Source: Macellibacteroides fermentans (GTDB lineage Bacteria > Bacteroidota > Bacteroidia > Bacteroidales > Tannerellaceae). Taken from it: 64,000 nt of DNA. This document shows positions 1 through 64,000 of this stretch, one piece after another. The stretch's first letter is position 1. Each line of letters starts with the position of its first letter. Both the position numbers and the translations under genes were made by a program. Under the pieces are notes generated by a model. The model saw only the letters and a program-made list of their open reading frames with translations. It did not search any database and was not told the DNA's origin. The stretch is from positions 124,001-188,000 of the forward strand of contig NZ_JACCCY010000003.1 in NCBI RefSeq assembly GCF_013409575.1. Reading direction: 5' to 3'.

Positions 1-6
1 AAACCT

Positions 7-270
7 ATGGAAGCAATCAAACAACTTATATTAGACAATAAAGCAGACGAGGCCATCCGCCTCCTGGACGAAATTATTGCTGCAGATCCCCAAAATGATG
101 AAGCCTATTATTTAAGGGGAAATGCCTGGCGAAAAAAGGGAAACATGCAATTGGCAATCAATAATTACTTGGAAGCTATGGAGATAAACCCCGAAAGTCC
201 GGCTCGTCAGGCTCATGCCATGATGATGAAAATTATGAATTTCTTTAATAAAGACATGTATAACCATTAA
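7..270 (+). CDS. Small TPR-repeat protein (start may lie outside the window)
   Basis: An 87-residue protein made almost wholly of tetratricopeptide helices. A degenerate TPR is seen at residues 2-35 and a clearer one at about 31-65 (AYYLRGNAWRKKGN, then AINNYLEAMEINPES). It has no signal peptide or membrane segment, so it is probably a cytoplasmic protein-interaction module. The ATG is the first in view, but the frame is open to the window edge, so a longer N-terminus cannot be excluded. It ends 10 bases before the next gene on the same strand and may be co-transcribed with it. The specific partner is unknown. Confidence 0.75.
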   Translation: MEAIKQLILDNKADEAIRLLDEIIAADPQNDEAYYLRGNAWRKKGNMQLAINNYLEAMEINPESPARQAHAMMMKIMNFFNKDMYNH

Positions 271-280
271 TTAAAGGATT

Positions 281-2299
281 GTGAATCAAACAATATGCTC
301 TTCATTTAAAAGCTGGATACTGCTTTCATTTCTTTTTACAAACTCACTACTTTACAGTCAGAACCCGTTGTCCGAAATAAAAATGGCGGATATTCCTGCC
401 GGATTCTTTTACATGGGAGGCAATGGCGAAGGAAGCAACTACGACGAAGCTCCGATACACAAGGTAACGCTGACGAAACCCTTTAAAATGTCGGTAACCG
501 AAATAACCAACGCACAATATGAAGCGTACGACCCGGCGCACAAAGCGTATCGTGGAAAGAATGGTATCTCTGTTCATGACAATGAAGCAGTTGTATATGT
601 TAGCTACAACGATGCCATGAACTATTGTAAATGGCTAAGTGAGAAGGAGGGCAAAACCTATAGGTTGCCCACTGAAGCAGAATGGGAATATGCCTGCAGA
701 GCCGGAAGCTACCTAACCTTCTCGATGGATGACGGACTACCGGGTATTTTCCATAAGAATCAGCAAATAGTGCGCGATATGAAACCGGTCTCACTGGCGG
801 TGGGAGAAACTCCTGCCAACAAATTCGGGTTACATGACATGCATGGCAATGTGGAAGAATGGTGCCTTGACTGGTACGGACCTTACATAGCCGATGACCA
901 AACAGATCCGGTTGGGATGAAGCATGGTTTGTATCGCGTTACCCGTGGTGGAAGTCATAATACTCCGGAAAAATACCTCCGGTCATCCAACCGGATGGCC
1001 ATGATACCGGAAGATAAGCATGCGCAGACAGGATTTAGAATTGTTCAGGCCGACTATCCGGAAAGTGAGCCGCTTGACGTATCGGCACAGGCGGAACAAC
1101 CGGTTAAAGTTCCGCAGACAAAATACAACTGGAAAAAAGGCGTAACCCGGAAACCGTTCTTTCTTCCTCCTGTTCCCTATGTAATTGAACCCGCATGTAA
1201 CTCGGGTATCCCCTTCTATCGTCATAATCACCAGCCGGCAATTACATGGTGCCCTAACGGCGACCTGCTGGCCATCTGGTTTTCGGCCAATGAAGAAAAC
1301 GGACGCGAAATGGTTGTTCTGGGTTCCCGTTTAAGAAAAGGAGGTGAAACCTGGGAAAAAGCCTCTTTATTCTTTAAAGTTCCGGATCGAAATATGACAG
1401 GCTCTTCTCTTTTTAACGACGGACAAGGGAGGTTACTTCATCTTAACGGAGTGGAAGCTTCCGGTGACTGGCAGAACTTAGCCATGATACAACGCGAGAG
1501 TACAGATAACGGCGCCACCTGGTCGGCCCCACATCTGATAGCTCCCGAACACACCAAGCGTCACCAGGTAATAGCAGGTACGATTCAAACCCGCGAAGGG
1601 TGGTACATTCAACCCTGCGATGCCGGACCGGGAAGTCACGACGGGGCGGCGATCCACATCAGTAAAGACAAAGGAAAGACCTGGTCCGATCCGTGGGACG
1701 GGCAACCAGCCCAGTTTAAACCGAATGGAACCGGATCGACCATCGCAGGGATACATACCGGAATCGTACAGCTGATGAACGGCGACCTGCTGGCACTAGC
1801 CAGAGGGAACAGTCTGCCAGATGCCAACGGCGTGTTGCGTATGCCTATGAGTATATCCAAAGATATGGGTAAGAGCTGGACCTATTACGCGTCCGAATTT
1901 CCACCTATTGACGGAGGACAACGTCTTGTTCTGCTTCGTCTGTCTGAAGGACCTTTGTTATTAATCTCATTCACCGACCATCCGATACGAACAAAAAAAG
2001 AAAATAGGGGAATGCTCTTTGCAAATGCATCCGGAATGTCTTTCAGGGGTTATGGAATGTATGCGGCACTTTCGTACGACGAAGGGAAAACCTGGCCGGT
2101 TAAAAAGTTACTGACCGACGGGACGTATCGTTTTCTTAACGGCGGGGCATGGACAGGCTACTTCGAGATGGATTCGACACATGCCGAACCCAGAGGCTAC
2201 CTGGCTGCTGTACAGTCGCCCGACAAAACCATCCATCTGGTTAGCAGCAGACTTCATTACCGGTTTAACCTGGCCTGGCTGATGGAGCCAGCAAAATAA
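281..2299 (+). CDS. Secreted SUMF1-like / sialidase-like (BNR) fusion protein
   Basis: A 672-residue exported protein with two domains. A hydrophobic signal peptide ends near Ser-Gln at residues 26-27. Residues about 34-258 resemble the formylglycine-generating enzyme fold (PAGFFYMGG, RLPTEAEWEYACRAGS, MHGNVEEWCLDWYG, RGGSHNT, TGFRI). Residues about 300-665 are a sialidase/BNR beta-propeller with four Asp-boxes of the SxDxGxTW type near residues 405, 460, 525 and 597. The stretch after RGGS, which carries the two catalytic cysteines in true FGE, has no cysteine, so sulfatase activation is unlikely; the domain may bind ligand or be structural. The propeller suggests action on glycans. The start is GTG, preceded by AAAGGA. 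It could also be a non-catalytic surface lectin. Confidence 0.8.
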   Translation: MNQTICSSFKSWILLSFLFTNSLLYSQNPLSEIKMADIPAGFFYMGGNGEGSNYDEAPIHKVTLTKPFKMSVTEITNAQYEAYDPAHKAYRGKNGISVHDNEAVVYVSYNDAMNYCKWLSEKEGKTYRLPTEAEWEYACRAGSYLTFSMDDGLPGIFHKNQQIVRDMKPVSLAVGETPANKFGLHDMHGNVEEWCLDWYGPYIADDQTDPVGMKHGLYRVTRGGSHNTPEKYLRSSNRMAMIPEDKHAQTGFRIVQADYPESEPLDVSAQAEQPVKVPQTKYNWKKGVTRKPFFLPPVPYVIEPACNSGIPFYRHNHQPAITWCPNGDLLAIWFSANEENGREMVVLGSRLRKGGETWEKASLFFKVPDRNMTGSSLFNDGQGRLLHLNGVEASGDWQNLAMIQRESTDNGATWSAPHLIAPEHTKRHQVIAGTIQTREGWYIQPCDAGPGSHDGAAIHISKDKGKTWSDPWDGQPAQFKPNGTGSTIAGIHTGIVQLMNGDLLALARGNSLPDANGVLRMPMSISKDMGKSWTYYASEFPPIDGGQRLVLLRLSEGPLLLISFTDHPIRTKKENRGMLFANASGMSFRGYGMYAALSYDEGKTWPVKKLLTDGTYRFLNGGAWTGYFEMDSTHAEPRGYLAAVQSPDKTIHLVSSRLHYRFNLAWLMEPAK

Positions 2300-2391
2300 A
2301 AAAAAGGGAGATAGCTCCCCCTATAAACAATTAAAGGATGTCATCCCGACATCCCCTAACCAACTTTGTTAACCTTAAATCTAATACTATT

Positions 2392-2454
2392 ATGAAAAAA
2401 CCACGATGCAAAGATACAATCCCACAAAGGGTTTGTCAAGCTTTTTTGCCATAA
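2392..2454 (+). other. Possible 20-codon leader ORF or short RNA after the fusion gene
   Basis: Downstream of the SUMF1/sialidase gene an A+T-rich leader (AACCTTAAATCTAATACTAT at 2371-2390) is followed directly by ATGAAAAAA and a 20-codon frame, MKKPRCKDTIPQRVCQAFLP. Leaders of this look followed by MKK.RCKDT peptides recur, to my memory, in Bacteroidales intergenic regions, but I cannot check that here. It may be a small RNA or attenuator rather than a translated gene. Confidence 0.3.
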
Positions 2455-2479
2455 AACATGTTAAACAACATATAATAAA

Positions 2480-2516
2480 TATGAAAGGGGGTACTGTAAT
2501 AGTACCCCCTTTCATA
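2480..2516. terminator. Bidirectional terminator hairpin with a perfect 16-bp stem
   Basis: The arms 2480-2495 and 2501-2516 are perfect reverse complements around the loop GTAAT. The lower stem is TATGAAA/TTTCATA, giving T-rich runs on each strand. It lies between the plus-strand genes on the left and the minus-strand operon ending at 2550, as expected for a shared terminator. Confidence 0.7.
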
Positions 2517-2549
2517 TTTGTAATCCGATTATACAGACTGCAGAACCCG

Positions 2550-4319
2550 TTAAAAGTTCAGATTAATACCAACCATGGCATTGAATCCTTGTTGCGGATA
2601 CCCATAAAGCAGCTCATATTTCCGGAAAAGCAGGTTGTTGAATTTAATATAAGCACCAAAGGTTTCGTTAAGCTGGTAAGTACCTTTCATATTCAGCTCA
2701 TTGATATTATCCATTTTGATATTAGATCCGTTCGCATGGGTGTATCTTCCTGTTCCCAGGTAATAATCCATTGAAAGCGTGATATTATCCATGGGCACCA
2801 CCGATATTTCTCCAAACAACTCTGCTTTAGGCTTACCGAATGCTTTGATATCTGTAATTGTAGTTTCACCGGCAGGTTCCTCGCGCTCAATTTCATTTAC
2901 CGACCAGGAGTTATAAACACCCTTCAACGATATGTTGAAAAGTTGTTGATAACTATATTTCAACGAGGCTCCGCCAAAGAACTTCTTAGCGTTATAATAA
3001 GCCACATTACTCACATTACCGAACTTGGTCAGCATAGATATCTGCGGAAGGAAGAAATGTTCGTTGTCGGTAATTTTGTATCCGCCAAAAACATCGAACC
3101 AGAAGCCTGCACCCGCTCCGCTTTTAATTCCGGCAATCCCGTCCAACCAGGTGCGTGAAGCCTCCAGAATTAAATCAGGATTGATATATCTGTTTACAGC
3201 AGAAATTTCCCAGGCACTGTTGGCACTTACTTTGCCGGTTGCCGTTGCATAAAAAACAGTCTTCGGAGCAAGTTCAACATCGAAATTGATATTCGGAGAC
3301 AAGAACACCTTTTTCTCGTCGCCCGTGATGATCATAGCATTGGCACCCAATCGTAAGTTCCAACGTTCGCCATTCATCTTTAAATAGGGACTTAACGTAG
3401 ACTCGAGGTGATTGTTACGCTCGAAGGGAACGGTCGTTTCCGGCTCTGTCTCACCGTAATTGAAGTATTCTACCTCACCTTCCAATCCGATGGTCATCCC
3501 TCCGTTAAACTCACTGTTCAGGTCGAAAGATGCTCCAAACGTATTTTCGGCAATACCACCCAAACCTCCTGTCATCCCGTACTTGTTGGTAAATCGCTTA
3601 TAATCCAGATCCAAGGCATATTCGAACGGGCCGTGACCTTTTGATTCGAACCCGATCGTACCTCCGATCTTTGTATTTGCCTGATTCGTATCATAATCGA
3701 ATAAAGGCAGAACACCCAAATCGACCAACCTTAAATCGGCCACAAAACCGTAGTAATTGAATGTACTGTGATCTATTCCAAAGCCAAGTTTCAAAGCGAG
3801 CTTCTCGTATTCGTGGCTGAAATTAATGCCACCCAGGTTATTGTTAAGCTTTGCTTTCTGCTTGTCGTCCATCTGCAGGTAACCTATATTCCCGTTGGTA
3901 GAACGATGCGATAAAAAGACATTCAGTTTGTCCTTCTCTGTATTCAGGATATGATACCCCAAGTCGCCGTTGATGTTCATGTAATTACCAGCTCCCAGAT
4001 TCAGGTACCCCCTTTTCTTACTGTAAGGAATCTCAGTCATCACACTCCCCGACCCCAACAAAGATAATTCCTGTTGTGGATCTGTAGGAACAGCAAATGT
4101 GCTGTAGTCTATAGGCATCTTTTTCACTACAGGCTCCTTGATCTTTGGCAGCGTATTCACCTTCGAAGCATCCTGAACCGACGGATCGTATTCCCGTTCC
4201 AAAGTCATCTCCCGGTTCAGCTCCTTTTCTTTCGATTTATCTTCCTGTGCATGTACCGATGCAGCAGCACCTAAGGCAACCACCAGGCAGAGGGCTTTTA
4301 CATTATATATTGCTTTCAT
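2550..4319 (-). CDS. Outer-membrane beta-barrel protein, TonB-receptor-like
   Basis: A 589-residue protein with a signal peptide (MKAIYNVKALCLVVALGAAA, cleaved after VHAQ) and a charged N-terminal stretch. A long series of amphipathic strands follows, and the last residue is phenylalanine (GINLNF), the usual outer-membrane assembly signal. No obvious TonB box or plug is visible, so it is more likely a porin-like or receptor-derived barrel than a complete TonB-dependent receptor. Its ATG lies only 8 bases after the stop of the large TPR gene, so the two form an operon; the TPR protein probably helps assemble or cap this barrel. The substrate is unknown. Confidence 0.75.
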   Translation of the reverse strand: MKAIYNVKALCLVVALGAAASVHAQEDKSKEKELNREMTLEREYDPSVQDASKVNTLPKIKEPVVKKMPIDYSTFAVPTDPQQELSLLGSGSVMTEIPYSKKRGYLNLGAGNYMNINGDLGYHILNTEKDKLNVFLSHRSTNGNIGYLQMDDKQKAKLNNNLGGINFSHEYEKLALKLGFGIDHSTFNYYGFVADLRLVDLGVLPLFDYDTNQANTKIGGTIGFESKGHGPFEYALDLDYKRFTNKYGMTGGLGGIAENTFGASFDLNSEFNGGMTIGLEGEVEYFNYGETEPETTVPFERNNHLESTLSPYLKMNGERWNLRLGANAMIITGDEKKVFLSPNINFDVELAPKTVFYATATGKVSANSAWEISAVNRYINPDLILEASRTWLDGIAGIKSGAGAGFWFDVFGGYKITDNEHFFLPQISMLTKFGNVSNVAYYNAKKFFGGASLKYSYQQLFNISLKGVYNSWSVNEIEREEPAGETTITDIKAFGKPKAELFGEISVVPMDNITLSMDYYLGTGRYTHANGSNIKMDNINELNMKGTYQLNETFGAYIKFNNLLFRKYELLYGYPQQGFNAMVGINLNF

Positions 4320-4327
4320 CCCAGTTC

Positions 4328-7327
4328 TTATTTCTTTAGTTTACTCAATCTGTTTTCAATCATCCCGGCTATATCATCCGTACCTTTATAATTATTCTGC
4401 AAGCTGGTCAGATATTGACGAGCCTGAAAATCATCATTCTGACTAATATAGATATCCGCCAGTAAAATAAATCCACGGGCCAGCCAATACTGATGAGGTG
4501 TTCCGTTTTCAATGAAATTCATCAGCTCTTTTTCGGCCTTGGCATTCTCTTTATTATTAAAGTACAACTGAGCCAACAAATATTTAGCCTCAGCACCATG
4601 CACAGTGCGGGTATCCTTACTGATCGTCTGCAAATCGGGTAATGCCTTGGAGGCCTGCTTCAGGGCAATATATGCTTTAGCCCTTATATAACGCGCCTCG
4701 GCATTCAGTTCGGGCGACAGTTTAGGATCCTTCAGCAGCTCGTCGGCAGCAGTAAGGGCATCCTGTTGTTTTCCGGTATACTGAGCACAACGCATCATTC
4801 CTAATTTGGCCGCCTCTTTGTTTTCCTTACTTTCGGCGATGGCATGTAATTGCTTAAAGGTGAGCAACGCCGCAGCATAATCTTCCTGCAGGTATTCTAT
4901 TTCGGCTTTACGTGCCGTTGCGTTTTCCGCAAACTTAGTATCACCGCTGGAAAGAACAGATGCAAACAGCTGTTTTGCCTCGTCATATTGTTTATTTGCG
5001 AAAGCAATGCTTCCCAGATAGAAATTGGCATTCGAACTAAATGCCCCTTTAGGGAACGACTGCAGGTAATTTGTCAGACTCTTCTTCGCCGCAGCGTTAT
5101 CACCGCGCATAAATAACTTTTCGGCAGCCAGATAAGTCAGCGAATCCTGCTCGCTTACATCAAAATGAACCGATCCGCCCAATGAATTCACATACGAGGC
5201 ATAGGCATTGATATCGTTCAGATCCATGTAAACCGACTTCAGATCTTGCAAAGCAACCTTTGCCTCATCACTTCCCGGATAATTGTCGACCACCTTCTTA
5301 TAGGCAGCAGCAGCTTTTTCGGGCTGGTTGTCATTAAAGTAAAGTAACCCCAGCTGAATACCGGCTTTGCGTGCCTGTGTACTTTGAGGAAACTGACTTA
5401 TCACTTTTTCGAATGCCTCTGCAGCACCCTGACTGTTTTCAAGCATAACGTAGGCCCGGCCTTTCTCAAACAGAGCATCATCCACATAGGGAGACTCCGG
5501 GTATTCGCGAACCAGACGGTCCATCGCACTGATTTTTCCACGGTAATCCTTTTGAAGTCCCAGCAGGAAGCCTTTCTGATATACCGAATAATCGGCGGCC
5601 GACGGTTGTAAAGTTGCCGAACGGCTGTAACTCTCTTCAGCCTGGGCAAACTGGCGACTTTGGAACAGACAGTCGCCGATACGATTGTATGCATCTGCAT
5701 AGGCAGGCAACTGACGGTTGCTTTCCATATCAACATAGCTTCTGAACCTGCTTAATGCATCGGCATATTGTTGCTGTTTGAAGTAACAATACCCCAGATT
5801 ATAGTGAGCCAACGCATACATCTCTCCGCTTTTTGCCTGAGTATTGTTCAGATAGGTTCTATAATCGGAGGCGGCACTGGCAAATTCACCTTTGCGGTAG
5901 TAACTTTCACCACGCCAGAAATAGGCATCGTTTCGGGCTTCCAGGTTGTATGACCCCAAAGAAATAGCCCGGTTGAACAGGTCGATCGCCTCATCCAGTT
6001 TTACATTCGTAAAGGATTGCGTTCCCAACTGGAATAAAATATCCTGCTTTGCCTCCAGTATTTTAGTACTCGGGCGCTTGATCTTTTCGATGGAAGCCAA
6101 TGCCGAACGGTAATCCTTGGTTGTAAGATACACCTCAACCAGGTAATCGTTCACCTTATCTGAATAAACAGAGTTGGGGAACTCATTCAGGAAATTCTCG
6201 AAAATAGTAACCGACTCTCCAAACCCTGTAAAGGAAGTCTGATGAATCAGCAAAGCGTAATTATAGGTGGCAGCCTCCTTAACCTGTTTGTCGAACGAAG
6301 TCTTCGCCGCCGACTCGAAAGCCATGCGTGCATTGTTTTTATCGTTCAGCTTCAGGTAAGACTGACCCAGGTACAGGTAGGCATTCTGTGTAAGGGCATC
6401 CTGTTCGCGAACAGTCTGTCCGAAACAGTCCACCGCACTGTTAAAGCTCCCTTTATTAAAATAGCAGACACCTAAAATGTACAAATCGCCACGAAGGGGC
6501 GCATCGGTATCCGAAACATACTTGCTCAGGTTGGCAATGGCCTTGTCCTGATTTCCCTGGTGGTAATATGAATTACCCAAAATACGTCGAACCTCCGCAT
6601 TGTTTTCGCTGTGAGGATAATTCTTCAGCAAAGCCTCTCCTTCAGCAATGGTTCTGTCGTATTTTTTCTGGATGAAATAAATCTGAGCCGTATAATAGGA
6701 AGATTGCAAAGCATATTCGGGTTTATCCTTCAAACGATCGAATTCCACCAACGCATTGTTGTACTTTCCCGTGGCATAGTCGATATAAGCAACGTAATAG
6801 GCACCGGCATCGTTGTATTTTGTTCCAATCTGCTTCAGGCGGGTAAAGTACCCTCTCGCCTTGTCCATTTCGCCGGTCTGCAGCAGTGAATAGGCATATC
6901 TGAAACTATACGTTTCCTGTTGAGACGGACTAAGCATCTCGATGGTAGACTGATTAAACCAGAATACCGCTTTTTCAAATTCTTTATGGTCGAAGTGAGC
7001 CGAAGCAATCAAAAAATGGATTTCATCGCTATGACGCGTATCCGGATATTTATCCATAAATTCCTTCAACACCTCCGATGCATTCTCCTTGCCTTGTTCA
7101 AAAGCCACACAAGCAAGCATATAATCGGACTCCTGGATAAGGTCGGCATCCGTAGATTGCTTTTTGAATGCCTCAAGTTTATCTGTACACCCCGGATAGT
7201 TCCTTAAAACAAACATCTCCTTTCCTTCAACAAAAAGTCGTTCGGGCGACTCAAACTGATGAGATCGTTGCCCGGTGGCCGCATGAGAGCCTACAACTAA
7301 ACACAGTGGAATTAGTATTCTTTTCAT
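4328..7327 (-). CDS. Large periplasmic TPR protein (about 999 residues)
   Basis: Tetratricopeptide repeats run the full length, with YbgF/BamD-like units such as FPQSTQARKAGIQLGLLYF and YPGSDEAKVALQDL. An N-terminal signal peptide (MKRILIPLCLVVGSHAATGQ) indicates the periplasm or outer membrane. A GTG in the same frame sits one codon upstream, but AAAGGAGTG lies just before the ATG, so the ATG at 7327 is preferred. It is the first gene of a two-gene operon with the barrel protein at 2550-4319. Such repeats act as scaffolds for envelope complexes; no enzymatic domain is visible. Confidence 0.8.
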   Translation of the reverse strand: MKRILIPLCLVVGSHAATGQRSHQFESPERLFVEGKEMFVLRNYPGCTDKLEAFKKQSTDADLIQESDYMLACVAFEQGKENASEVLKEFMDKYPDTRHSDEIHFLIASAHFDHKEFEKAVFWFNQSTIEMLSPSQQETYSFRYAYSLLQTGEMDKARGYFTRLKQIGTKYNDAGAYYVAYIDYATGKYNNALVEFDRLKDKPEYALQSSYYTAQIYFIQKKYDRTIAEGEALLKNYPHSENNAEVRRILGNSYYHQGNQDKAIANLSKYVSDTDAPLRGDLYILGVCYFNKGSFNSAVDCFGQTVREQDALTQNAYLYLGQSYLKLNDKNNARMAFESAAKTSFDKQVKEAATYNYALLIHQTSFTGFGESVTIFENFLNEFPNSVYSDKVNDYLVEVYLTTKDYRSALASIEKIKRPSTKILEAKQDILFQLGTQSFTNVKLDEAIDLFNRAISLGSYNLEARNDAYFWRGESYYRKGEFASAASDYRTYLNNTQAKSGEMYALAHYNLGYCYFKQQQYADALSRFRSYVDMESNRQLPAYADAYNRIGDCLFQSRQFAQAEESYSRSATLQPSAADYSVYQKGFLLGLQKDYRGKISAMDRLVREYPESPYVDDALFEKGRAYVMLENSQGAAEAFEKVISQFPQSTQARKAGIQLGLLYFNDNQPEKAAAAYKKVVDNYPGSDEAKVALQDLKSVYMDLNDINAYASYVNSLGGSVHFDVSEQDSLTYLAAEKLFMRGDNAAAKKSLTNYLQSFPKGAFSSNANFYLGSIAFANKQYDEAKQLFASVLSSGDTKFAENATARKAEIEYLQEDYAAALLTFKQLHAIAESKENKEAAKLGMMRCAQYTGKQQDALTAADELLKDPKLSPELNAEARYIRAKAYIALKQASKALPDLQTISKDTRTVHGAEAKYLLAQLYFNNKENAKAEKELMNFIENGTPHQYWLARGFILLADIYISQNDDFQARQYLTSLQNNYKGTDDIAGMIENRLSKLKK

Positions 7328-7345
7328 CACTCCTTTGCTTTTTGG

Positions 7346-7388
7346 TCAGGCACAGGATTGTGCCTGAATGTTCTGATAGGCAAAGATA
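7346..7388 (-). promoter_or_regulatory. Promoter and 5'-UTR hairpin of the TPR/barrel operon
   Basis: The minus strand has a -7 box TATCTTTG at 7388-7381. Between it and the ATG at 7327 is a perfect 9-bp hairpin, TCAGGCACA-GGAT-TGTGCCTGA, at 7346-7367, then the ribosome site AAAGGAG. The hairpin would sit in a short leader of about 45 nucleotides. Confidence 0.55.
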
Positions 7389-7432
7389 GAGAATAGGCTC
7401 CAAATAAAAAACTATGAGGTTTGTAAAAAGAA

Positions 7433-7951
7433 TTAATTCTCTTTACAATATCTAACAACTCCCTCTTTTACAGATGTCAGTCCGAACAAGCTGGCATCCA
7501 CCTCTTGCAGCTTCAACACAACAATTTCCGAAGCATCGTCTGCCGCAATTAGTCCGTCGAAAGTAGTTGCATAACACTCAAAAAAAAGATCTTCCGTATG
7601 CACTTCAAATCCCGAGTAAAGATAAATATTGGGTATGGAGAACAGATACCTGCTTGATTTTACATCCAATCCGGTCTCTTCTTTCACCTCACGGCGGACA
7701 GCCTCTTCGGCCGATTCATGCAGATCTACAAAACCGCCGGGTAAATCGAGCGTTCCTTTAGCCGGATCTTTCGCCCGTCTTACCACAAGCAACTCACCAA
7801 CCTCATTACGGATAAAGCAGGCTACCGCAGCCGATGGATTAAAGTAATAGACAAACCCGCAGGAAGAGCAACGTTTGGATTTTTCATTATTGACGGCAAA
7901 CCCGTCCGATCCACATTTGGGACAATATTTAAATTGATGTAAAGGATGCAT
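7433..7951 (-). CDS. Nudix hydrolase with N-terminal zinc ribbon
   Basis: A 172-residue protein. Residues about 8-33 form a zinc ribbon (CPKCG, then CSSCGF), as in NADH pyrophosphatases of the NudC type. The Nudix box is complete at about residues 71-93: GGFVDLHESAEEAVRREVKE followed by ETGL, with all conserved Glu and Arg residues. It should hydrolyse a nucleoside diphosphate linked to another moiety (NADH, ADP-ribose or similar) with Mg2+; the exact substrate cannot be read from the sequence. It is single-gene, with a -7 box TATCTTTG at 7973-7966 just 15 bases before the ATG, giving a very short leader. Confidence 0.85.
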   Translation of the reverse strand: MHPLHQFKYCPKCGSDGFAVNNEKSKRCSSCGFVYYFNPSAAVACFIRNEVGELLVVRRAKDPAKGTLDLPGGFVDLHESAEEAVRREVKEETGLDVKSSRYLFSIPNIYLYSGFEVHTEDLFFECYATTFDGLIAADDASEIVVLKLQEVDASLFGLTSVKEGVVRYCKEN

Positions 7952-7987
7952 AAACTCTTTTTTTACAAAGATAGAAAGACTAATTCA

Positions 7988-9775
7988 CTATTTACTGTTA
8001 AACCACTTTTTGACGGGAATATCGTAACCGGCCCCTTGCATATAATTATAGGTAGCCAGATTCAGTCCCTTTCCATAAAAATCCAGATCGATTTCCTGAG
8101 ATGTGGTGAAAGGGATCTCGTTGTTGGCAAATGGGGCTAAAGGCTGGTCAACATGCTTTGCCCCGACGCTCTCCGGACAGATTCCTGAGGGACTGTGGAT
8201 TGTCATCGCATATCGATGCCAGAAGGCCGATTGAATCCATCCGTTGGCAAACAGATTGCGCACCACCTCGAGGGAGTCTATTGTCTCACGGGCCGTTTCG
8301 GTAGGGAATCCATACATCAGATACGCGTGAGTCATTATTCCGGCTTCGGTAAAGTTACGCATACTCTCGCTGGCACTTTCCACTGTAATCCCTTTGTTTA
8401 TCATTTTGAGGATGCGCGGAGAAGCAACCTCAAGACCTCCTGAAATGGCTATGCAACCCGATTGAGCCAGTAAGTAACAGAGTTCGGGAGTATAAGATTT
8501 CTCGAATCGCACGTTGGTCCAGTAAGATACGATTAACTTCCTGCGAATAATCTCTTCAGCCAATTTACGAAGTAAAGCAGGAGGTGCAGCCTCGTCTACG
8601 AAGTGGAAACCCGTTTGTCCTGTTTGAGCAATCACAGCCTCCATCCGGTCTACAATCAGCTCAACCGGAGCCTGATCAAAACGTTTCACGTAATCCAGCG
8701 CCCCGTCACAAAATGCACATTTACCCCAATAGCAGCCGTGGGCCAACATCAGCTTATTCCATTTTCCATTGCTCCATAAAGCATGCATCGGATTGGTAAG
8801 CTCAATCATATTGATATAATTATTCTGCAGTAACCCCTCGTAGCTGGGTGTACCCGATTCGGCAAAAGGAATATTCTCCTTACTGTCGAAGTTCACCCTT
8901 ATAATCGAGCCCGCATCATCTCTATACAGCGTGCGGATCAACTCGCCTCCATCCATAATCCGCAACAAAGGCAATTCTCCGTCGTCAAAAACAAGATAGT
9001 CTATAAAATCAAAAAGAGCCGGATCTGTCAGACTTCTCAGCTCCGTATTTACATAACCGCCCCCCATCACAATCTTCACCTGCGGAAAATTCTGCCGGAT
9101 CCATTGGGCGCAACGAAGTGCACTATACAAATTCCCTGGAAAGGGAACGGAGAAACCCACAAGATCAGGCTTACACAAAGCCATACGTTGAGAGAAGATA
9201 TCCAACATCAACGTATCAATCAAGGTATGCGGTTTCTGCAATTCGTTTTGCAAGGGTCTAAATTCGGGTAAACGCAGGCATAGCGATTCGGCATATCGGA
9301 TTAACTCAAAATGAGGGTCGATGGTCGAATTTATAAAGTCACACAAATCCTTCAGAAATAGCGTGCAAAGATGCGTCGCCCTGTCGTAATTTCCTATTAA
9401 GCCAAATCCCCATTCCAGATCTTCATCCGATGGTAAGCGTTTACTCTCCGGCCAGAATGTAAGCTCGCAAAACCGTTGTGCCAATGTTGCATCCTTACCT
9501 CCCAGAAAACGCATCACCGGGTCGATGGTCCGGATATAAAAATCGGCCTGTTGCAAAATGATTCGATTCGCCTTAGACAACCGGCTATGTTGAGACGCCG
9601 CTTCGAATATCCGTTTCAGCATTGTTCCGGTTAACAGCCGTCCGATAAGTTCTATGCCAAGATCCATCTGTTCCGCATTGTGATTTCTTGAATGCAGGAA
9701 CCCTAACAGATGACAGGTTGCAGGATAGGGAGTATTTAATTGCGTAAGCGGAGGAGTTACAAGAAGCGCTTTCAT
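7988..9775 (-). CDS. B12-binding-type radical SAM protein
   Basis: A 595-residue protein with an N-terminal cobalamin-binding-like Rossmann region (LVTPPLTQLNTPYPATCHLL, later DLVGFSVPFPGNLYSALRCA and VMGGGY) and a radical SAM barrel starting near residue 340. The cluster motif reads GCYWGKCAFC, which is CX4CX2C rather than the canonical CX3CX2C. GGLEVASPRILKMINKGITV and AYLMYGFPTET fit the family. The cobalamin His motif DxHxxG is not visible, so B12 binding may be base-off or absent. The product and reaction are unknown. It stands alone between the Nudix gene and the ROK kinase. Confidence 0.75.
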   Translation of the reverse strand: MKALLVTPPLTQLNTPYPATCHLLGFLHSRNHNAEQMDLGIELIGRLLTGTMLKRIFEAASQHSRLSKANRIILQQADFYIRTIDPVMRFLGGKDATLAQRFCELTFWPESKRLPSDEDLEWGFGLIGNYDRATHLCTLFLKDLCDFINSTIDPHFELIRYAESLCLRLPEFRPLQNELQKPHTLIDTLMLDIFSQRMALCKPDLVGFSVPFPGNLYSALRCAQWIRQNFPQVKIVMGGGYVNTELRSLTDPALFDFIDYLVFDDGELPLLRIMDGGELIRTLYRDDAGSIIRVNFDSKENIPFAESGTPSYEGLLQNNYINMIELTNPMHALWSNGKWNKLMLAHGCYWGKCAFCDGALDYVKRFDQAPVELIVDRMEAVIAQTGQTGFHFVDEAAPPALLRKLAEEIIRRKLIVSYWTNVRFEKSYTPELCYLLAQSGCIAISGGLEVASPRILKMINKGITVESASESMRNFTEAGIMTHAYLMYGFPTETARETIDSLEVVRNLFANGWIQSAFWHRYAMTIHSPSGICPESVGAKHVDQPLAPFANNEIPFTTSQEIDLDFYGKGLNLATYNYMQGAGYDIPVKKWFNSK

Positions 9776-9831
9776 TTGATATGACTTTTCTGATCTGGGA
9801 ATTTCGTTATACTACAGGAGATTAAAATAAA

Positions 9832-9871
9832 AAAGGCAGAGAAGATACAATCCGGTAACTTCCCCACCTTT
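9832..9871 (-). terminator. Intrinsic terminator after the ROK kinase gene
   Basis: On the minus strand the 13-base arms AAAGGTGGGGAAG and CTTCTCTGCCTTT pair, with four G-U wobbles, around a 14-base loop, and a T run follows. It lies 20 bases past the stop of the ROK gene. Confidence 0.6.
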
Positions 9872-9890
9872 TATATGCTGGAATGACTTA

Positions 9891-10859
9891 TCAATATTCT
9901 TTCACTTCCCAACCCAGTGCGCTGGCACCTAATACGGCAGCATCACTTTCTTTTAGCTGAGAGAATAATAATTTTGTCTTGCCTTCAAAAACTTTCAGCA
10001 TGTTCTTATCCATCGAACGTTTGATCGGATTCATGATCAGATCGCCTGCTTTGGTAAGACCACCGAAAAGAATAATAGCTTCAGGACTTGAGAATGCCAC
10101 GAAATCGGCAAATGCCTCTCCCAACATAGCTCCTGTAGTCTCAAAAATCTCAATTGCCAGCTTGTCATTCTTCATGGCTGCATCATAAACATCCTTTGAA
10201 GTCAGTTCGTCCGGATCAATTTCACGCAATACACTTTCGTCCTTGCGAATCTCGAGGTATTCGCGTGCAGTACGTGCAACACCTGTAGCCGAAGTATAGG
10301 CTTCAAGACATCCCTGTCTGCCACAACCACACATTCTGCCATTGTTACGACGCATAATAACGTGACCAAGTTCGCCGGCAAAACCGTCGTGACCATAAAC
10401 CAGGTTACCGTTGATTACGATACCACTGCCCACTCCTGTTCCGAGTGTAATCACAATGAAATCTTTCATACCACGTGCAACACCGTAAGTCATCTCGCCA
10501 ATTGCCGCTGCATTCGCATCGTTAGTAAGAGCCACAGGAATTCCACCAAGCTTTTCGCTGATCAACTGAGCCAATGGAATTTTACCCTTCCAGGGAAGAT
10601 TTGGTGCAAACTCAATACAACCGTTAAAATAGTTACCGTTGGGAGCACCAACACCAACACCTTTGATCTTATCGTGACCGCCAGCCTGGTTGATAACCAT
10701 TTCAAGGCCCTTAGCAAGTTCTGCCACGTAATCGTTTACATCGGCATACTTACCTGTTTTAATTGAACCACTGTACAAGATTGTACCTCTTGCATCCACA
10801 ACGCCAAACACAGAATTGGTTCCACCAATATCTATACCTACCACATAAGGTTTTTCCAT
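9891..10859 (-). CDS. ROK-family sugar kinase (glucokinase-like)
   Basis: A 322-residue kinase that phosphorylates glucose or a related sugar with ATP in the cytoplasm. It has the N-terminal phosphate loop (GIDIGGTNSVFGVVD, residues 8-22), the catalytic region TNDANAAAIGEMTYG, the ROK zinc site (GHVIMRRNNGRMCGCGRQGC and LEAY), and a C-terminal FGGLTKAG segment. Length is normal for a ROK glucokinase. A -7 box TATATTTG (10904-10897) lies 38 bases upstream and a terminator follows, so it is a single-gene unit. N-acetylhexosamine kinase activity is an alternative. Confidence 0.85.
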   Translation of the reverse strand: MEKPYVVGIDIGGTNSVFGVVDARGTILYSGSIKTGKYADVNDYVAELAKGLEMVINQAGGHDKIKGVGVGAPNGNYFNGCIEFAPNLPWKGKIPLAQLISEKLGGIPVALTNDANAAAIGEMTYGVARGMKDFIVITLGTGVGSGIVINGNLVYGHDGFAGELGHVIMRRNNGRMCGCGRQGCLEAYTSATGVARTAREYLEIRKDESVLREIDPDELTSKDVYDAAMKNDKLAIEIFETTGAMLGEAFADFVAFSSPEAIILFGGLTKAGDLIMNPIKRSMDKNMLKVFEGKTKLLFSQLKESDAAVLGASALGWEVKEY

Positions 10860-11260
10860 GATCTAATTTTTATGATTAATAATGAATTTAGGGAAGCAAA
10901 TATAAGATGAATATATAAAACCATCAACGCTTTATCTACTAAAAAAGTAGAAACAGATGATATTTCTGCTAAAAGGCAATTAAGAAGTTATTAAATATAG
11001 CCTAAGATAACAACAAAAAAGCTAATTTGAATCGTACATTTATTTCCAATAAGAGACAGGAACTGTGAGATTTATGGACAACCGGACGGCCAGTTTCTCT
11101 ACATTATTTCAAATAATATAGTTAAATTTGTTTAATTATCAGTACTATGTGATACAAGGTATTCAGTCAGTGCATATATTTGTGCAATAAAAAAAAGTGT
11201 TTGAGTTCTGTAACTTATCTTAAAAACCATACGTCTTATAAATAAAAGTACTTTACAACT
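10860..11260. promoter_or_regulatory. Divergent intergenic region between ROK kinase and efflux operon
   Basis: No gene is visible in these 401 A+T-rich bases. On the minus strand TATATTTG (10904-10897) serves the ROK kinase. On the plus strand TATATTTG (11175-11182), 79 bases before the first ABC gene, and TAAATTTG (11123-11130) are candidate -7 boxes for the efflux operon. I found no convincing -33 TTTG partners and no regulator site. Confidence 0.5.
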
Positions 11261-11944
11261 ATGATTCATCTTGACGGAATTAACAAAACGTATCATAACG
11301 GTGCACCTTTACATGTATTAAAAGGGATTGACCTTGACATCGATAAGGGAGAAATGGTCTCTATTATGGGGGCTTCCGGATCGGGCAAGTCTACCCTTCT
11401 TAATATATTGGGAATATTAGACACCTACGATACGGGCAAATACATGCTGAACAATCAGCTGATCCAGAATTTAAGTGAAACTCGTGCAGCCGAGCTTCGT
11501 AATCAGATGATTGGATTCATCTTTCAATCTTTCAACCTCATATCATTTAAAAATGCCATGGAGAATGTAGCGCTACCCCTTTATTACCAAGGTATGAAAA
11601 GAAAAAAAAGGAATGCGCTGGCAATGGAATACCTCGACATGGTAGGCTTACGCGACTGGGCAGATCATATGCCGAACGAGATGTCCGGTGGACAAAAGCA
11701 GCGTGTTGCCATAGCCCGTGCGCTCATTGCCAAACCACAGATTATTTTGGCTGATGAGCCTACCGGTGCGCTGGACAGTCACACTACACTCGAAGTAATG
11801 GATCTGCTTCGCAATGTAAACCAGGAAGGAATGACCATGATTATTGTTACCCACGAACAATCGGTAGCCGATGTAACTAAAAAAATCATTCGTTTGCGCG
11901 ACGGACAGATTGAATCCATAGAAAACGGAAAAGGCCATGTTTGA
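11261..11944 (+). CDS. ABC transporter ATPase, MacB/LolD type
   Basis: A 227-residue nucleotide-binding subunit with Walker A GASGSGKST (residues about 38-46), Q-loop FIFQSFNLISF, signature MSGGQKQRVAIARAL and Walker B IILADEPTGALDS, then the switch His in IVTHEQSVAD. It powers the two FtsX-fold permeases encoded next. Its last codons overlap the first permease by 8 bases, indicating translational coupling. First gene of the five-gene tripartite efflux operon. Confidence 0.9.
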   Translation: MIHLDGINKTYHNGAPLHVLKGIDLDIDKGEMVSIMGASGSGKSTLLNILGILDTYDTGKYMLNNQLIQNLSETRAAELRNQMIGFIFQSFNLISFKNAMENVALPLYYQGMKRKKRNALAMEYLDMVGLRDWADHMPNEMSGGQKQRVAIARALIAKPQIILADEPTGALDSHTTLEVMDLLRNVNQEGMTMIIVTHEQSVADVTKKIIRLRDGQIESIENGKGHV

Positions 11945-13202
11945 TTTCGACAATTTCAGAGAGATTTTCAGTACAATCAAGAAGAATAAGCTTCGTACTT
12001 TTCTTACCGGATTCTCCGTGTCATGGGGAATCTTTATGCTGATTGTGCTGCTTGGTGCAGGAAACGGCTTACGCAACGGCGTAATGTACAATTTCCGCAA
12101 CATGGCTATGAACAAGATCGAGGTTTGGCCCCGCTTTACATCAAAGCCATACAAAGGTTTGCAAAGCAACCGCCAGATAAGCTTCAAGGAAGACGATTAT
12201 GTGGCTCTTAACCGCGAACACTCTGAAGTGGACCTTAAATCTGCCACCATCAATCATGGAGACACCTTGTTTTACGGGAAGGAGTTTAACAACTGTAACC
12301 TGAACGGCGTTTTCCCCGATTATGCCAAAATCAACTTTGTAGAGATGCTGGTTGGTAAAGGACGTTTTATCAACAACCTCGACATAGTGGAAAAACGTAA
12401 AGTGATTGTAATTAGTCCCCGTATCGAAGAAATCCTGTTTAAGAAGGAAAGCGGACTAGGCAAATACGTTAAAGCAGGGACAGTGATGTATCAGGTGGTT
12501 GGTGTTTATAAAGATGACAATAAAAGCAACGATGCTCCTTGCTATATCCCGTTCTCAACCGGACAATCCCTGTATAATGCAGGTTATGGTTTAAATCAGC
12601 TTTCGTTTACAGTGGTTGGAGTGAATACCGAAGACGAAACAACGGCATTCGAAGATCGTTTCCGTCAGCGTATGGGAAGACGGCATCAGTTTGACCCTAC
12701 TGATAAAAGTGCCATCGGTATGTGGAACACAGCCAACGAGTTCAGGATGTTCAATAGTATGATGAACGGAATTATCTTCTTTGTCTGGATTGTTGGTATC
12801 GGAACCCTAATTGCAGGTATTGTAGGCGTAAGTAACATTATGCTGATCAGCGTACGCGAACGGACCAAAGAGTTCGGCATACGTAAAGCTGTAGGGGCAT
12901 CTCCCATCTCGATCCTGAAACTGGTTATCTTCGAATCAATCCTCATAACGGCCATCTTCGGATACGTTGGAATGATTTCGGGAATCGGGCTTACCGAGCT
13001 TATCAACTATGGCATGCAGGCTTCCGGCGCAGGTGAAGCCGCCGGACAAGACGATATTTCTATGTTCAGGGACCCTACCGTTAGTCTTACCATCGCATTG
13101 ATATCCACAGGAGTACTGATCCTTGCGGGTGTGTTGGCCGGCTATTTCCCTGCACGAAAAGCAGTTAAAATCACAGCCATTGAAGCGATGCGAGCCGAAT
13201 AA
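11937..13202 (+). CDS. MacB-type ABC transporter permease 1
   Basis: A 421-residue inner-membrane subunit. One N-terminal membrane segment (about residues 20-42) is followed by a large periplasmic MacB_PCD domain. The C-terminal FtsX domain has three segments, starting near residue 285 (FFVWIVGIGTLIAGIVGVSN) and including the family motif VRERTKEFGIRKAVGASP. With the second permease it probably forms a heterodimer coupled to the ATPase; such systems move substrates from periplasm to outside rather than across the inner membrane. The substrate (drug, peptide or lipid) is not shown by the sequence. Confidence 0.88.
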   Translation: MFDFDNFREIFSTIKKNKLRTFLTGFSVSWGIFMLIVLLGAGNGLRNGVMYNFRNMAMNKIEVWPRFTSKPYKGLQSNRQISFKEDDYVALNREHSEVDLKSATINHGDTLFYGKEFNNCNLNGVFPDYAKINFVEMLVGKGRFINNLDIVEKRKVIVISPRIEEILFKKESGLGKYVKAGTVMYQVVGVYKDDNKSNDAPCYIPFSTGQSLYNAGYGLNQLSFTVVGVNTEDETTAFEDRFRQRMGRRHQFDPTDKSAIGMWNTANEFRMFNSMMNGIIFFVWIVGIGTLIAGIVGVSNIMLISVRERTKEFGIRKAVGASPISILKLVIFESILITAIFGYVGMISGIGLTELINYGMQASGAGEAAGQDDISMFRDPTVSLTIALISTGVLILAGVLAGYFPARKAVKITAIEAMRAE

Positions 13203-13225
13203 TTCATATAAAACAGAAAAGAAAT

Positions 13226-14485
13226 ATGTTTGATATAGACAGATGGCAAGAAATTTGGGTTACCATCACCCGTAACAAAACAAGAAGTCTTCTTACCTGT
13301 TTTGGCGTTTTCTGGGGTATTCTGATGCTTGTGTTGCTGCTGGGATCGGGAACGGGATTAAAAAACGGCATGATGCAAGGGGTAAAAGGATTTGCCACCA
13401 ACTCGGTGTTCGTATTCTCAAACCAGACCAGCGAACCATACAAAGGCTTTAACAAAGGCCGTTCGTGGAACATGCGCAACAGAGATGTGGAGAGTATCCG
13501 CAAAAATGTAAAGGGAATCGAAGCGATCTCGCCGGTTATCTGGGGTAACAGATCGGACAAGAACGTGGCCTACGGCCAGGTTTCGGGCACATACAATGTA
13601 AAAGGAATCTATCCCGATTACTTTAAGATTGAAAGTCAGGACATCTTCTTCGGCCGTTTGCTGAACGACATCGACCATAACAGCCGCAGAAAGGTTTGCA
13701 ATATCGGAAAAAAAGTGTGCGATGAACTATTTATGGGACAAGACCCCTGCGGAAAGTTTATCCGGGTAAACGGACTATACTACCAGATTGTAGGTGTAAT
13801 AAAAGGCAAGGCCTCCGGACTAAACCTGGGGGGACGTTCTGAAGAGAGCATTTACCTGCCCTTCTCCACCATGCAGCAAACCCTGAACCAGGGCGATATA
13901 CTTCACCTGTTGTGCTTCAGCGCCTATGCGGGTCAGTCGGTTGAACCCATTATTGAAGATGTAAGAAAGATATTGAGTGCTCAGAATGAGATTGCACCAA
14001 ACGATCCGCAAGCTATTCAGTTTGTAAATATCGCCAAGCAGTTCGAGACATTCAACATGCTGTTTATCGGGATCGACTTCCTGGTTTGGCTGGTTGGTAT
14101 GGGTACGTTGCTGGCAGGTGTAATCGGTATCAGTAACATTATGATGGTGACTGTAAAAGAGCGTACCAAAGAAATCGGAGTAAGACGTGCCCTGGGAGCC
14201 AAACCCTACAATATCATTTCGCAGGTTATGAGCGAAAGTCTTGCACTTACAGCCATGGCCGGATTGCTCGGACTCAGTTTCGGGGTATTCATCCTGGATA
14301 TCATCAATAAAGCCATGTCCACGCAGGAGGTTACCAGAGAGACATTCTTTATTAATCCGGGAGTAGATATAGACACAGCCGTGTATGCCTCAATCGTATT
14401 GCTGATAAGTGGTATGGTTGCCGGATTGATCCCGGCGTGGCGGGCCATGCAGATTAAGGCTATAGATGCCATCAGAGAAGAATAA
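13226..14485 (+). CDS. MacB-type ABC transporter permease 2
   Basis: A 419-residue paralogue of the preceding permease with the same layout: N-terminal membrane segment (GVFWGILMLVLLLGSGTGLK), periplasmic MacB_PCD domain, and C-terminal FtsX domain with VKERTKEIGVRRALGAKP. It starts 23 bases after its paralogue, so the pair looks like a tandem duplication kept as a heterodimer. It belongs to the same efflux operon as the adaptor and TolC-like genes downstream. Confidence 0.88.
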   Translation: MFDIDRWQEIWVTITRNKTRSLLTCFGVFWGILMLVLLLGSGTGLKNGMMQGVKGFATNSVFVFSNQTSEPYKGFNKGRSWNMRNRDVESIRKNVKGIEAISPVIWGNRSDKNVAYGQVSGTYNVKGIYPDYFKIESQDIFFGRLLNDIDHNSRRKVCNIGKKVCDELFMGQDPCGKFIRVNGLYYQIVGVIKGKASGLNLGGRSEESIYLPFSTMQQTLNQGDILHLLCFSAYAGQSVEPIIEDVRKILSAQNEIAPNDPQAIQFVNIAKQFETFNMLFIGIDFLVWLVGMGTLLAGVIGISNIMMVTVKERTKEIGVRRALGAKPYNIISQVMSESLALTAMAGLLGLSFGVFILDIINKAMSTQEVTRETFFINPGVDIDTAVYASIVLLISGMVAGLIPAWRAMQIKAIDAIREE

Positions 14486-14525
14486 TAAATTAAGATTAAT
14501 ACAATAAAAATAATAAACAAAGATT

Positions 14526-15647
14526 ATGAAAAGCATCAACGTGAAAAAGATTTTACGCACTTTCTTACTCGTGTTGGTAGGAGTAGCCGTTCTCAGTACT
14601 TTCTATTTCTTGTGGAAAAAATCACAACCGGTAATCACCCAATATGAAATCGTGACCCCTAAACTAGACACGGTTGTAACCAAAACTGTAGCAACCGGAA
14701 ATGTGGAACCTCGTTTCGAAGTACTTATCAAACCGCAGATCAGCGGTATCGTGGCCGAGCTTAACAAAGAGGCCGGACAGATGGTAAAAGAGGGCGAGAT
14801 TATTGCAAAAATCAAGGTTATACCGGAAATGGTTCAGCTTAACAGTGCCGAATCACGCGTTAAAGTTGCGCAAATTACGCTGTCGCAGATTGAAGAGACC
14901 TATAAAAGAGACAAACAACTGCATACCCAGGGGGTAATTGCCAGAGAAGACTTCGAATTGTCTGAAGCCAACTACAAGAAAGCGAAGGAAGAGGCACAGA
15001 ACGCACAAGATGCTTTGGAGATTATACGCGACGGTATTGCCAAGAATTCGAAAGTAGCCAGTACAACACTTGTTCGCAGTACAATTACAGGTATGATTCT
15101 GGATGTGCCCATCAAGGTTGGTAACTCTGTAATCCAGTCCAACAACTTTAACGATGGAACAACCATTGCATCGGTAGCCAACATGAACGATATGATCTTT
15201 AAGGGAACCGTAGATGAGACCGAAATTGGCCGTATACACGAAGGAATGCCTATCCGGTTGACGGTTGGAGCAATGGAAAGCCGGGTATTTGATGCTATGC
15301 TGGAATATGTATCTCCTAAAGGTGTAGAGAAAAACGGAGCCATCTTATTTGAGATAAAGGCTGCCGTATCAATCCCGGGGGATGCATTTATCCGTGCAGG
15401 ATATAGTGCAAATGCCGAAATCGTACTTAAAAAGTCAGAAAACGTACTAACCGTACCCGAAAGCACTGTAGAATTCAGCGGCGATTCGGCCTTTGTTCAG
15501 GTTGTAAAACAGGAAAAACCTGAGCAGGTGTTCGAAAAGAAGTACGTAAAAGTAGGATTAAGTGACGGTATTAAGATTGAAATTACGGAAGGTCTTACCG
15601 TTAAAAGCAAAATTCGTGGTGCTGCCATCGAGCCTAACAAGAAATAA
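14526..15647 (+). CDS. Periplasmic adaptor (MacA/HlyD family)
   Basis: A 373-residue membrane-fusion protein. A single N-terminal anchor (residues 11-29, TFLLVLVGVAVLSTFYFLW) is followed by a split lipoyl domain (VEPRFEVLIKPQISGIVAEL, GQMVKEGEIIAKI), a coiled-coil hairpin (about residues 95-165) and a beta-barrel/membrane-proximal region ending in TEGLTVKSKIRG. It should link the MacB-like permeases to the TolC-like channel encoded 17 bases downstream. Confidence 0.88.
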   Translation: MKSINVKKILRTFLLVLVGVAVLSTFYFLWKKSQPVITQYEIVTPKLDTVVTKTVATGNVEPRFEVLIKPQISGIVAELNKEAGQMVKEGEIIAKIKVIPEMVQLNSAESRVKVAQITLSQIEETYKRDKQLHTQGVIAREDFELSEANYKKAKEEAQNAQDALEIIRDGIAKNSKVASTTLVRSTITGMILDVPIKVGNSVIQSNNFNDGTTIASVANMNDMIFKGTVDETEIGRIHEGMPIRLTVGAMESRVFDAMLEYVSPKGVEKNGAILFEIKAAVSIPGDAFIRAGYSANAEIVLKKSENVLTVPESTVEFSGDSAFVQVVKQEKPEQVFEKKYVKVGLSDGIKIEITEGLTVKSKIRGAAIEPNKK

Positions 15648-15664
15648 TCTAATAACGACTTAAG

Positions 15665-17011
15665 ATGAATAAATTCAAATTATACCTGCCTGCACTCCTC
15701 CTATGCTGGAGTGCGCAGGCACAGGAACCAGCTAAGAAATGGTCGCTCGAGGAGTGTATAAACTACGCCATCGAGCACAACATTGATCTTAAACAAAAGG
15801 TACAAGATCAGGAAAGCAAAAAAGTAGACCTCAGTACGAGCAAGAACAGCTGGCTGCCCAACCTGAATGCCGGTTTGGGACAGAACTTCGACTTTGGCCG
15901 TTCGCCATCCAAAACGGGTGTGATTGTTGATCAGAACTCGGCCAACTCCTCTTTTTACCTGCAGACATCCATGCCTGTGTTTGACGGATTCAAGATTTCG
16001 AACGATATCAAAGCCAGAAAACTCGATTTGATGGCTTCTACCGAAAATCTGAATAAAGCCAAAGAAGACCTGGCCATCAACGTGGCTTCCTATTTTGTTG
16101 AAGCCTTGTATAATAAAGAACTGCTCTCGGTAGCCGAGTTGCAGGTTGCACTAACCAGCGAACAGGTTACACGTACCGATGCCCTTGTAAAGGCAGGCAA
16201 GGTTCCTATGTCGCAGTTGTACGACATCAAAGCTCAGCTGGCTAAAGATGAAGTTTCGCTTACCGAATCCAGAAACAATGTGAATCTTTCTCTGTTGAAC
16301 CTGGCGCAGATGCTTGAACTGGAGCGTAGCGGACAATCGTTCGACATCAGCGTTCCGGTTGTGGAAGATGCTATTGAGAAATATATGAACAGCATCCTGC
16401 CTCCGGACATGGTGTACAACAATGCAGTTGACGTAAAGCCGCAGATTAAGGAGCAGGAATACCTTTTGGAAAGTCAGAAGAAAATGCTGCAAGTGGCAAA
16501 ATCAGGTTATCTGCCCAAGTTGGACTTTAACGCAAGCTACAGCAACGGATACTATCACTACTCGGGAGGAAACGATATTGTAAACACTCCGTTTAGCGAT
16601 CAGATCAAACAAAACGAACGTAAGACCATCGGTTTCAGTTTAAGTATTCCAATCTTCAACCGTTTCCAGGTACGCAACAGCGTACGTAGTAACAAGATTG
16701 CGATTTTGAACCGCGAACTGATGATGGAAAGTTCAAAGAAAACACTCTACAAAGAGATACAGCAAGCCTATTTTAATGCTACTGCAGCACAAGAAAAGTA
16801 CAAAGCAGCGGATAAATCGGTGCTTGCCAGCAAAGAGGCCTTTGGCTATGCAGAAGATAAATACAACGCAGGTAAAAGTACGGTTTACGAATATAGTGAA
16901 GCCAAAACAAAATACTCGCAAAGTTTGTCTGAACAGATCCAGGCCAAATACAACTATATTTTCAGAGCCAAAATTCTGGATTTCTACAACGGCGTTCCAA
17001 TCAAACTTTAG
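15665..17011 (+). CDS. TolC-family outer-membrane efflux channel
   Basis: A 448-residue protein with a signal peptide (LPALLLCWSAQAQ) and two copies of the OEP repeat. The first begins WSLEECINYAIEHNIDLKQ; the second half contains KTLYKEIQQAYFNATAAQEK and EDKYNAGKSTVYEYSEAKTK. As a trimer it forms the outer-membrane duct and periplasmic tunnel of the efflux complex. Last gene of the operon; a strong terminator follows at 17041. Confidence 0.9.
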   Translation: MNKFKLYLPALLLCWSAQAQEPAKKWSLEECINYAIEHNIDLKQKVQDQESKKVDLSTSKNSWLPNLNAGLGQNFDFGRSPSKTGVIVDQNSANSSFYLQTSMPVFDGFKISNDIKARKLDLMASTENLNKAKEDLAINVASYFVEALYNKELLSVAELQVALTSEQVTRTDALVKAGKVPMSQLYDIKAQLAKDEVSLTESRNNVNLSLLNLAQMLELERSGQSFDISVPVVEDAIEKYMNSILPPDMVYNNAVDVKPQIKEQEYLLESQKKMLQVAKSGYLPKLDFNASYSNGYYHYSGGNDIVNTPFSDQIKQNERKTIGFSLSIPIFNRFQVRNSVRSNKIAILNRELMMESSKKTLYKEIQQAYFNATAAQEKYKAADKSVLASKEAFGYAEDKYNAGKSTVYEYSEAKTKYSQSLSEQIQAKYNYIFRAKILDFYNGVPIKL

Positions 17012-17040
17012 CTTACTATACACAACACACTCTAGCAAAA

Positions 17041-17069
17041 AAAGGGCTGCTCCAAACGGGCAGCCCTTT
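17041..17069. terminator. Bidirectional terminator between TolC-like gene and tsf
   Basis: Perfect 10-bp stem AAAGGGCTGC / GCAGCCCTTT with a 9-base loop. T-rich sequence follows on both strands, so it can end both the efflux operon (plus) and the ribosomal/tsf operon (minus), whose last stop codon is at 17095. Confidence 0.8.
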
Positions 17070-17094
17070 CATTTTGATGTATATCTTACAAAGA

Positions 17095-17919
17095 TTAATC
17101 AACGTTTAATGTAACACGGCTGAATGCAAGAATTGTAAGTGTTTTACTTTGCTGACGAAGGTATTCTTCAATTGAGATCTTAGAATCCTTGATAAATTCC
17201 TGCTGAAGCAATGTATTTTCCTTGTAATACTTCTGCAAAGCACCCTGAGCGATACGATCCAACAGATTTTCTGGTTTGCCTGACTGACGAGCTTTGTCGC
17301 GGGCAATTTCCATTTCTGTATCGATAACATTCTGAGGAACCTCTTCTGCACGTACAGCAACCGGATTCATAGCAGCAACCTGCATAGCTACGTCGCGGGC
17401 AACTGTGTGATCAACTGCTTCGTTGAATGCAACGATAGTAGCCAATTTGTTTCCCGGGTGGATATAAGATACAGAGCTTGCACCATTTACGAACTGATAG
17501 AAACCTAATTCCATCTTTTCGCCAGTTACACCAACACGGTCGGTGATGTGTTCCTGAATAGCGCGGCCATCAGCCAAAGGAGAAGCCAACAAAGCCTCTA
17601 CAGTTTCTGGTTTAACGCTCATAGCTACGTTCAGGATATCCTGAGTAAGGGCAACAAACTGTTCGTTCTTAGCCACAAAGTCGGTTTCGCATTTCAAAGC
17701 TACAATTGCAGCAAATCCAGCGTTTTCGGCTGCCAGTACACAACCTTCAGAAGCTTCGCGATCTGAACGTTTTGCGGCAACAGCCTGACCTTTTTTACGG
17801 ATAATTTCCATTGCTTTATCGAAATCATTTCCAGCTTCTTCCAAAGCCTTCTTGCAATCCATCATTCCCGCTCCGCTCATTTTGCGAAGGTGAGAAATAT
17901 CAGCCATTGTAACTGCCAT
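17095..17919 (-). CDS. tsf: Translation elongation factor Ts
   Basis: A 274-residue nucleotide exchange factor for EF-Tu. The N-terminal UBA-like domain carries the family signature LRKMSGAGMMDCKKALEEA and the TDFVAKNEQF motif (about residues 79-88) lies in the core that displaces Mg2+ from EF-Tu. Two candidate starts are seen (MAVTMADISHL); the upstream ATG is kept because Bacteroidales homologues usually begin MAV.MADI. Fourth gene after rplM, rpsI and rpsB, separated from rpsB by a terminator-shaped hairpin that may tune its expression. Confidence 0.95.
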   Translation of the reverse strand: MAVTMADISHLRKMSGAGMMDCKKALEEAGNDFDKAMEIIRKKGQAVAAKRSDREASEGCVLAAENAGFAAIVALKCETDFVAKNEQFVALTQDILNVAMSVKPETVEALLASPLADGRAIQEHITDRVGVTGEKMELGFYQFVNGASSVSYIHPGNKLATIVAFNEAVDHTVARDVAMQVAAMNPVAVRAEEVPQNVIDTEMEIARDKARQSGKPENLLDRIAQGALQKYYKENTLLQQEFIKDSKISIEEYLRQQSKTLTILAFSRVTLNVD

Positions 17920-17965
17920 AGTTTTATATTTTTATTGGTATGTAATCTTCTGATTTATAAAAAAA

Positions 17966-18026
17966 ACAATGTGTCAACTTGCAGATTAACGAAGCGATTC
18001 ATTAAGCGGCAGGACTGACACATTGT
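17966..18026 (-). promoter_or_regulatory. Structured rpsB-tsf intercistronic element, terminator-like
   Basis: An 11-bp perfect stem (ACAATGTGTCA / TGACACATTGT) encloses an inner 8-bp hairpin, TTAATGAA-TCGC-TTCGTTAA. On the minus strand the outer stem is followed by eight Ts, the form of an intrinsic terminator or attenuator placed between rpsB and tsf. Confidence 0.6.
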
Positions 18027-18041
18027 AGTATTGATGATATA

Positions 18042-18884
18042 TTATTCTTCTATATCCTTAACGAACTTTCCAACAACGCGTGCATTCAATGCTTCTTCGT
18101 CTTCTTTTCTTGTTCTCTTAACACCAGCTTTAGCTTTGCGTTCTCTTTTAGGAGCAGCTTCGCCTTCGCCTGCAGCTTCAGTGTCGATCTTTTCAGCCTT
18201 ACGTTCCTGCAAACCTTCGTTCATAGCTTCGCAAATTGCACCCAGGATAACTTCTACAGATTTTGTAGCATCATCGTTAGCAGGGATTACGAAGTCGATG
18301 TTGTTAGGGTTAGAGTTTGTATCCACCATAGCGAATACCGGAATACCCAAACGGTTTGCTTCACGAACAGCAATATGTTCTTTCATTACGTCTACAACGA
18401 ACAAAGCAGAAGGAAGACGGGTTAGGTCTGCAATAGAACCTAAAGTCTTTTCCAATTTTGCACGCTGACGAGTAATCTGAAGTTTTTCTCTTTTTGAAAG
18501 ATTATCAAATGTACCGTCCTTTGTCATTTTATCGATCGTAGTCATCTTTTTGATGGCTTTACGAATTGTAGGGAAGTTGGTAAGCATACCACCAGCCCAT
18601 CTTTCGATAACGTAAGGCATACCTACAGAAGCAGCCTTATCAGCAACGGTTTGTTTAGCTTGTTTTTTGGTAGCAACGAAAAGAATTTTCTTGCCGGCTT
18701 TAGCCATCTGTTTCAAGATTTCTGCAGCTTCGTCTACTTTAGCAACTGTTTTATATAAGTCAATGATATGAATACCATTGCGCTCCATGAAAATATAAGG
18801 AGCCATAGCGGGGTTCCACTTTCTTTTTAAGTGTCCGAAGTGGACTCCGGCTTCTAATAACTGATCAAAATTAACTCTTGACAT
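18042..18884 (-). CDS. rpsB: 30S ribosomal protein S2
   Basis: A 280-residue S2 protein: the N-terminus reads SRVNFDQLLEAGVHFGHLKR, followed by NPAMAPYIFMERNGIHIIDL and later VPVFAMVDTNSNP-type sequence. It anchors the head-body junction of the small subunit and is needed for S1 binding. The frame is open 14 codons further upstream, but the ATG at 18884, preceded by AAAACAAAACA and giving MSRVNFDQLL, matches family starts. The C-terminal 45 residues are a lysine/arginine/glutamate-rich extension typical of Bacteroidetes S2. Confidence 0.95.
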   Translation of the reverse strand: MSRVNFDQLLEAGVHFGHLKRKWNPAMAPYIFMERNGIHIIDLYKTVAKVDEAAEILKQMAKAGKKILFVATKKQAKQTVADKAASVGMPYVIERWAGGMLTNFPTIRKAIKKMTTIDKMTKDGTFDNLSKREKLQITRQRAKLEKTLGSIADLTRLPSALFVVDVMKEHIAVREANRLGIPVFAMVDTNSNPNNIDFVIPANDDATKSVEVILGAICEAMNEGLQERKAEKIDTEAAGEGEAAPKRERKAKAGVKRTRKEDEEALNARVVGKFVKDIEE

Positions 18885-19021
18885 TGTTTTGTTTTTAAAA
18901 TCGTTTACATTCTGTTTAACACACAATCGTCAGGTAGTTCTCCGGCAAATCATCATGCAAAAGAAATCCCAACAATTTAGATACTAAACGCGTCTTACTT
19001 GCAAGATACTCACAAATAACA

Positions 19022-19408
19022 TTAACGTTTGCTGAACTGGAATCTCTTGCGTGCTTTTGGCTGACCTGGTTTTTTACGTTCAACCGTACGTGGATCGCGT
19101 GTAACGAAGCCTTCAGCTCTTAAAGCAGGCTTGTCTTCCGGATTGATCTTGATCAACGCGCGGGCAATTGCCAAACGAGCTGCTTCAGACTGACCTTTGA
19201 AACCACCTCCGTCAAGATTAATCTTAATGTCGTATTGTTCAGCAACATTCAATTTAGATAAAGGCTGCTTAACAATAAACTGAAGAATTGTTGAAGGGAA
19301 GTAAGTTGTAAGATCACGTTTGTTGATTGTAATCTTTCCTGTTCCTTCGCTAACGAATACGCGAGCAACTGCAGCTTTACGTCTTCCTATTGCATTTACT
19401 ACTTCCAT
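19022..19408 (-). CDS. rpsI: 30S ribosomal protein S9
   Basis: A 128-residue S9 protein with N-terminal NAIGRRKAAVARVFV, the central GGGFKGQSEAARLAIARAL segment and the invariant basic tail ending KKPGQPKARKRFQFSKR, which reaches the P-site tRNA. It starts 5 bases after rplM and is therefore translationally linked to it, as in most bacteria. Confidence 0.96.
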   Translation of the reverse strand: MEVVNAIGRRKAAVARVFVSEGTGKITINKRDLTTYFPSTILQFIVKQPLSKLNVAEQYDIKINLDGGGFKGQSEAARLAIARALIKINPEDKPALRAEGFVTRDPRTVERKKPGQPKARKRFQFSKR

Positions 19409-19413
19409 ACTAG

Positions 19414-19869
19414 TTATTTAAGTGAGTTTATATCAATTTCCTTAGGCTGTTGAGCTTCGTGCTTGTGCTCAGTGCCTGCATACACGTACATGTTGCCAAG
19501 CAATTTCGCACCCAGACGATTCTTTGGCAGCATACCCTTCACTACTTTTTCGAACAAACGACGTTCGCCCTTCTTCATCAATGAAGCAGGAGTAAATGCG
19601 ATTTGTCCACCTGGATAACCAGTGTATCTCAGATAAACACGGTCGTTCCACTTATTTCCGGTAAGAACGACTTTGTCTGCATTGATAATAATTACATTAT
19701 CACCACAATCAACGTGAGGGGTAAAGTTGGGTTTGTACTTACCACGCAAAAGCTTTGCTACTTTTGCGCAAAGGCGACCCAAAGACTGACCTGTTGCGTC
19801 AACAATCACCCATTCTTTGTTTACAGTTGCTTTGTTTGCAGAAATGGTCTTAAAACTTAAAGTATCCAC
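19414..19869 (-). CDS. rplM: 50S ribosomal protein L13
   Basis: A 151-residue early-assembly large-subunit protein. EWVIVDATGQSLGRLCAKVA and GDNVIIINADKVVLTGNKW are diagnostic, as is KGMLPKNRLG near the C-terminus. The start is GTG (GTG GAT ACT), with the leader-like sequence TTTTAAGCAA before it; no ATG fits. First gene of the rplM-rpsI-rpsB-tsf cluster; it sits below a 120-base leader that may mediate autoregulation. Confidence 0.95.
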   Translation of the reverse strand: MDTLSFKTISANKATVNKEWVIVDATGQSLGRLCAKVAKLLRGKYKPNFTPHVDCGDNVIIINADKVVLTGNKWNDRVYLRYTGYPGGQIAFTPASLMKKGERRLFEKVVKGMLPKNRLGAKLLGNMYVYAGTEHKHEAQQPKEIDINSLK

Positions 19870-20002
19870 TTGCTTAAAATTAATTTAATTAATAATTCAA
19901 AAAACAAATTCTTTTACATGAGCTCCTTCGGACACATGAAGTAACAACATGCTAAGAATTAAACTCTTAGTACAATTTGATAATAATCGGCTTGCAAAGG
20001 TA
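19870..20002 (-). promoter_or_regulatory. rplM operon promoter and structured leader
   Basis: On the minus strand a -7 box TACCTTTG occupies 20002-19995. The leader contains two candidate hairpins: CTAAGA...TCTTAG and a longer one from CATG through GTCC-GAA-GGAG to CATG. Ribosomal leaders upstream of L13 genes are known in bacteria, and L13 is a known autoregulator, so this is a candidate L13-binding site; I could not compare it with published models. Confidence 0.5.
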
Positions 20003-20068
20003 CGGCTTTTCTTTAAATAAAAAAACTTTTGCCTATGTTTTTAACAGACAACTCAAAGCAAATCAAGC

Positions 20069-20689
20069 CTAACGGAAGAAGTAGCCAAGCGAAAAGGTAA
20101 TATTGTTCTGATAAACGGAGGAGGCTCCCTGTGGTTTTTCGGCCAACCGGTCCAGGGTTCCGTAAGTAGCATGTATGCCAAAGAATACATCTTTATAAAT
20201 CGCACTTAATCCAATATTTACACCCAGATCGAAGGGCTTGAGGTCATTTTCTTCCGTTTGTCCGAATTTGATATCATAATCGGCCTGTCCGGACTTCATA
20301 TTACCGAAAAGAGAATAATTAAAATTCGGTCCAAGAGAAATTCCCAGCTTAGCTTCGTTTATAGGAATAGAATAAACCACATTCAGCGGAACCTGAATAG
20401 AATAGTAGTAGCATGAATGGGCGGTAGGTGTTGTACTGTTTTCGAAAGCCTCGTACGACCCTCCCTGATTAATAAATACAAGTTCCGGCCTTAGTGAAAA
20501 TCGTTTATACACCGGAACATCCAGCATTCCAGCCAAGCTGAAGCCAAAACGGGCTCCCGATACAGGCGACCCATCCACCTTCTGGACAAGAGCGGAAGAA
20601 CCGATCCCTGCCCTAACCCCGAACGACACCTGTGCATAAACAGCAGGCACCATCAACATCACCAAACATAGTAGCAGTATCTTTTTCAT
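20069..20689 (-). CDS. PorT-like outer-membrane beta-barrel protein
   Basis: A 206-residue protein with a signal peptide (LCLVMLMVPAVYAQ) and an eight-strand-type small barrel (VSFGVRAGIGSS, GFSLAGMLDVPVYKRFSLRP, FDLGVNIGLSAIYKDVFFGI), ending FSLGYFFR. It fits the outer-membrane beta-barrel family PF13568 common in Bacteroidetes. The function is unknown. A -7 box TATCTTTG at 20728-20721 lies 32 bases before the ATG. It is the last chromosomal gene before the mobile-element zone. Confidence 0.75.
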   Translation of the reverse strand: MKKILLLCLVMLMVPAVYAQVSFGVRAGIGSSALVQKVDGSPVSGARFGFSLAGMLDVPVYKRFSLRPELVFINQGGSYEAFENSTTPTAHSCYYYSIQVPLNVVYSIPINEAKLGISLGPNFNYSLFGNMKSGQADYDIKFGQTEENDLKPFDLGVNIGLSAIYKDVFFGIHATYGTLDRLAEKPQGASSVYQNNITFSLGYFFR

Positions 20690-20987
20690 GTATATGTATT
20701 TTCCAATTATTTCTGATAAACAAAGATATGCTTTTTTTATGTATCCAAATCAAGTATAACGGTTTTTAATATATTTAATAATATCATTCAAACAGCACAT
20801 CTTGATTACAACCGGCCTCCATACAGCAAAAGTATGCTGCAATAACCAAAGAACACGCGGCTCAAACTTTGGTCAGGCTACTCCTGCTAAGACAATTGTA
20901 CAACCAAGGTTTTAAGAGAGATTCACCCTTCCTGTTTTTACATTTTCCCTTAAGTGATTAGCTCCGTTCATGGCATAGATTAGTCGT
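20690..20987. other. Intergenic stretch at the left edge of the mobile zone
   Basis: Apart from the -7 box TATCTTTG (minus strand, 20728-20721) for the barrel gene, I see no gene, RNA or repeat in these 298 bases. They end at the target duplication of the ISAs1-family element. Confidence 0.5.
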
Positions 20988-20997
20988 TTTCATTCCA

Positions 20998-22626
20998 CAG
21001 GGCAGACGCATTAAAATTTCTCCACAGAAAGTATGCTTTGGAGAACGTCGTCAGACCATCCTGCTGATTTTCTTTTGCGAGCAATGCTACTTTTACTTTC
21101 ATAGTGCTTTAACATAGATAAAGCTGTTTTAGAGACAAGCGAAAAGTTGACGGCAGCATTGTTCTTCTTTCTTCCGTAATCTTCATTAAACGAGACATCC
21201 AATTGCCAGTGTAAATTATTTTCCACAGACCAGTGTTTTCTGACAGAACTAGCGATTAATTCAGCATCTAAAGCTAATGAAGAAATATAGTATCTGGTTT
21301 CTTTTTGTTTACGAGGGCCTTTTTCGCCTGGAACGGTACGCTCTGTAATGACACAGGCAAATGTTTTCAAACCAGCCCATTGAGTGAAGTCTTTAGTATT
21401 TAACCAGTATAGGTTGTCACAGGCTATGCAAGTTCTTTTTTCCAAACGACCATGTCCAGTCTCGCTCTTCTCGTAAACGCTTACCCGGTTGGGCTTCTCA
21501 GCACTCCAAATGGTGAAAAAATGTTCTATTTCTTTGTATAAATGCATATGGTTGTTTTTCACAGCCAAAACGTAATCAGCTTCTTTGTCTATTATTTTAG
21601 ATGCTATTGTCTTTTGACATCCCATAGCATCAATAGTGATTATACACTCTTTAATATCTAATGCTTCCAATAGTTCGGGGATAGCGGTAATTTCATTGGA
21701 TTTTTCTTCTGTCTTGATTTGTCCAAGGCTTATTCCATTGTCTGCGGCCCAGGCACTTACCATGTGAAGTTTATATTTGGGACTCGATGGTTTTAAGTAG
21801 GTACCTCTGAATAATTTAGCCTCTTCAGACTCATATGCTCCGCATATTGTTTTGCCGTCGATAGCAACCACGCCTTTATACTTGCCACATATGGATTTAA
21901 CCCATTCTCTGAATTGATTTTCAAAATATGAGGTATCCAAGACTGTGAAAAATCGGTTAAATGTATCATGTGAGGGTATTCCATTAAAAGAAGGGATCGT
22001 ACGAGAGAAGAAATCAATTTTACAATGACCAAAGTCTTCTATTTCATTCCATGTCTCGGCCCCGCAAATAACGGCAGCTAACGTAATATAAATAATAGTT
22101 TCTGCAGAGTGAACCTTATTTCTGTCAAAACGATAATCTTCGATACTTGAAGCAAAAGCAAGCAATGTCATATTTTATGTATTTAAACTATTGATAATAA
22201 GGTAAATATACGATTTTTTACTGAGATATCAATGAGTTTAAGTGATTATTTTGAAGATTTATTATCTTTCTTTTCGTAGTTGTAATTACCGTTTTTGGGC
22301 TCTTTTTAGTAATGTCAATATGACTTCAAACTGAACTTAAATATTCTGATTAAAGTTTTAACTTAACAAAGTTGTCGTAGCAAAAAGATACATCCAATTT
22401 TTAGAGACGGTTATTATTTTTAAAGCAAATTTTATCACATACAATATGTACGATTAATATTAAATATGGCTATTTTAATCTTATTTTAAATTGACGATGT
22501 TTTGATACAATAAATTATGAACGTCAGATATGCTATGTTTAATATATTGAATATCTGCATTATATATATACACATTAAGTAATAATCCTTACTCTTTTAG
22601 CTCTAAAATAATATGCGTCTGCCCTG
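20998..22626 (-). mobile_element. ISAs1-family insertion sequence, complete, with 10-bp TSD
   Basis: Inverted ends CAGGGCAGACGCAT (20998-21011) and ATGCGTCTGCCCTG (22613-22626) match perfectly over 14 bp. They are flanked by the perfect 10-bp direct repeat TTTCATTCCA at 20988-20997 and 22627-22636, which is the target duplication. The element is 1,629 bp with one transposase gene on the minus strand. The 441 bases between the transposase ATG and the right end are strongly A+T-rich and hold no gene, which makes the element longer than typical for the family. Confidence 0.9.
21011..22171 (-). CDS. ISAs1-family (H-repeat type) DDE transposase
   Basis: A 386-residue transposase. The first catalytic Asp is in VVAIDGKTICGAYES, the second in ITIDAMGCQKTIASKI, and the Glu in HWSVENNLHWQLDVSFNEDY; the last is the diagnostic block of the family. 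Its stop codon overlaps the left inverted repeat. The frame is intact, so the element may be active. Confidence 0.9.
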   Translation of the reverse strand: MTLLAFASSIEDYRFDRNKVHSAETIIYITLAAVICGAETWNEIEDFGHCKIDFFSRTIPSFNGIPSHDTFNRFFTVLDTSYFENQFREWVKSICGKYKGVVAIDGKTICGAYESEEAKLFRGTYLKPSSPKYKLHMVSAWAADNGISLGQIKTEEKSNEITAIPELLEALDIKECIITIDAMGCQKTIASKIIDKEADYVLAVKNNHMHLYKEIEHFFTIWSAEKPNRVSVYEKSETGHGRLEKRTCIACDNLYWLNTKDFTQWAGLKTFACVITERTVPGEKGPRKQKETRYYISSLALDAELIASSVRKHWSVENNLHWQLDVSFNEDYGRKKNNAAVNFSLVSKTALSMLKHYESKSSIARKRKSAGWSDDVLQSILSVEKF

Positions 22627-22655
22627 TTTCATTCCAGACTTTACTCGTCTTCCAA

Positions 22656-22734
22656 CTGAGGGACAATAGTCACACAGCTGAGGGACCATTGTCACACAGA
22701 TGGAAGACAATGATCACTCAGATGTGGGACGAAG
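22656..22734. repeat. Array of degenerate 22-bp direct repeats (3.5 copies)
   Basis: Three units begin at 22656, 22678 and 22700, with a partial fourth at 22722. Units one and two are CTGAGGGAC..T.GTCACACAG with few differences; unit three is more diverged. Each contains a GACNNNNGTC/ATC palindrome. The period of 22 is not a multiple of three, so this is not a protein repeat. Confidence 0.7.
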
Positions 22735-22766
22735 AATATACTTTAGGTTAATGACTAATCATCGTT

Positions 22767-22926
22767 ATGAAAAGCATTAAATCCTTAAGGGAAAACCTCT
22801 GATTCAGGAATGAAAAACGTTTAAAACTTCCGCTTAAGATTAAAGTTGTACTTACGGAGGTGCTCAACGGTCTGATTACAGTCTGTCGAACCATACAAGA
22901 TAGTATCCTGAAAACACCTCTGAGAC
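22767..22926 (+). pseudogene. Small broken reading frame, split by both IS66 insertions
   Basis: From ATG at 22767 the frame reads MKSIKSLRENL, hits TGA at 22800, then continues open as FRNEKRLKLPLKIKVVLTEV and NGLITVCRTIQDSILKTPL up to the first IS66. Rejoining the sequence without the two IS66 copies extends the same frame through RRFRPGMTDDR to a stop at 28029-28031. It therefore looks like a roughly 65-codon gene, or repeat-family ORF, broken by one stop codon and two insertions. The function is unknown. Confidence 0.4.
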
Positions 22927-22971
22927 GTAAGCGTCTCCGCGATACCGTCTTGTAAGATTTATTAATTGTTA

Positions 22972-24543
22972 TTAGAGTTTAGTCCACTTGTCTGGAAGTA
23001 AATCGCGATATATTTGATCGGGAGCGGTTGGACTTATGTATGCCAGTCGGTTTAGTATGTCCGTAAAGTATTCGAAGGAGTTTATATTATGAAGTTTGCA
23101 GGAGATGGATAGCGAGTAGAGCAATGCCGTTCTTTTAGCTCCGGCATGACTGCCACAAAAAAGAGAGTTTTTTCTGCTTAAAGATATGCTTCGCATACAT
23201 CTTTCCACGGCATTGTTATCCAACGCATAGTCCGGACGTACAATGTAATTACACAGTGCATCGTACTCGTTGAGAGTATAATTCACGGCCTTCGAGAGGG
23301 GACTCTTGGGAAGGGTGGATGGATTGGATTGTATTTCCAACAGTTTGCTTTTTAGTTCAGCCAGTATGGGTGGGGCGTACTCTTGTCTATGTTCAAGGAT
23401 TTTGTCGGGCTTCCATTTCGGGTCAATCTTATGCTCCGCCTGATAAAGCCGGTTGATTATGTTGACAATTCCGATGGCTTCTTTATCGTTTGCGAGATCC
23501 AGGAACTGACGCTTGCAGTGCTGGAAGCATGCCAGCCGGATTACATCAGGATAGGTATCGGTCTCAAGTATTTTATAGTTGATCAGCCCGTCACTCTGGA
23601 TGGCTCCTTTGTAATGATTGCCGATATAGTTGGTCAGAACCTCCCGGGATCGAGACCCGTTTTCATAAAAGTACTGGACCAATTTCTTTGTATTGGCCAG
23701 CGCAGCCCAGATATACCCTTTGCGTACGCCCTTACCATCCTTGTTTTTCTCTTTGGTAAGGATGGTATGGTAACTTTCATCCATACAAAGATAGTCATCT
23801 TCAAGGATCGCTGTATGAAGAACATCATCCAGGCGGTCCATTAATCCGGCAGACTTCTTAATCAGTCCGTGGGCGGTAGCTTTGTTTAATTCAAAGCCAT
23901 TTTCTGTAAAATACTTGACAATCCGCTCCACAGGCATGGAGTAAACATACCGCAGTTGAAGCATGCCGGCGATAAAGGAGGCATCATAGTTTGAGTTCTG
24001 CAGGGGAGATCTGGGGGCTTTACCCGAGTAAACCTTTTCCTGCTGTACGCAATTATATTGTCTGTATATGATTTTCTTAAAAGTAGCCTTGCTGTAGGTA
24101 TACATGACGGAGTCTACAGATCCGATCACCCTGGCCTTTTCTTTGTCAAAGGCAGGATCATCGGGATATACATGCTCGACAATGGTTTCTAGAGAGAAGT
24201 ATTCTTTCCGTTTGGCATTGTTGTTTCCGCGGTCTTTGGGCAAAACAGGGGGAGCGGTTTCTGTCGGTTCTTCTTTTGCGGTATCGGGCACAAGCTTTTC
24301 CGATTTATTGGAGAGAAGCTTGCTCATTCTCCGGTTTTTCCCCTCAACCTTCTGCATGTCCCCGTTCTTTTGAAGCAGGCTTTTTTCCAGCGAACGGATT
24401 GTTTCGGTTAAACTACCAACCTGGACAGAGAGTCTTTCTATTTGTTCAGATTGCCGGACGAGTTGTTCCAAATACATCTTTTCCCTTTGAGCGGAAAGTT
24501 TCAGCTGGTCTTCCTGTAGTTCAATAATCCGTTTGCTATTCAT
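22972..24543 (-). CDS. tnpC: IS66 transposase TnpC (copy 1)
   Basis: A 523-residue transposase. It opens with a coiled coil (residues about 1-65), then a zinc/linker region (RQYNCVQQEKVYSGKAPRSP). The DDE core follows: Asp in LCMDESYHTIL, Asp in AIQSDGLINYK, Glu in LDNNAVERCMRSISLSRKN. The C-terminal family tail includes FCGSHAGAKRTALLYSL. Third gene of the IS; identical in predicted sequence to the copy at 25524-27095. Confidence 0.93.
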   Translation of the reverse strand: MNSKRIIELQEDQLKLSAQREKMYLEQLVRQSEQIERLSVQVGSLTETIRSLEKSLLQKNGDMQKVEGKNRRMSKLLSNKSEKLVPDTAKEEPTETAPPVLPKDRGNNNAKRKEYFSLETIVEHVYPDDPAFDKEKARVIGSVDSVMYTYSKATFKKIIYRQYNCVQQEKVYSGKAPRSPLQNSNYDASFIAGMLQLRYVYSMPVERIVKYFTENGFELNKATAHGLIKKSAGLMDRLDDVLHTAILEDDYLCMDESYHTILTKEKNKDGKGVRKGYIWAALANTKKLVQYFYENGSRSREVLTNYIGNHYKGAIQSDGLINYKILETDTYPDVIRLACFQHCKRQFLDLANDKEAIGIVNIINRLYQAEHKIDPKWKPDKILEHRQEYAPPILAELKSKLLEIQSNPSTLPKSPLSKAVNYTLNEYDALCNYIVRPDYALDNNAVERCMRSISLSRKNSLFCGSHAGAKRTALLYSLSISCKLHNINSFEYFTDILNRLAYISPTAPDQIYRDLLPDKWTKL

Positions 24544-24635
24544 GTCATAAAGATACGGACAATACTTCGGATATCAAAGTAAATTACAATAAATAATTTA
24601 GCTATGTATTTGGTATACAATATATTAAGCCTTAT

Positions 24636-24977
24636 CTAAAACCTTCTCCTGTACTTTGCCGAACGGACCGAGACGCCCTCCATTATCAAGACAAAGGTCT
24701 TCCATTTCATCTCAAACTCATTGTTTGAAGGGTTAAATCGGGGGACTTCAAAGGTGCCCCGTTCCAGCTTTTTCTGATACAAAACAAATCCACCGTCTTC
24801 CCAGTGAAGGATCTTAATTAACGACCGGTTCCTGCCAAGGAAGAGAAAAACCTCTCCCGACAAAGGATTCCGTTTCATGTCTGTCTTCACTAACTGGTAT
24901 AGGGAATAGATGCCTTTGCGCATGTCCACGTAATGCGGACATAGATAATAGCTCATGGATTCTGTAAGTGCAAACAT
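24636..24977 (-). CDS. tnpB: IS66 accessory protein TnpB (copy 1)
   Basis: A 113-residue IS66 Orf2 protein, recognised by VDMRKGIYSLYQLVKTDM and the core GEVFLFLGRNRSLIKILHWE followed by DGGFVLYQKKLERGTF. It is required with TnpA for IS66 transposition, but its biochemical role is unresolved. It lies 4 bases after tnpA. Confidence 0.93.
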   Translation of the reverse strand: MFALTESMSYYLCPHYVDMRKGIYSLYQLVKTDMKRNPLSGEVFLFLGRNRSLIKILHWEDGGFVLYQKKLERGTFEVPRFNPSNNEFEMKWKTFVLIMEGVSVRSAKYRRRF

Positions 24978-24981
24978 CGGA

Positions 24982-25383
24982 TTATTGGTTAAAATAGGTT
25001 TGTATAAATTTATTCAGATCTTCCTGGCTAATCTCTTTAATGGTTATAATTACGCCATCGGGAAAAGTGATGTTGACGCCTTTAAGCACAGGGAAAACAT
25101 TCCCTGTGAAAACCGGTTTTTCTGATGCTTCCTTTATAAAGGAGAGCGGATAGAGTTGTTGTCCTTCACAAGAGGCTTGCTCAGGAGTGGAGGCAGAAGT
25201 ATCGGGTAATACGGGACGAGGCTTGAGATCTGCTACTTTGATCGAATGCCTGCTCATCCAATTCTGGATACCTCCGTAGCAGACATGACGTTCTTTGCAA
25301 TAGTCCCGTAAAGTCATGCTACTTAAAATACAGATTTGCCTGTACTCTTCGATTGCCAATGCATAAAGTTCGGATGCTTTCAT
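24982..25383 (-). CDS. tnpA: IS66 accessory protein TnpA (copy 1)
   Basis: A 133-residue protein with an N-terminal helix-turn-helix-like segment (LRDYCKERHVCYGGIQNWMS) and a C-terminal beta segment (GVNITFPDGVIITIKEIS). A TTG seven codons upstream overlaps the -7 box TACCTTTG, so the ATG at 25383 is taken as the start. Confidence 0.85.
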   Translation of the reverse strand: MKASELYALAIEEYRQICILSSMTLRDYCKERHVCYGGIQNWMSRHSIKVADLKPRPVLPDTSASTPEQASCEGQQLYPLSFIKEASEKPVFTGNVFPVLKGVNITFPDGVIITIKEISQEDLNKFIQTYFNQ

Positions 25384-25523
25384 TTGTTTCTTTTTTGAAA
25401 ACAAAGGTAAAGGGGATCAAATGTGTTCACAAGATGGCATCGCGGAGACGCTTACTCTGAGACGCTTTCGCCCCGGAAGTAAGCGTCTCCGCGATACCGT
25501 CTTGTAAGATTTATTAATTGTTA

Positions 25524-27095
25524 TTAGAGTTTAGTCCACTTGTCTGGAAGTAAATCGCGATATATTTGATCGGGAGCGGTTGGACTTATGTATGCCAGTC
25601 GGTTTAGTATGTCCGTAAAGTATTCGAAGGAGTTTATATTATGAAGTTTGCAGGAGATGGATAGCGAGTAGAGCAATGCCGTTCTTTTAGCTCCGGCATG
25701 ACTGCCACAAAAAAGAGAGTTTTTTCTGCTTAAAGATATGCTTCGCATACATCTTTCCACGGCATTGTTATCCAACGCATAGTCCGGACGTACAATGTAA
25801 TTACACAGTGCATCGTACTCGTTGAGAGTATAATTCACGGCCTTCGAGAGGGGACTCTTGGGAAGGGTGGATGGATTGGATTGTATTTCCAACAGTTTGC
25901 TTTTTAGTTCAGCCAGTATGGGTGGGGCGTACTCTTGTCTATGTTCAAGGATTTTGTCGGGCTTCCATTTCGGGTCAATCTTATGCTCCGCCTGATAAAG
26001 CCGGTTGATTATGTTGACAATTCCGATGGCTTCTTTATCGTTTGCGAGATCCAGGAACTGACGCTTGCAGTGCTGGAAGCATGCCAGCCGGATTACATCA
26101 GGATAGGTATCGGTCTCAAGTATTTTATAGTTGATCAGCCCGTCACTCTGGATGGCTCCTTTGTAATGATTGCCGATATAGTTGGTCAGAACCTCCCGGG
26201 ATCGAGACCCGTTTTCATAAAAGTACTGGACCAATTTCTTTGTATTGGCCAGCGCAGCCCAGATATACCCTTTGCGTACGCCCTTACCATCCTTGTTTTT
26301 CTCTTTGGTAAGGATGGTATGGTAACTTTCATCCATACAAAGATAGTCATCTTCAAGGATCGCTGTATGAAGAACATCATCCAGGCGGTCCATTAATCCG
26401 GCAGACTTCTTAATCAGTCCGTGGGCGGTAGCTTTGTTTAATTCAAAGCCATTTTCTGTAAAATACTTGACAATCCGCTCCACAGGCATGGAGTAAACAT
26501 ACCGCAGTTGAAGCATGCCGGCGATAAAGGAGGCATCATAGTTTGAGTTCTGCAGGGGAGATCTGGGGGCTTTACCCGAGTAAACCTTTTCCTGCTGTAC
26601 GCAATTATATTGTCTGTATATGATTTTCTTAAAAGTAGCCTTGCTGTAGGTATACATGACGGAGTCTACAGATCCGATCACCCTGGCCTTTTCTTTGTCA
26701 AAGGCAGGATCATCGGGATATACATGCTCGACAATGGTTTCTAGAGAGAAGTATTCTTTCCGTTTGGCATTGTTGTTTCCGCGGTCTTTGGGCAAAACAG
26801 GGGGAGCGGTTTCTGTCGGTTCTTCTTTTGCGGTATCGGGCACAAGCTTTTCCGATTTATTGGAGAGAAGCTTGCTCATTCTCCGGTTTTTCCCCTCAAC
26901 CTTCTGCATGTCCCCGTTCTTTTGAAGCAGGCTTTTTTCCAGCGAACGGATTGTTTCGGTTAAACTACCAACCTGGACAGAGAGTCTTTCTATTTGTTCA
27001 GATTGCCGGACGAGTTGTTCCAAATACATCTTTTCCCTTTGAGCGGAAAGTTTCAGCTGGTCTTCCTGTAGTTCAATAATCCGTTTGCTATTCAT
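25524..27095 (-). CDS. tnpC: IS66 transposase TnpC (copy 2)
   Basis: A 523-residue DDE transposase whose predicted sequence is identical to that at 22972-24543, with all three catalytic acidic residues present. The absence of any difference implies very recent transposition or homogenisation between the copies. Confidence 0.92.
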   Translation of the reverse strand: MNSKRIIELQEDQLKLSAQREKMYLEQLVRQSEQIERLSVQVGSLTETIRSLEKSLLQKNGDMQKVEGKNRRMSKLLSNKSEKLVPDTAKEEPTETAPPVLPKDRGNNNAKRKEYFSLETIVEHVYPDDPAFDKEKARVIGSVDSVMYTYSKATFKKIIYRQYNCVQQEKVYSGKAPRSPLQNSNYDASFIAGMLQLRYVYSMPVERIVKYFTENGFELNKATAHGLIKKSAGLMDRLDDVLHTAILEDDYLCMDESYHTILTKEKNKDGKGVRKGYIWAALANTKKLVQYFYENGSRSREVLTNYIGNHYKGAIQSDGLINYKILETDTYPDVIRLACFQHCKRQFLDLANDKEAIGIVNIINRLYQAEHKIDPKWKPDKILEHRQEYAPPILAELKSKLLEIQSNPSTLPKSPLSKAVNYTLNEYDALCNYIVRPDYALDNNAVERCMRSISLSRKNSLFCGSHAGAKRTALLYSLSISCKLHNINSFEYFTDILNRLAYISPTAPDQIYRDLLPDKWTKL

Positions 27096-27187
27096 GTCAT
27101 AAAGATACGGACAATACTTCGGATATCAAAGTAAATTACAATAAATAATTTAGCTATGTATTTGGTATACAATATATTAAGCCTTAT

Positions 27188-27529
27188 CTAAAACCTTCTC
27201 CTGTACTTTGCCGAACGGACCGAGACGCCCTCCATTATCAAGACAAAGGTCTTCCATTTCATCTCAAACTCATTGTTTGAAGGGTTAAATCGGGGGACTT
27301 CAAAGGTGCCCCGTTCCAGCTTTTTCTGATACAAAACAAATCCACCGTCTTCCCAGTGAAGGATCTTAATTAACGACCGGTTCCTGCCAAGGAAGAGAAA
27401 AACCTCTCCCGACAAAGGATTCCGTTTCATGTCTGTCTTCACTAACTGGTATAGGGAATAGATGCCTTTGCGCATGTCCACGTAATGCGGACATAGATAA
27501 TAGCTCATGGATTCTGTAAGTGCAAACAT
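27188..27529 (-). CDS. tnpB: IS66 accessory protein TnpB (copy 2)
   Basis: A 113-residue IS66 Orf2 protein identical to that of copy 1, in the middle of the tnpA-tnpB-tnpC operon of the second element. Confidence 0.92.
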   Translation of the reverse strand: MFALTESMSYYLCPHYVDMRKGIYSLYQLVKTDMKRNPLSGEVFLFLGRNRSLIKILHWEDGGFVLYQKKLERGTFEVPRFNPSNNEFEMKWKTFVLIMEGVSVRSAKYRRRF

Positions 27530-27533
27530 CGGA

Positions 27534-27935
27534 TTATTGGTTAAAATAGGTTTGTATAAATTTATTCAGATCTTCCTGGCTAATCTCTTTAATGGTTATA
27601 ATTACGCCATCGGGAAAAGTGATGTTGACGCCTTTAAGCACAGGGAAAACATTCCCTGTGAAAACCGGTTTTTCTGATGCTTCCTTTATAAAGGAGAGCG
27701 GATAGAGTTGTTGTCCTTCACAAGAGGCTTGCTCAGGAGTGGAGGCAGAAGTATCGGGTAATACGGGACGAGGCTTGAGATCTGCTACTTTGATCGAATG
27801 CCTGCTCATCCAATTCTGGATACCTCCGTAGCAGACATGACGTTCTTTGCAATAGTCCCGTAAAGTCATGCTACTTAAAATACAGATTTGCCTGTACTCT
27901 TCGATTGCCAATGCATAAAGTTCGGATGCTTTCAT
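27534..27935 (-). CDS. tnpA: IS66 accessory protein TnpA (copy 2)
   Basis: A 133-residue protein identical to copy 1. It has the same ATG (27935) downstream of the -7 box TACCTTTG at 27961-27954, which excludes the in-frame TTG further upstream. Confidence 0.85.
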   Translation of the reverse strand: MKASELYALAIEEYRQICILSSMTLRDYCKERHVCYGGIQNWMSRHSIKVADLKPRPVLPDTSASTPEQASCEGQQLYPLSFIKEASEKPVFTGNVFPVLKGVNITFPDGVIITIKEISQEDLNKFIQTYFNQ

Positions 27936-28649
27936 TTGTTTCTTTTTTGAAAACAAAGGTAAAGGGGATCAAATGTGTTCACAAGATGGCATCGCGGAGA
28001 CGCTTACCCCGGAATGACAGATGACAGATGAAACAGATCCGTCACACCCCATCTGTCATTTCCAAAAGCCGCTCCCATACGGGGTTTTGAGCAAAATAAT
28101 GATAGATGACAGAGTGTGCTGTGAAAACATTGCAGGCGGCAATGTTTGTAACTGTGAAAGAGATGAGGGCAGGCCCCTCGTAACCGTCTTACAGGAGATG
28201 GTTACAAACCAGTGTATGCTGCTTTGTTTAAGAGACAAGGTGGTGAGCGATACACCAAAAGGCGATATAAATCGTCAGGTAACTGTACAAGAGATGACCG
28301 CAAGGGAACTATTGATGAAGCATCGAAAACTGTTCAGACGATGTCAGAACCGGGGCTTTTCTGTCAGACCCGGGATAAATCCGGAAGGAACCTGTTTACG
28401 GTCCGGGTGGCATCCGGTGCAAAGATAGCATGACTTGTACAGAGGCTTTTTCACGGAACGCAGGAACCTGCGCCGGGATGTGAAGGGAGAAGTTCAAGCA
28501 GAAGCCCTGCAAGAACCAGCGTACCGAGGACCGGAGGCAGGGGCGGACTGTTCCGTAGTAGCGACGAAGTTTCTGTAATGGAAATGGAGCCAAGGGAACA
28601 GCTTATTCAAGCGTAGTAAATGTACAACTATTAAAACAGGAGGATGCAA

Positions 28650-29906
28650 ATGAAAGACGCAAAGTCGCATGAGATTTCTAAGTTTTTAATCATGGAGGCC
28701 TTCAAACGAGTCAAGGCAAACCATGGAAGTGCGGGTATTGACGGCGTATCGATTGAACAGTTTGAGAAAAATCTCAAAGACAATCTCTACAAAATCTGGA
28801 ACCGCATGAGTTCGGGAAGCTACTTCCCTCCATCGGTCAAACTGGTAGAAATACCTAAACCCAATGGAGATAAACGTCCGTTAGGTATACCTACGGTAGG
28901 AGACAGGATTGCTCAAATGGCGGCAGTGATGATACTGGAGCCACAGATTGAACCCTGTTTTCACGAGGATTCTTATGCCTACCGGCCCAACCGCTCTGCT
29001 CACGATGCCATCGCCAAAGCACGCGAGCGGTGCTGGAAGTACAACTGGGTATTGGATATGGACATCAGCAAGTTCTTCGATTCCATTGACCACGAACTGC
29101 TGATTAAAGCAGTCAGACTTCATACCGATTGTGTATGGGTGCTGCTTTACATCGAACGGTGGCTCAAAGTTCCCTACGAACTGCAGGATGGAAGTAAAAT
29201 CGACCGGGACAAAGGGGTCCCGCAAGGGTCCGTAATCGGACCTGTGCTGGCCAATTTGTTCCTGCATTACGCCTTCGACAAGTGGATGAGCAGGTATTAT
29301 CCGCACATTCCCTTCGAAAGGTATGCAGACGACACCATCTGTCACTGCGCCACCCAATCCCAGGCCGAAGCACTGAAAGTAGCTGTTCAACAACGGTTTG
29401 CTCAATGTAAACTGATGTTGAACGATGACAAAACAAAGATTGTGTACTGTAAAGACAGCCGCAGAAAGGGAGAGTTTGATACAATCTCTTTCGATTTCCT
29501 TGGCTACACCTTCCGACCCCGGAAGGCAAAAGGCAGAAATGGCATCAACTTTACAGGCTTTCTGCCGGCAATCAGCAACAAGGCCTGCAACCGCATCCGT
29601 GAAAAGATGCGCAGCTGGAAAACAAGGAAACAACTGTTTCTATCGCTGGAAACCCTGGCGAAAAGCATCAATCCGGTGCTTCGGGGATGGATTACTTATT
29701 ATGGTAAATTTTATCCCACCCGACTCAAAATCCTGTTAGATGAAGTAAACAGACATCTGGCCAGATGGGTTACAGCCAAGTTCAAGCGCTTCAAGGGGAA
29801 ACCCTATCGGGCTTACTACTGGCTGGGAAACATCTCCCGGAAAGAGTCTAAACTCTTTTACCACTGGCAGTGGGGAGTAACTCCAACAGCTAACAAGAAA
29901 TGGTAA
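28650..29906 (+). CDS. ltrA: Group II intron reverse transcriptase/maturase
   Basis: A 418-residue intron-encoded protein. RT blocks are clear: KPNGDKRPLGIPTVGDRI, EDSYAYRPNRSAHDAI, LDMDISKFFDSIDHELL (first catalytic Asp), GVPQGSVIGPVLANLFL and the YADD box in FERYADDTICHC. Domain X follows (about residues 330-400, LRGWITYYGKF). There is no C-terminal HNH endonuclease, so mobility would rely on single-stranded or replication-fork targets. The first ATG at 28644 touches AGGAGG, so the second ATG at 28650 has better spacing. Confidence 0.93.
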   Translation: MKDAKSHEISKFLIMEAFKRVKANHGSAGIDGVSIEQFEKNLKDNLYKIWNRMSSGSYFPPSVKLVEIPKPNGDKRPLGIPTVGDRIAQMAAVMILEPQIEPCFHEDSYAYRPNRSAHDAIAKARERCWKYNWVLDMDISKFFDSIDHELLIKAVRLHTDCVWVLLYIERWLKVPYELQDGSKIDRDKGVPQGSVIGPVLANLFLHYAFDKWMSRYYPHIPFERYADDTICHCATQSQAEALKVAVQQRFAQCKLMLNDDKTKIVYCKDSRRKGEFDTISFDFLGYTFRPRKAKGRNGINFTGFLPAISNKACNRIREKMRSWKTRKQLFLSLETLAKSINPVLRGWITYYGKFYPTRLKILLDEVNRHLARWVTAKFKRFKGKPYRAYYWLGNISRKESKLFYHWQWGVTPTANKKW

Positions 29907-29927
29907 TCTTATCAGACTGAATAAGAA

Positions 29928-30000
29928 GAGCCGTGTGATGGGAGACTGTCACGCACGGTTCTGTGAGAGGCTTGAGCTGAAATGCTCAGGCCTACTCGAC
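29928..30000 (+). ncRNA. Catalytic domains V and VI of the group II intron
   Basis: Domain V spans 29928-29961, with GAGCCGTGTGATG pairing with the CACGCACGGTTC side and a GAGA-type tip. Domain VI (GGCTTGAGC / GCTCAGGCC) carries the likely bulged branch A before ACTCGAC. Both are needed for splicing. Confidence 0.85.
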
Positions 30001-30121
30001 TTGTTTTGACAAAAACTCATTCCAATGTGTATATAACAATTGAAAAGTATACCATATTCCAGTTGAAAAGTATACCAGTGCTCATTGTTTGCGAAGATAA
30101 AAAAAGTTATCTAAACGCAGG

Positions 30122-30895
30122 TTAGATTCTTTTATTTTTGATCCATTTTTGAGTTTCTTTCATTCTAAAAGAATCACCGTTCATATTTATTAGATATGCT
30201 TTATGGGTTAATCTATCTACCATTGCGGCCGTGAGGATTGGATCTCCGAAGATTTCTTTCCATCGATCGAAAGCCAGATTGGTAGTAATAATTGTTGCTT
30301 TTCGTCCAGTCCTTAAGGAAAGGTGATTGAACAAGGCTTCAGCACCATCTTTGTTAAAGGATACATAACCAAACTCATCACATATTACCAGATCGTATTT
30401 AATAAACTTCAACTCCAGCTGGTGCAGCGTTCTGGCCGAACGGCATTCCCGGATCTGAGTAAGCAACTGGGGGATGGAAGTAAACAACACATTATATCCC
30501 ATTTTACAGGCATTAATTCCAAGGCCGATGGCGATATGGGTTTTTCCGGTTCCCGGATTGCCGGCAAGGACTATGTTCTGAGCGTTTTTAATAAATTCAA
30601 GAGTCTCTAATTCAGGCAATACAATTTTTACATCATCGGGAAGTTCTTCCCGGTTCAATTCCTGCAGGTATTTATATTGAGGGAATCCGGCACGTTTAAC
30701 GTGGGCTTTTTTACGATTCTCTTCACGATGTGTGTCTTCACTGTGAAGCAGGGTAAAGAGGAACTGTTCATAGCTCCAGGAGTGGCAAACAGCTTCCTTT
30801 ATGGTATCTTGCAATGTTTTGCGAATGGAAGGCAGCTTCAGTGTTTTCGACAAGTCTGTTATTTGCTGCCTTAGGTTGGATTCATTTTCTTTCAT
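30122..30895 (-). CDS. istB: IS21 helper ATPase IstB
   Basis: A 257-residue DnaC-like AAA+ ATPase with Walker A GNPGTGKTH (about residues 112-120), Walker B LVICDEFGYVSF and sensor TTNLAFDRW. It assembles on DNA and directs IstA to targets, giving IS21 transposition its specificity. It starts 2 bases after the istA stop, the usual coupled arrangement. Confidence 0.92.
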   Translation of the reverse strand: MKENESNLRQQITDLSKTLKLPSIRKTLQDTIKEAVCHSWSYEQFLFTLLHSEDTHREENRKKAHVKRAGFPQYKYLQELNREELPDDVKIVLPELETLEFIKNAQNIVLAGNPGTGKTHIAIGLGINACKMGYNVLFTSIPQLLTQIRECRSARTLHQLELKFIKYDLVICDEFGYVSFNKDGAEALFNHLSLRTGRKATIITTNLAFDRWKEIFGDPILTAAMVDRLTHKAYLINMNGDSFRMKETQKWIKNKRI

Positions 30896-30897
30896 TA

Positions 30898-32436
30898 TTA
30901 TACTATTTTAGAGTTGTTGTTCATCATCATAGACCACATGGATAATTGCTTGATGGCAAAATCCTCTATCTCGTCTTTTTGTTCATGCTTGTAAAGCGGA
31001 GGTGTTTGATTGAGCCTGTTATATAGCAACGTTGTAATATGTGCTGCTGTAACTGTTTTGATTCCGGACTGTTCGGCATCTTTGCCAGCAAGAGCGATTT
31101 CATCGTAAGAGATTGCATGTTCTTTTGCGAAGATAAGCAGGTCAACAAAAGACTTTCCATTATCCGTAAAGTACTTATAATACAGCTCTTTCATTGATTC
31201 CGGAGCTTGAGATAAGGCAACAGAACCACTTAAAGCACCCGGTTTTCGCTTAAGTGTCTGTAGATAATGATTGAGATTGAGCGACCAGGTTGAATAATAA
31301 GAACGTTCATGTTCCGCCACAGGGGCATTGTTCATATATACCAGTAACTTTTCACTGAATATTTTAACCTCGACCATTCTGCCTACCAACGTGTCGGGTA
31401 CAGAGTAATGGGAGGTATTCAATGTGATGGTAGACCATTTATCTACTTTGAGTTCTCGCCTTTCAAAACAACCCATTGGTGTTGTATAGGGTAACAGCGA
31501 GCGAAGATCTTCCTCCAGTTTTGGCCTGATATCTTCGGATGCGTTTAGCTTCCTGCAGGTCTGGTGCAGATGCTCCGTTGCCTGTTCTATGGTATCAAAA
31601 GTGTCTTTTAGGCAGAAGGCTTTGCGGCGCAAAACCTCCACCGTACGTTCCACATGTCCTTTTTCGTTTCCTCGTCTGACATTACAGAACCGGTATTTGA
31701 AGCCATAGAATGCCGTCATTCGAAGAAGAGCCTGGGTTGGTTCCTTTTCATTTCCGGCAAAAGAAGCTACGGCTACACGCATATTGTCGTATACAACTTC
31801 ATGGGGAACACCTTTACATTCTTCAAAATAGTTGGCGTGAGATTCCATAAAGGCCAGCGTGTCTTGCCGGTGAAACAGATCCCCCCAACGGCCATTGCTG
31901 CTACATAAAGCAAATGCGGACATGTACAGTTTCTGCCAACGACCCGCTATGCAAAGCTTTACTTCCCCCCAATCGAACTCCGCCTTCTCACCCGGGATAT
32001 AACCCTGTTTGATAAAGCTTTCCTTTTCTTTTTGACTGCTTTGGTTGCTGATATAACCACATACTGTAGAATAGGATATGTCATAACCTTTTTCCACTAG
32101 CAACTCATGTATATCTTGTTTGAACATACGCTGCTTATGACGCCCGGACCGTTTCTTAATTTCGTTTTCCTCCAGACAATGGTCTATAATACGGATGATA
32201 TTCTCGGTAAGACGTCGTTTGGGACGATTTTCTGTTTTATAAATTGGGGGCGTTAATATATACGCCTCTATCCTGGATTTATCCCCTTCTTGTTCCTTCA
32301 GGGCTTTGGTATACTCATCCAGGATACGGTGAACCGTAATGCGGCTAAAACCTAGTCTGCGTGAAATTTCCCTTTCACTCAAACCCTCATAATTTCGTAA
32401 TCTGATAATTTCTGATTTGTCTTTCATGCTAATCAT
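30898..32436 (-). CDS. istA: IS21 transposase IstA
   Basis: A 512-residue transposase with an N-terminal helix-turn-helix (LSEREISRRLGFSRITVHRI) and a second DNA-binding region. The integrase-type DDE core has Asp in AEFDWGEVKLCIAG, Asp in EVVYDNMRVAVASF and Glu in GNEKGHVERTVEVLRRKAF. It is intact, so the coding part of the element was not damaged when ISL3 entered its right tip. Confidence 0.92.
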   Translation of the reverse strand: MISMKDKSEIIRLRNYEGLSEREISRRLGFSRITVHRILDEYTKALKEQEGDKSRIEAYILTPPIYKTENRPKRRLTENIIRIIDHCLEENEIKKRSGRHKQRMFKQDIHELLVEKGYDISYSTVCGYISNQSSQKEKESFIKQGYIPGEKAEFDWGEVKLCIAGRWQKLYMSAFALCSSNGRWGDLFHRQDTLAFMESHANYFEECKGVPHEVVYDNMRVAVASFAGNEKEPTQALLRMTAFYGFKYRFCNVRRGNEKGHVERTVEVLRRKAFCLKDTFDTIEQATEHLHQTCRKLNASEDIRPKLEEDLRSLLPYTTPMGCFERRELKVDKWSTITLNTSHYSVPDTLVGRMVEVKIFSEKLLVYMNNAPVAEHERSYYSTWSLNLNHYLQTLKRKPGALSGSVALSQAPESMKELYYKYFTDNGKSFVDLLIFAKEHAISYDEIALAGKDAEQSGIKTVTAAHITTLLYNRLNQTPPLYKHEQKDEIEDFAIKQLSMWSMMMNNNSKIV

Positions 32437-32511
32437 TTTATCTCTGTGCTGGTTTTTACATCACAAAGAAATTAAACGTTATGGAACAAGTGCTTAATCT
32501 TGATTAATTAG

Positions 32512-32562
32512 GTCAGCACTTGATTCCGTTTCGGCTACGCCTGCACTCCATCAAGTGCTGAC
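32512..32562. other. 13-bp perfect hairpin between the IS21 right end and istA
   Basis: GTCAGCACTTGAT (32512-32524) and ATCAAGTGCTGAC (32550-32562) are perfect complements around a 25-base loop, 75 bases upstream of the istA ATG. It could act as an attenuator that blocks read-through transcription into istA, as in other ISs, but no T run follows on the minus strand. Confidence 0.5.
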
Positions 32563-32626
32563 ATTAGCCTCTATTTTTTTTGATTAGCTGGTATACTTTT
32601 CAATTGGAATGGTGGTATACTTTTGA

Positions 32627-34526
32627 GGTTCTTCGTCAAATTTGGTGCAAAATAACGGTTCTTAAACAACCAGTATAATTGACTTATTGTGTTGATATAC
32701 AGGCAAATAAATAACAAAAAGCTAGTATAATAGAATTATTTTTATTATCTTTAAAGGTCTGACACTAAAGGATTTAAAGATGATTGACAACACTAGCCAA
32801 CCCAAAGATAATAACTTTTTTATAAACAAACATTCGCTCCAAGCTATTTTTGGAATCCCAGGTGTTGTATTCTATGATTCCGTTATAAGTGATAATTTGA
32901 TTCTTCTATCTGCCCGTCTTAAAGACAAGACAGCAAAATGTATCTGTTGCGGTAAAAGGAGTAAAAGTGTCCATTCATCCTATATGCGCAAATTAACAGA
33001 TCTAGCTGTAGTTGGCAGAGCTGTTAAAATTATACTGAAAGTCAGAAAGTTTAGATGCCGTTACAGTAATTGCACTCAAACAGTTTTCTCTGAGCAACAT
33101 CTGCCCTTAACGCGGAAACACTCACGACTGACAGATCGCACAAGTCACTTTTTGCAAAAACTGCTCATTGAGGTCTCTTCTCGTAAAGGTGAGTATATAA
33201 GTGAGCTCCTATCAATAAAGCAGAGCAGTTCTACCTGTCTTAGAATCGTTAAGTCTATAGAAATGCCCCATTTTCAGGAACTAACTACCATAGGCATAGA
33301 TGACTGGGCATACAGGAAAGGCAAATCGTATGGTACTATTATTGTAAATGCGATTAATCACCGTCCCGTAGAACTACTAAAGAGTAGAGACAAGGAGGAG
33401 GTTGCAGATTGGCTTATAAGACATAACTCCATACTGTATGTAACCAGGGATCGATCAAGCAGCTACTCTAATGCTATAAAGTCTGGGGCATCCAAGGCGT
33501 CACAAATAGCAGACAGGTTTCATTTAGTGAAAAATCTGGGAGATCACATAGCACATGAAATACGAATGGAGTATAAAACCATTAAAAATAGTTGGTTGGC
33601 TCACAGGAAGAGTCTTTATAAAAGCAAAAAAAAAAACATCTGCTTAAGTAGTGGAGATAACGAAAATACCAGCGATTCACAATATAACAAACACACCAAT
33701 AGTGTTAACCATAGAAAACAGGAGTTGTTTAACAGGATTCATGAGCTTAAAAACAACAACTACTCTCAAAGAGCAATTGCCAAGGCTTTAAACATTAGCC
33801 GTAATACTGTAAGATATTATTTTGAAATGGAAGAGTTGTTGCCACGAGCAACCATCTATTATAATAATTATGGAGATTTTATGGATCTGATTAAGGAGTG
33901 TTGTAATCAGGGGTTAAATGTAAGAAATATATTTGTGTCTCTGAAAAAACAGGGATTCAAGGGTAATCAAACATCTTTTTATCAGTGGTTCAACAGGCAC
34001 TTCCCGGAATATCAGAATAAGAAAAGATTACCAGTAGCATTAAATACCTCTCCGATAGTTTATGAAGAAACTCGATTTAGCGGAATGTCACCCAACAGAC
34101 TTGCTATACATTTAACAAATAGTGAATGGGGTGTTTCAAAGGAAACAGGCGAGTGTAGCAAGTCTCACATACTGGCAGAGGATATTATTAACTCCTCTAT
34201 GTTATTAAAAAGCATGAGAGAGGTATACAACACTTTTAGAGAGGTTTTGAACAGTAAAGATGAACTTAGATTAGACCAATGGCTCGAGAAGTATAAGTCG
34301 ACCCAAATACGGAGGATTAAAAGTTTTATAAATGGCATTATTCATGATTTGGAAGCAGTAAAAAACGCCATTAAATACCCTTGGAGTAATGGAGTTGTGG
34401 AGGGTCATGTAAACAGATTAAAAAACAAGAAAAGAGAGATGTATGGCAGGGCTGGATTTGAACTGTTAAGACGAAAGGTCGTGCTTTCCAACTTAGGATA
34501 ACCTGCACCAAATTTGACGAAGAACC
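32627..34526 (+). mobile_element. ISL3-family element (1,900 bp) nested in the IS21 end
   Basis: Perfect 23-bp inverted repeats begin GGTTCTTCGTCAAATTTGG at 32627 and end at 34526, flanked by the 8-bp duplication ACTTTTGA at 32619-32626 and 34527-34534. The insertion lies 21 bp from the outer end of the IS21 right repeat. One intact transposase gene is on the plus strand. Confidence 0.93.
32780..34501 (+). CDS. ISL3-family transposase
   Basis: A 573-residue transposase. The N-terminal zinc finger (KCICCGKRSKSVHSS, plus a later CRYSNC) and HTH precede the DDE core: Asp in TIGIDDWAYRKGKSYG, Asp in YVTRDRSSSYSNAI with the family DRFHLVKNL, and Glu in WSNGVVEGHVNRLKNKKREM. An insertion rich in Lys/Asn (about residues 275-330) and an extra HTH (SQRAIAKALNISRNTVRYY) lie between the second Asp and the Glu. 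It has lower G+C and more A-ending codons than the core genes, consistent with transfer. Confidence 0.9.
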   Translation: MIDNTSQPKDNNFFINKHSLQAIFGIPGVVFYDSVISDNLILLSARLKDKTAKCICCGKRSKSVHSSYMRKLTDLAVVGRAVKIILKVRKFRCRYSNCTQTVFSEQHLPLTRKHSRLTDRTSHFLQKLLIEVSSRKGEYISELLSIKQSSSTCLRIVKSIEMPHFQELTTIGIDDWAYRKGKSYGTIIVNAINHRPVELLKSRDKEEVADWLIRHNSILYVTRDRSSSYSNAIKSGASKASQIADRFHLVKNLGDHIAHEIRMEYKTIKNSWLAHRKSLYKSKKKNICLSSGDNENTSDSQYNKHTNSVNHRKQELFNRIHELKNNNYSQRAIAKALNISRNTVRYYFEMEELLPRATIYYNNYGDFMDLIKECCNQGLNVRNIFVSLKKQGFKGNQTSFYQWFNRHFPEYQNKKRLPVALNTSPIVYEETRFSGMSPNRLAIHLTNSEWGVSKETGECSKSHILAEDIINSSMLLKSMREVYNTFREVLNSKDELRLDQWLEKYKSTQIRRIKSFINGIIHDLEAVKNAIKYPWSNGVVEGHVNRLKNKKREMYGRAGFELLRRKVVLSNLG

Positions 34527-34614
34527 ACTTTTGAACTGTTATTTATATCCAATGGAGGTTGTAAGACGATTAAATAAGAAATGAAGCAGATTTATCAGTA
34601 TTTAATCCACAATA

Positions 34615-34658
34615 TTTGCAATAGATTTGCAATAGATTTGCAATAGATTTGCAATAGA
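34615..34658. repeat. Four perfect tandem copies of an 11-bp unit
   Basis: TTTGCAATAGA is repeated four times without change, directly outside the left tRNA-Pro repeat of the island. The unit is about one helical turn. No gene reads through it convincingly. Confidence 0.85.
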
Positions 34659-34684
34659 ATGTAACGTTAAGAGCAAGAAAAAGG

Positions 34685-34802
34685 CATAAATCAGACTTAG
34701 AATTTTGCTTGAAGACATAAAAAAAGCACCTACAAATTAATGTAAGTGCTTGATTTTCAGTTAGTCGGGGTGAGACGATTCGAACGTCCGACCACGCGCC
34801 CC
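34685..34802 (-). repeat. Left 118-bp direct repeat (attL-like) with tRNA-Pro 3' fragment
   Basis: Matches 39610-39727 with four substitutions and no gaps. Its inner 38 bp (34765-34802) equal the 3' end of tRNA-Pro, from the discriminator base through the T arm to the anticodon stem, without change. It also copies the tRNA terminator hairpin (34725-34750). This marks one end of the island integrated at tRNA-Pro. Confidence 0.85.
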
Positions 34803-34882
34803 AAAGAATCAAAGAAAGTCGTTGAGTCTATGTTGCATTTATTTGACATTCTGTTAAATACGAAATTTCACCTATTTCAACA

Positions 34883-35109
34883 TTGGAACCTATTTTTATA
34901 CCTGTCGGCATTGAGTTGAATTTGACTACCAATGTTGCCATTCTCTATCTATACACCTACGAAACAGTAATATCGCAACGAATAAAATTTCACAAATTCT
35001 CGGACATGGAAACGCAAAAACAACCGAAGTGTATTTGGATAGGTTCGGGAATAGAGTTATTAACGAGGTTGTTAGAGTAGTATTACTAGTGCATAATTGT
35101 GTCACATAA
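34883..35109 (+). pseudogene. Tyrosine recombinase remnant, frameshifted C-terminal part
   Basis: The first frame reads PVGIELNLTTNVA; the next base frame continues HSLSIHLRNSNIATNKISQI, then LGHGNAKTTEVYLDRFGN to TAA at 35107. This is the catalytic C-terminus of a phage-type integrase with the conserved LGH and the nucleophile Tyr in VYLDRF. A 4-nt loss near 34938 removes the catalytic Arg codon expected before HS and shifts the frame. The N-terminal two thirds is missing. It lies just inside the left att-like repeat, the usual integrase position, so the island has lost its own means of excision. Confidence 0.75.
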
Positions 35110-35111
35110 TT

Positions 35112-36287
35112 TTATTTCGCATTCATTTTAAGTTTAATAAACGCTCTCATCATAGGATTTTTAAATGTATAACGAGAACTTCTGCCCTTGCCCAATTTTG
35201 TCAATATTTCTGCTCTATTCTTTTTTGTGAGTTCATTAATGCAATAATGCAGATTTGAATTATTAGATGCTTTTTGTGTGATTTTATTATATTCTTTAAC
35301 AATATCACTGATTGTGAATGAATTGAATTCATCTAATTCTGAATTAGCACAAGCATATAAAATATTCTTCCATTTGCCGTTATTGCTTGATGATAAAATA
35401 GCTGCCCTAAAAGTTATTCGTAATTGTTCAGAAGTATTTTCAATACCTTTATTTATGGCAATATTTAAATATGGTTCGGAAAAATAGTTTTTATCATTTT
35501 CTATTAATTCTAAGCACCCATATTTGCATAATAAATGAATATAATGCGGAAATCCTGAAGAAAATTCTATTATTTTTTCTTGAATACTCTTATCTATTTT
35601 TATATCTAGAAGTTTTAATCCATTGACTATTATCTCTTCACACTCTTCCTTTTTCATTCGCGGCATCTTTACTTGCTTTAGGCATCGTTCCAGTGATTGA
35701 TGGCTTCCTATTAGATCTTCTACACTTTCCGCTATCCCCACCAATATAACCGTTGTATTAATGTTATTATCGGATAGTGATTTTATTAGATCTGCAAAAA
35801 AATATTTGGTATTTAAATCATCTATATTATCAAATTCATCAAATATAAACATCAATTTGTAATCATTTCCAAGGTTATTAAGTATGTCAACAATTTGATT
35901 CGTTTTCAAGTCTGTATATGATGAAATTAGGCTTTTCATTGATACCATTTTGCTCTTATTTTGCGCATTAAAGCCTATGCCACTTGTTGTTTGAGAGTAC
36001 TGTATCTTATCAAATGCATCTTCCCAAAGAGAACGAAATGTATGTCTTCTATCACATGTGATTTTTACCGGATAAATATTAGTGTAAGATTTATACATTA
36101 TATTTGCTAAGGAAGTTTTTCCCACTCCTCTCTCACCATATAAAATTGCATGCTGTCCTTTCTCATTTATGGCTTCAATAACTTTCATGAGTTGATTCAT
36201 TCTTCCAAAAAAGAAATCTTTTTCTTGAATTGGCTGTGTCGGGGAAAAAGCCTGATTTAAAATAGCCTTTCTTTGTGCCTTATCCAT
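35112..36287 (-). CDS. ORC/Cdc6-like AAA ATPase with winged-helix tail (island cargo)
   Basis: A 391-residue ATP-binding protein. Residues about 26-36 (DFFFGRMNQLM) precede Walker A GERGVGKTS (about 50-58); Walker B is LMFIFDEFDN (about 144-153), sensor 1 TTVILVGIAES, and a lid helical region covers 215-290. The C-terminus (about 305-385, ending RSSRYTFKNPMMRAFI) has winged-helix character as in Orc1/Cdc6 and STAND-type regulators. It is the last gene of a four-gene operon, 11 bases after the SecB-like gene. It probably senses or signals, or binds DNA; the exact role is unknown. No effector domain is visible. Confidence 0.75.
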   Translation of the reverse strand: MDKAQRKAILNQAFSPTQPIQEKDFFFGRMNQLMKVIEAINEKGQHAILYGERGVGKTSLANIMYKSYTNIYPVKITCDRRHTFRSLWEDAFDKIQYSQTTSGIGFNAQNKSKMVSMKSLISSYTDLKTNQIVDILNNLGNDYKLMFIFDEFDNIDDLNTKYFFADLIKSLSDNNINTTVILVGIAESVEDLIGSHQSLERCLKQVKMPRMKKEECEEIIVNGLKLLDIKIDKSIQEKIIEFSSGFPHYIHLLCKYGCLELIENDKNYFSEPYLNIAINKGIENTSEQLRITFRAAILSSSNNGKWKNILYACANSELDEFNSFTISDIVKEYNKITQKASNNSNLHYCINELTKKNRAEILTKLGKGRSSRYTFKNPMMRAFIKLKMNAK

Positions 36288-36298
36288 ACTTTAATCTT

Positions 36299-36751
36299 TT
36301 ATTGATCTGTAGGGGTTAACTCATTCATTGAAATCATAGGTAATGGGTAATCAGAAAGAGAACTAGAACCTGTCCTTGAAAAGATAATTCCACGCATTGT
36401 TCCTATTGCTACATTTATTAAGGTTGGCAAAAAGTCTACTTCTAACGCAAACGATGTGCTACTTTGTACTTTGATAAGCTTTTTTAGTTCCTTAATGTGA
36501 AATGTAAAACGGTTTTCCGCCTCTAATATTGGATTGTCTTTTTCTTCATAAATAATGGAAATATTTATGTAAAACAAATCTTCTTCTAATTCATATGATA
36601 AAAAGTATTTGACGATTACGTTGTATGGCAATTTATCTTCTTTCAAGCTTTCCTGATTACACTTAAAATCTAAATTATAATAAAATTTACAATCCTGGAT
36701 CTTCTTTAAACTAATGCTAATTTCTTTAAAATCAGATTTTTTATTTTTCAT
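36299..36751 (-). CDS. SecB-like chaperone of a toxin-antitoxin-chaperone module
   Basis: A 150-residue protein. The pattern matches the SecB fold: beta strands (VIVKYFLSYELEEDLFYINI, NRFTFHIKEL), then the hallmark helix VDFLPTLINVAIGTMRGIIF and a C-terminal Pro-rich turn (DYPLPMISMNEL), equivalent to the final helix and FPxLxLxPVNF region of SecB. Bacteroidetes generally lack a housekeeping SecB of the proteobacterial type, and stand-alone SecB-like proteins beside XRE antitoxins act as chaperones that stabilise the antitoxin (TAC systems such as Rv1955-1957). It lies 14 bases after the XRE gene. The assignment rests on pattern, not alignment. Confidence 0.65.
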   Translation of the reverse strand: MKNKKSDFKEISISLKKIQDCKFYYNLDFKCNQESLKEDKLPYNVIVKYFLSYELEEDLFYINISIIYEEKDNPILEAENRFTFHIKELKKLIKVQSSTSFALEVDFLPTLINVAIGTMRGIIFSRTGSSSLSDYPLPMISMNELTPTDQ

Positions 36752-36765
36752 ATTTCAAAAAATTA

Positions 36766-37299
36766 CTAAAATACAATACTTATAGTAGGACTTTCTTTTG
36801 AACTCTCAAAATTAGTTGTGCAAGCTAATTTATAGATAGTTGTACTGTCTACTTTTTTTATAGCTATTTTCTTTTCGGAGCCAACAAGCCCAATATGATC
36901 TTCGTTTTTGTATATTGATTTTTCAGGAAGAGTCTGCAACTTGATGTTAAAGAATCTTTCATTAGATGATTTATTATACAAACATTCAAAATCACTTATA
37001 GCCTGTTTTATTTCTACTAAAGATTTTGTTTTTGTTGGTATGTAAAAAATCTTAGTATCAAGAACAACACTTATTTTTGCAATCGTTTCTATTGTAAAAT
37101 TATGAGTTCCTTTTAACCACTTGCTAACCTCTGATTCTCTTTTCCCTAAAAGTTGAGCTAGCCGTTTTTGAGAGATGTTATTTTCTTCTAAAACATCTCT
37201 AATCCTATCTGAAATATCAAATGACAACGAAACAAATTCCTCTATATCTTTTGGTATTTCCTTCAATCTATTTTCGAGCAAATTTCCTTTTCCGTTCAT
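36766..37299 (-). CDS. XRE-family antitoxin with C-terminal extension (HigA-like)
   Basis: A 177-residue protein. The HTH domain lies at about residues 35-90, with ISQKRLAQLLGKRESEVSKW and NFTIETIAKISVVLD. The N-terminal helix (ENRLKEIPKDIEEFVSLSFD) is typical of antitoxins in this gene neighbourhood. The roughly 85-residue tail after the HTH has no recognised domain and ends hydrophobic (SPTISIVF). In TAC systems such a tail is the chaperone-addiction segment that needs SecB to fold. Its ATG overlaps the toxin stop codon (ATGA), so translation is coupled. It probably represses the operon. Confidence 0.75.
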   Translation of the reverse strand: MNGKGNLLENRLKEIPKDIEEFVSLSFDISDRIRDVLEENNISQKRLAQLLGKRESEVSKWLKGTHNFTIETIAKISVVLDTKIFYIPTKTKSLVEIKQAISDFECLYNKSSNERFFNIKLQTLPEKSIYKNEDHIGLVGSEKKIAIKKVDSTTIYKLACTTNFESSKESPTISIVF

Positions 37300-37763
37300 T
37301 TTATATTAAATTTTAGACGTCCATTTATATTTTTATTCACAATTGTAGTAGTGCGATCTTTTAGGGATTGAGTGAGCTTTTCTTGAAGTTTCTTTAATTG
37401 TTCAACATATTGAGATAATATAGGACACTCTTGCCATTTTTTCACTTGCTTAACATCTCCATTCCCAATAACTAAAATTGAATCTGAGACGCGAATACAG
37501 TAAAGTCTCAATCTATTTCCTTCTATAGGTATAGCACCAATACCATCAGCATATGACCCTTCCGGTCTAAAATAACGCTCTAATGCCCCGTTAGATATTA
37601 TTTTTTTTATCGCAGCTAATATTATATTTATATCTTTCTCATATGTTGAACCAGGAGGGAATTTTTCTAAAAACTTTTCTATCTCAAGTTTCTCTCCATT
37701 CGTTCTAATAGAGTAAATATTGACATTTTCATTTTCTAAATACAGCTCAAGTTCACACTCCAC
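37296..37763 (-). CDS. Putative HigB/RelE-like toxin of the TAC operon
   Basis: First gene of the operon; about 155 residues. The core GALERYFRPEGSYADGIGAI, then NRLRLYCIRVSDSILVIGNG and DVKQVKKWQE, resembles the RelE/HigB (Gp49-like) barrel in which a basic strand pair precedes a short lysine-rich strand. RelE-fold toxins cleave ribosome-bound mRNA; that activity is inference here. The frame extends up to a TTG at 37793, but that codon lies inside the -7 box TATCTTTG, so GTG at 37763 (VECELELYLEN) is preferred. Gene order toxin-antitoxin-chaperone is that of known TAC loci. Confidence 0.6.
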   Translation of the reverse strand: MECELELYLENENVNIYSIRTNGEKLEIEKFLEKFPPGSTYEKDINIILAAIKKIISNGALERYFRPEGSYADGIGAIPIEGNRLRLYCIRVSDSILVIGNGDVKQVKKWQECPILSQYVEQLKKLQEKLTQSLKDRTTTIVNKNINGRLKFNIK

Positions 37764-37790
37764 AACTTTACTTTTAAGTGATTTTCCCCG

Positions 37791-37854
37791 CAAAGATAAA
37801 GATGTTTTTTTTAAAAAACAATTATTTCTTGCAATAAGTTCACCTTTGAGTGAA
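37791..37854 (-). promoter_or_regulatory. TAC operon promoter and palindromic operator candidate
   Basis: On the minus strand -7 TATCTTTG is at 37798-37791 and a -33-like TTGTTT starts at 37821. Upstream lies the palindrome TTCAC-N6-GTGAA (37839-37854), a fitting site for the XRE antitoxin. If so, the operon represses itself. Confidence 0.5.
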
Positions 37855-37896
37855 TAATCAACATTAAATTATTGCTAAATTGCGAATTTCATGTAG

Positions 37897-38150
37897 GATT
37901 TCGTATCTTTACAACAGAAAACAAGCGGATATATTCAAAAAAGATATATTAATATTGCGTTCACAGCTAATACTTTAGCAGAAAACTGGCATTTTTAAAA
38001 GACAAACAAGATGAGATGTACAATGCTCGAATCGTTTTGGCACGGACTTACTTATTTCGTTTGCCGAGTATGCCATTACCTCTGCTACGTATGGGTGAGT
38101 TCCCCGTACCATTCTTTTTGTTGGTGCTTTGTGAATGCTCAAAGAACTGA
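37897..38150 (+). pseudogene. Small two-frame ORF region upstream of the ISAon1 element
   Basis: One frame (37897-37998) encodes QQKTSGYIQKRYINIAFTAN then TLAENWHF; the overlapping -1 frame continues LKDKQDEMYNARIVLARTYL, RLPSMPLPLLRMGEFPVPFF and ends CECSKN at 38150. The frames meet at TTTTTAAAAG. A promoter-like TATCTTTA is at 37904-37911. This may be a frameshifted small gene, or two small ORFs; an ATG at 38016 would give a 44-residue peptide. I do not recognise a function. Confidence 0.35.
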
Positions 38151-38223
38151 TAAAATTGGATCACCGACAAAAGTTGGGTCTAAAATTAAAATGATTTATC
38201 TTTGTGTTCCTAAATAAGATTAA

Positions 38224-38601
38224 ATGGATAAGGATCTCAACCAATCATTATTAGAGTTAATATTACCCGAAGGGATACTAGAATACTTTACTATAGTAGG
38301 CTTTGATAAAGGGAATAGTGGAAAGTATGTATATGATAAAACTCTGACCATTTATCTGGAAGAGAAAAACCAGATTCCAACGGAATACAAATATTATAAA
38401 TACAAGGCAAGTGGTTTCATGGAGCCGCGTCTGATAAATGATTATCCCATACGGAATATGTTAGTTACCTTAAGTGTGAAAAGACGTCGATGGGATGTTG
38501 AAATAGAAGGGGAAGTTAAAAAGGTAAGCAGGGATTGGAATGTCATTGCACAGGGTACTCGCATGAGCGCAGAGTATGCTGCTTTTTTTAAAAGAAATTA
38601 G
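38224..38601 (+). CDS. ISAon1-type transposase, N-terminal ORF
   Basis: A 125-residue protein (LLELILPEGILEYFTIVGFD, later FMEPRLINDYPIRNM and RRRWDVEIEGEV) matching the small upstream ORF of ISAon1-type elements. It ends YAAFFKRN at TAG. The run of seven T and four A at 38583-38593, just before the stop, is a likely frameshift site linking it to the catalytic ORF. Confidence 0.8.
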   Translation: MDKDLNQSLLELILPEGILEYFTIVGFDKGNSGKYVYDKTLTIYLEEKNQIPTEYKYYKYKASGFMEPRLINDYPIRNMLVTLSVKRRRWDVEIEGEVKKVSRDWNVIAQGTRMSAEYAAFFKRN

Positions 38602-39587
38602 TCGATACTAACGCCATCAGTTGTCAAAGCCTTGAGACCTACCTGGGGGTTAACGGACGTAACTTTCAGCGACAACATAAAGAAAAGCTAAGTAATTTTC
38701 GCTATTGGAGCCAAGGAGCACATGCCGAAAGATACGTTGTTTATCCTAAGAACCTGGGAGCTTACCTGACCATTGATGAGACATCACTCTCGAATGGTGA
38801 GCTTTATACCATCATCACCAATAAAGCCAGAAGAGGGAAGAAAGGTTCAATTGTTGGCATATTTGAAGGAACCGAGTCCAATGAGATCATCAAACTTATA
38901 CATAAGCATTATCCAGAACAACGACGCAAAATAGTCCGTGAAGTGACACTGGATATGGCTGCCAATATGAATCTGATTGTCAAAAAATGCTTTCCAGAGG
39001 CTAAACGGGTAACAGATCGTTTTCATGTGCAGAAGCTGGCTTATGAAGCTGTACAGGATATCCGGATTAAGCATCGGTGGGAAACATTGGACGAAGAAAA
39101 TACCGCTCACAAAGAAGCCAAAGAAAAGGGTATTGAGTATCAACCAGAGGTATTGGCAAATGGAGATACCCGAAAACAATTGCTGGCCAGAAGCCGGTAC
39201 CTGTTATTTAAACCGGAGGAAAAATGGACCTTATCACAATGGCATAGAGCACATATATTATTTGAACTCTATCCTGATATCAAGAAAGCTTACGAACTAT
39301 CTTACGGTCTTTGCAAGATCTATAACCGTCAAATATCTCCTAACGTGGCCAGAGCAAAACTTGCAGAATGGTTCAACCAGGTAGAAGAAGTGGGATTTGA
39401 TGCATTCTCTACAGTGAAAAGAACGTTTGAAAAACATTATAATACCATTGTAAACTACTTTCAATCCAGAAGTACAAATGCAGCTGCTGAATCGTTTAAT
39501 GCAAAGATAAAAGAGTTCAGAAGACAGTTTAGAGGTGTAACGGACATTAAATTCTTCCTATACAGATTATGCAAAATTTATGCTTAG
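38592..39587 (+). CDS. ISAon1-type transposase, catalytic ORF (likely by -1 frameshift)
   Basis: An open frame of 331 codons with no convincing initiator. DDE residues: Asp in YLTIDETSLSNGELYTI, Asp in VTLDMAANMNLIVKKCF with the DRFHVQKL block, and Glu in STNAAAESFNAKIKEFRRQF, the ISL3-type core. It overlaps the upstream ORF by 10 bases. A TAA at 38589 in this frame means a slip must occur within the A run (AAAAG); the first in-frame ATG (38943) would omit the first Asp. Intact otherwise. Confidence 0.75.
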   Translation, partial: KKLVDTNAISCQSLETYLGVNGRNFQRQHKEKLSNFRYWSQGAHAERYVVYPKNLGAYLTIDETSLSNGELYTIITNKARRGKKGSIVGIFEGTESNEIIKLIHKHYPEQRRKIVREVTLDMAANMNLIVKKCFPEAKRVTDRFHVQKLAYEAVQDIRIKHRWETLDEENTAHKEAKEKGIEYQPEVLANGDTRKQLLARSRYLLFKPEEKWTLSQWHRAHILFELYPDIKKAYELSYGLCKIYNRQISPNVARAKLAEWFNQVEEVGFDAFSTVKRTFEKHYNTIVNYFQSRSTNAAAESFNAKIKEFRRQFRGVTDIKFFLYRLCKIYA

Positions 39588-39609
39588 ACCCAGAATTTGG
39601 TAGTGATCC

Positions 39610-39727
39610 CATAAATCGGACTTAGAATTTTGCTTGAAGGCATAAAAAAAGCACCTACAATTTAATGTAAGTGCTTAATTTTCAGTTAGTCGGGGTGAGA
39701 CGATTCGAACGTCCGACCACGCGCCCC
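39610..39727 (-). repeat. Right 118-bp direct repeat (attR-like) in and after tRNA-Pro
   Basis: Partner of 34685-34802. It covers the 3' 38 bp of the intact tRNA-Pro gene, its terminator and 35 further bases. Four substitutions distinguish the copies, all outside the tRNA part. Confidence 0.85.
39650..39675 (-). terminator. Intrinsic terminator of tRNA-Pro
   Basis: On the minus strand AGCACTTACA pairs with TGTAGGTGCT (one G-U) around a 6-base loop, followed by seven Ts. A copy lies at 34725-34750 in the left repeat. Confidence 0.75.
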
Positions 39728-39764
39728 CCAGACGCGTACTCTAACCGGGCTGAGCTACACCCCG
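39690..39764 (-). tRNA. tRNA-Pro(GGG)
   Basis: A 75-nt cloverleaf: acceptor CGGGGTG/CACCCCG with A73, D stem GCTC/GAGT, anticodon stem CGCGT/GCGCG around loop CTGGGGG (anticodon GGG), T arm GGACG-TTCGAAT-CGTCT. CCA is not encoded. Its 3' part is duplicated at the far end of the neighbouring island, showing it was the integration target and was restored. Confidence 0.93.
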
Positions 39765-39800
39765 AGTAATCTTTACGGGTGCAAAAGTAGTGGTTTTTTA

Positions 39801-40862
39801 TTAAATGCCAAAACTTTCGCGGTAAAAATCGAACGACTCAAGTACTTTTTCTTTTGTTACCGATTGATTGATCTGAACCTCACCTACTTGAGAAAGCAGG
39901 GTGAAATTAATAATACCTCCTTCATTTTTCTTATCGTGCGTCATAAGCTCGTACAAAGCCTCGTAATCGTCGCAATTAAAGAAAAACGGGGGATAATATT
40001 TCTTCAGATAATATACCACCTGCGATAGGTTTTCCATGGGGAAACCACACTTTTTGTAAGACAGATATAGCTCGCTTACCAAACCGGCGGCAACGGCATG
40101 TCCGTGCAATACGGGTCTTCCCTTTCTGAAAGATAAACTTTCGTAAGCGTGACCAACGGTATGTCCCAGATTAAGGGCCTTGCGTATGCCCATCTCTTTA
40201 GGATCTTCCTCCACAATCCGCTCCTTTACAGCTACGGATTGAGCTACCATCTGATTCAGCAGGGTATAGTCTACCAGGTCCAGATCAAATGAGAGGATGG
40301 CATGATAGGTTTCCATGTTGCTAATTAATGCATGCTTCACCATCTCGGCATAACCCGAAAGCAGGTTGTCCCGGTCTAACGTCTTCAGAAAAGACGAATC
40401 GATCAGCACGCACAACGGAGGATAAAAAGAGCCTATCTCATTTTTAAGTCCGTTAAAATTTATACCGGTCTTCCCTCCTACTGCGGCATCCACGGAAGCC
40501 ATCAGTGTAGTTGGCACATTTACAGAATGTATTCCGCGTTTAAATGTAGCAGCCACAAAACCACCCATATCGGTGATCATGCCGCCTCCCACATTTAACA
40601 GCAGCGAGTTTCTGGATGCACCTTCGTTGCAAAGGCGCATCCAGATTGCTGTTACCTGTTCAATATTTTTATTGGTATCTCCGGCCTCTACCGTAATGAC
40701 CGGCGCTCCCTGCAATTGGGGAACCTCCTTCAGCATCGGCAAACAGAGTTCCAATGTATTGGAATCTGTAAGCACGAATAGTTTGTCATACTTTACCGAC
40801 TGGAGAAAATTCTGTAACTCCGACTGTAAGTTTTTACATATTATTACGTTCTGAGCCGCCAT
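39801..40862 (-). CDS. aroB: 3-dehydroquinate synthase
   Basis: A 353-residue NAD- and metal-dependent enzyme of the shikimate pathway (DAHP to 3-dehydroquinate). Family segments include GGGMITDMGGFVAATFKRGI (NAD site), PTTLMASVDAAVGGKTGINF, AEMVKHALI with the metal-binding Glu, and the metal His residues in LNLGHTVGHAYE and LHGHAVAAGL. It follows alaS by 5 bases on the same strand, an unusual functional pairing but clearly co-transcribed. Confidence 0.93.
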   Translation of the reverse strand: MAAQNVIICKNLQSELQNFLQSVKYDKLFVLTDSNTLELCLPMLKEVPQLQGAPVITVEAGDTNKNIEQVTAIWMRLCNEGASRNSLLLNVGGGMITDMGGFVAATFKRGIHSVNVPTTLMASVDAAVGGKTGINFNGLKNEIGSFYPPLCVLIDSSFLKTLDRDNLLSGYAEMVKHALISNMETYHAILSFDLDLVDYTLLNQMVAQSVAVKERIVEEDPKEMGIRKALNLGHTVGHAYESLSFRKGRPVLHGHAVAAGLVSELYLSYKKCGFPMENLSQVVYYLKKYYPPFFFNCDDYEALYELMTHDKKNEGGIINFTLLSQVGEVQINQSVTKEKVLESFDFYRESFGI

Positions 40863-40867
40863 AGTTC

Positions 40868-43489
40868 TTAATTTAATCCGGCTGCTTCTACAATGGCATT
40901 CACTGCATCAGCCAGTCCGTTAACATCCTTTCCTCCGGCTGTAGCATAGTGAGGCTGACCGCCGCCACCGCCTTTGATGAATTGAGCTCCCGATTTGATC
41001 AGCTTGCTTGCATCAAGTCCTTCGGCAACCAACTCGTCGCTTATCATCACCTGAAGCTGGCATTTAGCACCTTCGTCCACACCGGCAACAAACAGGAATT
41101 TACCCTTTACCTCGCCACGGATCTGGAATGCCACATCTTTCATTATCTCGGAACTTCCGCCTCCACGGAATACAATCACCTTTACACCTAGTTTTTCAGG
41201 GGCTTCATCAATAAGACGTTTTTTAAGTTCAACCGCCTTTTCTTTCAGGAATTCGCTAACCTGTTTCTTAAGTTCGGAACTTTCTTCGATTGTTTTCTTA
41301 ATAGCCTGTGCCAGGTTCGGAATGTTATTCATCATGCCGCGCAATTCGCGGATTAAATCTTGTTGAGCATACAGGTAGTTTTCGGCTCCCTGGGCAGTAA
41401 CGGCTTCAATACGACGTACGCCGGCGGCAATGGAGCTTTCGGCTACAATACGAAACGCACCGATCATTCCGGTGGCGGGGATGTGAGTTCCACCACAAAG
41501 CTCGACAGAACTTCCGTACTTAACCACACGCACTTCGTCGCCATACTTTTCGCCGAACAATGCCATGGCTCCCATTTCTCTGGCCTGAGCAATCGGCATG
41601 GAACGGTGTTCCTCCAACGAGAAGTTGGAACGAATCTTTTCCGACACCAGCTTTTCAACAGTTCGGATCTCTTCGTCGGTCACCTTCTGGAAGTGAGAGA
41701 AGTCGAAACGTAATGATTCCGGAGATACATATGAACCCTTCTGTTCAACATGGTCGCCCAACACTTCGCGTAAAGCTTCGTGCAACAGGTGGGTGGCAGA
41801 GTGATTACACTCGCACTGGATTCTCTTTTCCGTATTGATTTTAGCGGTGAAGGTTGCCGTAATATCTTTTGGCAATTTAGCTGACAGATGAACCGCCAGG
41901 TTGTTTTCGCGCTTTGTATCGATAATATCAAGCTGCTCATCGTCCGAGATAAGCCAGCCTGAATCTCCTACCTGTCCACCCATTTCGGCATAGAAGGGAG
42001 TTACATCCAGTACAAGCTGATATAGTTCTTTATTTTTCTGTTTGATTTTACGGTAACGCAAAATCTCGGCATCACATTCAAACTGATCGTAACCAACAAA
42101 TTTACTGTCGCCTTCCTTCACAATAACCCAGTCGCCAGTTTCGATGGCGGCAGCATTACGTGCACGGTCTTTCTGCTTTTGCATCTCGGCTGTAAATTCG
42201 TCGATGTTTACCTCCATCCCGTTTTCGCGAAGAATAAGTTCGGTAAGGTCTAACGGAAAACCAAAGGTATCGTACAGTGTAAAGGCATCCACCCCGCTGA
42301 TAATGTTCTTGCCGGCAGCTTTAGCCTCGTCAATCTTCTTATCCAGCAAACGAATACCGGTTTCCAGCGTACGCAGGAAGGATTCTTCTTCCTCCTTGAT
42401 TACTTTTTCGATCAGGGTTTTCTGTGCCTGCAACTCCGGATAAGCATCGCCCATCACCTCGATAAGAGTAGGCAGCAGCTGATACATAAATGCTTCGCGA
42501 CGGCCCAGGAAAGTATAGCCGTAGCGAACGGCACGACGAAGAATACGACGGATTACATAGCCGGCCTTTGCATTGGATGGCAGCTGACCGTCTGTAATTG
42601 AGAAAGCGATGGTACGGATATGGTCGGCAATTACACGCATGGCAATATCTTGCTGGTTGTTTTGGCCGTAAGTAACTCCTGCCATCGAAGCGATATGCTG
42701 AATAATGGGCTGGAACACATCGGTATCGTAATTCGAAATTTTACCTTGCAAAGCCATACAAAGACGCTCGAAACCCATACCGGTATCAATTACCTTGGCA
42801 GGCAACGATTCCAATGAGCCGTCTGCTTTACGGTTGAACTGCATAAATACAAGGTTCCATATTTCAATTACCTGCGGATGACTTTGATTAACCAGTGTCA
42901 ATCCGTCTACTTCGGCACGTTCGTGGTCCGGACGGATATCAACGTGTATTTCAGAACAGGGACCGCAAGGACCGGTGTCGCCCATTTCCCAGAAATTATC
43001 TTTTTTATTTCCGTTGATGATACGGTCTTTAGGCAGGTACTGTTCCCAATAGCCTGCAGCCTCGTTGTCGCGCTCCAGTCCTTCGGAGGCACTTCCTTCA
43101 AATACGGTGGCATACAAACGGTTCGGATCCAGCTTAAGTACCTCAACAAGGTATTCCCATGCCCAGTTGATAGCCTCTTTCTTGAAATAATCGCCAAAAG
43201 ACCAGTTTCCCAACATCTCGAACATGGTGTGGTGGTACGTATCATGACCTACCTCTTCAAGATCATTATGCTTACCGCTTACGCGAAGACATTTCTGAGA
43301 ATCCGCGACACGGGGATATTTTATGGGCACATTCCCCAAAATAATATCTTTAAACTGATTCATCCCTGCATTGGTAAACATCAATGTAGGGTCTCCCTTA
43401 ATTACCATAGGTGCGGAAGGTACAATCTGGTGTTGCTTGGATGCAAAGAACGATTTAAATGATTCCCGGATTTCTTTTGCTGTCAACAT
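40868..43489 (-). CDS. alaS: Alanine-tRNA ligase
   Basis: A 873-residue class II synthetase. N-terminal [20 protein letters not shown], motif 1 to 3 region ([36 protein letters not shown]), editing domain with zinc ligands ([14 protein letters not shown] and [10 protein letters not shown]), and a DHHA1 C-terminus ([14 protein letters not shown]). An upstream in-frame start adds 15 residues, but it overlaps the promoter region; ATG at 43489 gives [10 protein letters not shown], the family start. The -7 box TACTTTTG lies at 43546-43539. Confidence 0.95.
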
Positions 43490-43534
43490 AATCAATAATC
43501 TGTATTCTAGTGTCGTTAATATTCTGAAAAACAA

Positions 43535-43565
43535 TTTGCAAAAGTACCATAAATTATTATTTTTG
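43535..43565. promoter_or_regulatory. Overlapping divergent promoters for alaS and the M23 gene
   Basis: On the plus strand -33 TTTG (43535-43538) and -7 TATTTTTG (43558-43565) are 19 bp apart, 27 bases before the M23 ATG. On the minus strand -7 TACTTTTG occupies 43546-43539 for alaS. The two sites interleave within 31 bp, so the promoters probably compete. Confidence 0.6.
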
Positions 43566-43591
43566 CACTTAGTTCACGCAATAAATATTCA

Positions 43592-44575
43592 ATGAAACTA
43601 TTCAAAAGTCGGAAAACATACTATTTATATAATCCTAATACACTTAATTACGAGCGGGTTTATCCTTCCGCCAAGGATCGCTTTTTTATTGTTCTGCGCC
43701 ATCTGAGCATTGGTATCGCGATTGGTGTAGGTATATTCTTTATAATGGTATATGCTGTGGAGTCTCCCAGGGAGTCGCTCATGCAAAAGGAGAACAAGCT
43801 GCTTCAAACACAATACGAGGTATTATCCCTTCGGCTTAACGAGGCTCTCAGTGTATTGAACGATATTCAGCTTCGGGATGAAAACCTGTACCGCGCAATC
43901 TTTCAGACCGAATCGATTCCCGAGTCGGTGCGTAAGGCCGGTTTTGGCGGCACCAACCGCTACGAACATCTGCTTACGCTAAGCAACCCGGATCTGGTGG
44001 TTTCCACCACTCAAAAGATGGATATGTTAAGTAAACAGCTTTACATCCAGTCTAATTCGCTGGAAGAACTTATCCATCTGGGTAAAAATCAGGAAGAACG
44101 GCTGAAGTGTATCCCTGCCATCCAGCCCATATCCAATAAAGATTTACGGCAGACGGCTTCGGGCTACGGGATGCGTATCGACCCTATCTACCGTACTCCC
44201 CGCTTCCATTCGGGGATGGACTTTTCCGCTAAAAAGGGAACGGATGTGTATGCTACCGGAAATGGAGTGGTTACCTTTGCTTCATGGAAACAGGGGTATG
44301 GCAATTGCCTGGTTATAAAACACGGATTCGGTTACGAGACGCTTTACGGCCACCTTGATAAGTTTAAAGCCAGAGTAGGCCAGAAGGTTACCCGCGGCGA
44401 AGTTATCGGTACGGTTGGAAACACGGGTAAGTCTACCGGTCCGCATTTACATTACGAGGTTATGGTACGTGGTAAATACGACAATCCTGCCAAGTATTAC
44501 TTTATGGATCTAACACCCGAAGAATACGACAGGATGATTCAGATTGCAGAAAATCATGGTCAGGTAATGGATTAA
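43592..44575 (+). CDS. M23 (LytM) peptidoglycan endopeptidase
   Basis: A 327-residue membrane-anchored protein: one N-terminal segment (residues about 35-58, LSIGIAIGVGIFFIMVYAV), a coiled-coil region (about 65-165) and a C-terminal M23 domain. Zinc motifs are present: HSGMDFSAKKGTDVYATGNG (first His/Asp) and TGPHLHYEV (HxH). It likely cleaves peptide cross-links or regulates amidases at the cell wall. The MerR-like gene starts 10 bases downstream, in one operon. Confidence 0.88.
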   Translation: MKLFKSRKTYYLYNPNTLNYERVYPSAKDRFFIVLRHLSIGIAIGVGIFFIMVYAVESPRESLMQKENKLLQTQYEVLSLRLNEALSVLNDIQLRDENLYRAIFQTESIPESVRKAGFGGTNRYEHLLTLSNPDLVVSTTQKMDMLSKQLYIQSNSLEELIHLGKNQEERLKCIPAIQPISNKDLRQTASGYGMRIDPIYRTPRFHSGMDFSAKKGTDVYATGNGVVTFASWKQGYGNCLVIKHGFGYETLYGHLDKFKARVGQKVTRGEVIGTVGNTGKSTGPHLHYEVMVRGKYDNPAKYYFMDLTPEEYDRMIQIAENHGQVMD

Positions 44576-44585
44576 TAAAACAAAA

Positions 44586-44945
44586 ATGGGACTTAAAAAA
44601 GATAAGGATGTCAAGATTTATTCTTCTATCAGCGAGGTAGCTCAGCTCTTTGGGGTAAATGAGTCTACACTGCGTTTTTGGGAGAAGGAATTTGATATTA
44701 TCAATCCCAGAAAGACTGCCAAAGGTACCCGCTTCTATACCAAGGAGGATATTGATGCCGTACGGCTGATCTACCACCTTGTAAAGGAAAGAGGACTCAC
44801 CCTGGCAGGTGCCAAACAAAAACTGAAAGATAACAAAGATACAGTTATCCGGCAGGAAGATATTGTAAACAGACTTAAAGCCATACGCGAAGAGCTGAAC
44901 AAATTAAAAGAGGCCTTTGATGCGCTTCAGCCCGGCAACGAATAA
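44586..44945 (+). CDS. MerR-family transcriptional regulator
   Basis: A 119-residue protein with an N-terminal winged HTH (VAQLFGVNESTLRFWEKEFD, then TRFYTKEDIDAVRLIYHLVK, and LTLAGAKQKL) followed by a short coiled-coil dimer helix. There is no metal-binding or ligand domain, so it belongs to the minimal MerR type. It lies in an operon with the M23 peptidase; targets are unknown. Confidence 0.88.
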   Translation: MGLKKDKDVKIYSSISEVAQLFGVNESTLRFWEKEFDIINPRKTAKGTRFYTKEDIDAVRLIYHLVKERGLTLAGAKQKLKDNKDTVIRQEDIVNRLKAIREELNKLKEAFDALQPGNE

Positions 44946-45030
44946 GCTGTAACAAAAATTGGAGACAATAAATTAGTACGTAAAGGCGAAAATAAGTACA
45001 TTCGCATCCTATTTATAAAAAGCGACTAAC

Positions 45031-45411
45031 ATGGAAGTATCAGGAAAGATTATTGCTATTCTACCCATTCAAGGAGGAACCAGCAAAAGTGGAAATGAGT
45101 GGAAAAAGCAGGATTATATCTTGGAAACACATGATCAATACCCCAAAAAGATATGCTTTAACTTGTGGGGAGAGAAGATCGATCAGTATGCCATTCAATC
45201 CGGCGAGGAAGTTACCGTCTCTTTTGATATAGAAAGCAGGGAGTTTAATGGTAAATGGTATACCAATATCAACGGATGGAAAGTAGATCGTGCCGGTGCT
45301 GCACAGGCTATGCCTGCAGCCGGATACACCCCGGATAACTTTGCCACGGGTGCCGTACCTACCGCTCCCGACTTTGGACCGGTAAATCCGATTGATGATC
45401 TGCCTTTCTAA
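45031..45411 (+). CDS. DUF3127 protein with SSB-like acidic C-terminus
   Basis: A 126-residue protein. Residues about 1-92 are an OB-fold-like DUF3127 domain (VSGKIIAILPIQGGTSKSGN, EEVTVSFDIESREFNGKWYT); a flexible Ala/Pro/Gly linker follows and the chain ends IDDLPF. That ending is close to the SSB tail DDDIPF that docks replication and repair proteins, suggesting single-strand DNA binding and partner recruitment; this is inference. It is followed by a strong terminator and stands alone. Confidence 0.85.
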   Translation: MEVSGKIIAILPIQGGTSKSGNEWKKQDYILETHDQYPKKICFNLWGEKIDQYAIQSGEEVTVSFDIESREFNGKWYTNINGWKVDRAGAAQAMPAAGYTPDNFATGAVPTAPDFGPVNPIDDLPF

Positions 45412-45427
45412 ACAATAGGACATAAAG

Positions 45428-45460
45428 CGGGCCGGCTCTTTTGAAACAAGAACCGGCCCG
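45428..45460. terminator. Bidirectional terminator between DUF3127 and RelA/SpoT genes
   Basis: CGGGCCGGCTCTT and AAGAACCGGCCCG pair over 13 positions with one mismatch and a 7-base loop; T-rich runs follow on both sides. It separates convergent genes ending at 45411 and 45477. Confidence 0.85.
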
Positions 45461-45476
45461 TTTTTATTTTATCCTA

Positions 45477-47729
45477 TTAGTCGGCAATCCTGCCTACCGA
45501 TTTGATATTTTTAATTTTGGCCAGGGTTACACACATCTTCTGAATATCTTCCACATCGTGTACCTTCATTTTAATCTTGCCTTCAAAAACCCCGTCTTTA
45601 GCTTCGATTGTCAGCCGCTGGATATTTACCGAAAATTGCTCCGAGATGGTTTTCGTAATGATATTGAGCACACCGATGGAATCTATTCCTTTTACTTCGA
45701 GCGTCGCTTCAAAAGAGGCGTTTTTATGACTGCTCCACTCTGTAGAAAGGATCCGTTCGCCAAAGCTGCTTTTCAACCGCATGGCAATAGGGCATGAGCG
45801 TTTGTGTACCACAACACTACCATCGTCGTTTACAAACCCGAAGGCATCATCGCCCGGAATCGGTTTGCAGCAATCGGCTATCACATAGTTCCGTTCAAAG
45901 GCCTCCTCCCTCAACACATAGGGTTTCGTTTTATCGTATGAAGGCTTCTTGTCTGCCTCGTCGGGCAACTGTTCAGGAGTTTTAACCGGTTTAGGGGTTA
46001 CGCCCAAAGCCTGCTTTACATATTTGAAAAGAACATTGTCCGTTTTCTCTTTCAACAACTTTTTCACATTGTCGGGCAAGGTTACGTCTCCCTTCTCCAC
46101 AGCATAAAAGAACTCATCACGTTTGGCAAAACCGAAGTAGACAGACAGCTTTTCTATATTGGCAACAGAAGCTTCCACTTCCGATCGGGTAAGCAGGTTC
46201 ATTACTTTTGTTTCGCCAGACTTGGCCATCTCTTTACGCGTACGTTTCAATACGGCATCAATCTTGGCACGGGCACGGGCTGTTGTAACAAAGCTGAGCC
46301 ATTCGGGCTGTGGCTCCTGCGACCGGGAGGTAAGCACCTCTACCTGGTCTCCACTGGTAAGCGGGTGACTCAATGGCACCAGCCGGTGGTTTACCTTGGC
46401 TCCGATGCAATGGTAGCCGATGTTGCTGTGTAAGGCGTAGGCAAAATCCAACGCTGTAGCGCCGAGAGGTAATGTTTTGATATCTCCTTTGGGGGTGAAA
46501 ACAAATATTTCGGACGAGAAAAGATTCAATTTAATGGTATCGAGGAAGTCGAGTGCATTGGGATCCGGACTTTCCAGAATCTCGGTAATGGTCTGCAGCC
46601 ACTTATCAAGTTCGGTATCTTCTTCCACATTATTCTCTTTGTATTTCCAATGGGCTGCAAATCCTTTTTCGGCTATATCGTCCATTCTGCGGCTTCGTAT
46701 CTGCACCTCCACCCATTGTCCGTCGGGTCCCATCACGGTTAGGTGTAGGGCCTGATAACCATTTGCTTTAGGTCTGCTTACCCAGTCGCGGATACGGTCC
46801 GGACGAATCCGATAGATATCCGTTATAGCCGAATAAATATCCCAACATTGATTCTTCTCGTCGATACCCGGAATGGGGTCAAAAATAATACGTACGGCAA
46901 AGATGTCGTATATATCTTCAAACGTCACACCTTTGGATTCCATCTTACACCAAATGGAGTAGACAGACTTTACCCTGTCCCGCATCTCATAGGTAAGCCC
47001 CATGGCGCTGAGTTTATTGTTTACAGGTACGGCGAAATGATCATAAAGAGCCCTTCGGGACTCTTCCGTTGCTTTGAGCTTCGCCTTTATAAAGTCGTAT
47101 TCTTTGGGGTGTTCGTATTTAAAGCTTAGATCTTCTAATTCCGTTTTAATGGAAAAAAGGCCCAACCGGTGAGCCAGGGGCGCGTACAGATAGAGTGTTT
47201 CGCCGGCAATCTTAAATTGTTTGGCTGGCAACATCGAACCGAGCGTTCTCATATTATGCAGGCGGTCTGCAATCTTGATCAGGATAACACGGATATCGTC
47301 ACTCATGGTAAGCAGCAGCTTTCTGAAGTTCTCGGCTTGTGCCGATGCCTTCTCTCCAAAGATTCCTCCGGATATCTTGGTGAGTCCGTCCACGATCTGG
47401 GCTATTTTCTCGCCAAACATATCGTGGATGTCGTCTACGGTATATTCGGTATCTTCCACCACATCGTGAAGCAGCGCAGAACAAATGGAAGTGGAACCCA
47501 ATCCCATTTCCCTGCAAACAATACGTGCTACCGCTAAAGGATGAAGGATGTAGGGTTCACCGGAACGTCTTTTCACTCCATTGTGCGCCTGATTGGCAAA
47601 ATTGAATGCTTTTGTGATACGCTCAACTTTCCTCCTGTGATTGGAATTAAGATAGTCATTCAGAAGGTTAGAAAATTCCTCCTGAATAAGCTGTTCATCT
47701 GCTGATAATATATCGTTTGCTTCACTCAT
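45477..47729 (-). CDS. RelA/SpoT-family (p)ppGpp synthetase/hydrolase
   Basis: A 750-residue bifunctional stringent-response enzyme. The HD hydrolase (about residues 45-200) keeps HPLAVARI and the metal motif ALLHDVVEDTEY; the synthetase (about 235-365) has YDIFAVRIIF and RPKANGYQALHLTVMGPDGQ. A TGS domain (about 405-465, FVFTPKGDIKTLPLGATALD) and a C-terminal ACT domain follow. GTG at 47735 gives two more residues, but AAAGGAGG spacing favours ATG at 47729. A -7 box TATATTTG is at 47769-47762. It lies downstream of the parA-parB cluster and converges on DUF3127. Confidence 0.92.
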   Translation of the reverse strand: MSEANDILSADEQLIQEEFSNLLNDYLNSNHRRKVERITKAFNFANQAHNGVKRRSGEPYILHPLAVARIVCREMGLGSTSICSALLHDVVEDTEYTVDDIHDMFGEKIAQIVDGLTKISGGIFGEKASAQAENFRKLLLTMSDDIRVILIKIADRLHNMRTLGSMLPAKQFKIAGETLYLYAPLAHRLGLFSIKTELEDLSFKYEHPKEYDFIKAKLKATEESRRALYDHFAVPVNNKLSAMGLTYEMRDRVKSVYSIWCKMESKGVTFEDIYDIFAVRIIFDPIPGIDEKNQCWDIYSAITDIYRIRPDRIRDWVSRPKANGYQALHLTVMGPDGQWVEVQIRSRRMDDIAEKGFAAHWKYKENNVEEDTELDKWLQTITEILESPDPNALDFLDTIKLNLFSSEIFVFTPKGDIKTLPLGATALDFAYALHSNIGYHCIGAKVNHRLVPLSHPLTSGDQVEVLTSRSQEPQPEWLSFVTTARARAKIDAVLKRTRKEMAKSGETKVMNLLTRSEVEASVANIEKLSVYFGFAKRDEFFYAVEKGDVTLPDNVKKLLKEKTDNVLFKYVKQALGVTPKPVKTPEQLPDEADKKPSYDKTKPYVLREEAFERNYVIADCCKPIPGDDAFGFVNDDGSVVVHKRSCPIAMRLKSSFGERILSTEWSSHKNASFEATLEVKGIDSIGVLNIITKTISEQFSVNIQRLTIEAKDGVFEGKIKMKVHDVEDIQKMCVTLAKIKNIKSVGRIAD

Positions 47730-47809
47730 ATCCACTACCTCCTTTTAATATACTATAGGTACAAATATACAAATATTTGCAAGAAAGTAGCAGTGCTGAG
47801 TAAAATAGT

Positions 47810-49336
47810 TTACACAACAGGGATTTTAAGAACTTGTCCCGGACGGATATCCGAATTAGGCAACCCATTCGTTTCCTGAATTACCTGAGCAGTTACACCC
47901 GGGTACTTTTTCGAAATGGTATATAACGAATCTCCCGATTTAACCTTATAGGATATATAATCGCCTGATGCAGCAACCTGTGTTTTTGCGGCGGTCGACT
48001 TGGAGGCAGGTTCGGAAGCTGGTTTTTCCGAAGAGGCGGACGGCTTATCGGCAAGGCGTACTCCGCCGTTATCAATATAAAGAACAAGGCGTCTGCCGCT
48101 TACCACTTTGGAGGATTTTAACTTGTTCCACTTACGTACATCCCTCGAGGCTACACCATACAGGTTTGAAATCGTATACAGGTTCTCGCCCTTCTTTACT
48201 ACGTGTGTGATCCGCTCTTTCGTATCCGATTTAGAATCGTTGCCGGAAGCATCCGGGATGAGATTTGCTAAAAACTCTTCGGCCTTGTACTTACGGATGG
48301 AGTCTTCCATTGTAACAAATGCATAGGCATGAGCTGCTGTAAGTTTTAAGACAGAAGGAGTTGAGCTACCCGGTATGATATCTCTTTTGTATTGGGGATT
48401 GAGCGCTTTAAGTTGTCCGATATCTGCACCCAACACATCCGACACCTGTTGCAGATGAATCGTGTTATTTACCATAACCGTATCGGTTGCCAGCGGCAGC
48501 GATGTTTCTATCGCACACAAATTATGGTCGCACGAATAGTTCATGATATAGTTGGCCGCAATAAACAAGGGAACATACGAGCGTGTCTCTTTAGGCAGAT
48601 AGGGGAAAATCGCCCAGAAGTCGCGTTTGCCGCCCGAACGGCGAATGGCTTTATTTACATTACCCGGACCACAATTATAAGAGGCAATCACCAAATTCCA
48701 GTCACCGTAAATAGCATACATATCTTTAAAGTAGCGACAGGCGGCATCCGTTGCCTTAACCGGATCACGGCGTTCGTCTACCAGGCTGTTAATCTCCAAG
48801 CCGTAGCTCTTTCCTGTAGGAAGCATGAACTGCCATAATCCGCAGGCACCCACTCTTGAAAGTGCTACAGGATTTAAGGCCGATTCTACCACCGCCAGAT
48901 ACTTAAGTTCCAACGGCAATCCGTAGGCATCCAGTTTTTGTTCGATCAGCGGAAAATAAAAGTCGGCCATTCCCAACATGTATCGTACCAACCCTCTGCG
49001 TCTGCCGGCATAAAGTTCGATACAATTCCGCACCACCGGATTGTACGTCATCGGTATAATGCGAGGCAGGCGTTTCAGCCGGTCTACATAAACCGAGTCG
49101 GCAAATGAAACATTGAATTCGGAATCCTCACAGAAATCATCTTTCTTTGTAAAATACTGAATATGCCACGTGTTGAGCAGACTGTCTACGTTCGCATCCA
49201 GACTCTCGGGTATCAAACCAACTTCTTCCGATAATGAATCTGTCGGCATCGTTTCGTACGTATTAGTCTCTTTCTGAGCAAAGGCGACAGAAAGAGACAG
49301 GCATATTCCTGACAGTGCAAGCAGATATCGTCTCAT
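47810..49336 (-). CDS. MltD-like lytic transglycosylase with LysM domains
   Basis: A 508-residue exported enzyme with a signal peptide (LALSGICLSLSVAFAQ). The SLT catalytic domain is at about residues 140-270, with the catalytic Glu in YLAVVESALNPVALSRVGAC, then GLWQFMLPTGKSYGL and IASYNCGPGNVNKAI. Two LysM domains (about 375-420 and 460-507) bind peptidoglycan. It should cut the glycan strand with 1,6-anhydro-ring formation. It is 6 bases after DUF5683 and belongs to the parA operon. Confidence 0.9.
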   Translation of the reverse strand: MRRYLLALSGICLSLSVAFAQKETNTYETMPTDSLSEEVGLIPESLDANVDSLLNTWHIQYFTKKDDFCEDSEFNVSFADSVYVDRLKRLPRIIPMTYNPVVRNCIELYAGRRRGLVRYMLGMADFYFPLIEQKLDAYGLPLELKYLAVVESALNPVALSRVGACGLWQFMLPTGKSYGLEINSLVDERRDPVKATDAACRYFKDMYAIYGDWNLVIASYNCGPGNVNKAIRRSGGKRDFWAIFPYLPKETRSYVPLFIAANYIMNYSCDHNLCAIETSLPLATDTVMVNNTIHLQQVSDVLGADIGQLKALNPQYKRDIIPGSSTPSVLKLTAAHAYAFVTMEDSIRKYKAEEFLANLIPDASGNDSKSDTKERITHVVKKGENLYTISNLYGVASRDVRKWNKLKSSKVVSGRRLVLYIDNGGVRLADKPSASSEKPASEPASKSTAAKTQVAASGDYISYKVKSGDSLYTISKKYPGVTAQVIQETNGLPNSDIRPGQVLKIPVV

Positions 49337-49342
49337 ATAGTA

Positions 49343-50038
49343 TTAAAATTTTATGCTGCAGTTCAGACCATAGGTCCTCGAACTATAACTAGTTGGCTGC
49401 GTCATCACCGGTTCTACACGAAGAGACAAATCCGGTGAAATATCAAAATCAAACAACTGGGCATCTACATAGGCATCAATCATCGTAATGAAATAGACTC
49501 CAACAGTGATGATTACACTTAAATCGCGGTACCGGCGGTAATAGTCTTTACTCCGTTTAAGCTGATCTTTGAAGTTGGCATCATTCAGGTAATCATCGGG
49601 GTTTGCATTAGCCGGAAGAAAATCGATCCAACTGTTGTTCTCGAGAGGCTTTTCACTCATGATCCCTTTATAAGCCTCCAGATAATCCTGGTAATTACGA
49701 TTATTCCAGGTTATTGCATATGCACATCCCATAAACGCACCGTAAACCAACGGAAGCTTCCAATACTTACGGTTGTATATTTGTCCCAATCCGGGAAATA
49801 TCGCCGAATATAAAACTGCCTTTGTGGGATCTGGCTTAAAGGCCGGAAGTTCGGGCAAAGGCAAAGGTAAGGAATCTGCAGAAGCCAACACGGCTGCCAC
49901 CGCCGAGTCCGGAACCACAACCTGTGCCTCTGTAGAATCCGTTCGTACCGTCTGAGCAAAACAATGCCCCGGCAACCACGTAAGCAGCAACAGACCTATA
50001 CCTACACAAAATCGGACTACATACTGAATCATAGGCAT
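49343..50038 (-). CDS. DUF5683 family envelope protein
   Basis: A 231-residue protein with a signal peptide (VRFCVGIGLLLLTWLPGHCF), a Pro/Ser/Asp-rich linker and a domain with ASDSLPLPLPELPAFKPDPT and the motif LYSAIFPGLGQIYNRKYWK. Two hydrophobic segments follow (VYGAFMGCAYAITW and VIITVGVYFITMIDAYVDA). The motif is the hallmark of DUF5683, found beside parB in many Bacteroidetes. The function is unknown. It starts 1 base after parB. Confidence 0.8.
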   Translation of the reverse strand: MPMIQYVVRFCVGIGLLLLTWLPGHCFAQTVRTDSTEAQVVVPDSAVAAVLASADSLPLPLPELPAFKPDPTKAVLYSAIFPGLGQIYNRKYWKLPLVYGAFMGCAYAITWNNRNYQDYLEAYKGIMSEKPLENNSWIDFLPANANPDDYLNDANFKDQLKRSKDYYRRYRDLSVIITVGVYFITMIDAYVDAQLFDFDISPDLSLRVEPVMTQPTSYSSRTYGLNCSIKF

Positions 50039-50039
50039 T

Positions 50040-50924
50040 TTATCGTTTCAACTTATCTAAAAGCATGATCAGCTTTTCAAGTTCATCTTCTGAAGCAAAA
50101 GGAATGGTAATTTTCCCTTTACCTTTTTCGTTGCACGAAAGATTGACGCGGGTGTTGAAAAAGCGCGACAGATGATCCTTCAACAGATTATACTCCTCGG
50201 GTAGCAACTTCTTTTTAGGCTGTTCATCCTTTGCTTCGGGAACTGCTGCTTCGGCGGCATTGCGCACAAGCTCTTCCACCTGGCGGACAGACAATCCATC
50301 CTGCAATATCTGTTCGTACAAAGCCAGCTGAATTTCGGGATCCTGTACAGAGATCAGAGCTCTGGCATGTCCCATATCTATCTTCTTATCCTTGAGTCCC
50401 ACCTGTATTTCGGCAGGCAGTTTAAGCAGACGAAGGTAGTTTGCGATTGTTGTTCGTTTCTTTCCAACCCGTTCACTCAGTTTCTCCTGGGTAAGTTCGT
50501 AATTATCAATTAGCTTTTGATAGGCCAAAGCGATTTCTATGGCATTCAGGTCTTCGCGCTGAATGTTCTCTATCAGGGCCATCTCCACCACATGCTCGTC
50601 GGCGGCTGTTTTAATATAAGCGGGTATCTCTTCCAATCCGGCTTTAAGGGAGGCTCTGTAACGGCGCTCACCCGATATGATCATATATCTGTCCGGACCA
50701 ATTTCTTTCAGGGTGATCGGCTGGATAACACCCAATGAGCGTATAGACGTAGCTAATTCTTCCAATGCCTCTTCTTCAAACATGGAACGTGGCTGGTCCG
50801 GATTAGGCTGAATTTTTGATAAAGATATTTCACTGATAGAGGATGATCCTCCCGTTTTCAGGTCTTCCATCGTTATTAAAGCATCCAGTCCGCGTCCGAG
50901 TGCCGATCTCTTTATTGCTGCCAT
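50040..50924 (-). CDS. parB: Chromosome partitioning protein ParB
   Basis: A 294-residue CTP-dependent clamp protein. N-terminal KIQPNPDQPRSMFEEEALEE, the catalytic GERRYRAS box (about residues 89-96) and ENIQREDLNAIEIA precede the HTH (LSERVGKKRTTIANYLRLLK). A C-terminal dimer domain ends the protein. It loads on parS sites and works with ParA for segregation. No parS copy was found in this window. Confidence 0.93.
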   Translation of the reverse strand: MAAIKRSALGRGLDALITMEDLKTGGSSSISEISLSKIQPNPDQPRSMFEEEALEELATSIRSLGVIQPITLKEIGPDRYMIISGERRYRASLKAGLEEIPAYIKTAADEHVVEMALIENIQREDLNAIEIALAYQKLIDNYELTQEKLSERVGKKRTTIANYLRLLKLPAEIQVGLKDKKIDMGHARALISVQDPEIQLALYEQILQDGLSVRQVEELVRNAAEAAVPEAKDEQPKKKLLPEEYNLLKDHLSRFFNTRVNLSCNEKGKGKITIPFASEDELEKLIMLLDKLKR

Positions 50925-50942
50925 ATATACTTTTATCTTCTT

Positions 50943-51707
50943 TTATTTGTTCTTATCTATCAGCTCGCGTGCAAGCTGCATATGATTAACTGCACCTCTG
51001 GATTCTGCATCGTACAACAATGCCGGAATTCCGTAACTGGGTGCCTCGCTGAGTTTGATGTTACGCTGTATCACCGTAGTGAAAACCAGTTCCCTGAAGT
51101 GGCGTTTTACCTCTTCATAGATCTGATTGGCCAGACGAAGTCTCGAATCGTACATGGTAAGAAGGAATCCTTCTATCTCAAGCTGAGGATTAAGCTTCGA
51201 CTTTATGATTTTAATGGTATTAAGCAATTTGCTGATTCCTTCCAACGCAAAATATTCGCATTGTACGGGGATAATAACAGAGTCTGCTGCCGTAAGGGCA
51301 TTAACTGTTATTAAGCCGAGTGACGGAGAGCAGTCTATAAGAATAAAATCATACAGCTCTTTTAATGGGAGCAAAAGCTGCTTGAGAATCTTTTCACGCT
51401 GATCCAGGTTCAGCATCTCAATCTCCGCTCCTACCAAATCAATATGCGATGGAATTATATCTAAACCTTCAACCTGCGTTTTCGAAATTGCACTCCGCGC
51501 ATCTACTCCATTCACAATACACTCATAAATGGAAACTTCGACACTGCGGATATCAATTCCCAATCCGGACGACGCATTGGCCTGAGGGTCTGCATCTACA
51601 ACAAGCACCTTTTTTTCAAGAGCAGCCAGCGATGCAGCCAGATTAATGGTCGTTGTGGTCTTACCCACTCCTCCCTTCTGATTTGCTAAAGCGATAATTT
51701 TTCCCAT
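50943..51707 (-). CDS. parA: Chromosome partitioning ATPase ParA (Soj)
   Basis: A 254-residue ATPase with the deviant Walker [10 protein letters not shown] (residues 10-18), the [13 protein letters not shown] and Walker [17 protein letters not shown] motifs. It drives movement of ParB-parS complexes over the nucleoid. First gene of parA-parB-DUF5683-transglycosylase, with a -7 box TAGTTTTG at 51737-51730. Confidence 0.94.
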
Positions 51708-51900
51708 AATTTCACGTTTAATTCGGTAGCAAAACTAAACATAAATCACTAATCCAAATCCTGTTAAGGCAAAACAATCACTGGTTTGTTGATAAGTTGC
51801 CCGAACTGTTGATAACTTGCAAATATAAACAGAATAAATTAAATATCTGAACGAACACTTGAAGCCGGCTCCTTTTTTAGATTACTTTATAATATAATCC

Positions 51901-53037
51901 TTATTTCGGGGTGGACAGAGATTCGAACATATATCGTGCTGCCCGGTGTGATGCGCCCGGACTTCCGAGCCTGCTTATCACCTCGTCGTAACCTTCCAGC
52001 ATCGTGTTTCTGTAGGCTTCGACCCGGATAATTTTATTCAGTTCTTCGCGGATTGCCTGGCAGGAGAAGGAATCGGCAAACAATTCCTGTACAACTGTTT
52101 TATCAGCAATCAGATTGACCAGCGAAATGTATTTGATATGAAAGAAGTGAGTAAACACAAATCTGACCAGCTTTTTAACGGGTGTTTTATAGCAAACCAC
52201 CTGAGGAACCCTGAAAAGGGCTGTCTCGAGCGTTGCAGTTCCCGAAGTAACCAAGGCCGCCTTACTTTGCTGCAGCAGCCGGTACGTCTGATCAAAGACT
52301 ATGCTTGCTTTATGATTTCCAATATATTCTTTATAATATCCGGGGTCTATACCCGGGGCTCCGGCAATTACGTATTGAAATTCCGTGAATCCCGAAACGG
52401 CATCCAACATAGTGGGCAGGTTGTCTTTTATCTCCTGTCGCCTGCTTCCTGCCAGAAGAGCGATTACCGGTTTATCCGATAATTGGTTTTCCTGTATAAA
52501 CTGGGCAAATGTTTCGTTGGCACAAGTCCGGTTCGCCACAGAGTCGACCGACGGATTACCAACATATGTCACCTTATAATTCAGCTTCCGAAAGAAATCC
52601 GGTTCAAAAGGCAGAATACAGAACATCTTGTCTACATACTTTTTAAAGGACTTGATCCGGTATTGTTTCCAGGCCCATATTTTAGGTGAGATGTAGTAAT
52701 ACACAGGAATGTTCAGAACCGTCTTCACAAACTTGGCTATTTTAAGATTGAATCCCGGATAGTCAATCAATATTACTACATCCGGGTTATAAAGCTTAAT
52801 ATCCTCCTCGCAGGTTTTCATATTCCTCAGAATGGTCTTCAGGTTCAGCAGTACGGGTATAAAGCCCATAAATGCCATGTCCCTGTAATGTTTAACAAGA
52901 ACTCCCCCCTTGGCCGACATAAGGTCTCCTCCAAAGAAACGGAACTCCGCATGCGGATCTTCCTTCTTTAGTCCGTCCATCAGATTCGATGCGTGCAAAT
53001 CTCCGGAGGCTTCACCTGCAATCAGATAATATTTCAT
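51901..53037 (-). CDS. lpxB: Lipid-A-disaccharide synthase
   Basis: A 378-residue glycosyltransferase (GT19) that condenses UDP-2,3-diacylglucosamine with lipid X during lipid A synthesis at the inner membrane. It has [51 protein letters not shown], the nucleotide-site GNPSVDS and [13 protein letters not shown]. It overlaps surE by 4 bases (ATGA), so both are translated from one transcript. Confidence 0.94.
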
Positions 53038-53810
53038 TGCTCTTCAATCTCCCATTGCTTAAAACGATTCAGGTAAGCATAGTCGGTCACGTCTATCTTG
53101 CAGGGGACCAACGAGGCATATCCTGCCTCCAATGCAACGGTGTCGCTATCGTCCTGCACAGGGTGATGATTCTGAAATTCGCCTGTAAGCCAGTAAACCT
53201 CTTTACCAGCCGGACTCTTCATCCGTAAAAACTCTTTCACCCAGCGGCCATCGGCCTGTTTACAGACTTTCATCCCTTTTACTCTTGGAATATTAGGTAC
53301 ATTCAGGTTCAAATAGGTTCCTTTTGGCAGTCCCTCCTTCAAAACCGTACGGGCCAGCTTACGGGCCAGACGGCAGCTTTCGGTAAAATCTGCATCGGGA
53401 TGTGTATCGGTCAGGGAAACTCCGATGGAGGGTATATTAAAGATACATCCTTCAATTGCGGCCCCCATGGTACCCGAATAATGAACACAGATTGCCATAT
53501 TGGTTCCATGATTTATACCAGAGACCAACAGGTCGGGTTTCCGATCCAAGACTTCGTTCACTGCCAGCTTTACACAGTCTACCGGAGTGCCCGAACAACA
53601 GTATTGTGTGAGGCCTTCCTCTTTTTTTACAAGGGTGTAGTGAATAGGAGCCACAGAAGTAATGGCACTGGACATGCCGGAACGGGGTCCGTCCGGAGCA
53701 AACACTACAATATCACCTACTGCCCGAAGACAAAATATCAATTCTTTAATTCCTTTTGCCTGAATACCATCGTCGTTCGTGATCAGGATCAAAGGTCTGT
53801 CATTCATCAT
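53034..53810 (-). CDS. surE: 5'-nucleotidase SurE
   Basis: A 258-residue metal-dependent nucleoside monophosphate phosphatase. [13 protein letters not shown] (the Asp pair), [22 protein letters not shown] and GTMGAAIEG contain the metal and substrate residues. The frame extends to 53894, but a promoter (-33 TTTG 53867-53864, -7 TACCTTTA 53843-53836, 20 bp apart) lies within that extension, so ATG at 53810 is used (a second ATG follows at once). Confidence 0.93.
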
Positions 53811-53835
53811 ACTTTTATACCTTTCAATTTCGTTG

Positions 53836-53867
53836 TAAAGGTACAAATTATTTGAGTTCCCTACAAA
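53836..53867 (-). promoter_or_regulatory. surE-lpxB promoter
   Basis: -33 TTTG at 53867-53864 and -7 TACCTTTA at 53843-53836 with a 20-bp spacer, 26 bases before the surE ATG. Fits the Bacteroidetes sigma-A consensus. Confidence 0.65.
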
Positions 53868-53972
53868 ACAGGAAATCTTTAACATCTTTTTCAATTATTG
53901 TTTGCAGCATTTCCGGGCGTCATGCATCTTTATTAGTGTAAATCATAAAGTAACAATATAAAATTGAATTCT

Positions 53973-54704
53973 ATGAAAGCATTTAAAGTATTTGTAATTC
54001 TTACCGGTCTGATTTTAACCCCTCTGGTATTTAATTCATGCTTAAGTGACGATGATGATTATTCTTTAGGTAAATTTTGGATATCCATCGCGACTGTCGA
54101 GCCGCTTGACAACAATACGTATTCGTTGATCCTGGATGATGGAACGAAGCTTTGGCCTGCTGCTACCAATTATCCGGGTTACGATCCGAAAAATGATCAG
54201 CGCGCTCTGGTAAATTACACAATCTTATCGGATTCGATTCAGGGATACGATCATTTTATCAAGGTAAACAGTATCCAAAATATCCTGACTAAACCTATCG
54301 CCACGTTAACAGCAGAAAATGATTCTGTTTATGGAAATGATCCGGTTAAAATTATTGACATGTGGGTAGGCGGTGGTTACCTGAATGTACAGTTCGGGTT
54401 CAATTACGGTGGGTCAAAGGCACACTTTATCAACCTGGTGCAGGATACAACACAGACATCGACTCCCAAAGTATTGGAGTTCAGACACAATGCCTATAAC
54501 GACCAGCCCGTTGCCGGTAAAGAAGGTCTTGTAGCCTTTAACCTGAGCAAGTTGGTTGAAGCAGGTAAAGATTCAGTAAATTTCAAAGTCAAGGTTAAGA
54601 CCTTTGACGGTGAAAAGACGTACGACATGAGTTATAACTGGAAAAGCAAAGAGGTGGAAGCTTCTAAAAAGATTTCGGTAAATTCATTCGGGAATATCAG
54701 ATAA
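53973..54704 (+). CDS. NigD-like surface lipoprotein
   Basis: A 243-residue lipoprotein. A signal peptide ends at the lipobox FNSC (Cys at about residue 23), followed by an acidic SDDDD tract, a lipoprotein export-like signal in Bacteroidetes. The N-terminal domain has ISIATVEPLDNNTYSLILDD and LVNYTILSD; the C-terminal domain has INLVQDTT and a beta-sandwich ending KISVNSFGNIR. The family is named for NigD but its role is not established. An in-frame TTG three codons upstream is ignored. Confidence 0.8.
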   Translation: MKAFKVFVILTGLILTPLVFNSCLSDDDDYSLGKFWISIATVEPLDNNTYSLILDDGTKLWPAATNYPGYDPKNDQRALVNYTILSDSIQGYDHFIKVNSIQNILTKPIATLTAENDSVYGNDPVKIIDMWVGGGYLNVQFGFNYGGSKAHFINLVQDTTQTSTPKVLEFRHNAYNDQPVAGKEGLVAFNLSKLVEAGKDSVNFKVKVKTFDGEKTYDMSYNWKSKEVEASKKISVNSFGNIR

Positions 54705-54745
54705 AACCCTTCCTACATAACTTTTATTTTATCATTTAGTTCAGC

Positions 54746-54780
54746 AAAAGAGAGACACCGTGAGGGTGCCTCTCTTTTTT
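54746..54780. terminator. Bidirectional terminator after the NigD-like gene
   Basis: AAAAGAGAGACACC and GGGTGCCTCTCTTTT pair with one mismatch around GTGA, with T runs on both strands. It ends the NigD-like gene and the convergent sigma-factor operon (last stop at 54791). Confidence 0.8.
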
Positions 54781-54790
54781 TGTAAGAATA

Positions 54791-55150
54791 TTATTTGGTA
54801 TATGTCATCAACCGGTCCATCATCGTAAAGAAGATAAAGAAACTCACGATCGATAAAATAGACAGTACGTAGGGGAACGACTCCCTGATCTGAAAATAAA
54901 GAGTACCCAGATCATTTTTATGCGTGATAAGCAAAAGCAAGCCTACAAGGATCAACAATAAACATCCGATGCCTAAAGCGATTATACCTCCTTGCGAATA
55001 GCCCTCATCTACAATTACCGGACGCTTTAAGGGAGCCTCTTTTTGAATCAAATCCATGATTTTAAGATCCATCCCTTTGGGTGGAGTCTCGCGGCAATCC
55101 TTTAATAAAGCCCGCGTAAGGTTATCTGCTTTTTGATTTATAGAGTTCAT
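54791..55150 (-). CDS. Small membrane protein, probable ECF anti-sigma partner
   Basis: A 119-residue protein. A cytoplasmic N-terminus (ALLKDCRETPPKGMDLKIMD, about residues 14-33) is followed by two membrane segments at about 55-75 (GIIALGIGCLLLILVGLLLL) and 90-112. It overlaps the sigma gene by 4 bases (ATGA), so stoichiometric co-expression is likely; the short N-terminal segment could bind sigma. There is no zinc HxxxCxxC motif, so it is not a classical ZAS anti-sigma. Confidence 0.6.
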   Translation of the reverse strand: MNSINQKADNLTRALLKDCRETPPKGMDLKIMDLIQKEAPLKRPVIVDEGYSQGGIIALGIGCLLLILVGLLLLITHKNDLGTLYFQIRESFPYVLSILSIVSFFIFFTMMDRLMTYTK

Positions 55151-55710
55151 ATCATATTTACCATTTCATGTTTAGCTATTTTCTGCAAAGATTCATAAAA
55201 ATGTTTCCGTCCACGGAACAATTTTACTTTAATATTAGAAGTTGTGAGTTCCGTAATCTGACGGATCTCATCAATAGAGCACTCTTCCAGATAGTACAAA
55301 GATAATAAAAGGGCTTCATCCTTTGGCATCTTTTTCAAAACTTTGGTAATAATCTCCTTCCGATCCTCGCGTTGCAGTATCTCCGTTGCACTGTCTATAT
55401 CATCGTCGGTCAGATCGGCTGGTGTTGCCTCATCATAGCTGGAAAACAGGCGCTGTTGCCTTAATGCCGATAAGGAGGTGTGATACACAATCCGATAAAA
55501 CCAGGTTGAGAATTTACTTCCGAACTGGAAGGTTGGGAGCGCCCTATACATCTTCACATAGGAATCTTGTACGGCCTCCTCCGCCTCTTCGCGGTTCTCC
55601 AGAATACGGAATGCGATGCTAAAGGCCATTTGCTGATACTTTGTGACGAGGCAGGAGAAACTTTGTGTATCTCCTGCCAGGATGTTTTCAATCCACCTTT
55701 GTTCGTCCAT
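55147..55710 (-). CDS. ECF RNA polymerase sigma factor (sigma-70 family)
   Basis: A 187-residue protein with region 2 at about residues 12-75 (YQQMAFSIAFRILENREEAE and DSYVKMYRALPTFQ) and region 4 at about 115-175 (LLSLYYLEECSIDEIRQITE, LTTSNIKVKLFRGRKHFYE). Region 3 is absent, as in ECF factors. It sits between a membrane protein gene upstream and the anti-sigma-like gene downstream. Target promoters are unknown. Confidence 0.88.
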   Translation of the reverse strand: MDEQRWIENILAGDTQSFSCLVTKYQQMAFSIAFRILENREEAEEAVQDSYVKMYRALPTFQFGSKFSTWFYRIVYHTSLSALRQQRLFSSYDEATPADLTDDDIDSATEILQREDRKEIITKVLKKMPKDEALLLSLYYLEECSIDEIRQITELTTSNIKVKLFRGRKHFYESLQKIAKHEMVNMI

Positions 55711-55748
55711 GCAGTCTTGCCTGTTTGATTTTATGAATTACTGTTTTC

Positions 55749-56126
55749 TTAGATTTCCGGATTATTATCCTGTTTCTGCATACTCCGTATCATAAAGAAG
55801 TAGGCTAAAAAGGCAATTCCTCCGAACAAAATAGTCATAATCGCAATCATAAAATCGCCGGCAAAGCTATCACGCAGCCACGTTTCGCTGATTCCTAAAC
55901 CAATCATAGCTCCCACTGCAAGTCCAACCAAAAGCAATCCGTTACGTAAAGCGGTATATTTGTTTGTCCGCTTTTCGGGTTCCTGCAAAATCATTCCTTT
56001 TTCAATCATTGCCAGTTTTTCCTGGTGTTTAGTCTGTACGCTTTTATACACAATAATTGAAATTACTAAAATTGGCAATCCAATCGTACAAATAATTGCC
56101 ACAATGGGGATTAATAAACCTGACAT
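55749..56126 (-). CDS. DUF6249-like inner-membrane protein
   Basis: A 125-residue protein with an N-terminal membrane segment (LLIPIVAIICTIGLPILVIS), a basic cytoplasmic loop (SVQTKHQEKLAMIEKGMILQ) and two further segments (GLLLVGLAVGAMIGLGIS and FMIAIMTILFGGIAFLAYFF). It matches DUF6249 and precedes the sigma gene by 38 bases. It may be the first gene of that regulatory operon. Confidence 0.65.
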   Translation of the reverse strand: MSGLLIPIVAIICTIGLPILVISIIVYKSVQTKHQEKLAMIEKGMILQEPEKRTNKYTALRNGLLLVGLAVGAMIGLGISETWLRDSFAGDFMIAIMTILFGGIAFLAYFFMIRSMQKQDNNPEI

Positions 56127-56437
56127 ACTGTTGTTATTTTAATTAATTATTCTTGTTACATATATGACAACGGGAGTGGATTTTCGGTTACAAAAAACAG
56201 ATACAAAAAAAGAATATTTTTTAAAGTAGCATACAAAGTGGTATATAGTAAGCTTACATCCTCCTTATACTATGTTTAAAATATATATCCTTACAAGCTT
56301 CGCCCCATGGGCGCGTTTCAACAGCTCCATGGGCCCGTTAAAACGTCTCCATGGAGCCGATTGACAAATATAGTATTCTTTGAGCTTAAAGATAGTCTTC
56401 TTTTGATTAAGGTATAGCTTTTATCCGTTAAAAACAA
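56127..56437. other. Intergenic region with a 22-bp palindrome array
   Basis: No gene is visible. The segment holds the array at 56301-56360 and A+T-rich sequence on both sides. I found no -7 box clearly assigned to the DUF6249 gene. Confidence 0.5.
56301..56360. repeat. Three CCATGG-centred units at exact 22-bp spacing
   Basis: CCATGG starts at 56305, 56327 and 56349. Units read CCATGGGCGCGTTTCAACAG, CCATGGGCCCGTTAAAACGT and CCATGGAGCCG. Each of the first two also has a GTTNNAAC palindrome 5 bp after the first, so every unit is a pair of palindromes. The last is the longer palindrome CTCCATGGAG. Confidence 0.75.
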
Positions 56438-56473
56438 AAAGGATGCCTAAACCAATGGTTTAAGACATCCTTT
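56438..56473 (-). terminator. Terminator of the Gfo/Idh-DUF1080-DoxX operon
   Basis: On the minus strand AAAGGATG and TAAACC arms pair with GGTTTA and CATCCTTT around an AAT loop, with a small internal loop; T-rich sequence follows. It lies 24 bases past the last Gfo/Idh stop codon. Confidence 0.75.
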
Positions 56474-56496
56474 AAGATATGCTGAAAGAAAGCGGG

Positions 56497-58146
56497 TTAT
56501 CCCCGTACGATCTCTTCCTTATCTTTATCCCAATACATAGTACGGCCTTCCAGAAATGCACGTGTACCCATATGGGCTGTAATAGCTTCCTCGAATGCCT
56601 GATCAATGTTGCAACTCGGTGTTTTTCCCTGACGGATACACTCCAGCCATTCGCGGATATGAAGGAACGTTGTATCGTACCGTTTACCGTTCACATAGGT
56701 ATACAACAAACCTCTCTGGGCAAAATAGAGTTCGGTTGCCGATGTAATCGTATCCGAGTTATCTTGTCCGGGTATGTAGTTATAGAATGGTTGGTCGGGC
56801 ACAATAATACCTTTCTCAATTTTCTCTGCATAGCGTGTAGACCGGGCATCCACTTTCAATGTAAGTGTATTGGAGATTTCCATTGATGCATCGTGTCCCA
56901 TAATCACCTTACCTCTGTTACGGCTGTTTGCCAGCGTAGCGCTATAAAGCATGGTGAAGTTCTTTTCGGGGAACTCGAATGTAGTATGTAATACATCCGG
57001 TACGGTGCGTCCGTCTTTAAAGAAATAAACGCCTCCCGATGAGGTTGCCGAATGCGGAATTCCAACTTCCATAATCTGGTTGATGGCATCGTACTCGTGA
57101 GTAAGCAAGTCGCCGCTCAATCCTGTACTGTAATCCCACCAGCAGCGCCAGCGGAAGAAACGTTCCAGACTGAACTTCGAACGATCGTCCGGACCCATAT
57201 ATTTCTCAAGCTTGTTGGATAGCATGTAGTCGCGGTATTCCTTGATACGCTCCGGATCTCCCTCAAACTGTTTCCAGTCGATTGTCTCGGGCGACGAGCC
57301 TTCAATAATATCGTACACCCAGGCTCCATTGGGATCGTTACGGTTTGTACATACCTCAATCAGATTAACAGGTCCGATCAGGCCTTTGCTGATAATCTCT
57401 TTAGCCTTTTGATAGCTGTCGGTCTGACGGCCCTGATGTCCAAGCTGAAAAACTATACCGGTTTCCTTGATCACTTCGCGTACCATATATGTTTCAGGTA
57501 CGGTCCACGACAATGGTTTTTCAACATACACATGCTTTCCGGCTTTAGCTGCAGCCATCGCCATTGTGCTATGCCAATGGTCGGGTGTTGCTATGATTAC
57601 AGCATCGATATCGTCTGCCGCCAACAATTCCTGGTAAGTGCGGTAACGTTTGGGAGCAGGACCAAATTTCCCGTTACTACCCTCACGGTGTATATTCGCA
57701 CTGGCCTGTACTGCAGCCTCGGCATAAACATCAAATATATCACAAACCCCATTTACAACAACATTCAGATCATCTTGTTCCAGATATTGCTGATAGCGGT
57801 TATCCTTTTTATCCTTCTTATTTGCTTCAATCAAGGTATCAATCCACGATGGTTCTGCAAAACCTGCAGCTCTCATCAATTGCTTTCCACGGATACCAAA
57901 ACCGATTAGACCTAAACGGATCTGTTTTCCGTTTGGCTGAGCCTCCAACATGGTTGGCCCCTCTTTGCTAAGTTGAAAAACATCAGACATATCTCTGCGT
58001 GTTCTTTCAAACTTTTGTCTTTGATATACTCCATACGCCATTGCTCCTAACAAAGGAACTGTAGCTAATGCTTTCAAAGCATCTCTACGGCCGGATGATT
58101 CTGGCAGATTATTCTCCGGAGTTTTCTTTACATCTTCTTGTGCCAT
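56497..58146 (-). CDS. Tat-exported Gfo/Idh/MocA oxidoreductase 2
   Basis: A 549-residue NAD(P)-dependent dehydrogenase. The N-terminus carries a Tat-type signal (GRRDALKALATVPLLGAMAY). The Rossmann fold starts at LGLIGFGIRGKQLMRAAGF, followed by the substrate-binding EKP motif (KHVYVEKPLSWTVPE). It lies 4 bases after the DoxX gene. With the other Gfo/Idh protein and DUF1080 it fits glycoside degradation through oxidation of the sugar at C3. The substrate is not known. Confidence 0.82.
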   Translation of the reverse strand: MAQEDVKKTPENNLPESSGRRDALKALATVPLLGAMAYGVYQRQKFERTRRDMSDVFQLSKEGPTMLEAQPNGKQIRLGLIGFGIRGKQLMRAAGFAEPSWIDTLIEANKKDKKDNRYQQYLEQDDLNVVVNGVCDIFDVYAEAAVQASANIHREGSNGKFGPAPKRYRTYQELLAADDIDAVIIATPDHWHSTMAMAAAKAGKHVYVEKPLSWTVPETYMVREVIKETGIVFQLGHQGRQTDSYQKAKEIISKGLIGPVNLIEVCTNRNDPNGAWVYDIIEGSSPETIDWKQFEGDPERIKEYRDYMLSNKLEKYMGPDDRSKFSLERFFRWRCWWDYSTGLSGDLLTHEYDAINQIMEVGIPHSATSSGGVYFFKDGRTVPDVLHTTFEFPEKNFTMLYSATLANSRNRGKVIMGHDASMEISNTLTLKVDARSTRYAEKIEKGIIVPDQPFYNYIPGQDNSDTITSATELYFAQRGLLYTYVNGKRYDTTFLHIREWLECIRQGKTPSCNIDQAFEEAITAHMGTRAFLEGRTMYWDKDKEEIVRG

Positions 58147-58150
58147 CTCA

Positions 58151-58669
58151 TCAAATCAATTTAAGTTTCAAAATGCTTTTAGGCATAGCCTTTACAAGCA
58201 AGCGATCTATTCCTATTATTTTGGAAGTAGGGAATACAAGCAACACCACCAGGGCTGCCAACTCCACCAGATTCTTATCTATCCAGAGATAAGTTCCTTC
58301 AAACGGCATAATATAGCCGGCACCAATAAAAGATGGATGAGAAAGGTAATAGATTCCTAAAAAAGTTATTCCACCAATGGCGGATAATTTAGAAAGACAG
58401 CCTGTTAGTAAACCCAGACCCACTAAAAACAATCCCCACTCATTACAGAGGTTTACCAAATTCATCGTGGCTGGATCTTGTGTCAGTCCAATGAAAAATG
58501 AGGAAGCGGGACCTTTTGAATCCAACAGATAGGCCATTGATGTCCATTTTGGATTCATTATTTTTACAAGTCCCTCGTACATGAAATGCCATCCGATAAA
58601 CAGCCTTAACACCACAAGCCAAGTTATTTGAGCTTTTGTGTACACACAACAGTTTTCCGAGTTCTTCAT
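58151..58669 (-). CDS. DoxX-family membrane protein
   Basis: A 172-residue protein with four predicted membrane segments (WLVVLRLFIGWHFMYEGLVK, LVNLCNEWGLFLVGLGLLTG, LSAIGGITFLGIYYLSH, LVELAALVVLLVFP). DoxX proteins accept electrons from quinone-linked or periplasmic dehydrogenases in several systems. Here it may pass electrons from the exported Gfo/Idh enzymes to the quinone pool; that is inference. Confidence 0.78.
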   Translation of the reverse strand: MKNSENCCVYTKAQITWLVVLRLFIGWHFMYEGLVKIMNPKWTSMAYLLDSKGPASSFFIGLTQDPATMNLVNLCNEWGLFLVGLGLLTGCLSKLSAIGGITFLGIYYLSHPSFIGAGYIMPFEGTYLWIDKNLVELAALVVLLVFPTSKIIGIDRLLVKAMPKSILKLKLI

Positions 58670-58797
58670 TTGTATTATTATAAATGATTTAAATTATTTC
58701 AGACCGTCGATATAGAAAACAAAGAATACCCGAAGTGAGTCTTCTCTCTCCGGGTATTACTTATTAATAATATCAAGTTCTGTTTGACAAAATAAAA

Positions 58798-59646
58798 TTA
58801 ATCTAAAAGTTTAATTTTAATATTGCGGAACCAAACATCGTCACCATGATCCTGAAGACCGATAAAGCCTTCTTTGTTTTCGCCACCGCAGTTCAGCAAC
58901 AATTCGTAAGCCAAAGGCCATTTGTCTTTGCTGAATTTGCTTGCGTCAAGAAGTTCTTTCCATTGTTGTGTCCACAAGTGGTATTCAACAACTGGCTCGT
59001 CGTTTTGGTAGTGAACAACTGTTCCTTTGTAGCACATAATCTTAACCTTGTTCCATTGTCCGAAAGGTTTAGAATTTTGTGGTTTTGCAGGAATCATGTC
59101 ATACAATGAAGAAGACTGACGGTTACCATCTTTACCCATTTTGGCATCCGGATGATTTTCGTTATCCAATACCTGGCACTCAGGTGCAGAGATATAAGCG
59201 GGTTGTCCTTCCACTTCCTGAATCAAATAGAAAATACCAGAGTTTGCACCCTTTGCAACCTTCCATTCCAATTCCAATTCAAAGTTCTTGAATTTGTGAG
59301 CAAATACAAGATCTCCTCCATCTTTAGCACCAGCTTCGCCGGCACCAGAACCTTTGATGTGAATAGCCTTATCATTCACTTCCCATGCTGTAGGAACGTC
59401 TTCGCGGTTATAACCTCTCCAACCGTTCATAGTCTTTCCGTCAAACAAAGTGATCCATCCGTCGGCATCCTTTGGGAATGTAGACAAGTCTACTGTAGGC
59501 AGATCCATTAATTTGTACTCAGGAGTAGCAGCAACAGCAGTTGAATCAACGGCAGGAGCCTCTTCGGCTTTTTTATTTCCACCTGCACAAGATGCAAAAC
59601 ATCCCATTAAAATTGCAGCACTTGCTAATAATACTACTTTTTTCAT
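58798..59646 (-). CDS. DUF1080 (3-keto-disaccharide hydrolase) lipoprotein
   Basis: A 282-residue lipoprotein with lipobox FASC (Cys about residue 20), an Ala/Glu/Lys linker and a DUF1080 beta-sandwich (about 60-280; GWITLFDGKTMNGWRGYNR, GDLVFAHKFKNFELELEWKV, GANSGIFYLIQEV, NCGGENKEGFIGLQDHGDDV). The family includes 3-keto-glycoside hydrolases that cleave a sugar whose C3 was oxidised. It starts 19 bases after the first Gfo/Idh gene; together they form one pathway. Confidence 0.85.
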   Translation of the reverse strand: MKKVVLLASAAILMGCFASCAGGNKKAEEAPAVDSTAVAATPEYKLMDLPTVDLSTFPKDADGWITLFDGKTMNGWRGYNREDVPTAWEVNDKAIHIKGSGAGEAGAKDGGDLVFAHKFKNFELELEWKVAKGANSGIFYLIQEVEGQPAYISAPECQVLDNENHPDAKMGKDGNRQSSSLYDMIPAKPQNSKPFGQWNKVKIMCYKGTVVHYQNDEPVVEYHLWTQQWKELLDASKFSKDKWPLAYELLLNCGGENKEGFIGLQDHGDDVWFRNIKIKLLD

Positions 59647-59665
59647 TTTATTATTTTAATTAAAA

Positions 59666-61138
59666 TTATCTAGGCATGTCAACTAATTTCCATCCGTCGC
59701 GATAGTTGTGCTTGATTAATTCTTCAGCAAACTTCTTCGCATTGATAGGATCGGTCATTGTTTTGTTAAATGTTGGGTGACCATCATGAATCTTGAATCC
59801 ATCACGGATAACAATCTTCAATGTTTCGTCGTCGCTAATATTGGTGAAACGCATATTAGGACCATCCCACAACAATTCTTTGTTCAAAGCCTGCAAACGT
59901 ACAGCTAATACTCCCATTACAACCATTTCGTTGAAAGGACCTGCTTCTGCAAAGTTTGATGCAGTAGGAACACGGTTAGCTGCACTTTCTTTTGCTGCAC
60001 GGATCCAGTCTTGTTCGTGAGCATTCTTTGGTACACGACGGCATACCTTAGGAGCATCCGGCTTACGACCAGACAACAACCATGGGTTAACACCATAACA
60101 ACCGCAAATCAATGTATCTTTTGTTCCGTGGAAAATAACAGCACCACCCTGGTCGTTCATTTCTCTTCCGGCAGGATATCCGGCAGGCAGATCTGGTTTC
60201 AAACCGCCATCGTACCAATGTACTTCAACCTCAGGCATACCTACTTTTGGCATATTGTCGCGAGCAGGGAAAGTCAATTTCACATGCTGAGCCTGTGGTG
60301 CACAGTCGCGTAACAACAAAGTAGATGAACCTTGAACCTTGGTAGGATAACCCAATTTCAAAGATTTAAATACCGGGTGAAGGATATGACAAGCCATATC
60401 GCCTAGAGCTCCTGTACCGTAAGCCCACCATCCGCGCCAGTTCCATGGGTGATAGATGTTGTTGAACGGACGAACTTCAGCAGGACCAGAGAATAAATCC
60501 CAATTCAATGTTGAAGGAATCTTGTCTGCTTTTTCGGGAGTCATCAAACCTTGTGGCCAGATAGGACGGTCTGTAAAGGCTTCAACCTTTGTAATTTCAC
60601 CAATCTCACCATTCCAAATCCATTCGCAGGTAAGGTTAACGCCTTCGCCAGAAGAACCCTGGTTACCCATCTGAGTAGCTACCTGATACTTATCGGCAAG
60701 CTTAGTCAGCAAACGAGACTCATAAACAGAGTGTGTAAGCGGTTTTTGGCAATACACGTGTTTTCCCATTGAAATAGCATCGGCCGAAATGATAGCGTGC
60801 GTATGGTCGGCAGTAGCAACCATAACACCGTCGATAGACTTACCCATTTCGTCGTACATTTTGCGGTAATCCCAGTATTTCTTGGCCTGAGGATACTTGT
60901 CAAAAGTACCTTTCGCATACTTCCAGTCTACGTCACAAAGAGCTACGATGTTCTCTGTTTCCATATTACGTAGATTAGCTGCACCCATACCTCCGATACC
61001 GATACCTGCAATATTCAATTTATCTGTTGGAGCTGTATGTCCGTGGCTCTTACCAAGGACAGTGTTCGGAACAATGGTCAACGCAGCTGCTGCTGCCGTT
61101 CCTTTTTGAAGAAATGATCTTCTTGTGATGTTCGACAT
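59666..61138 (-). CDS. Tat-exported Gfo/Idh/MocA oxidoreductase 1
   Basis: A 490-residue NAD(P)-dependent dehydrogenase with a strong Tat signal (NITRRSFLQKGTAAAAALTI). The Rossmann motif is LNIAGIGIGGMGAANLRNME. The usual EKP is QKP here (HVYCQKPLTHSVYES); the catalytic Lys is kept. The C-terminal segment includes the common family tail KIVIRDGFKIHDGHPTFN. It heads the operon: a -7 box TACATTTG lies at 61224-61217. It is distantly related to the second Gfo/Idh gene, so they may act on different substrates or steps. Confidence 0.85.
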   Translation of the reverse strand: MSNITRRSFLQKGTAAAAALTIVPNTVLGKSHGHTAPTDKLNIAGIGIGGMGAANLRNMETENIVALCDVDWKYAKGTFDKYPQAKKYWDYRKMYDEMGKSIDGVMVATADHTHAIISADAISMGKHVYCQKPLTHSVYESRLLTKLADKYQVATQMGNQGSSGEGVNLTCEWIWNGEIGEITKVEAFTDRPIWPQGLMTPEKADKIPSTLNWDLFSGPAEVRPFNNIYHPWNWRGWWAYGTGALGDMACHILHPVFKSLKLGYPTKVQGSSTLLLRDCAPQAQHVKLTFPARDNMPKVGMPEVEVHWYDGGLKPDLPAGYPAGREMNDQGGAVIFHGTKDTLICGCYGVNPWLLSGRKPDAPKVCRRVPKNAHEQDWIRAAKESAANRVPTASNFAEAGPFNEMVVMGVLAVRLQALNKELLWDGPNMRFTNISDDETLKIVIRDGFKIHDGHPTFNKTMTDPINAKKFAEELIKHNYRDGWKLVDMPR

Positions 61139-61216
61139 AGTAACAATTTTTTTATAGATTAGCACTTAAATGATAAATAAGTTGTGATTTTCCTTTCTAC
61201 ACTGATCAAATAATGG

Positions 61217-61224
61217 CAAATGTA
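61217..61224 (-). promoter_or_regulatory. Candidate -7 box of the Gfo/Idh operon
   Basis: TACATTTG on the minus strand, 79 bases before the first ATG. No clear -33 partner. Confidence 0.45.
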
Positions 61225-61362
61225 GCCAATACTGTAATATTTGCAGCACCCCTTAGCGTATTTCTTGGCATAAATAATCTTTTTTAACACTCTATGTAAA
61301 TAAAAAATAAAATATTGTAAATAAATACTATAATTGAACTGGGAAATATGCATCTGATGTTT

Positions 61363-61370
61363 TATATTTG
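61363..61370 (+). promoter_or_regulatory. -7 box of the cytochrome bd operon
   Basis: TATATTTG, 57 bases before the DUF4492 ATG; no clear -33 TTTG. An oxygen-responsive regulator could act in the 150-base A+T-rich region upstream, but no operator is recognised. Confidence 0.5.
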
Positions 61371-61427
61371 TCAGGATGATAACATTCTGTAATTATTATT
61401 GTTATTTAGATTACAACATTAGATATC

Positions 61428-61655
61428 ATGAAAAAAAAACCTGTAATAATAAGAATTTATCAATTCTATATGGATGGGTTCCGGCAAATGACGCTAGGAA
61501 AAACCTTATGGCTTATCATCCTTATCAAGCTTTTCATCATGTTTTTCGTTTTAAAACTATTTTTTTTTCCGAGTTATCTTGGAAAATATAAAACTGCCGA
61601 TGAAAAGGGAGAACACGTTTCAACAGAATTAATTGATCGCGCTATAAACAATTAA
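61428..61655 (+). CDS. DUF4492 membrane protein, CydAB-associated
   Basis: A 75-residue protein with one membrane helix (about residues 25-48, LGKTLWLIILIKLFIMFFVL). It matches DUF4492, regularly encoded directly before cydA in Bacteroidetes, and probably is an accessory subunit of cytochrome bd (a CydX-like role, inferred). It starts 12 bases before cydA. Confidence 0.85.
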   Translation: MKKKPVIIRIYQFYMDGFRQMTLGKTLWLIILIKLFIMFFVLKLFFFPSYLGKYKTADEKGEHVSTELIDRAINN

Positions 61656-61667
61656 AAACTATTTCGT

Positions 61668-63218
61668 ATGATAGAAAGTATCGACTCTTCACTAATTGAC
61701 TGGTCAAGGGCTCAATTTGCTCTTACTGCCATGTACCACTGGCTGTTTGTTCCATTAACGTTGGGATTAGGTGTAGTAATGGCTATTATGGAAACCTTGT
61801 ATTACAAGACAGGAAATGAATTTTGGAAAACCACCGCCAAATTTTGGATGAAACTCTTTGGTATTAATTTTGCCATCGGTGTTGCCACCGGTATTATTCT
61901 CGAATTTGAATTCGGGACAAACTGGTCTAATTACAGTTGGTTTGTTGGCGACATTTTCGGTGCGCCTTTAGCTATTGAAGGTATCTTGGCTTTCTTTATG
62001 GAAGCAACATTTATTGCTGTTATGTTTTTTGGCTGGGATAAAGTAAGCAAGAGATTCCATCTTGCTTCCACTTGGCTTACAATTATCGGCGCCACGTTAT
62101 CTGCACTTTGGATTCTTATTGCCAATGCATGGATGCAGTATCCGGTGGGTATGAAATTCAATCCGGATACGGTACGCAACGAAATGTTCGATTTTTGGGC
62201 AGTTGCACTTTCGCCGGTAGCGATAAATAAATTCTTCCACACAGTCTTGTCTGGCTGGGTGTTGGGAGCCGTATTTGTTCTTGGAGTAAGCAGCTGGTTC
62301 CTGCTTAAGAAACGTGATACCGAGTTTGCTTTGGCAAGTATCAAGGTAGGAGCTGTATTTGGATTGATTTCCTCCATCCTTATCGCCTGGACTGGTGATG
62401 GCTCTGCCTATCAGGTTGCAGATAAACAGCCTATGAAGCTCGCAGCAATGGAAGGCCTGTATCACGGACAGAAGCAAGCCGGACTCGTTGCTGTAGGAAT
62501 TCTCAATCCCGAAAAAACAAGCTACCGGGATGATGCCGATGCATTCCTTATGAGAGTTCAGATTCCCTATGCGCTGTCATTCCTGGCAAAAAGAGATGTT
62601 GATGGCTTCGTTCCGGGTATTAACGACCTTATAAAGGGGGGATACGAAACAGAACAGGGCATAGCTCTCTCCGCAGAAGAAAAAATGAACAGGGGCAGGA
62701 TAGCCATCCAGGCTCTGTCCGAATACAGAAAAGCAGCTAAAGAGAAGGATGAGGCTGCCATGAAACAGCACAGGGATACACTTGAAGCCAATTTCCCCTA
62801 TTTTGGTTATGGTTATATAAAAGATCCGGCCGACCTGGTCCCGAATGTATCCATCGTCTTTTATGCATTTCGCATCATGGTAATTCTGGGAGGATATTTT
62901 ATTCTTTTATTCCTGATTGCCACTATTTTCTCATTTAAAAACACATTTACAAACAAAAAGTGGTTGCATTATATTTGTCTCTGGACAATACCTCTGGGAT
63001 ATATAGCCGGTCAGGCGGGCTGGGTGGTTGCCGAAGTAGGAAGACAGCCGTGGGCTATTCAGGATATATTACCTACGGGCACTTCTATTTCCAGGCTGAG
63101 CACCTCTTCCGTTCAAATAACGTTCTTCCTGTTTCTGGCTCTCTTTACAATATTGTTGATTGCCGAAATACGAATTATGCTGAAAGAAATCAAAAAAGGT
63201 CCTGCTGATTCACATTAA
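61668..63218 (+). CDS. cydA: Cytochrome bd ubiquinol oxidase subunit I
   Basis: A 516-residue subunit that binds hemes b558, b595 and d. It has the N-terminal RAQFALTAMYHWLFVPLTLG (heme b595 ligand region), GVATGIILEFEFGTNWSNYS, the Q-loop between helices 6 and 7 (short form, about residues 245-385) and GWVVAEVGRQPWAIQDILPT near the C-terminus. It reduces O2 to water with menaquinol or ubiquinol at high affinity, which suits a microaerobic or anaerobic organism protecting itself from oxygen. cydB follows 19 bases later. Confidence 0.95.
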   Translation: MIESIDSSLIDWSRAQFALTAMYHWLFVPLTLGLGVVMAIMETLYYKTGNEFWKTTAKFWMKLFGINFAIGVATGIILEFEFGTNWSNYSWFVGDIFGAPLAIEGILAFFMEATFIAVMFFGWDKVSKRFHLASTWLTIIGATLSALWILIANAWMQYPVGMKFNPDTVRNEMFDFWAVALSPVAINKFFHTVLSGWVLGAVFVLGVSSWFLLKKRDTEFALASIKVGAVFGLISSILIAWTGDGSAYQVADKQPMKLAAMEGLYHGQKQAGLVAVGILNPEKTSYRDDADAFLMRVQIPYALSFLAKRDVDGFVPGINDLIKGGYETEQGIALSAEEKMNRGRIAIQALSEYRKAAKEKDEAAMKQHRDTLEANFPYFGYGYIKDPADLVPNVSIVFYAFRIMVILGGYFILLFLIATIFSFKNTFTNKKWLHYICLWTIPLGYIAGQAGWVVAEVGRQPWAIQDILPTGTSISRLSTSSVQITFFLFLALFTILLIAEIRIMLKEIKKGPADSH

Positions 63219-63237
63219 CACTATAAAACTAGAAATT

Positions 63238-64000
63238 ATGGATAGCACATATATATTATTGCAACACTACTGGTGGTTTGTTATCTCTTTATTGGGAGCT
63301 CTGCTTGTTTTCCTTTTGTTTGTTCAGGGAGGGCAGTCTTTATTATTTAATCTGGGCAAAACAGAGCTTCAGCAAAAAATGATGCTGAATTCGACCGGAA
63401 GGAAATGGGAATTCACTTTTACAACGCTGGTAACCTTCGGCGGAGCTTTTTTTGCCTCATTTCCTCTGTTCTATTCCACAAGCTTCGGCGGAGCCTACTG
63501 GGTATGGACAATTATTTTGATTTGCTTCGTTATTCAGGCTGTATCATACGAGTTCCAATCAAAAAAAGGCAATTTACTAGGGAAACGAACCTACCAGATA
63601 TTCCTTATGATAAATGGGATTGGCGGTCCACTATTATTAGGTACAGCAGTAGCCACATTCTTTACGGGATCTGAATTTACAGTAAACAAAGATCAGATTA
63701 TGAACGTTGGCATGCCGGTTATTTCTTCGTGGAGCAATCCGCTGCATGGATTGGAAGCCGCATTTAATATCTGGAATTTATGTTTGGGATTGGCCGTATT
63801 CTTTTTATCTCGTGTGCAGGCAATACTTTACTTCATTAATAATATAAACGATGAGGAGCTGACTACACGTTGCAGAAAGCAACTTCTTCCCAACGCCGCT
63901 CTATTCCTTGTATTCTTTCTGGCATTTCTTGTACACATAATGCTTCGTGAAGGGTATGCTATTGATCCGTCTACCGGCGAAATATTTATGCAACCCAACA
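63238..64000 (+). CDS. cydB: Cytochrome bd ubiquinol oxidase subunit II (truncated by window end)
   Basis: Open from ATG at 63238 to the window edge (about 254 codons seen). MDSTYILLQHYWWFVISLLG and LLVFLLFVQGGQSLLF match the start of Bacteroidales CydB, and several membrane helices follow. It completes the oxidase with CydA. The 3' end lies beyond the window. Confidence 0.93.
   Translation, partial: MDSTYILLQHYWWFVISLLGALLVFLLFVQGGQSLLFNLGKTELQQKMMLNSTGRKWEFTFTTLVTFGGAFFASFPLFYSTSFGGAYWVWTIILICFVIQAVSYEFQSKKGNLLGKRTYQIFLMINGIGGPLLLGTAVATFFTGSEFTVNKDQIMNVGMPVISSWSNPLHGLEAAFNIWNLCLGLAVFFLSRVQAILYFINNINDEELTTRCRKQLLPNAALFLVFFLAFLVHIMLREGYAIDPSTGEIFMQPN

Follow-up and report, generated by a model that had tools for sequence, protein, structure and literature searches.

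Organization of the locus

The window, a stretch of 64,000 nucleotides from Macellibacteroides fermentans, carries on its minus strand a run of four genes encoding, in the order of transcription, GfoA, a DUF1080 protein, DoxX and GfoB, with intergenic gaps of 19, 128 and 4 nt, respectively. The features are as follows.

61138–59666, minus strand: GfoA, 490 aa from the ATG at 61138 (alternative start, GTG at 61165)
59646–58798, minus strand: DUF1080 (3-keto-disaccharide hydrolase-family) protein with a lipoprotein-like signal (PF06439)
58758–58725, minus strand: terminator-like hairpin in the DUF1080/DoxX gap, followed by a T-rich run (folding and alignment)
58669–58151, minus strand: DoxX, membrane protein with four transmembrane (TM) helices, partner of GfoB (PF07681)
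58146–56497, minus strand: GfoB, twin-arginine-anchored Gfo/Idh oxidoreductase, 549 aa (PF01408, PF02894)
58098–57979, minus strand: RR-anchor of GfoB, residues 17–56, with a counterpart in DoxX fusion proteins (anchor HMM)
56473–56438, minus strand: terminator-like hairpin 3′ of GfoB (folding z of −4.45)

The interval 58798–61138 (minus strand), in which an earlier note on this DNA had placed the complete system, holds two intact genes, those of GfoA and the DUF1080 protein; DoxX and GfoB lie outside it, downstream on the same strand. The nearest named contigs, as judged by DoxX, belong to Parabacteroides and other Tannerellaceae. Divergent from GfoA, the plus-strand stretch 61668–63999 contains cydA (PF01654) and, behind it, the start of a membrane gene, presumably cydB. 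Of 21 related loci that share the gene order of the window, 16 have such a divergent cydA beside GfoA, and three of the other five lie near contig ends.

GfoA and the DUF1080 protein

Judged by its sequence, GfoA is a BT_2158-family glycoside 3-dehydrogenase with a Tat signal. It scored 909.2 bits (E 5.1e-274) against NCBIfam NF058561 (BT_2158_fam; equivalog cut-off 750) and 20.3 bits against the TAT-signal model TIGR01409 (cut-off 16.7), and its closest solved relatives are PDB entries 8tdf (E 5e-248) and 8tdh (E 3.9e-243). In an alignment of 31 rows, comprising the window protein and 30 sequences from DoxX-bearing loci, the twin arginine, G47, G50 and K132 are each kept in all rows, and G45 in 25. 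At residue 131 (window 60746–60748), the usual EKP reads QKP in 22 of these rows, including the window.

The DUF1080 protein matched PF06439 with 172.2 bits (Pfam gathering score 26.8) and has solved relatives in 8tda, 3osd and 8rr2 (E 2e-118 to 3.8e-118). It has a lipoprotein-like signal, in agreement with its earlier description as a lipoprotein, and Cys20 of this signal is kept by 95% or more of 33 aligned rows. The family matches of both proteins support the exported 3-keto-glycoside pathway that had been proposed for the locus. This half of the system is not new: it is known Bacteroides biology, represented by BT2158 and BT2157 of Bacteroides thetaiotaomicron. In the 3.9-Mb genome that contains the window, 13 DUF1080 stretches were found, and contig 6 encodes a second BT_2158-family protein above the cut-off.

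GfoB and its RR-anchor

GfoB matched PF01408 (54.7 bits) and PF02894 (34.4 bits), both above cut-off, and its model has the Gfo/Idh fold, with 1zh8_B as the best match (Z 32.7, rmsd 2.3, 317 aligned residues). It is not BT_2159-like (NF058563, 24.6 bits; cut-off 650) and falls below the BT_2158 cut-off (NF058561, 116.1 bits against 750). Among 72 aligned rows, R20 is kept in 68, R21 in 70, and K210 and H350 in all 72. GfoB retains the cofactor glycines, an EKP-type lysine and a catalytic-type histidine. Loss of NAD binding in the Gfo/Idh proteins had been named as an argument against the pathway; the GxGxxG motif is kept in both GfoA and GfoB.

Residues 17–56 of GfoB combine the twin arginine with a hydrophobic helix (peak value 1.3 in a 19-residue span that starts at residue 23), and by eye no clear cleavage site was seen in this anchor. 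Both Gfo/Idh proteins had been described as carrying Tat signals. This stands for GfoA by virtue of TIGR01409; GfoB matched neither TIGR01409 nor PF10518 (E ≤ 0.001), and its assignment rests on the conserved twin arginine. From this motif before a hydrophobic segment, and from the TatC found in the same genome (G000:C1), GfoB is predicted to be a Tat substrate. The distribution of TatC is not decisive, as it was found in 43 of 44 GfoB-bearing genomes versus 69 of 74 others, the sole GfoB-bearing genome that lacks it (G009) being 54% complete.

In 8 of 76 loci (L122, L126, L134, L136, L138, L142, L155 and L159), GfoB is followed by an ORF of 280–284 aa that also starts with a twin arginine. 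The three that were scanned with Pfam (L126, L138 and L159) are xylose-isomerase-like TIM barrels, and two of the three, when compared with NCBIfam too, showed a distant likeness to inosose dehydratase. By these matches, the ORF is a candidate pathway hydratase.

The DoxX protein

DoxX matched PF07681 with 29.1 bits (Pfam gathering score 23.6). Its model (mean pLDDT 89.2) is a four-helix membrane bundle with main helices at residues 12–38, 66–89, 93–110 and 132–145. Eight residues are invariant in 79 rows (W27, H28, E32, K36, W42, N76, E124 and E136), and the predicted topology places them at the periplasmic side or close to it. The net charges in these rows, from the N-terminus through the loops to the C-terminus, are +1.0, −0.6, +0.9, −1.6 and +3.0. 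This pattern predicts that both ends are cytoplasmic, which would leave the twin arginine in the cytoplasm, as Tat needs, and the catalytic domain outside, both for DoxX with a separate GfoB and for the DoxX fusion proteins described below. No cysteine was found among the invariant or near-invariant columns of DoxX, nor was any flavin, haem, iron–sulphur or conserved thiol site, or any other cofactor motif, seen in it.

Structurally, the model comes closest to NACHO/TMEM35A, an assembly factor (Z 10.8, rmsd 3.6, 122 aligned residues). Vitamin K carboxylase gave Z 6.7–9.0 (rmsd 3.4–5.0, 121–133 aligned residues; Foldseek E 0.97), values within the range of a common helical arrangement. A function drawn from these Foldseek and VIA matches was rejected, as the matches are too weak, and the single match of the DoxX profile (A2) to the PDB (E 0.58) was taken as chance.

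In one metagenome-assembled genome (MAG), G008, DoxX (L102:7986–8492) is interrupted by two in-frame TGA codons, each where the window protein has Trp, and the adjoining GfoB is intact. The same genome has a broken cydA and no match for MenA; MenB and SdhC-b558 are present. A joint decay of DoxX and cydA was set aside, being a single case and possibly an assembly error.

DoxX is paired with GfoB across genomes

In 118 genomes, including that of the window, the DoxX search matched 56 and GfoB (E ≤ 1e-60) was found in 44, all of them within the 56; the remaining 12 have fused or partial DoxX only. The Fisher p for this co-occurrence is 1e-21, uncorrected for shared ancestry. At loci with a small DoxX, GfoB is the next gene in all 42 that were fetched, one of which (L082) has a broken DoxX. 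GfoA scored above cut-off in 79 of the 118 genomes, and 24 of these 79 have no DoxX relative at all. Within the host family, GfoA is near-universal (69 of 71 genomes), so its co-occurrence with GfoB there is uninformative. DoxX thus belongs with GfoB, not with GfoA, and what is left of the earlier proposal of DoxX as the electron acceptor of the pathway is one hypothesis on the DoxX–GfoB pair.

A wider scan of contigs covered the best 80 of at least 579 relatives, found with one peptide pattern, a procedure that favours near relatives. These loci are mostly from Bacteroidota, together with MAGs labelled Chlorobiota, Aminicenantes, KSB1, Calditrichota and Marinimicrobia. GfoB scored above 250 bits in 76 of them and lies 3′ of DoxX in 74, at a gap of −125 to 120 nt; the two exceptions have a split GfoB (L123) or the reverse order (L173). 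Four loci yielded no GfoB above 250 bits: L113 ends with the start of GfoB at a contig end, L124 lies at a contig end, L146 (Latescibacterota) has a nucleoside-symporter-like neighbour, and L169 carries an RR-anchored Gfo/Idh gene 5′ of DoxX. In a phylum-wide draw, DoxX was matched in 10 of 395 genomes, and no DoxX–GfoB fusion was found there.

GfoA (>500 bits) is present in 30 of the best 80 loci, DUF1080 (>100 bits) in 36 and both in 29; the 50 loci without a same-strand GfoA above 500 bits in the examined stretch include some short contigs. Linkage to GfoA and DUF1080 recurs in Parabacteroides, Dysgonomonas and other MAGs, with the genes in varying order.

DoxX fusion proteins share the anchor of GfoB

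Some DoxX proteins are fused, in one polypeptide, to an RR-anchor and a domain of about 300 aa. Among the 118 genomes, 33 such ORFs were listed, of which 20 were fetched and examined. When the HMM of the GfoB anchor was run against 5,797 locus ORFs, it found all 20 fusions, 19 of them at E ≤ 0.002 and that of L035 at 0.25, and the first unrelated ORF appeared at E 0.62. No GfoA above 500 bits was among the matches of this DoxX-type anchor profile. Since the anchor is common to GfoB and the fusions, we read DoxX plus anchor as one unit, seemingly a reusable mount by which exported enzymes are held at the membrane.

The fused domain had no Pfam match better than E 0.05 in the 20 members. Ten gave GmhA-like NCBIfam matches below cut-off (best E 4.5e-7), and the best profile match in the PDB was a phosphoheptose isomerase (E 0.0088). 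The domain has conserved RDL, YW and GM-DFQ motifs in L032–L051 (for instance L032:4305–5870). Genes for a rhamnosidase (L033), a GH28 protein (L034) and an alpha-galactosidase (L036) are among the 10 neighbours of fusion genes that were scanned.

Hairpins between and behind the gene pairs

The four genes had been described as one operon with a defined end terminator. The terminator is supported by a hairpin and T-run 3′ of GfoB (56446–56464), which folding extended to the longer stem listed above. The single operon is doubtful, because a terminator-like hairpin also lies in the DUF1080/DoxX gap (58670–58797), where it was found in 26 of 27 folded loci with the order GfoA–DUF1080–DoxX–GfoB, two pairs of which (L087/L098 and L072/L096) are identical in sequence. 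The folding z was −3.2 to −6.5 in 19 loci and −3.2 to −5.2 in seven of eight further loci; in L120, whose gap is 33 nt, folding gave no hairpin (z 0.46). RNAalifold of a 17-sequence alignment of the gap gave 15 consensus pairs, nine with compensatory change, and in L113 (Dysgonomonas) the gap hairpin is of unrelated sequence.

By its folding and covariation, the gap hairpin resembles a conserved terminator or attenuator, so that GfoA–DUF1080 and DoxX–GfoB may form distinct units or be expressed to different extents. Several Dysgonomonas loci have the order DoxX–GfoB–GfoA–DUF1080, as would be expected of two modules.

Respiratory genes in GfoB-bearing genomes

Fumarate-reductase-type cytochrome b was found in all nine near-complete GfoB-bearing genomes and cytochrome bd in eight, counts that stand without a module-free control set and come from genomes chosen partly for weak MenA matches. 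In five of the nine (G027, G044, G084, G108 and G116), neither MenB nor MqnC scored above cut-off, and in four of these five MenA was also found below cut-off only; cytochrome b is present in all five and cytochrome bd in four. Across 11 GfoB-bearing genomes, the numbers above cut-off were 4 for MenB, 1 for MqnC, 9 for SdhC-b558 and 9 for CydA. Within the host family, MenA (E ≤ 0.001) was matched in 35 of 37 genomes with GfoB versus 31 of 34 without it, which is no difference. Phylogenetic profiling was therefore abandoned as evidence for quinone dependence, MenA being uninformative in the host family and MenB, MqnC, SdhC-b558 and CydA giving a mixed picture.

Proposed mechanism and alternatives

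We lean, by a little, towards a membrane complex of DoxX and GfoB that acts in the 3-keto-sugar pathway. Following the known exported route, GfoA would oxidise C3 of a glycoside with its bound NAD, and the DUF1080 protein would then cleave the 3-keto product. GfoB would fold in the cytoplasm around a nicotinamide cofactor, be exported by Tat and stay attached to the periplasmic face of the inner membrane through its uncleaved RR-anchor helix, packed on the four-TM DoxX. There it would most likely oxidise or reduce 3-keto sugars of the GfoA–DUF1080 pathway; the identity of this substrate is uncertain, given the 50 loci without GfoA. DoxX might then connect the cofactor of GfoB to the membrane quinone pool and so balance a periplasmic sugar-redox cycle. 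A quinone link is the most economical way to account for a membrane partner of GfoB alone whose invariant polar residues are predicted to face the periplasm. Cytochrome bd and the fumarate-reductase-type cytochrome b of the GfoB-bearing genomes, the divergent cydA and the weak resemblance in fold to a vitamin-K-binding enzyme speak for it. Against it, DoxX showed no site for a cofactor that could explain a route from NADH to quinone, five of the nine near-complete genomes have neither MenB nor MqnC above cut-off, DoxX is closer in fold to a chaperone-like protein, and the known pathway is reportedly redox-neutral. We regard the link as rather doubtful, the more so after a recount of the genomes in which menaquinone synthesis was not recognised. 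What was observed is the gene pairing, the co-occurrence, the common anchor and the motifs, from which the physical complex, its bound cofactor, its export and its substrate are deduced. Just as doubtful is its generalization, in which DoxX plus RR-anchor would be a swappable port that couples Tat-exported cofactor enzymes, whether Gfo/Idh proteins or the domain of about 300 aa, to quinone in several phyla.

A quite possible alternative, though one that we do not expect to hold, is that DoxX, without any redox role, mounts the RR-anchor or helps to assemble it and that GfoB is redox-neutral with tightly bound NAD(H). Glucose–fructose oxidoreductase would be the model for such an enzyme, alongside BT2158, which we take to be redox-neutral with tightly bound NAD(H) as well. 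A generic mount would be expected to bear two different catalytic domains, as the DoxX–anchor unit does, and would need neither a cofactor site nor the menaquinone synthesis that was not recognised in several GfoB-bearing genomes. The match to NACHO/TMEM35A points the same way, although a Z of 10.8 for a helical bundle may reflect a common arrangement only. Five invariant charged or polar residues, H28, E32, K36, E124 and E136 (79/79 rows), exceed what a simple mount would appear to need.

It is improbable that DoxX–GfoB serves some other redox task in the envelope, has no part in glycoside catabolism and only happens to adjoin the pathway genes. A GfoA above 500 bits is indeed missing from the examined stretch at most of the best loci, but its linkage together with DUF1080 recurs in differing orders, and the fold and motifs of GfoB are those of sugar oxidoreductases. 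Least credible, and very unlikely in our view, is the version of the earlier note, in which DoxX accepts electrons directly from the GfoA and DUF1080 enzymes. Their shared strand and neighbourhood and the recurrent divergent cydA fit it; against it stand the genomes with GfoA and no DoxX relative, the conserved hairpin between the two gene pairs, the different order in Dysgonomonas and the absence of GfoA from the matches of the anchor profile.

DoxX proteins occur widely, and most of them, to our knowledge, have no assigned function. The strict pairing with an RR-anchored dehydrogenase, and the fusions that share its anchor, provide a specific and testable partner for one of them. Were the quinone link of the proposed complex true, anaerobic gut bacteria could feed electrons from extracytoplasmic glycosides into respiration, and the energy balance ascribed to the 3-keto-glycoside pathway would have to be revised. 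Were the swappable port also true, its enzymes would be periplasmic sugar:quinone oxidoreductases of a new class, and this branch of DoxX would gain its first definite function.

Comparison with known systems

In the open-licence PMC literature, judged by title, DoxX with Gfo was not found, nothing relevant appeared on DoxX with glycoside hydrolases or with quinone and oxidoreductase, and DoxX with twin-arginine occurred only in the context of copper resistance. We found no description of the DoxX–GfoB module in this literature; the pairing is the new part.

The locus resembles BT2156–BT2160 of B. thetaiotaomicron in that GfoA exceeds the BT_2158 cut-off and the DUF1080 protein belongs to the Pfam family of BT2157. 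It differs in the downstream DoxX–GfoB pair, GfoB not being BT_2159-like; the B. thetaiotaomicron cluster presumably lacks DoxX. That pathway has reportedly been described, in Nature in 2024, as a redox-neutral 3-keto/lyase cycle. One paper refers to BT2157 as a 3-ketotrehalose hydrolase and also deals with LacABC and DUF1080 (PMC9007349), and another reports no defect of BT2157 and BT2158 deletions on raffinose-family sugars (PMC11501099). Caulobacter LacABC with DUF1080, as set out in PMC9007349, is similar in its membrane-bound 3-oxidation outside the cytoplasm, with DUF1080 cleavage proposed as the next step. Unlike LacABC, the dehydrogenase here is a Gfo/Idh protein with DoxX as its neighbour.

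Turning to DoxX itself, the DoxD/DoxA thiosulfate:quinone oxidoreductase includes a DoxX-type membrane protein proposed to meet quinone; the present DoxX has a different partner enzyme and no conserved cysteines. The glucose–fructose oxidoreductase of Zymomonas is exported by Tat with its cofactor bound. GfoB resembles it in fold (1h6d_A, Z 29.3, rmsd 2.9, 332 aligned residues) and is distinguished from it by a conserved RR-anchor and a dedicated four-TM partner gene.
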